IMG/VR virus record: IMGVR_UViG_3300017756_000082 | Location: 1-26,994 of that record | Source of the DNA: a virus | Direction: 5' to 3' (one strand) | Length of the DNA stretch: 26,994 nucleotides | In this document: in pieces, positions 1-26,994 of the stretch | Numbering within the stretch: the stretch's first letter is position 1 | How the letters are laid out: every line of letters starts with the position of its first letter | The notes under the pieces: generated by a model | Told to the model about the DNA's origin: nothing | Databases searched by the model: none | Seen by the model: the letters and a program-made list of their open reading frames with translations, nothing else | Translations under genes and position numbers: made by a program

Positions 1-2
1 CC

Positions 3-16
3 TCACCTCCTCTGGA
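3..16 (-). promoter_or_regulatory. Strong Shine-Dalgarno for a gene beyond the window
   Basis: The minus strand reads AGAGGAGGTGAGG at the window edge. AGGAGGTGA is the full complement of the 16S rRNA 3' end. No start codon follows inside the window, so it probably serves a gene beginning just beyond base 1, about 20 bases downstream of the HNH stop. Confidence 0.55.
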
Positions 17-31
17 GTTGTGTTCTGATAT

Positions 32-547
32 TTATATGATGCTTCTCAACTTGTCCCAAATGCCCAGTTTTTTGTTTGATTTCTTACGGCTTCTAATGGT
101 TTTGAGATCATTGTGATATGCTGGTGGTATCTCTGCCGCTTCTTGTGGTGTGTATCCTCTGGCACATCTTGAATGAAATCTCTGTTTGGTCTTTTTGGTG
201 TCACCCCAATGGTTTCTTGCGTATGTCAACCAACGACCTCTGTCTGTGAGATGGAATCTATGATTGTTGGCTTGCTGTGTTCTGGTAACCCAACGGCAAT
301 TGTGGGCAGAATATTCCCAATGGGGATTGATCCTGTCCAGTTCCAGATGTTCTTCAAAATCATCTCCCATGTCCTCCCAGAAGTTGAGGAATGCCTGTTC
401 TGGTCCCACCACATTTCTATTCCAAGAATCTTCTATGGTGACATGCTCATAATTACGATATTTCTTTTCCACCCTCTGGGTCATACTATAAAATCTACGC
501 CATAGTGGTATGTTGTGTTTTCTTACTGCTGTGAATTGACTGCTCAT
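32..547 (-). CDS. HNH endonuclease (free-standing homing-type)
   Basis: The 171-residue basic protein contains the conserved core of phage HNH endonucleases: W42 and FLNFWEDMGDDF (54-64), then LELDRIN at 68-74 with the key Asp, EYSAHNCRWVT at 78-88 and QQANN at 91-95. This xDMG...LDRIxxxxxYxxxNCRWxT..QxxNN order defines a family of homing-type endonucleases that nick or cut DNA and spread their own genes. A basic C-terminal part (RSRKKSNKKLGIWDKL) would aid DNA binding. Typical members have LDRIDNxGxY; here NPHWEY replaces the DNxGxY turn, so activity is not assured. AAAGGAG precedes the ATG. It lies next to a folded non-coding region, a setting usual for intron- or intergenic-homing genes. 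Confidence 0.78.
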   Translation of the reverse strand: MSSQFTAVRKHNIPLWRRFYSMTQRVEKKYRNYEHVTIEDSWNRNVVGPEQAFLNFWEDMGDDFEEHLELDRINPHWEYSAHNCRWVTRTQQANNHRFHLTDRGRWLTYARNHWGDTKKTKQRFHSRCARGYTPQEAAEIPPAYHNDLKTIRSRKKSNKKLGIWDKLRSII

Positions 548-552
548 TGTTT
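539..552. repeat. 14-bp direct repeat, copy 1
   Basis: Plus-strand ACTGCTCATTGTTT covers the start of the HNH gene (rc AAACAATGAGCAGT). An identical copy lies at 874-887, around the start of the 41-codon frame. The two copies bracket the segment holding the terminator-like hairpins and folded region. Confidence 0.6.
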
Positions 553-597
553 CTCCTTTGTTTCATGTATTTAGTTGTTGCTGAATGATTACCTTAG

Positions 598-639
598 ATA
601 TTGAACTGGCGTTCAATATAAAAACGCTGTCGCGTTTTT
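598..639. terminator. Two back-to-back perfect hairpins, bidirectional terminator candidate
   Basis: Two perfect stem-loops abut without a gap. The first is ATATTGAAC/GTTCAATAT with loop TGGC (598-619). The second is AAAAACGC/GCGTTTTT with loop TGTC (620-639). The second is followed by T residues on the plus strand and preceded by A residues, so it could terminate transcription in either direction. A third stem (642-648/667-673) follows with TTTT after it on the plus strand. Placed about 50 bases upstream of the HNH gene, it would insulate that gene from upstream transcription. Confidence 0.5.
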
Positions 640-756
640 TTGTTCTCTCTTAATCCTTAAGAGGTAAGAGAACTTTTAGTAAAAATATAAAAAAATACCA
701 AAGTCTCTTTTGAGAACAATCAACAGCATCCATTGTGGGTAAAGGGTTCACATATC

Positions 757-882
757 TTACCCGCCTTTGAGGTGGACTACTTCCGCTATCACAAACAGGC
801 CCTGATTGTAGCCTGACTTAAGACATAGTTTGTGATGCCTAACACACAAAAGTTTCCAAAATGTGTTAGCATAACTGCTCAT
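757..882 (-). CDS. Doubtful 41-aa ORF within structured region
   Basis: An ATG at 882 opens a 41-codon frame beginning MSSYANTFWKLLCVRHHK and ending VVHLKGG. It is noted because the 14 bases around its start are identical to those at the start of the HNH gene (AAACAATGAGCAGT). The ribosome site is poor (GAGG 13 bases upstream), the frame runs through several hairpins and the composition is unlike its neighbours. I regard it as probably not translated, perhaps a relic of a duplicated gene start. Confidence 0.15.
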   Translation of the reverse strand: MSSYANTFWKLLCVRHHKLCLKSGYNQGLFVIAEVVHLKGG

Positions 883-887
883 TGTTT
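874..887. repeat. 14-bp direct repeat, copy 2
   Basis: This is identical to 539-552 (ACTGCTCATTGTTT), 335 bases away. It could result from recombination or insertion of the HNH gene's upstream region, or from chance reuse of a start context. Confidence 0.6.
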
Positions 888-1069
888 TATACTGTCCTCG
901 CCTAACAGTCTCAGTCGCAACTGACCTACGCAATCAGAGGGTGCGATCAACTCTTCAAAATTTTTGGTGTTGCTATGTTGCCTTGGATAATTTGCCTAAT
1001 GCCTATATGTGTATATAGTCTCAGACTGAAAAAGGTGTTGATTCTTGACTTGGTGGGTTTGGGAGATTA

Positions 1070-1127
1070 GGGGAGTTTGTATTGTATTATTCCAATGGCA
1101 TTAGGTCTTAATAAGAGCAAACTCCCC
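1070..1127. other. Long 10-bp stem-loop
   Basis: GGGGAGTTTG (1070-1079) is the exact complement of CAAACTCCCC (1118-1127), enclosing a 38-base loop that contains a further weak AT pairing. It is the longest perfect stem in the gene-free region. No T-run follows it on the minus strand, so it is more likely part of a folded RNA or a protein-binding palindrome than a terminator. Confidence 0.5.
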
Positions 1128-1197
1128 CAAAATTAGTTGAGAAAACAAAATCAGAATTAAAGATGACAGTCTATTAACCTGTACAACTAATCATTTG

Positions 1198-1205
1198 TAT
1201 TTATC
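1198..1205 (-). promoter_or_regulatory. GATAAATA late-promoter-like element
   Basis: The minus strand reads GCGATAAATACAAATG just beyond the stop of the zinc-binding protein gene, at the head of the gene-free region. It is one base off the T4-type late octamer and could start a transcript across the structured region towards the HNH gene. Confidence 0.22.
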
Positions 1206-1206
1206 G

Positions 1207-1515
1207 CTAATCTTGTTTTACACCGCAATAATGACGCAGAAGTGTGATCCAATTGATATTGAACTTGCCTGTTTTGGGATCTTGATAATTTCTACACACA
1301 CTACACATTTTGGCGTAAAAACTGCCTCTGGCTCTGTTCCAAGGATTTGGATGATTCAATTTGATTGCCACCCTGCGTCTTGTTTTACAGGTGCGTGGAC
1401 AATCCTCACATTTTTTTGGTGTGTATTTTAGGCGTTGTCTCAGGATAACATTATCATTCTCAACTGATCTCTCAATATCAATGTATTTTTCCAGACGTTT
1501 CCTTAGACCCTTCAT
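1207..1515 (-). CDS. Putative zinc-binding protein (Cys-pair motif)
   Basis: The 102-residue basic protein carries two cysteine pairs, C36xxC39 (KKCEDCPRTC, with C43 extra) and C71xxC74 (KMCSVCRNY), 32 residues apart, fit to bind one zinc ion as a zinc ribbon. Between them is RRRVAIKLNHPNPWNRARGSFY, very basic and suited to nucleic-acid contact. The N-terminal third is a charged helix. Function is unknown; a small DNA- or RNA-binding regulator or a degenerate HNH-type protein are both possible. The ATG has no Shine-Dalgarno and lies inside a small palindrome (CATACC/GGTATG, 1513-1533), so initiation may be structure-dependent or weak. Confidence 0.6.
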   Translation of the reverse strand: MKGLRKRLEKYIDIERSVENDNVILRQRLKYTPKKCEDCPRTCKTRRRVAIKLNHPNPWNRARGSFYAKMCSVCRNYQDPKTGKFNINWITLLRHYCGVKQD

Positions 1516-1534
1516 ACCAATATTTACGGTATGA

Positions 1535-1768
1535 TTACATTTTGATGATTAGATATGAAATGATTCCTACCAGTTGAGCAAACACAATGCCCACTGCCCA
1601 ATTGAATTTGTTGGATATGCTTTTGACATCTGTTTCCAAGTGTGCCAGATGGTTGTCTTTGATGATGTGTATTTCTTGCTCCATAAGAGCCAGTCTTTTG
1701 TCTATGTTTGAATAATCTTTCAATGTTTGTAGATATTTTTCTTGTATATCTTGTTCATTCATTGTCAT
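1535..1768 (-). CDS. XhlA/holin-like membrane protein
   Basis: The 77-residue protein has a charged helical coiled-coil N-terminal part (residues 4-56, with LMEQEIHIIKDNHLAHLETDVKSIS) and one C-terminal membrane span (about 57-75, WAVGIVFAQLVGIISYLII) followed by KM. This layout matches hemolysin XhlA-type or accessory holin proteins of phages, which insert in the inner membrane and help lysis. No endolysin gene is in the window; it may lie beyond base 1. The gene begins three bases after the adaptor stop. An alternative start at residue 3 would change little. Function is inferred from topology only. Confidence 0.5.
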   Translation of the reverse strand: MTMNEQDIQEKYLQTLKDYSNIDKRLALMEQEIHIIKDNHLAHLETDVKSISNKFNWAVGIVFAQLVGIISYLIIKM

Positions 1769-1771
1769 TAC

Positions 1772-2107
1772 CTATGCTGATCGTTTTTCTACGTTGATTC
1801 TGAATTGTCTTGAATCTATCAATCCTGAGCCTGTGGTAATTTTGGCTGTGACCTCATACGTTCTGTTTGCCACGCCACCGCTGAATTCAGCAAATGTGAC
1901 TGTGCTGTTCACTATGCCTGAATTGTGTAGTGTGAGTGGTGCTGGATCATTTCTTCTTGCGTTGTGTGAATAAACAACAGACGCCAGTGTGTCGCCAGAC
2001 TCTAACCATTGATTCCATTGGAAAGAATATTGAAGTCTTGCTTCAGGATCTTTGGATATTTCTAAACCATTGGCAGTTTTGATAAAACCTTCTCTATTTA
2101 TTGCCAT
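1772..2107 (-). CDS. Fibre-tail adaptor-like Ig-fold protein
   Basis: The 111-residue protein starts with ISKDPEARLQYSFQWNQWLESGDTLAS, then GIVNSTVTFAEFSGGVANRTYEVTAKITT and ends with SRQFRINVEKRS. Phage proteins with this order (DPDAxLxYxxxWxxWL..GDTI, then SGGxxGxxYxVTxxIxTxxG.xDxRxxxIxV) are described as fibre-tail adaptor or gp77-like proteins. They have a bacterial Ig-like fold and are usually next to fibre genes. It would therefore attach one of the adjacent fibres to the tail. There are no cysteines. Its ATG begins one base after the giant fibre's TAA, with AAGGGGA as ribosome site. Confidence 0.7.
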   Translation of the reverse strand: MAINREGFIKTANGLEISKDPEARLQYSFQWNQWLESGDTLASVVYSHNARRNDPAPLTLHNSGIVNSTVTFAEFSGGVANRTYEVTAKITTGSGLIDSRQFRINVEKRSA

Positions 2108-2108
2108 A

Positions 2109-5100
2109 TTAGTCCCCTTCTATTGTGTAAAGTCTGTTCTCGTCTCTCACTGTGTGGAGTCGTTGTTCACTTTCTATGGTATTTATACGAGACTCGTTTG
2201 GTACCGTGTAAATCAAGTCAAATACTTGTAATTCAAAAGCAATCGCTGACAGACTTGTGTTGATGTTAAATGTGCTGTTAATGTCTACCGTTTTAACAGC
2301 GGTTGTGCTCATTGTCACTGTGCTTGTTAGAGCGCCAGAAACAAATCTTAATCTTGTGCCACTGACAGACATTGTTGCCTGTGTGTCAATTGATGTGACA
2401 CCCACAAGGTTTGCTGTTGCCTGTGTTGTGAATGACATCGCATCTGATATTGTTGCTGTGAAAGGTCTTATTCTTTCTATGCCAGCAGTCAGAGTGATGT
2501 TTGCTACACTTGAGGCAGTAATTTGTATTTCTGGAATCTTTGTAAATTCTATTGCTAATGTGGCTGTGCTGTCAAGTGTGGCTTCGTGTTCTACCAACAC
2601 ATTCGCCGTAATAGATAAAGTCACTTCACTGTTCAATGTTGCTACACCAAATCTTATTCTGTCGCCACTTGCTGACATTTGAGCCGTCACTGTTAATGCT
2701 TGTTCTGTGTCTCTTGTCAATTGTACAGTGATACCAAATGCTAAGGCATCTGTCAATTGTGCTTGACCACTTGCTGTGATGTGTGCTTGTGAACCAACTG
2801 TGACTGTGCTTGTGAGTGTGGCTTCACCAGAGGCATTTCTATCAGCATCTGCTGTCAATGTTGCTTGACTTGTGAGTGTTGCTTCACCAGGATGTATTCT
2901 TGTGACTTCAGCAGATACAGAAGCAACAGAATTTAATTGTGCTGAATTGTTTGTGGTAAAGTCAGCATCCACAGTCATCACAAATTGTGTGTCAGGTACT
3001 GTGATAAAGTCTGCTGTCTTAACAGCGGCAGTCAATTGTGTTGCTACCACATCAAACGTGGCACTGAATAATCTAAATTTGTCACCTTGTGCTGTAAGAT
3101 TGAATTGAGCAGACTGACTACTTTCAAATGTGGTTGTGAATCCACCATCGTCAACCATATCAGTTGAACCATCTGTGCCGTCAAAGTGTAATAATGCCAA
3201 TGTGTCTTCATCATTACCAAATGCTGAAGTTGCCAATGGTATGTCTGGGTGTGGGAATTCATCAGGATATCTTGCTGAATGTGATATTCTAACTTCGTCT
3301 ATCCAACCAGCATATCCACCTGTTGATATGCTACCCAACTGAATTCTAATACCAGATGCGTTTGCGGCTATCTGACTGGATGATGCGAACCAGGCTCCAT
3401 CACTATAACTTGCTCCACCCAATTTGATACCATTCAATCTTAAACGATGTAAGAATTGATTGCTGACTGCTTGGTGTCCTGTCAATGACACGTGATACCA
3501 ACCATTTGAATTAGGTGGTATGTTTCCGCCTGACGCAGTTATGGTTGTTGAACCAAATTTTGAACTGATTCCATCTCGTAGTACAAGACTCATTTCGTTG
3601 TTGGTTGGTGACCCACCTTGGGTTCCTCTGTGTTGTAAGGCAAAATTTATGTTCTGAACACGAGCAATCTCATATGTTTGTCCAAGATTTGTTGACACTG
3701 AATTGAAATATGTCCAGTCTGGTCTAAACCAAAATTCTATTGTGTATTCTGTGGTGCTGTTCCAATTCGCAGGTGCGTCAATGTAAGGTGCTGTGTTGTT
3801 GCTGTCTGTGGATCTTACAAGGTCATTATTGCCATCAAGGTATAAAGCAGTTGCGCCAAATTGTTGATATGTGTTGTCCAATTGAGCATTTCCCACTGCC
3901 TCAAACTCTATGCCTGGTCTTGCCGCATTCACTTTGACTGCCGCCATTGTGAACGCAGAATCTAAACCTGACGATCCTGAAACATTTGACACACTCGCAG
4001 ACTCTTCTGAGAATGTGATGCTCTGTGATTGGAATCCTGATTGGAACACAATACCAACATCTGCGTTGATTGTTGCCACAGCAACCAATTCACCTGAATC
4101 AAGACCAAATCTTAATCTTGCGCCATCTATACTTGCTGTGAATGTTGCTGAAGGTGTGCTTGTTATATCTGTAATTTTTTCTGCTGTGATAGAAGCAGTT
4201 GCCTGCGCCACCATTGTGCTTAAACCTGCCAATATGGCATTTACATTCATTGTGGGTGAGAAAGCATCTGTTAGAGTGGCATTGAATTGTTGTAGATTGC
4301 CAATTACAGGTGTGAATGTTGCTGTTGATGTCAGTGTGATTGTTGTGTCTCTGAATCTGTCTGCTGACGCTGTTTTTGTGAATGCTGTATTGAATTGAGC
4401 ACCAAAAGGCACAATTCTTTCTATCAATTGTTGTTGTAATTGTGCTTGAACAGACAATGATGCTTCAAACGGTGTAATTGTTTCTATCTGTTGCTGTACG
4501 ACGCTAAATGACGCTGTAAACGACTCATTTATGAATCTTATTCTATCGCCTTGCGTTGTGTTTGTGAATTCAGTTTGTAGATTGGTTTGGTTTTCAGTTG
4601 TGACATTGACATCTGTTGTCAATGTTGCCACCGCATCTATCACAGCAGTCATATTTCTCAATGCTGAAACAGTCATTGAAGGAATAAAAGCATCAGTTAA
4701 TGATGCTGATACATCAAACACCTCTCCTATAATGGCAGATAGTTGAGCCTGTGTGTTCAATGCGACACCAACACCAACAAATTTTTGTATGTTGGCAGTC
4801 AATGACGCTGTTGATTCTAACGACATTCCTAATTCATCTCTAATCCTACTTGTATTGGCAGTAAGAGCAAATGCTGAATTGAATGTGCCACCAAATCCTC
4901 TAATTGCTTTGATTGTGACTGTCAATGTAATTGCGGCATTGGCAGAGACAACAAAACCAGTAATTTTGTCGCCTTGAGCAGTTAAAGAAGCAGTGGCACT
5001 CGCACTTGCTGATAAACTTTTAATTCTTGTTGTGGTTGCTGTTATGTTTGCCTGAACAGAAAGACTGGCTTCTGCTGGTGTGAATGATTCCACAGCGGCA

Positions 5101-5945
5101 GACAATACAAATCCTTGTGAAACAAAATAATTTTCGTCTATGTATCCACCTTCAAGATAAGGCGAATCCATTTGTATGTTTGCTTCTTTAATTTTGTCTG
5201 TGCTGGCTGTGAGTGTGAATTGTGCTGATGAACTGCTTTGTGCTCCACCTACTGAAGAGGTGTTGAAGTTTGAATTACCAACAAATATGGGTGTGCCTTG
5301 TAGACTTAAATTTACAATATTCTCAAGTGTTGCTTCATTGCCTGCGAACCTGCTGATTGTGAATTGTAATGTGGCAGTTGAATCCAATATGGCTGTGCTG
5401 TTCTTTGTGGCAACAGCAGTCACCGTAGGCGTAAATGCTCCTGTGATTGAAACTGATCCTTGTCTGATTGCTCCCACTGAAGATGTAGCACTGGCTTGAG
5501 ATGTAAATGCCGCTTGATAACTTTTTGTCAAAGTGCCTTGGGCAGTCTGTGTGACTGTTGAATCCATTGATGATGCTCCAGAATGTATTCTTGTCACTGT
5601 GCTGGCAAGTGTCAATGTGTTTGACAGTGAGGCATTAATCTGTAAAATTTTAATTACATCTGAACTCAATGTGAACTGTGTTGATACTGTTGCTGACAAT
5701 TGTTTAATTCTCGTACCTTGTGTGGTGTGTGTGAATGATGCTGACAGTGTGGCGGCACCTTCATGCGTTTGTCCAAATGTGATACTTCCTTCAAAATATC
5801 CATCTTCAAAATATCCTGGTATGAAATAATTTTCTGTCTGTGTACAACTTAGAGTGAAACTGCTTGTAAGAGAGGCTGATGCCTCAATAGGATCTCCTTC
5901 AAGGTAATTTGCTTCTATATAACCTGCTTCAAAATATCGTGACAT
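2109..5945 (-). CDS. Giant repeat fibre with embedded LamG domain
   Basis: This 1278-residue Ala/Ser/Thr-rich protein is built from many degenerate repeats of about 20 residues with the outline A-[ST]-[LFV]-x-[ST]-x-[AF]-x-[LF]-[ST]-x5-[RK]-I-[RK]. Each would give two short strands, so a beta-solenoid or elongated beta fibre is likely. A LamG lectin domain interrupts the array at about 695-925 (YTIEFWFRP, GWIDEVRISHSARYP, LALLHFDG). Tyrosine pentads (YFEAGYIEANYLEG, YFIPGYFEDGYFEG, YLEGGYIDENYF) occur near residues 4, 40 and 262. The last 28 residues are three nonapeptide repeats ESRINTIES, EQRLHTVRD, ENRLYTIEG. It is probably a long tail fibre or stalk. There is no cleavage signal. The next ATG begins one base after its stop. 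Confidence 0.75.
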   Translation of the reverse strand: MSRYFEAGYIEANYLEGDPIEASASLTSSFTLSCTQTENYFIPGYFEDGYFEGSITFGQTHEGAATLSASFTHTTQGTRIKQLSATVSTQFTLSSDVIKILQINASLSNTLTLASTVTRIHSGASSMDSTVTQTAQGTLTKSYQAAFTSQASATSSVGAIRQGSVSITGAFTPTVTAVATKNSTAILDSTATLQFTISRFAGNEATLENIVNLSLQGTPIFVGNSNFNTSSVGGAQSSSSAQFTLTASTDKIKEANIQMDSPYLEGGYIDENYFVSQGFVLSAAVESFTPAEASLSVQANITATTTRIKSLSASASATASLTAQGDKITGFVVSANAAITLTVTIKAIRGFGGTFNSAFALTANTSRIRDELGMSLESTASLTANIQKFVGVGVALNTQAQLSAIIGEVFDVSASLTDAFIPSMTVSALRNMTAVIDAVATLTTDVNVTTENQTNLQTEFTNTTQGDRIRFINESFTASFSVVQQQIETITPFEASLSVQAQLQQQLIERIVPFGAQFNTAFTKTASADRFRDTTITLTSTATFTPVIGNLQQFNATLTDAFSPTMNVNAILAGLSTMVAQATASITAEKITDITSTPSATFTASIDGARLRFGLDSGELVAVATINADVGIVFQSGFQSQSITFSEESASVSNVSGSSGLDSAFTMAAVKVNAARPGIEFEAVGNAQLDNTYQQFGATALYLDGNNDLVRSTDSNNTAPYIDAPANWNSTTEYTIEFWFRPDWTYFNSVSTNLGQTYEIARVQNINFALQHRGTQGGSPTNNEMSLVLRDGISSKFGSTTITASGGNIPPNSNGWYHVSLTGHQAVSNQFLHRLRLNGIKLGGASYSDGAWFASSSQIAANASGIRIQLGSISTGGYAGWIDEVRISHSARYPDEFPHPDIPLATSAFGNDEDTLALLHFDGTDGSTDMVDDGGFTTTFESSQSAQFNLTAQGDKFRLFSATFDVVATQLTAAVKTADFITVPDTQFVMTVDADFTTNNSAQLNSVASVSAEVTRIHPGEATLTSQATLTADADRNASGEATLTSTVTVGSQAHITASGQAQLTDALAFGITVQLTRDTEQALTVTAQMSASGDRIRFGVATLNSEVTLSITANVLVEHEATLDSTATLAIEFTKIPEIQITASSVANITLTAGIERIRPFTATISDAMSFTTQATANLVGVTSIDTQATMSVSGTRLRFVSGALTSTVTMSTTAVKTVDINSTFNINTSLSAIAFELQVFDLIYTVPNESRINTIESEQRLHTVRDENRLYTIEGD

Positions 5946-5954
5946 AGTTTAATC

Positions 5955-7298
5955 CTAAGCATCATCAGAAGTTGTGGTAGCACCGTTTGAACCATCAAAG
6001 TGTAGCAATAGTTTCGTATAACCATCTGCCGTAAAAGCGGTGTTGGTTGGTGTGAATGCTTGGCTGTATCTTGCCACATTTGACTGTCTCCATTCGTCTA
6101 GGTAACCTTTAATTGAGTAAGGACCGCCTGTGAGATAAGAACCTATCTTGTAATCGTTGTTGGTAAAATTGGTGCTGTTGGAAACACTTATTTTTTCTGT
6201 GCCGTTCAAATAATATTTCAATGTGCCTGATTTTCTCACAAAAGCAATATGATACCATTGGTTTGTGCTCATGTCATGATTGCCTGACATAATTTGAGTA
6301 TTACCTGATCTCAGTTTGAATGTGCTTCCGCCAGGCTCAAAATATCCATTTAGTCTGCTGGAAACACCACTTCCTGTGTCAAAAAAGTATCTGCCATACT
6401 GACTGGTGAAGTCTGTTGGATAGTAGAAAAATTCTATGGTAAAATCGCCTGAACCTATGTTGAGAACTGTGTGATCAGGATCCACTGACCCTTCACCATC
6501 ATAATAAGCACTGGTGGCACCAAATTTGGCTTGTGTTGTGCTGAGTTCAGTATTACCGCCAAAAGTTGACACCGTGACTGCTGAATCAGTTCTTGGACCA
6601 TCATCCAATATCACTGTGCTGTTGTTGTCTCCATCACCGTGTAATAGTAGATGTGTGTGTTCGTCTGCCGTGAATGCTGATGAAGGCACTGTGAAATTTG
6701 ATGAATATCTTGCGTGACCTTTTGAAACTCTAAATTCATCCACGTATCCTTGACCATCGTATGCTGATGACAATGAATTTTGGAATATTAACATTTCGTC
6801 GTGTGCGTAATTGTTTGAGTCTGAATAGGTAGAACCTACCTGTGTGCCATCCACAAATAATCTTGTTGATGCTGACGCTCTGCTCAATGCTATGTGTTGC
6901 CAAGCATTGGCTTGTAGCACTGAACCTGAATCAATTGCTGTGGCGCTGTTCACATACAAAAAATATTTGTCTGTGGGGTTGGAATACAACAATATTTTTG
7001 CGCCGTTTGAACCACCACGCAAATCCACAGCATTATAATTTGCGGACAATGTTGGCATATACTGCCACCATTCAATAGTGAAGTCGCCTGTGCCAAAGTC
7101 TAGAGCGCCATTGTCTGTGACGTCAATGTAATCACCACTACCATCCATATAGATTGATGAACCACCAAATTTATTTTGTGTTGTTGAAATTTTTGTGTCG
7201 CCCTCAAGACCAATCTCCATTGAAGCAGATGTTCTTGGACCAAGTGAGGCCGCTGAGCCACTGTTTGCTAAAAAAGATAATCTACTTGCTCCTAGCAT
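5955..7298 (-). CDS. Two-domain LamG (concanavalin-like lectin) fibre protein
   Basis: The 447 residues hold two laminin-G/concanavalin A-like jelly rolls (about 45-225 and 260-440). Each shows the LamG-3 hallmarks: YxDGxGDYIDV, GDFTIEWW or GDFTIEFF, a WQHIALSR or WYHIAFVR strand, a LFVDGTQVGS or KYYLNGTEKI hairpin, GYVDEFRVSKGHARYS or GYLDEWRQSNVARYS, and a closing LLLHxDG. Such domains usually bind carbohydrates, so this is a candidate receptor-binding protein on the virion. The N-terminus (LGASRLSFLANSGSAASLGP) may attach it. The gene stops right after the second LLLHFDGSNG linker, as if a longer domain array were cut. A strong AGGAGG precedes the ATG. Confidence 0.85.
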   Translation of the reverse strand: MLGASRLSFLANSGSAASLGPRTSASMEIGLEGDTKISTTQNKFGGSSIYMDGSGDYIDVTDNGALDFGTGDFTIEWWQYMPTLSANYNAVDLRGGSNGAKILLYSNPTDKYFLYVNSATAIDSGSVLQANAWQHIALSRASASTRLFVDGTQVGSTYSDSNNYAHDEMLIFQNSLSSAYDGQGYVDEFRVSKGHARYSSNFTVPSSAFTADEHTHLLLHGDGDNNSTVILDDGPRTDSAVTVSTFGGNTELSTTQAKFGATSAYYDGEGSVDPDHTVLNIGSGDFTIEFFYYPTDFTSQYGRYFFDTGSGVSSRLNGYFEPGGSTFKLRSGNTQIMSGNHDMSTNQWYHIAFVRKSGTLKYYLNGTEKISVSNSTNFTNNDYKIGSYLTGGPYSIKGYLDEWRQSNVARYSQAFTPTNTAFTADGYTKLLLHFDGSNGATTTSDDA

Positions 7299-7310
7299 TG
7301 TGAATACCTC

Positions 7311-7760
7311 CTATGCTTGAAAGTCAGTTGCTATTGATGTAAAATATGTAGTGCCATCAAAAAAAATAGAAACAACTGAATCATTGGTTAGTGTTTTGTT
7401 ACCACCTGCGAATTTGTAAGCACCAGTGCCTGAAGCATTACCGCTACCTGACACAATCAATGTGACAGATTGACCTGTTGCCGCATCTGAGAATGCTGGT
7501 AAACTTAAACCTGATGATATTGTGACAGATTGAACATTACCGTTTGCCACTGTGAGTGTGGGAGAATCTGTTGAACCCAATGCGTGTACAGTTTCTTTGT
7601 AATCTTTCAACTGTGGCGCTAACACTACCTGATCAGAACAATCAAAATTGCCTGTTAAAGGTGTCTCTACTTTGTCATTGTTCAGATTGTTAAAATTGGC
7701 ATCACCTTCTGTGTGGGTAAGTGCTGAACCTTTGCCTGATCTTGTTACTATTGTTGACAT
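7311..7760 (-). CDS. Tail fibre protein with N-terminal virion-attachment motif
   Basis: The 149-residue protein opens with TRSGKGSALTHTEGDANFNNLNNDK. This TRxGKGxxLTxxExDxNFxNLN pattern is common at the N-termini of phage fibre and fibre-associated proteins and probably attaches them to the tail. The remainder is beta-rich (TLTVANGNVQSVTISSGL, ATGQSVTLIVSGSGNASG) and ends with strands GAYKFAGGNKTLTNDSVV and SIFFDGTTYFTSIA, like a small trimeric knob. It would sit at the tail tip with the LamG proteins downstream. Initiation shares the AAGGAGACAACAATGTC context with the preceding gene. Confidence 0.7.
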   Translation of the reverse strand: MSTIVTRSGKGSALTHTEGDANFNNLNNDKVETPLTGNFDCSDQVVLAPQLKDYKETVHALGSTDSPTLTVANGNVQSVTISSGLSLPAFSDAATGQSVTLIVSGSGNASGTGAYKFAGGNKTLTNDSVVSIFFDGTTYFTSIATDFQA

Positions 7761-7788
7761 TGTTGTCTCCTTAAATTTTGTTTCTTCT

Positions 7789-7842
7789 CTACCAGTGCCT
7801 TAGAATGCTGTGTATGCCAAGCAATAAGAATGACACTGGTAG
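7789..7842 (-). promoter_or_regulatory. Leader stem-loop upstream of 149-aa fibre gene
   Basis: A perfect 9-bp inverted repeat (CTACCAGTG 7789-7797 / CACTGGTAG 7834-7842) encloses a 36-base loop in the gap between two small fibre genes. There is no T-run after it on the minus strand, so a terminator is unlikely. It sits about 30 bases upstream of the ATG at 7760 and may stabilise the leader or mark an RNA-processing site. Confidence 0.45.
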
Positions 7843-7868
7843 GAAACTGTGAAATACAATATCTATTA

Positions 7869-8285
7869 TTATGCTAAAGATATTGATAAGTTGCCAGATG
7901 ATACTTGGAAAGTATCTCCAGACTCAATCGTTTTAGCAGTTGTGACCGCTCCCCAGAAAAGTACATTTCCAGAAGTTGATGCGTCCATAATTGCCACGTG
8001 AGTTATGCTACCCCAAGTTGATGTTGCGGCAGTAAAAGTCACTGTTGCTGAGTTTGATGCTGAACCACCAGAAGCAGAACCAAATGCGATGGTCTGTCTT
8101 CCATAAGCGGATCCAGATGTTGTAATTTCATCAGAGATAGTGCCTGCTTCTAAATTAGTTGCGGCATTGCCTGACGTGTTTGTGAACAGAGCAAGATACA
8201 CGTCACCAGTGTTGAATGAGAATTCAGTAGTGGCTAAAACGTGGTCTAATACCTTGTTTTCTGTATAGTTTGATGCGGCTGACAT
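7869..8285 (-). CDS. Tail-fibre-associated structural protein, 138 aa
   Basis: The small beta-rich protein follows a widely seen phage pattern: ASNYTENKVLDHVL at the N-terminus, DVYLALFTN, AYGRQTIAFGSASGG, then a WGSITHVAIMDASTSGN core, and a last strand SGDTFQVSSGNLSISL. Proteins of this pattern are annotated as tail fibre or minor tail components and are usually found with LamG-type fibres. It is Ser/Thr/Ala-rich with no cysteines. Initiation uses AAGGAGACAACAATG, identical over 18 bases to the next gene's start region. It has its own gap with hairpins on the upstream side, which suggests separately tuned expression. Confidence 0.75.
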   Translation of the reverse strand: MSAASNYTENKVLDHVLATTEFSFNTGDVYLALFTNTSGNAATNLEAGTISDEITTSGSAYGRQTIAFGSASGGSASNSATVTFTAATSTWGSITHVAIMDASTSGNVLFWGAVTTAKTIESGDTFQVSSGNLSISLA

Positions 8286-8308
8286 TGTTGTCTCCTTTTC
8301 ATTGTTAT

Positions 8309-8346
8309 TGATTGTCTATTTCAAACAGACAATCATTGACTGTCTG
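8309..8346 (-). promoter_or_regulatory. Mutually exclusive leader hairpins
   Basis: Plus-strand TGATTGTCT (8309-8317) pairs perfectly over 9 bp with AGACAATCA (8327-8335). The central CAGACA (8326-8331) can instead pair with TGTCTG (8341-8346). The two stems share bases, so only one can form, an attenuator-like arrangement in the leader of the 138-aa gene. It ends about 24 bases before that gene's ATG. Confidence 0.45.
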
Positions 8347-8353
8347 ATACAAT

Positions 8354-8361
8354 TATTTATC
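8354..8361 (-). promoter_or_regulatory. GATAAATA late-promoter-like element
   Basis: The minus strand reads GAGATAAATAATTG, one base off the T4-type late octamer, about 70 bases before the 138-aa gene and upstream of a stem-loop leader. Since a T-rich tract follows the upstream gene, a new transcript could begin here. The motif is short and AT-rich, so chance is possible. Confidence 0.22.
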
Positions 8362-8365
8362 TCAA

Positions 8366-8398
8366 ACCTAAAAAAACCTTAAAAAACCTTGGAAAAAC
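8366..8398 (-). repeat. T-rich tandem decamer after adhesin gene
   Basis: Directly after the adhesin stop the minus strand has two adjacent copies of AAGGTTTTTT (8371-8380 and 8381-8390) followed by a third partial copy. The tract is T-rich on the transcribed strand and could help end or slow transcription, but no strong stem precedes it. Confidence 0.45.
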
Positions 8399-10834
8399 TT
8401 AAACGTGATATTCAACAACAACACCACCTGATATACCATTAGTTAGAGCAATAAATGTTCCGCCATTTGGTTGTGATTGTCCTCTTCCACCAGAACCCAT
8501 AGCAGTCTGAACGGTGCTTGTAGGCGTATTTGTTGCGGCTGAACCACCATATCCACCAAGGGCATAACCATATAAACCACCACCAGGTAAACCTACACTA
8601 TAATTTCCAGCATTGACACTGGCATTGCCGCCACCAGTACCAGCGCCTGCGGCACCTCCCCAAACTGCTGGTCCTGACACACCGCTACCTGACCAAAAAC
8701 CTGCTCCTCCAGAAAAACCATTTGGTGAATTTGCGCCATTGGTTGACGTGCTACCATCACTTGTGCCACCATTGGTGCCTGCTGAAACTTGAATGTTTGA
8801 ACCATTGTTAGCATACAAAATTCTTGTGTATGCCTGACTGCTTGAAGCAGAATATACTGAAACTGGATATTGTCCAAGATTTACAGATAAATTGGTATGT
8901 TGTACAACTTCGCCACCACTACCGCCACCACCTGCTGAACCTGTTCCAGAAGTTGAGCCACCATTACCACCTGAACCAATCACTGTGACATCCATTCTCA
9001 TATATAATCTATTTTCAACAGTTGGATAAATGGTTCCGCTATTTTGTAGTGTGGTTGTTGAATTGGCAAGGTTGTTCACAATGCTTCCTGTTCTGTTTAA
9101 ATTAAATGTTTGATTGGCAATAGTATTACTATTTTTTGTTAATGTCACTGTGACTGTGGTGTCATTGCCATTATCTTGTAAAGGAAAATATTTTAATTGA
9201 CTGATGATAGTGTTTAGAGTGCTTTTATATGATGTATAACTGATAGGATTTGTTAGACTGACATTATTTGTGTCTTGTGATATGTATCCCATTCCAGCAT
9301 TGAACGTAATTGTGTATTGTGCGTTTGGATCTGTGTCAAAATCACTTATATATGGTGTATTTGATGAAAAAATTAAATTGGCTTGATTTGTAGCATAAGT
9401 TCTTGTGATATTCATATCTGTCAAATCAATGTCTAAAGGTGAACCTAAATTACAAGTTAAGCCTTTTGCCTGCGTGTTACCTTGCGGTGTTGTCACACTA
9501 AAATTTAGTGTAAAGTTTTGATCATAATCAACACCTGGTTCAAAAGATACAGCGTCAAGAGATGTGTTAATTTGTGTGAGTGTACCACTGAATGTTAAAA
9601 CTTTGGTGCTTGAATTAAATGTTGCGTTTGTGGCAGACATTGTGTCAACAGCATTAGTGTCTGAAGGTGTAATTGTAAGTGAATATGTTCCTGTCCCACC
9701 TTGATTAACATAAATGTAATCAGAAATTTTAGGCACATCTGCTAAAGTTGTTGATGTGTCTTCAACGTAATTGAATGTATCTGTCGCATCTAATAGATAT
9801 GCGTTGTTTGGCGTAACCGCGATAACCGTTGCTTGTAAAGTGAAATTGCTTTGTTGTGCTGATTCACCATATTCATAATTAGGATTTTTAGTAATTGTAC
9901 AACTTAAAGTGGCAGATGAAACTTTTAATGATGTCAAATCAGGGAAGTCTATAGTACCTGTTGTCCATCTGTGTTCTTGATCATTGTCAAATCCAAATGC
10001 GGCTAATCCATCCCTGTCTTTCACAGCGCCTTCCTCTATCAACACATAATAAGTGGTATTGGCATCTATCAAACCTGTTGTGACCAATGTGATCTGATTG
10101 CCTGAAATTGTAAGGTTAAGGTCCGTTGAGTCTGATGGATCATATGTTCTTAACAAACTGTCTTCAATACCTGTGTTTGCTGTGCCACCCATATTAGAAT
10201 GAGAAGTACAATAGTAAAATAAATCTGGACCGCTCTGAGGCACAACGAAAGTTAAAGTGTTGGCACTGGTGTTTCTTGTGACACCAGTTGTATATTCTGT
10301 GCCGCCACCGTGTGTGCCGTCTGCTGTGGTTGATAGAGCAAATGGATGTGCTGATGGATATGTGAAAACATAAGTGTTGGTTTCATACAAGTTCAATGTG
10401 GCTTGTTGTACACCATCCACATAAAAATATCCTCCTGATGCTGTCACTGTCACATTTATTGTTTGTGGTGATGCTGTGTCTTTAAACAATTTGTATGTGC
10501 CACTGGTGCCTGCCAATATTTGTCTGTCGTAGGTGTATCTTATGAATGTGTTGTTGATCACATTGGTGCCACCATCTGTTGGTTCATCCACTTGAATCTG
10601 TGGTCCTGTTGAATTGGTTGTGAATGTGCCCAAACCAGTCACAGCAGGATTTGGAAATTTTGAACCTTCTGTTTCTTTTACAAAATCCTGTTCTAAATCA
10701 ATTGTGTAGGTTGTGCCTGCGGCAAATGTTATGCCTGCGGCAAATGTGTCAATGACGACTTTTTTTCTGTCATTTTTAAGTTGACATTTAGCAATCACTT
10801 CCAGTGTTGCTGGGTACATATAAACTGTTGCCAT
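8399..10834 (-). CDS. Tail fibre/adhesin with cupredoxin-like domain and glycine-rich tip
   Basis: This 811-residue protein is probably displayed at the tail tip. It begins with SbsA-like Ig modules (20-75 and about 240-295, the latter with YYVLIEEGAVKDRDG). Between them lies a cupredoxin-like domain (about 127-220) with the motif pattern of blue copper proteins: H163 in HPFALS, DGTHGGGTEYTTGV, then YYC209TSH212SNM215GG, giving His, Cys, His and Met. A middle beta section is cadherin-like. The last ~190 residues are glycine-rich (for example GGGGSGGEVV, GGGLYGYALGGYGG), like polyglycine-II receptor-binding tips of T-even adhesins. It overlaps the J-like gene by one base. Whether copper is bound is unknown. 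Confidence 0.75.
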   Translation of the reverse strand: MATVYMYPATLEVIAKCQLKNDRKKVVIDTFAAGITFAAGTTYTIDLEQDFVKETEGSKFPNPAVTGLGTFTTNSTGPQIQVDEPTDGGTNVINNTFIRYTYDRQILAGTSGTYKLFKDTASPQTINVTVTASGGYFYVDGVQQATLNLYETNTYVFTYPSAHPFALSTTADGTHGGGTEYTTGVTRNTSANTLTFVVPQSGPDLFYYCTSHSNMGGTANTGIEDSLLRTYDPSDSTDLNLTISGNQITLVTTGLIDANTTYYVLIEEGAVKDRDGLAAFGFDNDQEHRWTTGTIDFPDLTSLKVSSATLSCTITKNPNYEYGESAQQSNFTLQATVIAVTPNNAYLLDATDTFNYVEDTSTTLADVPKISDYIYVNQGGTGTYSLTITPSDTNAVDTMSATNATFNSSTKVLTFSGTLTQINTSLDAVSFEPGVDYDQNFTLNFSVTTPQGNTQAKGLTCNLGSPLDIDLTDMNITRTYATNQANLIFSSNTPYISDFDTDPNAQYTITFNAGMGYISQDTNNVSLTNPISYTSYKSTLNTIISQLKYFPLQDNGNDTTVTVTLTKNSNTIANQTFNLNRTGSIVNNLANSTTTLQNSGTIYPTVENRLYMRMDVTVIGSGGNGGSTSGTGSAGGGGSGGEVVQHTNLSVNLGQYPVSVYSASSSQAYTRILYANNGSNIQVSAGTNGGTSDGSTSTNGANSPNGFSGGAGFWSGSGVSGPAVWGGAAGAGTGGGNASVNAGNYSVGLPGGGLYGYALGGYGGSAATNTPTSTVQTAMGSGGRGQSQPNGGTFIALTNGISGGVVVEYHV

Positions 10835-13800
10835 TATTCGTAGTCCTCTATGGTTACTGCTGATGATGAAGCAGGTATGGTTGCGTGAACATTGCCAAGG
10901 TTATCTTTAATAACAGCATTGCCTGAACCTTTTTCAATTGGTCTGTCAAATATTTGTACAATTCCTGTGTCGCTTGGTGAACCATTTGTTATTGTGGCTG
11001 TTGGTGCTTCAGGTCCTGGATCTGTCACAAACGTGGCAGTGGTTGTGTCTGAGATGCCAGCAAATTGTAAATCAGGACAACCAGCATTCACAATGGCTCC
11101 TGCTGATATGTTCACATAATAAGTGGTGTTGGTATCCAAATCCACTGTGGGATTCAAATACACCGTGTCTGTTTCAATCCAGAACAATTCATTGATCTGA
11201 TTGTCTGTGAATGTGTGTGCCACATTGAACACTTGATGCGTCACAGCACCAGTCTTGTAGAGTGTGATGGTGCCTGATGTGCCAAATGCTATTGAATCAC
11301 TAAATTTTAATCTTATTTCAGTCTGTGTGTCTACGTCTGAAAATTCATTTAATGAATTGTTGGCACTGGTCACAATTAATATTACAAAATCCATACTTGC
11401 CACAGTGAAGTTTAGATTGTCTGTTTTGATGATGGCATTGTTGCCCAATGAATGATTACAGTCTGTGATATCTTCCACAGCGAACACAATGTCTGCTGGT
11501 GCTATGATGTAATGGTCTCTGCCCAATACTGCTTTGCTTTCTATGTTGCTGTATATCACTTGTTTTTTATTTAAAGGATTCACAACACCTGTGGATGCCG
11601 CAATGGTTCCTTCTGACAGGTCCGTTAGAGCATTCATTATGGATATTGTGCCTGAACCAACTTTTACTTCTTTGTCAAATTGTAGTATCAACACACTTTC
11701 AGGACAAATTGTGCCTGTGTCTTGTGTGATTGTGAATGTTTTGTCTGTGGCTGTGTCCGCATTCATTGTGGCAATGAATGTGCTGATGTTGGTTATCTCC
11801 ACGTCCTTGTTTTTGGTACACAATGTTGGTGGATTGGTCGTGTTGGTATAAAATTTAAATGGTGTGGTTTCTGTAAATTGTTTGGCAAACAAAAAGGTGT
11901 CAATATTACACGCACCTGTGCTGGGTGTTGTTGGCGATGTGCCTGCGAATGAATATGCTGAGGTTGTGTAAGCAGGTGTATTGAAGTTCCAGGTTGTAGA
12001 ACCTATTTCTTCTCCCACTGCGTCATAGTCTGTGGCTGTGTCTGAATAATCTGTGCCACAATCTTCATATCTTTTGGTTTTGCCTGTTATTTCTGGTGAA
12101 ACAAAATCACAATATGTCACAACACCTTCATCCATTAAGATGTAGTAGTCTGTTTTTAAATCTCTGTTGCTGAATCCAATTGCCAATGCGTTGTTGTTAA
12201 GAGTAAAATCACTTGCGTTGCTTGTGGTGTTTTTAGTTTCAACCAATGTGCCATCACTTTTGTACAATTTAACATTTTTGTCTGAACCCAAACTTAAAGC
12301 GCCATAAAATACGTTGGCTGTGGAATCTGTTGCTGTTCTTCCATACAACACATAATAATCTCCTGTGATAGGTGCTTTGTCACTGGTATATTCGCCTGTT
12401 GAATCCAAATGTGTTGTTCTGTCTGGTGGATAACGATCCACAATGTTTAATTTTGGTGATACAGGTGCCACTGTGTATTTCTCAATTTCTGGAACCCAAG
12501 CAGATCCATTCCAAATCAAACCATCTCCTGCTTCTGGTGGTGTGCCTCCTGCTGAAAATAGATTGGTATTGACTGTGACTGTGACAGCGTCAGCACTCTG
12601 AGTGGCTGTGACAGCATTACCCACAAAATTAATTTCTGCTGGTGTTGATGTGAGTGTGGTACCTTCGTCTTTAACTGTGATATTGTTGCCTGCTCCAGGT
12701 AATGGGTCTGAACCTCCTATGTCAATTTTTCCGTTGGTAGCATCTTTGATTAGGTCCGCCATTCTTTGGAATAAAGACTTGTTGCCTGTCATACCTGAAA
12801 AGAAACCATCCAGTTTCAATAATAGTTCTACCAATGAAAGAGCACCCAACAGTCTGCCCAAAGTGCCACTGTTGACATCTGTGTTATCTCCTAAGGCATC
12901 TGGCACTTGTTCAGGTGTGTAGTCAACCAACCCTGATGGTGATGTGAAAGGTCCTGTGGTTGTTGAATTAACACCTCTTGTTTTAAAAAAATATTGATCA
13001 TTTGCCAATGCGTCATAATCCAATGTGACTGTGGTTCCTGATGAGAACACACCTCCGTTGGCAGGACGTTCTGTGGCAATCAATTGATATGATCTGTTTT
13101 CGTCTCCTGTGACACCTACATCTGTTGTTCTCCAGAATTCTATTGCTTCAACCAATCCTGTGGGTGATCCACAAGTGATTTCAACTCTTGGTCTGCTGTC
13201 ACTTTCAAATTTTGTAACCTGTAAATTGCTTGGCACACCAATTGAACCTATTGTGATGATTCCATTGGCATCTGTTCTTGTGAAACGATATAAATCTGCT
13301 GTTGAATACACATTGGCATCATATTCCAATGCCACCATCTTCATTGTTAAGGCACCATCTGCGTCTTGTGTTTCCTGTATGCTGATGATTCTAAATACTT
13401 TTGATGTGAAACCCAGTCTTGAATTGGTAACATCTATAAGGTCACCTGCTTTTAAATTGATGTATGTGAAATCTGTTTCAAAGTCTATCACAAGATTGAC
13501 TCTGCTCTGTTTTAATTCAATGATACCTAACAGTTGTGCCTGTATTGGTTCATTGATTACATCATATGTGAGTTGAAGTGTGTTGTTTTCTTCATTGCTG
13601 TTTCTGTCTGATGCTGGTATTTCAACTGTGACAAAGTCTGCTGTATCTCGTATGTCCCTGTTGGGGAACTCCACCTTGACTTTGTTGTAAAGGTCTCTTA
13701 AACCTGTTGAGGCAACATTTATATTGCCTATAATATTTGAATCTGTGAATGATGCTGTGGATGTGCCTGCTTGATTGATTGTGACACCCCATTTACCTTC

Positions 13801-14757
13801 GTGTATGTCATATTTCAAATAACTTGCGGCAGATGATGCCACTTTTTCTATGTTTTCCATAACTGGTCTGGCTGTGTCCAGCAAACCATTAATCTGATAT
13901 CTGTCTGCGAGTGTTTGTGCTCCAGTGCCTTGATCATCGTATGCCACACCAGTGTCTGAATATGTGTTCAATGCTGTGAGGCTGGTCTGATCAATGTAAT
14001 TCTCGTGTATGCCAGCACCGTATGTGGTGTTGGTCATATAATCAAACAATACATCACCAGGTTTCTTCATATCATTGTCAATTTCAAATTCAAAATTACC
14101 CAGTTGTGTCAAACCTTTATCTCTGTTGTAATTGATTTCAACCACAGCAAATAGTAAGTTTGTCATTTGGTGTGTTGTACTGCCCCAATTAGGCATTACA
14201 GAATAAGCATTGGGATAAGAAGCATTTGTATAACCATCTGGTATGCTTGGTGTGCCTGAACCTCCAGCATAACAATATATTTTTACCAATCCTGCCAATG
14301 ATGTGTCTATGCCTGTGGCACTGACACCAACTGATGCCACTGTGAATCCATCAGAAGCAAAATTAACTTTTTGTTTGTTAAGATACACATCTTTGAATGT
14401 GTATGTGCTACCTGATGAATCACTCAATTTGGTTGATGTTGTTTCAGACAGTGTTAGACAGAATGTCATTGTCTGATTGTTGTTGGTCATATGGGCATCT
14501 GTTATAATGCCTCCAAAAAAGGCTGAACCATATAGAACAGGTATCTTGTGATCTGTTGCTGGTGGTAGTTGTAGTCTTACACCTTCATCAATGTTGGCAA
14601 CTTCGTCAATGTCGTTGTCTTTGTTGACATTACGATTTAATTTAAAAACAAGATAGGCAAGTGCCGCTGTGGTAACCAATGTGCTGGCAGTTTGATTGCC
14701 TTTAAAAAATGTTTTTGCTTTGTTGCCAAAGTTTTTTATGCCATCAAGAAAACTCAT
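10834..14757 (-). CDS. J-like tail hub / central tip protein with Ig-like extension
   Basis: This 1307-residue protein is the host-facing hub. It has a hydrophobic N-terminal segment (24-38), then KIPVLYGSAFFGGIITDA (about 71-88) and GDVLFDYMTNTTYGAGI, both hallmarks of J-type tail hubs. NLKAGDLIDVTNSRLGF follows near 440, an FN3-like domain near 505-615, a helical spacer near 625-670, and the beta segment NITVKDEGTTLTSTPAEINF (about 695-714). The last 500 residues resemble SbsA/Big-type Ig repeats ending in YYVxxxxGAxxxxxC, for example YYVNISAGAIVNAGCPDLQF. The hub core would close the tail tube and trigger DNA release; the Ig modules would reach towards the cell surface. Start and stop both overlap their neighbours (TAATG). 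Confidence 0.85.
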   Translation of the reverse strand: MSFLDGIKNFGNKAKTFFKGNQTASTLVTTAALAYLVFKLNRNVNKDNDIDEVANIDEGVRLQLPPATDHKIPVLYGSAFFGGIITDAHMTNNNQTMTFCLTLSETTSTKLSDSSGSTYTFKDVYLNKQKVNFASDGFTVASVGVSATGIDTSLAGLVKIYCYAGGSGTPSIPDGYTNASYPNAYSVMPNWGSTTHQMTNLLFAVVEINYNRDKGLTQLGNFEFEIDNDMKKPGDVLFDYMTNTTYGAGIHENYIDQTSLTALNTYSDTGVAYDDQGTGAQTLADRYQINGLLDTARPVMENIEKVASSAASYLKYDIHEGKWGVTINQAGTSTASFTDSNIIGNINVASTGLRDLYNKVKVEFPNRDIRDTADFVTVEIPASDRNSNEENNTLQLTYDVINEPIQAQLLGIIELKQSRVNLVIDFETDFTYINLKAGDLIDVTNSRLGFTSKVFRIISIQETQDADGALTMKMVALEYDANVYSTADLYRFTRTDANGIITIGSIGVPSNLQVTKFESDSRPRVEITCGSPTGLVEAIEFWRTTDVGVTGDENRSYQLIATERPANGGVFSSGTTVTLDYDALANDQYFFKTRGVNSTTTGPFTSPSGLVDYTPEQVPDALGDNTDVNSGTLGRLLGALSLVELLLKLDGFFSGMTGNKSLFQRMADLIKDATNGKIDIGGSDPLPGAGNNITVKDEGTTLTSTPAEINFVGNAVTATQSADAVTVTVNTNLFSAGGTPPEAGDGLIWNGSAWVPEIEKYTVAPVSPKLNIVDRYPPDRTTHLDSTGEYTSDKAPITGDYYVLYGRTATDSTANVFYGALSLGSDKNVKLYKSDGTLVETKNTTSNASDFTLNNNALAIGFSNRDLKTDYYILMDEGVVTYCDFVSPEITGKTKRYEDCGTDYSDTATDYDAVGEEIGSTTWNFNTPAYTTSAYSFAGTSPTTPSTGACNIDTFLFAKQFTETTPFKFYTNTTNPPTLCTKNKDVEITNISTFIATMNADTATDKTFTITQDTGTICPESVLILQFDKEVKVGSGTISIMNALTDLSEGTIAASTGVVNPLNKKQVIYSNIESKAVLGRDHYIIAPADIVFAVEDITDCNHSLGNNAIIKTDNLNFTVASMDFVILIVTSANNSLNEFSDVDTQTEIRLKFSDSIAFGTSGTITLYKTGAVTHQVFNVAHTFTDNQINELFWIETDTVYLNPTVDLDTNTTYYVNISAGAIVNAGCPDLQFAGISDTTTATFVTDPGPEAPTATITNGSPSDTGIVQIFDRPIEKGSGNAVIKDNLGNVHATIPASSSAVTIEDYE

Positions 14758-15329
14758 TAATTGGGTGCTCCAAAGTTGAAGTTTGATTTCGCCAATGCTG
14801 GCACTCTGTCAAATGATTGATCACCAGGATAAAATTCTGCTTGGTCAATAGGATTTGTTCTTCTGCCAGACACTTTGTTGTTCAATTGGTCAATGATACT
14901 GGTTGCTGTGAGTGTGATCACAACAGAACCATCTGATCCTGCGAGATCATCTGCTATGTTAAAATTATTCACAACACCTTTGAACTTGCCTGCTGGGTTG
15001 CCTGTGATTGACAACAATGCTGATGTCTCAGCATTAAAAAATCCTCTTGTGATTTCTATTTCAGAACCTTTTATTTTTTGATCCACAATGTCACTCACAT
15101 TGCCTGATGGTATGCCTGATATAGATATGCTCAGTTCTTGCTGTGCCGCTCTTAAATTGCTGGTTGTGTTGCTCACTGACAACAATTCACCTATGCCTTG
15201 ATAGGTTGTGCTACCAATGGTGTAATTGATGTGGTAATCTGAAAATGTAAGTGTCTGATAACCAGGTATCGTCAACTTTACAAATAAATTGGTTTGAATA
15301 TGTGTGTAGGAAGATAGATTCAGTGCCAT
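14757..15329 (-). CDS. Tail-tip hub protein (gpL/DUF2163-like position)
   Basis: The 190-residue beta-rich protein lies between the distal-tail candidate and the J-like hub. Its layout, strands with FSDYHINYTIGSTTYQGIG, then RGFFNAETSALLSITGNPAGKFKG, and a C-terminal SGRRTNPIDQAEFYPGDQSF segment, resembles tail proteins of the gene-transfer-agent and lambda gpL class that bridge tube and central fibre. The conserved GRRTN...Q...GD..F ending is common in marine siphoviruses. It lacks the Cys cluster that binds an iron-sulfur centre in lambda gpL. Starts and stops overlap both neighbours (TAATG at each end), implying tight translational coupling. Confidence 0.6.
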   Translation of the reverse strand: MALNLSSYTHIQTNLFVKLTIPGYQTLTFSDYHINYTIGSTTYQGIGELLSVSNTTSNLRAAQQELSISISGIPSGNVSDIVDQKIKGSEIEITRGFFNAETSALLSITGNPAGKFKGVVNNFNIADDLAGSDGSVVITLTATSIIDQLNNKVSGRRTNPIDQAEFYPGDQSFDRVPALAKSNFNFGAPN

Positions 15330-15934
15330 TATATTGCCTCAACAAATATAAAAGGTCCGCTCCAACTTACTTGGTCATAACCAAATATTTTGTAGTTGGG
15401 CCATTGAACACAAATTACGTCCCAGGTAGCATTTGTCCCAATCACCAAATTATAACTTGCTGTGGCATCCAGTACGGGTCTATGAACACCTATAACTGAT
15501 GTGGCTGATGTTTGATCGTTGGTGACTGAATAAACTTTACCTGTTGAACCTAATTGAATGTAATCACCTTTTTTTAATCTAAAATTTGTGGCATTTGTGT
15601 TTGTATTCACTGTCAATGATGTTGAACCTTGTGTTGCGGCAACATTCACCGTGCCTGTTTGACCAACAGTGCCTACCAATCCAGAAATGTAAGATTGTGG
15701 TATGCTGATTTGTCCTGTTGATACTCTGTCCAATGTTTCCATATCTTGTATGATTGAACGATATTCTGTATAACTTGGACCATCAGGCAGTCTTACTTCA
15801 AACTCCCATACCTGTCCACCAACAGATGTTGTTTTAATCACACCTGATCTGCTTTGTGTTTGTGAAACTTTTCTTCTCTTGTTGATGCTTAAAGTGGTTG
15901 CTCTGTCAAATACTTCTTGGTATGCTGTTGTCAT
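15329..15934 (-). CDS. Tail-tip protein, distal-tail (Dit) candidate
   Basis: The 201-residue protein directly follows the tape measure, where distal tail or gpM-like proteins lie. It is beta-rich with a basic N-terminal region (LSINKRRKVSQTQSRSG), a WEFEVRLPDGPSYTEYRSII segment typical of tail hub jelly-roll proteins, and an internal low-complexity Thr/Asn stretch (STSLTVNTNTNATNFRLKKGDYIQLG) that looks like an inserted beta barrel. It would form the ring connecting tube to tail hub. Identification is from position and pattern, not a decisive motif. Its stop overlaps the next ATG (TAATG). Confidence 0.5.
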   Translation of the reverse strand: MTTAYQEVFDRATTLSINKRRKVSQTQSRSGVIKTTSVGGQVWEFEVRLPDGPSYTEYRSIIQDMETLDRVSTGQISIPQSYISGLVGTVGQTGTVNVAATQGSTSLTVNTNTNATNFRLKKGDYIQLGSTGKVYSVTNDQTSATSVIGVHRPVLDATASYNLVIGTNATWDVICVQWPNYKIFGYDQVSWSGPFIFVEAI

Positions 15935-15939
15935 TGTTA

Positions 15940-17907
15940 TTACCTACTAAATTGTGGCAAACTCTGTCTGCCTGTTTCTGATACTGCGAACAAGAACTGT
16001 GGATCTCTTGCCAATAGTTCTTGGAATGATGCGGCATCTACTGCGTTTATATTGTATGTGACTTGACTGCCCATTAATGGTGTGACATTGGCTGGTCCTG
16101 TAATTAATTCTGGTCCTCTTTCTCCTGCGATACCATATTCTCCTCTGCCTATCATACCGCCATCTCCTTTGAAACCCACAAACTTACCAAGACTTGAAGC
16201 AACTGAACCCAACACATCAAACAATCCTGGTGAGTTGCTTCTTGCTCCAGCACCACCAAATATTCTTGCGAACAGTTCTTGTATTCTGCTTCTTAACAAT
16301 GTTGTCAATAAGTCATTGATTAAATCTTTGAAATTAAACTTGCCTGTTTTAACAAAATTAACAATGGCATCTTCCATACCTTGTGTGGCTTGTTCAAATA
16401 TTCTTCTTGCCTGTTGAGCACCGTTTGTGGCATTCTCAACATATTCACGCATTGCCTGTTCCCAACCTTCAGAAAAGTCTCTCTGTGTTTGTCTTGTTTC
16501 TTTGGCTATTTTTTGTTGTGCTTCAATTAATGCTTTGGTGTTTTGATCAACTTCATCCAACAAATCCTTAATTTGTTTATCGTCAACACCTTCAGTCTGT
16601 GCCATTATTCTTTTTTTGATTGCGTCTGCGTTTTTTTGTTCTTGTATTTCTATTTTTTTTAATACTTTTTCAAATCCTCTGTAATCATTAAGTGTGGCAT
16701 CCAACTCAAGTTCACCTTTTGTCTTTTCAAAATCTTCTCTAATTTTTTTCTGTAATTTTAAAATTGTCTTACTGATTTCTTCTGCTTTCTTCTTTGTATC
16801 ATCTTCTGTTTTGTCAGAAATGATGATACTAACTTCACTCATTTCTTCTAAATTTTTATTAGTTTCTTTTTGAATCTTGTTAAATTCTTCTTGTGCTTTT
16901 GTGGCATCTGATGTCTTGTTGAAATAGTAAGCAAGAGCACCACCTGCCGCTAATATACCTGATATAATTTTGATGAATGGATTTCTGCCCATTACCACAT
17001 TGAGCACACCCATTGCTGTGGCTGTGGTTCTAATTGAATTTGCCAGTGTTAAGAACAAGGCAGTCATTTTACCAATTGCTAAGGCAACAAATGCCGCCTT
17101 CACAGCGTCAATGTTTTCTTTTAAGAATTTTATTACTGTGACTGTGCCTTGTATGGCAGTGGCTAATCCTGCTCCAATTGATTCTGCGAATTCTTCTAAT
17201 ACATCTGCGTTCTCTTCAAAAAACTTGTTGAGGTCACCCAATTGAAACTTTAATTCATCAAAAAATCCTTCTGCTACCTGTTTCTGGAAGTTAAAGAACT
17301 TGTCTCCCAACATTGAAATTGTACCTTCCAATGTGTTGGCAAATTCGTTTGTGGCATTACCAAATCTACCGCCTTTACCAAATACTTCTTCAAATCTTTT
17401 GATGGTTTGTTCAATGGATACTTTGGCTCCTTCTTCAAAGCCAAGCATTGACCTTACGCCCCGCTCCCTGAATATATCAGCACTTGCTATTCCGCCGCTG
17501 AACGCTCTTTGAATTTGTTCACCAGTGGTTTTGAAGTCCAGACCTGTCACCGCCGCCACGTTACCAGTAATCTGTAATAGATTGTTTAGGTCGTCTGCGT
17601 CTTTGGCAACAACTGCCAGGTTGCCTGATGCTTTTTCTATCTCTTGTAGTGAGAAAGGAACTTTGGATGCGAATTTTGTAAGGTTGTCAAATGCTTTGGC
17701 ACCTTCTTCTGCTGATCCAAACAAGAACTTGAATCTTAATCCAAGGTTTTCAACTGATGACCCAACATCCACAAATGATTTGAGTAATTTACCAACTCCA
17801 ACTGCCGCCAATGCCGCACCAACAGATGCTACTGTGGCTTTGAATGCTGATAGATTATTCTGTGCCTGTTTGGTATCTACGTCTACTCTGTACCTTAAAT
17901 CTGCCAT
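15940..17907 (-). CDS. Tape measure protein
   Basis: The 655-residue protein sets tail length and is ejected with the DNA. The N-terminal part (about 45-165, including FASKVPFSLQEIEKASGNL and AFSGGIASADIFRERGVRSM) matches the conserved tape-measure domain found in many phages and prophages. Two hydrophobic segments follow (around 275-295 and 310-330, with GILAAGGALAYYF), then a long charged coiled-coil stretch (about 340-500). The C-terminal block FKGDGGMIGRGEYGIAGERG with PELITGP is the usual tape-measure end. At roughly 0.15 nm per residue of helix it implies a tail of about 100 nm; this is a rule-of-thumb estimate. AGGAAG lies upstream of the ATG. Confidence 0.92.
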   Translation of the reverse strand: MADLRYRVDVDTKQAQNNLSAFKATVASVGAALAAVGVGKLLKSFVDVGSSVENLGLRFKFLFGSAEEGAKAFDNLTKFASKVPFSLQEIEKASGNLAVVAKDADDLNNLLQITGNVAAVTGLDFKTTGEQIQRAFSGGIASADIFRERGVRSMLGFEEGAKVSIEQTIKRFEEVFGKGGRFGNATNEFANTLEGTISMLGDKFFNFQKQVAEGFFDELKFQLGDLNKFFEENADVLEEFAESIGAGLATAIQGTVTVIKFLKENIDAVKAAFVALAIGKMTALFLTLANSIRTTATAMGVLNVVMGRNPFIKIISGILAAGGALAYYFNKTSDATKAQEEFNKIQKETNKNLEEMSEVSIIISDKTEDDTKKKAEEISKTILKLQKKIREDFEKTKGELELDATLNDYRGFEKVLKKIEIQEQKNADAIKKRIMAQTEGVDDKQIKDLLDEVDQNTKALIEAQQKIAKETRQTQRDFSEGWEQAMREYVENATNGAQQARRIFEQATQGMEDAIVNFVKTGKFNFKDLINDLLTTLLRSRIQELFARIFGGAGARSNSPGLFDVLGSVASSLGKFVGFKGDGGMIGRGEYGIAGERGPELITGPANVTPLMGSQVTYNINAVDAASFQELLARDPQFLFAVSETGRQSLPQFSR

Positions 17908-17910
17908 CCT

Positions 17911-18201
17911 CTACTTCCTTTTTAAGATGATTTTAACCAATGCTTTTATGAATTCACCAGTGGGTTTGCTCATACCTTGGGGTGCCTTCTTTGAATATCC
18001 TTTATCTAATCTTTTGGCATAAGGATAATCAGCACTGATTGTTCTTTTATTTACCAATTTTGTTCTTCGTCTGGCTGTTCCGCTTCTTTTTGGTGTTTTT
18101 TTCTTAAAGAAATCCATTGCCGCTTGTGGCACCATTCCTAATCGTGAATTGATCCTTGATACAGACGGTGAAATCCTATCATAAACTTTCTTAATCGCCA
18201 T
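17911..18201 (-). CDS. HK97 gp10-like tail/neck component
   Basis: The 96-residue strongly basic protein has an FFKKKTPKRSGTARRRTK segment (about 31-48) followed by SADYPYAKRLDKGYSKKAPQGM (about 56-77). This order (TPxxSG, then adjacent YPYAxxLDxG, then a PxGM turn) is the signature of HK97 gp10-type minor tail-completion proteins. It ends in a hydrophobic-basic helix (EFIKALVKIILKRK). Those proteins usually lie upstream of the tail tube near the tail terminator; here the gene lies between chaperones and tape measure, which is unusual. It overlaps the chaperone gene by 11 bases and ends 3 bases before the tape-measure start. Confidence 0.65.
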   Translation of the reverse strand: MAIKKVYDRISPSVSRINSRLGMVPQAAMDFFKKKTPKRSGTARRRTKLVNKRTISADYPYAKRLDKGYSKKAPQGMSKPTGEFIKALVKIILKRK

Positions 18202-18472
18202 CTTTGTTCCTCACTTTGTCCATCATTTCTTGTAGTTTGCCTACAGGAACCTTTGGAGCAGGCATATTGCCCTTGCCTGCTTTTGCTTGAGCCACTTCAG
18301 ACTGGTATTGTTCCCAAGCAGTGGCAGTGTTTATAATATGTATGTCAAATGTATCCGCTTCAAATAGTACCTTACTTGGAAGAGCGGAATACCTTTGTGC
18401 CAATGCGTCAATCAACAGAATTTGACGTAGATTAGAACTGTTTGGTGTTAAATCTACTTCTGTGACTTTCCC
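18191..18472 (-). CDS. Tail assembly chaperone, T-like frameshift extension
   Basis: This frame is reached only by -1 frameshifting from the G-like gene. It has no credible start of its own; the first candidate is a TTG at 18415 without a ribosome site, and the frame is open back through the slippery heptamer. The fusion product would be about 189 residues: 98 from the G-like protein, then VTEVDLTPNSS, LIDALAQRYSALPSKVL, a WEQYQSEVAQAKAGKG helix and a basic end. The T-like part of lambda gpGT contacts tail tube subunits, and the same role is expected here. The stop overlaps the next gene by 11 bases. Confidence 0.75.
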   Translation of the reverse strand, partial: GKVTEVDLTPNSSNLRQILLIDALAQRYSALPSKVLFEADTFDIHIINTATAWEQYQSEVAQAKAGKGNMPAPKVPVGKLQEMMDKVRNKDGD

Positions 18473-18759
18473 AAGCCTTCTACAACCACAGTCACAACCT
18501 TCATCAACACATTGTTGGGCAGTGATGTTTCTTTGGTTATGATGGGTTTACCTTCCTTGTCCATAATTAAACCTGTGACAGCATCCAATACAGATGTGTA
18601 ATTGTCTTTGTCCACTGATGCCAACTTCATAAATTGGTCAATGGGTGTTCTGTCCCAAGTGTAAAATTCTAATGCTTCACCAAACTCTTTGACAGTGTCT
18701 TCGTCGTCCAGTGTTCTCTTGATTAATTGTGGTTTAGTCGCTATCTTTGATAGTTCCAT
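18454..18759 (-). CDS. Tail assembly chaperone, G-like
   Basis: The 101-residue acidic helical protein is the upstream partner of a frameshifted tail assembly chaperone pair (lambda gpG type), which coats the tape measure and recruits tube subunits and is absent from the virion. The evidence is its place between tail tube and tape measure, its size, and GGGAAAG in the phase G GGA AAG four codons before its stop; this is the same slippery heptamer as in lambda G/T. I chose ATG at 18759, with AGGAG six bases upstream; the longer TTG-initiated reading from 18780 would run through that ribosome site. Features include KEFGEALEFYTWDRTPIDQF and a hydrophobic C-terminal helix VLMKVVTVVVEGLG. Confidence 0.82.
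   Translation of the reverse strand: MELSKIATKPQLIKRTLDDEDTVKEFGEALEFYTWDRTPIDQFMKLASVDKDNYTSVLDAVTGLIMDKEGKPIITKETSLPNNVLMKVVTVVVEGLGKSQK
18466..18472 (-). promoter_or_regulatory. Programmed -1 ribosomal frameshift site GGGAAAG
   Basis: Within TTG GGA AAG TCA of the G-like gene, the heptamer GGGAAAG fits X XXY YYZ exactly, so both tRNAs can re-pair after slipping back one base. Reading then goes GGG AAA GTC ACA and passes without a stop into the downstream frame, ending at 18191. The normal frame stops 10 bases past the heptamer. The phase, sequence and gene context all match the lambda G/GT switch. Confidence 0.85.
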
Positions 18760-18934
18760 TTTGATCTCCTTTTCTTTCAATCAGTTTGTTTGCCAGCATC
18801 ACTAAAAATTTTAATCTGCTGGTTGCTTTTTCTATGTCTGCTCTGGCACACTTTATTTCATTGGTTGCCTTGGCAGATTCCGCGATGATGGATTGGTATA
18901 ATTCTACTTCGTTCTTTGAATCAAATAAGTCCAT
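18734..18934 (-). CDS. Small coiled-coil tail-region protein, 66 aa
   Basis: I do not recognise this protein. It is highly charged and helical (ELYQSIIAESAKATNEIKC, then ADIEKATSRLKFLVMLANKLIERK), probably a short coiled coil. It fills the gap between tail tube and chaperone and contains the chaperone's ribosome site near its end, overlapping that gene by 26 bases. Its own ATG has no recognisable Shine-Dalgarno; an AATAAATA element lies 11 bases upstream. The lack of an initiation signal leaves some doubt that it is expressed independently. Confidence 0.5.
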   Translation of the reverse strand: MDLFDSKNEVELYQSIIAESAKATNEIKCARADIEKATSRLKFLVMLANKLIERKGDQNGTIKDSD

Positions 18935-18958
18935 AAATCAATTTTATTTATTGTGTGC

Positions 18959-18981
18959 CAGAGGGCGGTGTACGCCCTCTG
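18959..18981 (-). terminator. GC-rich hairpin after tail tube gene
   Basis: A perfect 9-bp inverted repeat (CAGAGGGCG / CGCCCTCTG) with a 5-base loop lies 14 bases beyond the tail tube stop. It is by far the most GC-rich short palindrome in an AT-rich intergenic gap. No run of T follows directly on the minus strand, so it is not a textbook intrinsic terminator; mRNA stabilisation or partial attenuation is equally likely. Confidence 0.5.
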
Positions 18982-18995
18982 AACAAATGTGTTTA

Positions 18996-19475
18996 TTAAG
19001 ACACTGTGTATTCGCCATCCACTGTTAAAGTGATTGGTGAAACCCACACTGGTGCGTCTGCTGATACCGTAGGTGCTAAACCTGTAATGTATCCTGAGCC
19101 AGTCACAGTTTTACCTGTAGTGCCACCATCTGTGTCACCAAAGTATAGACTGAAACTAACTTTTGTTTTGTTTTTAGACAGATTGAAAACACCAAAGTAC
19201 GTCGCACTGTTGGTATCTGAATCTGTGCTATCACCAAAAAATACTGTTTGGTCCAAAACAATGTTCATCGCGAGACTGTTTGTTGATGTTGTTGCGATTT
19301 GTTTTTTCGCTGTCGCATCAAGTTGAGTCCACGTGAATACATCATTAGCATTGTTCACGGTTACGTCTTGTAAAGCAGGCACACTTAAACCAGTGTCAGA
19401 ACCGTTTGACGCTACTGTCACTGACAGTGTCGCTTGTACGCCCGTAACACCTGGTGCTGGATAGATATAAGCCAT
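18996..19475 (-). CDS. Major tail tube protein
   Basis: The 159-residue, Thr/Ser/Asp-rich beta protein sits in the tail-tube position, before the chaperone pair and tape measure. It starts MAYIYPAPG and ends in a strand with VDGEYTVS, like many siphovirus tube proteins of the gpV/gp17.1 fold, whose hexameric rings stack into the tail. It has few charged helices and several alternating hydrophobic strands (VTVNNANDVFTW, FGVFNLSKNKTKVSFSLYFG). Initiation is strong (AAAGGAG). A 9-bp GC-rich stem-loop follows the gene and could stabilise its message or reduce read-through. Confidence 0.85.
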   Translation of the reverse strand: MAYIYPAPGVTGVQATLSVTVASNGSDTGLSVPALQDVTVNNANDVFTWTQLDATAKKQIATTSTNSLAMNIVLDQTVFFGDSTDSDTNSATYFGVFNLSKNKTKVSFSLYFGDTDGGTTGKTVTGSGYITGLAPTVSADAPVWVSPITLTVDGEYTVS

Positions 19476-19488
19476 ATCTCTTCTCCTT

Positions 19489-19881
19489 TTAAGTTATTGT
19501 TATTAATCTTACAGCAATCTCTGTAATCAGTAAATCGCCTTGATAACTTTGATTCACATCACTTTCGCGTCTATGTACTCCAGACACTGTGGTAATGTTC
19601 TTCGCGTTCTTCAAATCGTTTACCAATGTAGTATAATTGGCTGGTAGACTTTTAGCATCTGATGAAAAGTAAATGATGACTGATTGTACTTTATTATTCA
19701 AATGAACACCGTCCAAAGCAGTTATGACAGGATCTTCCGTTATGTTTGGTTGATCCACGTATAATGTTTTGGGGTTTGTGATATACAGGAGTTGTCCAGA
19801 TGCCGTGTAAGGCAAATTTGAACTCTTTGAGTATGTTCCCAAACTGAGTGTGTCAATATAATTAAGCACTTCTGTTCTCAT
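19489..19881 (-). CDS. Tail terminator / head-tail joining protein, probable
   Basis: This 130-residue alpha/beta protein lies between connector and tail tube. Its pattern, an N-terminal helix (EVLNYIDTL), a central strand VQSVIIYFSSDAK, a helix (PANYTTLVNDLKNA) and a final strand QGDLLITEIAVRLITI, resembles small tail terminator or completion proteins (lambda gpU-like) that cap the tail tube and join it to the head. Siphoviruses usually also encode a separate head-closure protein here; none is seen, so this one could fill either role. Translation is coupled to the connector gene through TAATG with an AGAGGG site upstream. Confidence 0.55.
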   Translation of the reverse strand: MRTEVLNYIDTLSLGTYSKSSNLPYTASGQLLYITNPKTLYVDQPNITEDPVITALDGVHLNNKVQSVIIYFSSDAKSLPANYTTLVNDLKNAKNITTVSGVHRRESDVNQSYQGDLLITEIAVRLITIT

Positions 19882-20390
19882 TATCTAACCCTCTTTAGAT
19901 TGTATTGTCCTGGTTGTTTTTCCGTTGACTCCACATTGGAATCATTGTCAAAATCATACCAGTCACCTGCTGTTATCAGTTCCTGAAACAGGCTTTCTGC
20001 CTTGTTGGCATAATAACCCATCTTTTGTCTTTCTGCGTTGTCCTCATTGCCAAAGTCAGCAATTTTAGGCAGAATGAAATCAGCAAGAGCCGTGTACACA
20101 CATAAGTCTGTGAAGTCGTTGGTTCTTCCTAATATTCTGCTTGAGTCCACAGCAGGAATGTCCGCTACCGTGTTGATAGCAGTGGCACCTGATTGGCGGA
20201 TGTAATACTCTCTCCACCAAGACGATGAACGGACCTTTGTGAGAATCCGTTCAGTCGCCCTGATTAAAAGTGTTTCTACTGAGTCATCAGTCAAGCCTTC
20301 ATTGGCTTCAAAAAGTCTCTGATCTTTTTCTTTGACATCTTGAAACTCTGCGAAACTAATCGTCACGCCATTTTCTACTATAAAGGCCAT
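19881..20390 (-). CDS. Head-tail connector (adaptor) protein, probable
   Basis: The 169-residue protein is mainly helical: the first half (SFAEFQDVKEKDQRLFEANEGL, ETLLIRATERILTKVRSSSWW) and the segment FTDLCVYTALADFILPKIADFG look like the four-helix bundle of gp6/gp15-type adaptors that attach below the portal. It is the first gene after the capsid, as in HK97- and SPP1-like orders. The acidic YDFDNDSN near the C-terminus precedes a basic end (YNLKRVR). The ribosome site GGAG is well placed, and the stop overlaps the next ATG (TAATG). Assignment rests on position and helical pattern. Confidence 0.65.
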   Translation of the reverse strand: MAFIVENGVTISFAEFQDVKEKDQRLFEANEGLTDDSVETLLIRATERILTKVRSSSWWREYYIRQSGATAINTVADIPAVDSSRILGRTNDFTDLCVYTALADFILPKIADFGNEDNAERQKMGYYANKAESLFQELITAGDWYDFDNDSNVESTEKQPGQYNLKRVR

Positions 20391-20406
20391 ATTACTGATC
20401 TCCAGA

Positions 20407-21261
20407 TTATGCCGCGTTACTTACGATTTTAACACCGTGAGTATTCTGAAGTATTGCTTGTCCACAAACTGCTGACATCATAATATCAGTTGAACGTGTA
20501 CTTGCTTTATCCTCAGATTTTAGCGTTACACCACCTCTCATTGCGTGTCCAATTGCTGTTGAGGCAAATACGCCACCAACTGCGTTTAGAGTTGCGTCAG
20601 CGTCTGTATCTAAATCTTGTTTAACAAGTGAAGATTCAAAAACTTGACAACCCGCAAATGTACCTAGGTAGTATTGTCTTAAAATTGAAGAACCAATTTC
20701 AGAAGCAGTTGTGCTGTACACACCACTGTTTCCTGCTAATGATTTTTTCAATTGTACTGCTTGTTTAGGCGAAACGATAGCAGTTAAAGGTCCAACAATT
20801 TTGTTGTCTCTTAATTCTGCTACTGCGTCTAAGATGTTGTTGACAGTTAAGTCAGCGTCTTCAGTTCCAACTGATTGCGTGAATGAATTGAACAATGCGA
20901 ATACATCGTTATCCATTTTTTCCGCAATCGCTCTACCTGCGTTCTGACCTAAGTCTGCGATTACATCTCTTTGTGCTGAATCTCTTAAAAAATCAGTCAC
21001 TTGGAAATATGTTCCAATTTCCGCCAATGTTATTGTTGCTGAAGTTGTGTTTGTGTCAGCGGCACTTGGTGCTGTACCTTCTGTTAATGCTGACGCAGAA
21101 ACGGAACTGTACACGGGCACCTGTAAAACTTTTCCTGTATTAGCAGGGAAGTCAAATGAAGTCACAACTTGACGAGCGATTGAATTCTCGTAAGCCGCAA
21201 ATTGAGCCTCTGCCAATAGATTAGTAAAAAGTTCTGAGTTAATGGTTGTATTATTAGCCAT
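20407..21261 (-). CDS. Major capsid protein, HK97-like fold
   Basis: This 284-residue protein follows scaffold and precedes the connector, and matches the general pattern of marine siphovirus capsid proteins: helix (LLAEAQFAAYENSIARQVV), an extended strand with PVYSSVSASALTEGTAP (likely E-loop/beta region, about 50-65), a helix-rich P-domain core (RAIAEKMDNDVFALF) and the strand-turn segments PLTAIVSPKQAVQLKK and GCQVFESSLV typical of the A-domain. There is no delta-domain pro-region of obvious length, consistent with a separate scaffold gene. It would form the shell as hexamers and pentamers. AGGAG lies seven bases before the ATG, a strong initiation site suited to a highly expressed protein. 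Confidence 0.88.
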   Translation of the reverse strand: MANNTTINSELFTNLLAEAQFAAYENSIARQVVTSFDFPANTGKVLQVPVYSSVSASALTEGTAPSAADTNTTSATITLAEIGTYFQVTDFLRDSAQRDVIADLGQNAGRAIAEKMDNDVFALFNSFTQSVGTEDADLTVNNILDAVAELRDNKIVGPLTAIVSPKQAVQLKKSLAGNSGVYSTTASEIGSSILRQYYLGTFAGCQVFESSLVKQDLDTDADATLNAVGGVFASTAIGHAMRGGVTLKSEDKASTRSTDIMMSAVCGQAILQNTHGVKIVSNAA

Positions 21262-21298
21262 CGTATTACTCCTATTTGGTTTGTGTTAAAGTTAAAGA

Positions 21299-21991
21299 CT
21301 AATTCTGCTTCTGTATCTTTTTGTACTCAGCAAATTTAGCCCTGTCAGATGCTTTACTCATATCCAATTTAGTAATATCAAATGAATTGTCAACTCCTAC
21401 GCCGTATGATGATTTAGTGTTGGTTGTGTTGGCTGTTGGTAATTGAAAATGTTTATTTTCGTTTAACCAATTCATAACCAAATTATCCACCCCTAATGGT
21501 GTACCTGAATCGCTGTATTGAACAGCACCGTTATTGTCAAGCACCTCTACATCACCAGTGTCATTAAGTCTGACTCTGTCTTGGAGTAATTGTTTAACCT
21601 GCTCTGGATTGACTGAACGGTGTTTAGCCGCCGCATTCAATAGAGGAGCATTAACTTTGTACTCCTTGATCACTTGATCCCTTCTTTGGATCTCAGCATC
21701 TTTTTTAGCGGCAAGTTCTTGTAGGGTTTTTTCAAATTCACCACGTTTGATTTGTTGTTCTTGTTGACGCTTTTCAGCCTCTGTTTTCAACTCTTTCAAA
21801 TGTGTTGGATCTCCCAATTCTTCATAAGGTTTTAGAACTTTACGTGTGACAGATGTTTTTAATCTTGCCATCATATCGTCCACTTCCTTCTGCGAATAAG
21901 ACTTTTCCGCTGGTGCCTGATTTTCTACAGTTGGTTCTGTTTGGGCATCAGTCGCCTCTGTGTTTGCCAATGTGTTTTCTGTATGGTCCAT
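21299..21991 (-). CDS. Capsid scaffolding protein
   Basis: The 230-residue protein has the layout of phage scaffolds: an acidic, low-complexity N-terminus (Thr/Glu/Ala/Gln-rich, residues 1-30), a long charged helical coiled-coil middle (roughly 35-115, rich in Lys/Glu/Gln) and a short basic C-terminus (AEYKKIQKQN) that would contact the capsid protein. It would guide assembly of the procapsid and then leave. It sits immediately before the major capsid gene, the canonical position. I chose the ATG at 21991, which follows a GAGGT ribosome site six bases upstream. The longer GTG-initiated reading from 22033 would translate the ribosome-site region itself and is less likely. Confidence 0.82.
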   Translation of the reverse strand: MDHTENTLANTEATDAQTEPTVENQAPAEKSYSQKEVDDMMARLKTSVTRKVLKPYEELGDPTHLKELKTEAEKRQQEQQIKRGEFEKTLQELAAKKDAEIQRRDQVIKEYKVNAPLLNAAAKHRSVNPEQVKQLLQDRVRLNDTGDVEVLDNNGAVQYSDSGTPLGVDNLVMNWLNENKHFQLPTANTTNTKSSYGVGVDNSFDITKLDMSKASDRAKFAEYKKIQKQN

Positions 21992-22049
21992 TGTTGTACC
22001 TCGCCTCCTATTTAGAGTTAATTTATTAACCACTTTAAGTGATTTGTAG

Positions 22050-22057
22050 TATTTATG
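22050..22057 (-). promoter_or_regulatory. CATAAATA late-promoter-like element before scaffold
   Basis: The minus strand reads ACATAAATACTACAAATC between the 123-aa gene and the scaffold gene, one base off the T4-type late octamer. It is about 60 bases upstream of the scaffold ATG, a sensible place to raise transcription of scaffold and capsid genes. Evidence is the motif and location only. Confidence 0.22.
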
Positions 22058-22071
22058 TCTACCTTTAAAAC

Positions 22072-22443
22072 CTAATGCTTAATTGAATGTTTTTGATTGT
22101 TTCTGGCCCTTGCTTGGGTAAGAATGTGTAGATCCTGTTGTATCAATATGGGAACAGGTGTTGAATAGCCTTGGTAGTTGGGATGACTGTATAACCATTC
22201 TTCATCTGTGCGTGCCTGGTTCAGTCTTGCGCCAATGTTGATTAATCTTTTGGGTGATGCGTCTTTGTGTATCCACATTCTTGCCACACTGTCACCCAGT
22301 GGTGTAATTTTGTGTTCGCCACGCCATCTACAGACATCTATCTTCTGTGCTTGCCAATATGCCTTGCTGTAAGGACACACTGACACGATGCTGGCAAAAT
22401 ATTCAGACCAATTAACGTCTTGGTTTTGGTTTTGGTTTGCCAC
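22072..22443 (-). CDS. Hypothetical head-region protein, 123 aa, GTG start
   Basis: I do not recognise this protein. It lies between portal and scaffold, where phages keep minor head proteins and head maturation proteins. The first usable start is GTG at 22443; the frame is closed upstream by a TGA and contains no ATG before the conserved-looking body. After NQNQNQ come a WSEYF region, two cysteines (SVCPYSKAYW, DVCRW) and a WxH/basic C-terminal half. No protease catalytic set is evident. The GTG lacks a well-spaced ribosome site (an AGGG run is only one base away), so translation may depend on coupling to, or frameshifting from, the overlapping basic ORF. Confidence 0.6.
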   Translation of the reverse strand: MANQNQNQDVNWSEYFASIVSVCPYSKAYWQAQKIDVCRWRGEHKITPLGDSVARMWIHKDASPKRLINIGARLNQARTDEEWLYSHPNYQGYSTPVPILIQQDLHILTQARARNNQKHSIKH

Positions 22444-22522
22444 GCCCTTTTTTGTTTTTGTTTTTCTTTTTCATTGTTTTACCTATGTTATGATATTCTT
22501 CTATGTCTTTCTTAGACATCAT
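22412..22522 (-). CDS. Putative 36-aa lysine-rich microprotein
   Basis: A short frame starts at ATGATG five bases after the portal stop and runs 36 codons. The first half (MMSKKDIEEYHNIGKTM) is mixed-charge and the second half is extremely basic (KKKNKNKKGRGKPKPKPRR). It overlaps the next gene by 32 bases in another frame, where the same repeated DNA gives NQNQNQ. The basic tail suggests nucleic-acid binding. It is either a real small gene, perhaps a head-associated DNA-binding peptide, or the 5' part of the following gene joined by a +1 shift at the run of A residues. The ribosome site is weak. Confidence 0.4.
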   Translation of the reverse strand: MMSKKDIEEYHNIGKTMKKKNKNKKGRGKPKPKPRR

Positions 22523-22527
22523 TATCT

Positions 22528-24018
22528 TTATTCCTCTGTTGGGTTAAACAGTCTTGCCAACTCAGGATGTGTGTCTTTGATTTGCTGATCTGTATAACCT
22601 TCAGCAACCATCTGTCTAAGATGTGCTACCATATCGTCTATTGATTGAACTGGCGGATGTTCTGCCAAGTTGATTGGTTTTGGTGTGTCGCTTGTGCCCT
22701 CTAAATCTACTTCTAACCAATTGGCAATTTCTTTGTCTATGTGTTGTATCAATTCAGGTGACGTTGATGCCTCTTTGGCAGTTTTTAATTGTTGTATTTC
22801 TGAACTTGTATCTCTGATGTTGAATGATCCAGGATAATCAATTGTGCCCGTCCATTCATAACCTTGATATTCACACCACAGTTTCCACATTTGTTCTTCT
22901 GCCAATTCCAAATTGTCTGCTTTCTCTGAAAGTTTGGCATTCAACAATTGAAACTCTGTCTCCATTGCTACTCCAGAAATAGTTTTTGCCTCAGTGGCTC
23001 TGACTGCTCCTGTGTTTGCCATTTTGTCAATGGCAGTGATTGTGTGTCTAATGCTTTCGTAAATGCTGGCAATGTTGCCTCCTGAAAACTCTAATGCGTA
23101 TGGTTTCAAACCAGGATCCAAGTTGTCAGGCATTTCTATCAATGAACCAGGGCCTACTCCTGCGTTGGTTTCTTTTGATTTAACCAAACTTGGATGTGAG
23201 TCCATAGCAATTGCCTGTTGTACTTCTGATGTTGAGTTGTAAATAAATTTTTGTGCGTCAGCAATATCTGAAATGTCTGATATACCAATGCCTCTGAATG
23301 TAGAATGTTTGTTGTATGCCAACACACAAGGAATCTTGCCCAAACCGTTTGGTTGTTCCTGTTCTTCTATCACTTCATTCTTTTTAAGATCCACCACAGT
23401 GGTTAAAATTCTATCTGGATACCATTTCTTCACAGTTCTCACATCACCATTGACGTCTTCCAAATATTTGATGTATTCCAATTGGTATCTGCCGTTGCCT
23501 TTGCGTTTAAAATCCCAGTCCAACACCATAATAGGATTGATGATAGAAAGATAAGGTCTTGAACCTGCTTCTATCTCATCTGCCCTTGTTTGTGCGCCTA
23601 CGTCTGGCTTGGTGACAAAAATCCAGCAGTGTCCAAACACTGATGACCAAGTTGAAACATCTTTCATAAATTGATTCAGGCTTTTGCCTTCAAAATCTGC
23701 GTCTCTGATAAAGTCTTCTAACTCTGGTGCGTTCTCAATAGAGCCATAATCTCTTGTGGGCTCTTGTCTAAATAAAAATGAATTGTACACTGATATGATT
23801 GAAGCACAATGGTTTTCTAAAGGTGTATTTTTTAACCTTTGTTGAAATTCTGCGTTGGTTTCCAATTGATACCTAATTAAATTTTGTGCTCTTCTGTATT
23901 CTTCACCACCTATGTAAGATTCCAATAGATATTTCCATTGTTTGTAATAGGTGTCATACAGATGATTACCGCTTATCAGTGCGGCTATTTCTGATCGTAA
24001 TGTTTCTGTTATGTTCAT
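22528..24018 (-). CDS. Portal protein
   Basis: This 496-residue protein lies directly after terL, has the length of siphovirus portal proteins and matches their general pattern. It has a helical N-terminus with the recurrent LENHCASIISVYNSFLFRQEP region (about 66-86), a central alpha/beta body, and a long helical stretch near residues 320-400 (EATEAKTISGVAMETEFQLL) typical of the stem and wing of dodecameric portals. It would form the ring at the unique capsid vertex through which DNA is packaged and ejected, docking the terminase and later the connector. The C-terminus is acidic (NPTEE). Family identity is by overall pattern and position rather than one decisive motif. Confidence 0.88.
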   Translation of the reverse strand: MNITETLRSEIAALISGNHLYDTYYKQWKYLLESYIGGEEYRRAQNLIRYQLETNAEFQQRLKNTPLENHCASIISVYNSFLFRQEPTRDYGSIENAPELEDFIRDADFEGKSLNQFMKDVSTWSSVFGHCWIFVTKPDVGAQTRADEIEAGSRPYLSIINPIMVLDWDFKRKGNGRYQLEYIKYLEDVNGDVRTVKKWYPDRILTTVVDLKKNEVIEEQEQPNGLGKIPCVLAYNKHSTFRGIGISDISDIADAQKFIYNSTSEVQQAIAMDSHPSLVKSKETNAGVGPGSLIEMPDNLDPGLKPYALEFSGGNIASIYESIRHTITAIDKMANTGAVRATEAKTISGVAMETEFQLLNAKLSEKADNLELAEEQMWKLWCEYQGYEWTGTIDYPGSFNIRDTSSEIQQLKTAKEASTSPELIQHIDKEIANWLEVDLEGTSDTPKPINLAEHPPVQSIDDMVAHLRQMVAEGYTDQQIKDTHPELARLFNPTEE

Positions 24019-24024
24019 TGATTG

Positions 24025-25275
24025 CTACCTTATTTGTTGAAAGTTTCCAATTTTTTGTCCCCATCTTTCAGGCACATACAGTTCCTGATTGCGTTGTAAA
24101 GGAAAAATAAATGCTACACAATAAGAAATGGCATCAAACATATGATCAAAGCCACTGTCTTTGTCAGGCACTTGGGTACCTGGTTTGAAACAATATTTTT
24201 CCAGACTTTCTATGCTGTATTTACACCTTTGAGACACAAACAGGTGATTTTTACTGTCTGCTGATCTCAATCTGGCGTTGAGGGCATTGATTCTGTCTCT
24301 TACAGGATCGTGTCTGCGTGGTGCTTTCACATTGAACCCTGCGTTGGTTAATATGGTAAAGTCTGTGTGTCCATTTGCTGATGTCTTCCTGGCGGCGCCA
24401 CTTGGATCAGGATACACAAAAACCTTGCTGGTTGGATATCTGCGTTTTATTTCCTGTGCCAACTCATCTGTGTTGGATGAATACATCTGTATTTCGTCTA
24501 TGATGTATAAATCCTCGCCTTCTCTCACCATAATGGCGGCATTGATGGGTGCCACGTTGAAGTCCATACCAATATAGATAGTTCTTAAATCAGCATTGGG
24601 TAATTCTTTAATGTTTTGGTCTCTGTCAAATGCCCAAGCAACCTGATCACCAAATGATTCAAATGTGGCATTGAATTCTTGATTGAATTGCTTTTCTGAC
24701 ATCTCCTGTTTGGCTTGTTCAATCTCTTCTTTGGGCACAAAGCCACCTTGTAGTGTGGTGAACTGCCAACTCTTCCAATTGTCTGGATCTTCTTTCTCTC
24801 TGTTGTAAAGATCAAATGTCCAATTGTTCTTTCCTAAAGGTGTAGATATAAACAACACACCCCCTTGCGAATCTGCCAGTGCTGGTCTGATTACCTCAAA
24901 CCAAGCATCTGCCTGAACCTGTGCGGCTTCATCTATCACACAATAGGAAAGTTTGATACCTCTCAATGACTGAAAGTTGTCAGCACCCTTGAGAGCAATT
25001 TCTGTGTTGTTTTTGAGTGTGACTGAAAGTTCTGATTCATTTATTTTTCTTACCCAATTGAGATCCAATAATCTTTGCTTTAATTCTTTGAAAGCGATCA
25101 TCTTTGCCGCTCTGTATGAGGATGTCACATACCAAATCAATCTGTTGGGTTCTTTGGCTTGGTAGCACATCTCTCTAATGGCAAGAAATGTTTTGCCCAT
25201 ACGTCTACCACCAATAACCACTTTGAATCTATGGTCGTCCTGTGCCACCTGTTGTTGTATTGAACTTAATCGCAT
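24025..25275 (-). CDS. terL: Terminase large subunit
   Basis: This is the ATPase-nuclease motor that drives phage DNA into the procapsid and cuts concatemers. The N-terminal ATPase domain shows a Walker A-like GGRRMGKT at 22-29, a Walker B with catalytic Glu in YCVIDEAA (D115, E116) and the coupling motif ISTP around 143-146. The C-terminal RNase H-like nuclease carries acidic clusters at D238 (YIGMDFN), D260/E261 (IIDEIQ) and D377/D381 (FDHMFDAISY), as expected for the metal-binding triad. At 416 residues it is near the lower end of the family's range but all motifs are present. The start overlaps the coiled-coil gene by 10 bases and the portal gene follows after a 6-base gap. The small subunit is not clearly recognisable. 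Confidence 0.95.
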   Translation of the reverse strand: MRLSSIQQQVAQDDHRFKVVIGGRRMGKTFLAIREMCYQAKEPNRLIWYVTSSYRAAKMIAFKELKQRLLDLNWVRKINESELSVTLKNNTEIALKGADNFQSLRGIKLSYCVIDEAAQVQADAWFEVIRPALADSQGGVLFISTPLGKNNWTFDLYNREKEDPDNWKSWQFTTLQGGFVPKEEIEQAKQEMSEKQFNQEFNATFESFGDQVAWAFDRDQNIKELPNADLRTIYIGMDFNVAPINAAIMVREGEDLYIIDEIQMYSSNTDELAQEIKRRYPTSKVFVYPDPSGAARKTSANGHTDFTILTNAGFNVKAPRRHDPVRDRINALNARLRSADSKNHLFVSQRCKYSIESLEKYCFKPGTQVPDKDSGFDHMFDAISYCVAFIFPLQRNQELYVPERWGQKIGNFQQIR

Positions 25276-25487
25276 CTTAATGCCAACTTGACCTGAAGTG
25301 CCTGGTGTTCTCTCAACATCTGATTGAACTTCTTCTGTAGTTGGGCAAATGCCTCTGTGTGTTGTATCATCAATTCAGAAAGATTCTCATTCTGTTTCAC
25401 AAGATTGGTTATAATTCTGTTCTGTCTTAGTAGGTCCACTTGACACTGGTTCAGCATCGCTAATGGATCAAAGTCTGGTGATATCAT
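25266..25487 (-). CDS. Small coiled-coil protein upstream of terminase
   Basis: The protein has 73 residues and is almost wholly helical and glutamine-rich, with heptad-like spacing of Leu/Ile/Met from about residue 10 to 68, so it probably forms a coiled coil. It lies directly before the large terminase gene and overlaps it by 10 bases, which is the usual place for the small terminase subunit. It is much shorter than typical small terminases and shows no helix-turn-helix DNA-binding region, so I do not assign that role firmly. The ATG at 25487 has TAGGAG upstream. It may be a minimal TerS-like oligomer or an unrelated packaging accessory protein. Confidence 0.6.
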   Translation of the reverse strand: MISPDFDPLAMLNQCQVDLLRQNRIITNLVKQNENLSELMIQHTEAFAQLQKKFNQMLREHQALQVKLALRCD

Positions 25488-25505
25488 CTATTGCTCCTAT
25501 GTAGA

Positions 25506-25513
25506 TATTTATA
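25506..25513 (-). promoter_or_regulatory. TATAAATA element upstream of packaging genes
   Basis: The minus strand reads CCTATAAATATC here, an exact match to the T4-family late-promoter -10 octamer. It sits about 20 bases before the ATG of the coiled-coil gene that opens the packaging operon. A TATAAT with a poor -35 lies just upstream (around 25527-25532) and could be an ordinary sigma-70 alternative. Whether this phage has T4-type late factors is not shown in the window. Confidence 0.3.
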
Positions 25514-25533
25514 GGAACCGTGTGATTATAATA

Positions 25534-25611
25534 CTATTTTAGATTGTTTTTGAGATATGCGGCGTATGCCAATAGAAATATGATTATACAATAAAAAATA
25601 AATCCAGTCAT
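25534..25611 (-). CDS. Putative 25-aa single-span membrane microprotein
   Basis: A short frame starts at an ATG that overlaps the stop of the ADP-ribosyltransferase-like gene (TTTTAATGA), the same stop/start arrangement used by its neighbours. It encodes 25 residues: MTG, then a hydrophobic run (FIFYCIIIFLLAYAAYL) long enough to cross a membrane once, then the basic tail KNNLK. By the positive-inside rule the C-terminus would face the cytoplasm. It has no ribosome site of its own beyond coupling. It might be a small holin/antiholin-type or regulatory peptide, but nothing shows which. Chance occurrence in AT-rich DNA remains possible. Confidence 0.4.
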   Translation of the reverse strand: MTGFIFYCIIIFLLAYAAYLKNNLK

Positions 25612-26075
25612 TAAAATTTTACTACTCCTCTGGCTTCAGGATCTATCTTAAATTGTGTTGCCGCTTCTTCTGTGAACGTAAATCCTGTTGTCTTACCATC
25701 TCTATATATGCTTATACCTTCTGGCAAGTTAAGAAAAAAGGGTGCTGATCCAACTAATATTTCATCATCTTTTACAGATATTGGTTTAGAATAACACCAA
25801 GTCTTATCACCAAAACTTAACATTGGACTGATATGCTTACTGCCGTAAGTTAGATATTTCTTTTTCAACTTGTAAGATGGTATTTTATAAACTACAATCA
25901 CATCACCTTGTTCTTGTGCGTGTTTAATGAATGTCACCCTACGGGCATATGTATCATTGCCTGACAAAAATATTTTATCTGTATATGTGTTGCCTGATTG
26001 CGGTTGTATCGCACCTGTTTTTTGTATTTCTTCATAACCTTTTTGTGTGGTGCCGTGATAGAAAAATCTTGGCAT
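25611..26075 (-). CDS. Predicted ADP-ribosyltransferase-fold protein (PARP/KptA/DarT-like)
   Basis: This 154-residue protein begins with the YHGTT motif (H7, G8, T9), typical of the first strand of PARP-, KptA- and DarT-type NAD-binding folds. A helix follows (GYEEIQKTGAI), then the strand DKIFLS and DTYARR at 41-46, where such proteins carry their second catalytic Tyr or helix. A late strand DDEILVG puts E105 where the catalytic Glu of H-Y-E enzymes usually sits. These matches are by eye. If active, it would move ADP-ribose from NAD to a protein or nucleic acid, as phage Alt/Mod enzymes do, or remove a 2'-phosphate from RNA. There is no signal peptide. The start overlaps the previous stop (TAATG) behind AGGAGG. 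It is translationally coupled to a 25-aa membrane ORF. Confidence 0.5.
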   Translation of the reverse strand: MPRFFYHGTTQKGYEEIQKTGAIQPQSGNTYTDKIFLSGNDTYARRVTFIKHAQEQGDVIVVYKIPSYKLKKKYLTYGSKHISPMLSFGDKTWCYSKPISVKDDEILVGSAPFFLNLPEGISIYRDGKTTGFTFTEEAATQFKIDPEARGVVKF

Positions 26076-26494
26076 TATGCCTCCTCCAATTCTTCATTAT
26101 AATCTTTTTCATAATAATACCATACAAAAAATTTAGTATTAAAAATTTCCCAAGCAACATCGTCTGGACAACCTTTTGCGTGAGTATCCATTAGCGGACA
26201 TCCTTCTTCGTGTTTGGTCTTACAAACTGCGTGTAGAACTTCGTGTAGCACAATCGCAACCAGGTCCTTCCGTTGTGTGGTGCTGGCAGGAATCCATATG
26301 TAATTGCCTCCCATACGAGCACTACCTAACACATTCTTACATCGCTTTACCGTGTCAGTGATTCTAACTTTGATGAAAGGCAAATCATAACCTCTATCAT
26401 ATCGTGCTTCATTGATAATGTTCATCACTTTGTCACGCAACAATTTGGTATCCTTGTTCATTGTTCTGTCTATGTGTTTTTTTGATTTCAACAT
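26075..26494 (-). CDS. Putative zinc metallopeptidase-like protein (HExxH)
   Basis: The protein has 139 residues and an HEVLH motif at 84-88 within a hydrophobic helix (VAIVLHEVLHAV), the hallmark of zincin-type metallopeptidases. The two histidines would bind zinc and the glutamate would activate water. Downstream C99, H105 and C109 (CPLMDTHAKGC) are candidates for a further zinc ligand or a small zinc knuckle. The size and simple layout resemble the small SprT/WLM-like predicted peptidases found in phages, but the substrate is unknown. There is no signal peptide, so it would act in the cytoplasm. The start is set by a TAATG overlap with the preceding gene and AGGAGG upstream; an inner Met at residue 12 is less likely. 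The protein ends in LEEA, and its stop overlaps the next ATG. It could also be an inactive fold relative. Confidence 0.6.
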   Translation of the reverse strand: MLKSKKHIDRTMNKDTKLLRDKVMNIINEARYDRGYDLPFIKVRITDTVKRCKNVLGSARMGGNYIWIPASTTQRKDLVAIVLHEVLHAVCKTKHEEGCPLMDTHAKGCPDDVAWEIFNTKFFVWYYYEKDYNEELEEA

Positions 26495-26748
26495 TATGCC
26501 TCCTCAACCTTATTTTTATAAGCAGTTGCTAATTTATCAGACAGTTCAACACAGATTAACTTAATTTCATCAATCATAGGTGTTCCAATAAACCAATTTG
26601 TTTCAATACCTCGTTGAATATCTTCTTGTTCTTTAAGATCAATTGCTTGTTTTAACAATGTCTGGTCTATTACATTATTAGCATACTTTGATTTAGGTAT
26701 ATTGTAATAATCTACAAACCAGTTATAAAATCTTAATTTCTCACTCAT
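26494..26748 (-). CDS. Hypothetical protein, 84 aa
   Basis: This is a small soluble-looking protein of unknown function. The N-terminal third is aromatic-rich (FYNWFVDYYN), the middle is charged and helical, and a short hydrophobic stretch (EIKLICVELSDKLATAY) could be an amphipathic helix. The ATG at 26748 is chosen because AGGAGG lies just upstream, embedded in the previous gene's last codons. The protein ends in VEEA, and its stop TAA overlaps the next ATG (TAATG), so translation is probably coupled. No catalytic motif or cysteine pair is visible. Confidence 0.6.
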   Translation of the reverse strand: MSEKLRFYNWFVDYYNIPKSKYANNVIDQTLLKQAIDLKEQEDIQRGIETNWFIGTPMIDEIKLICVELSDKLATAYKNKVEEA

Positions 26749-26749
26749 C

Positions 26750-26994
26750 CTATGCCTCCTCCTTTTGTTTAACTGGCTTAATAACTTTTCTAAGCATTTT
26801 AATCAAATCGCTATTCAATTCCAAATCTGCGGATGACCAACCTGCCCTTTGCGTTGCGGTTCTATTATATTGATCAACACATTCTATAAATTCTGGAACC
26901 TTTTTGTTGTTAGGGTCTAGTAGTGTTGGTGATTCCATATCCCATATCATTTTGCCCATTAATTCTAGGATTGTGCCATAATATGTGCCTTTGC
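26750..26994 (-). CDS. Hypothetical protein, 5'-truncated by window edge
   Basis: I do not recognise this protein. The first in-frame ATG is at 26959 (69 aa), but the reading frame stays open without a stop from there to the window edge (residues KGTYYGTILEL precede that Met). No clear ribosome site sits in front of the ATG, so the gene probably begins outside the window. The visible part is mixed-charge, has no membrane segment and ends in a basic stretch followed by KEEA. Its last codons (GAG GAG GCA TAG) contain the AGGAGG that serves as ribosome site for the next gene, whose ATG follows one base after the stop. It is probably an early or accessory protein carried upstream of the packaging genes. 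Confidence 0.55.
   Translation of the reverse strand, partial: KGTYYGTILELMGKMIWDMESPTLLDPNNKKVPEFIECVDQYNRTATQRAGWSSADLELNSDLIKMLRKVIKPVKQKEEA

Follow-up and report, generated by a model that had tools for sequence, protein, structure and literature searches.

A cupredoxin-like module with a putative copper site, inserted in an Ig-like domain of a phage tail protein and recurring in tail proteins of marine phages

Blue copper domains are known as cellular electron carriers. In proteins of the plastocyanin/azurin type the first His ligand is usually followed by Asn or Ser, and copper sites typically pair an axial Met with a thiolate-His2 set. Members of this fold superfamily occur in marine phages, as cyanophages carry plastocyanin as a metabolic gene (petE). 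Ig-like domains in phage structural proteins are mobile beta-sandwich modules, exposed on the virion and shared by unrelated virion proteins. Metal in tail proteins has a precedent as well: the tail fibres of T4 are documented to contain iron, and the same was proposed for marine phages (PMC11705849; PMC12753301).

The DNA analysed here, called the window in what follows, is a virus record of 26,994 bases (IMGVR_UViG_3300017756_000082). Its minus strand carries a tailed-phage structural module (terminase, portal, tape measure, tail proteins and a J-like tail-tip protein). The gene of an 811-aa protein is located after the tape measure and J-like genes; its features, and its J-like neighbour, are:

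10834-14757, minus strand: J-like tail-tip protein of 1,307 aa, neighbour of the 811-aa ORF
8399..10834, minus strand: 811-aa tail protein, putative fibre or adhesin and carrier of the module, directly after the J-like tail-tip gene
10478..10612, minus strand: first half of a Big_5 domain, residues ~75-119 (joined flanks match PF13205)
10169..10477, minus strand: module with predicted cupredoxin fold, residues ~120-222, ~103 aa (AF2, Foldseek, PDB profile, module-less relatives)
10346..10348, minus strand: H163, first putative copper ligand (63/63 non-redundant copies; falls on the plastocyanin ligand His)
10208..10210, minus strand: C209, putative copper thiolate ligand (63/63 copies; PDB profile alignment)
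10199..10201, minus strand: H212, second putative His ligand (63/63 copies; PDB profile alignment)
10190..10192, minus strand: M215, putative axial ligand (61/63 copies, else Gln or His)
9959..10168, minus strand: second half of the Big_5 domain, residues ~223-292 (joined flanks; uninterrupted in relatives L190-L193)
8408..9001, minus strand: glycine-rich C-terminal region (Gly_rich_2-like), residues 612-809

Searches with the whole 811-aa protein against Pfam, NCBIfam and PHROGs gave no useful direct matches, and neither Pfam nor PHROGs names a cupredoxin-like module in it. Gly_rich_2 scores below threshold (17 versus 24.3 bits), while a relative (L190) exceeds the cut-off. The product of the upstream J-like gene matches host specificity protein J of phage P19250A (33% identity, 35% of its length). 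Judged by position in the tail module and by tail homology, the 811-aa product is a putative tail fibre or adhesin, with a putative role in host contact.

An earlier reading made from the sequence only had placed a blue-copper domain at 10100-10450, with H163, C209, H212 and M215 as ligands. The four residues are where that reading put them (HPFALS starts at residue 163 and YYCTSHSNMGG at 207), and the location held; its limits were slightly off, as module-less relatives set the module at 10169-10477. C209 is the sole Cys of the module, and the ligand loop has the amicyanin-like spacing C-x2-H-x2-M. The same reading took the EYTTGV and YFYVDG strands (starting at residues 180 and 136, respectively) as usual in cupredoxins. 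Both are kept in the family of phage modules, with no sign of their being general cupredoxin signatures; in the predicted structure EYTTGV is mostly loop.

We modelled the domain alone (residues 118-226, alignment of 67 rows) with AF2. The model is all-beta with nine strands (pLDDT 89, pTM 0.83); one strand ends in C209, H212 and M215 lie in the loop preceding the last strand and H163 sits just ahead of a strand, so that the ligands are at strand ends, compatible with converging at one end of the barrel. In a Foldseek search of the PDB, copper proteins made up 48 of the best 50 matches (rusticyanin, nitrite reductase, pseudoazurin, azurin with an amicyanin loop, AcoP, laccases, plastocyanin and amicyanin); rusticyanin was the best match (E 5.7e-4), with TM-scores moderate throughout, about 0.4-0.64. 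The Greek-key barrel expected by the sequence-only reading is thus what structure prediction returned. In a model of residues 1-300 the module kept its high confidence and the flanks were poorly modelled, residues 1-106 scoring mostly below 50.

The window copy has no match in Pfam and does not reach the gathering score of PF00127 (Copper-bind). A single-sequence search and a narrow profile (A1) yielded only spurious matches among PDB sequences, and hhalign found no match between A1 and azurins. A profile of 45 diverse module copies (A5), searched against all PDB sequences, had plastocyanins as its first 11 matches and copper proteins as 22 of 24, with modest E-values (best 0.0099). In the alignment to plastocyanin all four residues fall on the four copper ligands (H/H, C/C, H/H, M/M), which bears out the proposed kinship with cupredoxin families. 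The module profile also matched pseudoazurin/amicyanin-type proteins (hhalign probability 91.6%, E 8e-7). A domain from a Bacteroidetes genome (L189), matched by the phage profile (E 1.6e-7, 94.7%) as well as by PF00127 (1.4e-7), bridges the phage module family and the Copper-bind family. A distant relative, the tail spike of Prochlorococcus phage P-SSM2, passes the Pfam cut-off for PF00127, so some relatives may already carry automatic labels elsewhere.

The module resembles plastocyanin/azurin (PF00127), amicyanin, pseudoazurin and rusticyanin in its predicted fold and in having four ligands in the plastocyanin order; it has the C-x2-H-x2-M spacing in common with amicyanin, and the strand before the Cys closes with an aromatic residue and the Cys itself (YYYC or YYQC), as in the plastocyanin/azurin type. 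It differs from that family in having Pro rather than Asn or Ser after the first His (Pro164, 61/63 copies) and in a conserved segment rich in Gly and Thr (THGGG-EYTTGV) that separates this His from the Cys. Moreover, it has no apparent export signal, is part of a phage tail and, in the window copy, scores below the Pfam cut-off. From the cyanophage petE product, a free and exported electron carrier, it differs in being an integral part of tail and baseplate proteins. Because of that score and of the Pro, we class the module in the cupredoxin superfamily and not in the narrow PF00127 family. That it has the cupredoxin fold and belongs to this superfamily is hardly in doubt, given the model and profile matches.

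Conservation was assessed in 63 module copies less than 70% identical to each other, over 87 well-filled columns. Only H163, C209 and H212 are invariant, which makes them better conserved than the core aromatics of the module; P164 and M215 come next (both 61/63), and in the two copies lacking M215 its place is taken by Gln, as in stellacyanin, or His. Copies with such axial replacements include L026, L028 and L122, with Met changed to His (NHANHGG, NHSNHGG) or Gln (AHSNQGG); if copper is bound, these variants would alter the redox potential. We considered H175, in the THGGG loop, as a core ligand and rejected it, since divergent copies lack it and still have the full set of four. Module copies on genome contigs were retrieved by peptide patterns containing none of the four ligands, yet the domain copies listed among them retain the Cys and the following His; the conservation of the ligands is therefore not an artefact of motif searching.

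The baseplate wedge protein gp7 of cyanophages has one intact-looking and one degenerate module copy:

L196, gp7: aa 371-462 and 556-622
L203, gp7-like protein: aa 369-470 and 568-658

In the two second copies most ligands are lost, and therefore the fold can serve without metal; ligand decay is possible where another module copy is present. These copies bear on the idea that the module is a metal-free beta-sandwich, either a spacer or a carbohydrate-binding unit, in which the H/C/H/M set is kept for folding only. Ig-like tail modules are commonly viewed as sticky spacers, and six members of the module family match a carbohydrate-binding family, weakly (best E 0.0012). On the other hand, no column besides those of the three strongest ligands is invariant, which places them above the core aromatics, and Met is exchanged for Gln or His, which are ligand-type substitutions. 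We consider a metal-free module improbable; a cupredoxin fold together with a metal site under selection is, as a joint claim, very probable.

The surroundings of the module in the 811-aa protein point to an insertion. A query of the two flanks joined, with the module left out, found four viral relatives (L190-L193; 67-74% identical) that have no module. The relatives read ...ILAGNGNYELYK-VGSPDTLLRTYNPSDST... where the window has ...ILAGTSGTYKLFK-[~103 aa]-IEDSLLRTYDPSDST.... The joined flanks of the window match PF13205 (Big_5) at 2.1e-8 (35.3 bits versus a cut-off of 23.6), Big_5 goes undetected in the 811-aa protein with the module in place, and the uninterrupted relative L190 has Big_5 at 7.8e-7. 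These comparisons show the module to be a ~103-aa plug-in that interrupts a hairpin of Big_5, an Ig-like domain of bacterial type. The flanks being poorly modelled in context, their Ig-like assignment rests on Pfam and the module-less relatives. Direct repeats, as a mark of a mobile element, were absent at the insertion boundary. The module shares the mobile beta-sandwich character of Ig-like insertions in phages; here, in contrast, the inserted unit is cupredoxin-like with an intact putative metal site, and it lies within a Big_5 domain itself.

The J-like protein (10834-14757, minus strand) also has a Big_5 domain near its C-terminus, and its end resembles the start of another, the 811-aa gene beginning as though it completed an Ig-like domain started there. 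A domain split between the two proteins is unsupported, as the joined sequence has no Pfam match.

The four residues could, in principle, have come together by chance in some unrelated Ig-like domain: beta-sandwiches abound in tail proteins, and among 827 background ORFs the motif H-x25-60-C-x2-4-H-x2-4-M by itself turned up in 5. It arose, however, in only 10 of 20,000 shuffles of the 811-aa protein. Conservation across 63 divergent copies, the fold matches, plastocyanin as the top sequence relative and the sharp boundary at which the module interrupts a distinct Ig-like domain all stand against chance. The H/C/H/M motif of this protein is more than chance, and we regard the chance explanation, whose probability is next to nil, as refuted by the shuffles, the background ORFs, the conservation and the fold.

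The insertion within an Ig-like domain and a wide spread among marine phages go beyond the earlier reading. When the module was masked, 155 carrier ORFs fell into 33 groups with no shared sequence outside it; the module has therefore been shuffled among proteins. By the module alone, carriers match PHROGs families of baseplate wedge tail-fibre connectors, baseplate wedge proteins, tail fibres, tail spikes and virion structural proteins, and this, together with the position of the locus after the tape measure and J-like genes, agrees with the earlier placing of a cupredoxin-like domain in a phage tail protein. Searches of annotated phage records returned 201 records with a consensus query and 328 with a P-SCSP2-type query (the two sets overlap). 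Going by their names, almost all are cyanophages, pelagiphages, Methylophilales phages from the sea or marine virus records, and the labels of the carriers go no further than tail, structural or hypothetical protein.

Many T4-like cyanophages have the module as the last domain of gp9, their baseplate wedge tail-fibre connector; the N-terminus of this protein matches T4 gp9/10. All four ligands are kept there, and the annotations seen are silent on the module. The cyanophage gp9 carriers are:

L203 (S-RIM2): 967-1278
L205 (P-RSM4): gp9, 353-1585
L207-L211 and L214: further gp9 carriers

Cellular carriers were found as well. Those of SAR86 (L130, L138, L126) and of Poseidoniales (L098, L102) have a lipoprotein-like N-terminus, and in the latter the module caps a collagen-like stalk; both would be surface proteins, to judge from these features. 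A tree of 66 copies, though poorly resolved, requires at least three changes between virus and cell. At the sensitivities used, no relative of the module was found in plasmids and E. coli genomes. The module is mobile: in marine phages it sits in tail fibres, tail spikes and baseplate proteins that are otherwise unrelated.

This distribution bears on a redox role, in which the module would be an electron carrier or redox sensor at the host surface, for example sensing or draining outer-membrane electrons on contact. The well-studied blue copper proteins with the same ligand set do carry electrons; the module, however, is also embedded in multi-domain fibres of non-cyanobacterial phages and equally used at the ends of collagen-like stalks in archaea, and the window encodes no recognisable partner redox protein. 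Of the roles considered for a module in a tail, electron transfer is the least likely, and we hold the redox explanation to be very improbable.

We propose instead that the module is probably a metal-locked adhesion module. H163, C209, H212 and M215 would form a complete type 1 copper ligand set, a putative site binding one metal ion, most likely copper. The metal would close, or lock, the loop end of a rigid beta-sandwich projecting from the tail, and the locked module could act as a stiff adhesion or spacer unit in host-surface contact or in fibre stability in seawater. A direct part in host contact is a tentative suggestion.

Folding of phage tails takes place in the cytoplasm, a compartment with next to no free copper; for that reason the site may contain zinc or no metal at all, and copper uptake during or after lysis would be more plausible than co-translational loading, with zinc possibly in the site meanwhile. 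A related explanation keeps the cupredoxin site as real and assigns it zinc, iron or another metal acquired during cytoplasmic folding, with a purely structural role like that of the HxH iron in T4 fibre tips. Azurin produced in the bacterial cytoplasm can take up zinc, and the tail proteins fold there with no export signal; yet the axial Met, present in 61/63 copies, is not required by zinc, and a Met in that position, beside a thiolate and two His, is a combination typical of copper. Iron, for its part, is known in tail fibres of T4 and proposed for marine phages (PMC11705849; PMC12753301). We rate a non-copper metal as unlikely, and on balance lean towards copper being present in the virion.

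Iron in the fibre tips of T4 and, as proposed, of marine phages is the nearest functional parallel. The likeness to T4 gp37 and the Ferrojan horse hypothesis lies in a metal site, here putative, in a tail protein of marine phages; gp37 holds iron by HxH, whereas the module has a putative mononuclear Cys/His2/Met copper-type site. A more speculative extension, which we think doubtful, is that copper in phage tails (fibres and gp9), loaded in seawater or on lysis, acts in an ocean poor in copper as a Trojan horse or as an element of host recognition that depends on the metal, the virions being a pool of organically bound copper.

In the open-access literature searched, cupredoxin did not occur together with tail fiber, with virion structural or with Ig-like domain and phage, nor plastocyanin-like with tail fiber; the one match for cupredoxin and cyanophage concerns Borgs, judging by its title. 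The module in marine phage tails thus appears to be undescribed in that literature. As far as our tools show, the fold and the ligand set are old, and the tail location and the modular use are new within the searches made. Here a blue copper-type domain serves as an exchangeable part of virus tails, present in hundreds of ocean phages already sequenced. Should copper be bound, virions would be marine carriers of the metal, a complement to the iron of the Ferrojan horse hypothesis, and the working of the tail could hinge on a trace metal. Isolated carriers (Pelagibacter phage HTVC028P, S-TIM5, P-SSM2, P-SCSP2 and S-RIM2) put the question within experimental reach now; copper, zinc and an empty site are distinguishable on purified virions.

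Several other ORFs of the window deserve mention. A protein with two LamG (concanavalin-like) domains (5955-7298, minus strand), kin of baseplate wedge and structural proteins, is a candidate for a second host-contact protein. The ORF at 2109-5945 (minus strand) encodes a highly repetitive, Ser/Thr/Ala-rich protein of 1,278 aa with an apparent LamG-like stretch in the middle, and adjoins a Gp77-like fibre-tail adaptor (1772-2107; PF23148, 2e-19). Two minus-strand ORFs have no Pfam matches: judged by eye, that at 32-547 is HNH-endonuclease-like (DRINPHWEYSAHNCRW), and that at 25611-26075 starts with FYHGTT, recalling ADP-ribosyltransferases. The ORF at 26075-26494 (minus strand) has a sub-threshold match to SprT-like metalloproteases, with the motif HEVLH present.
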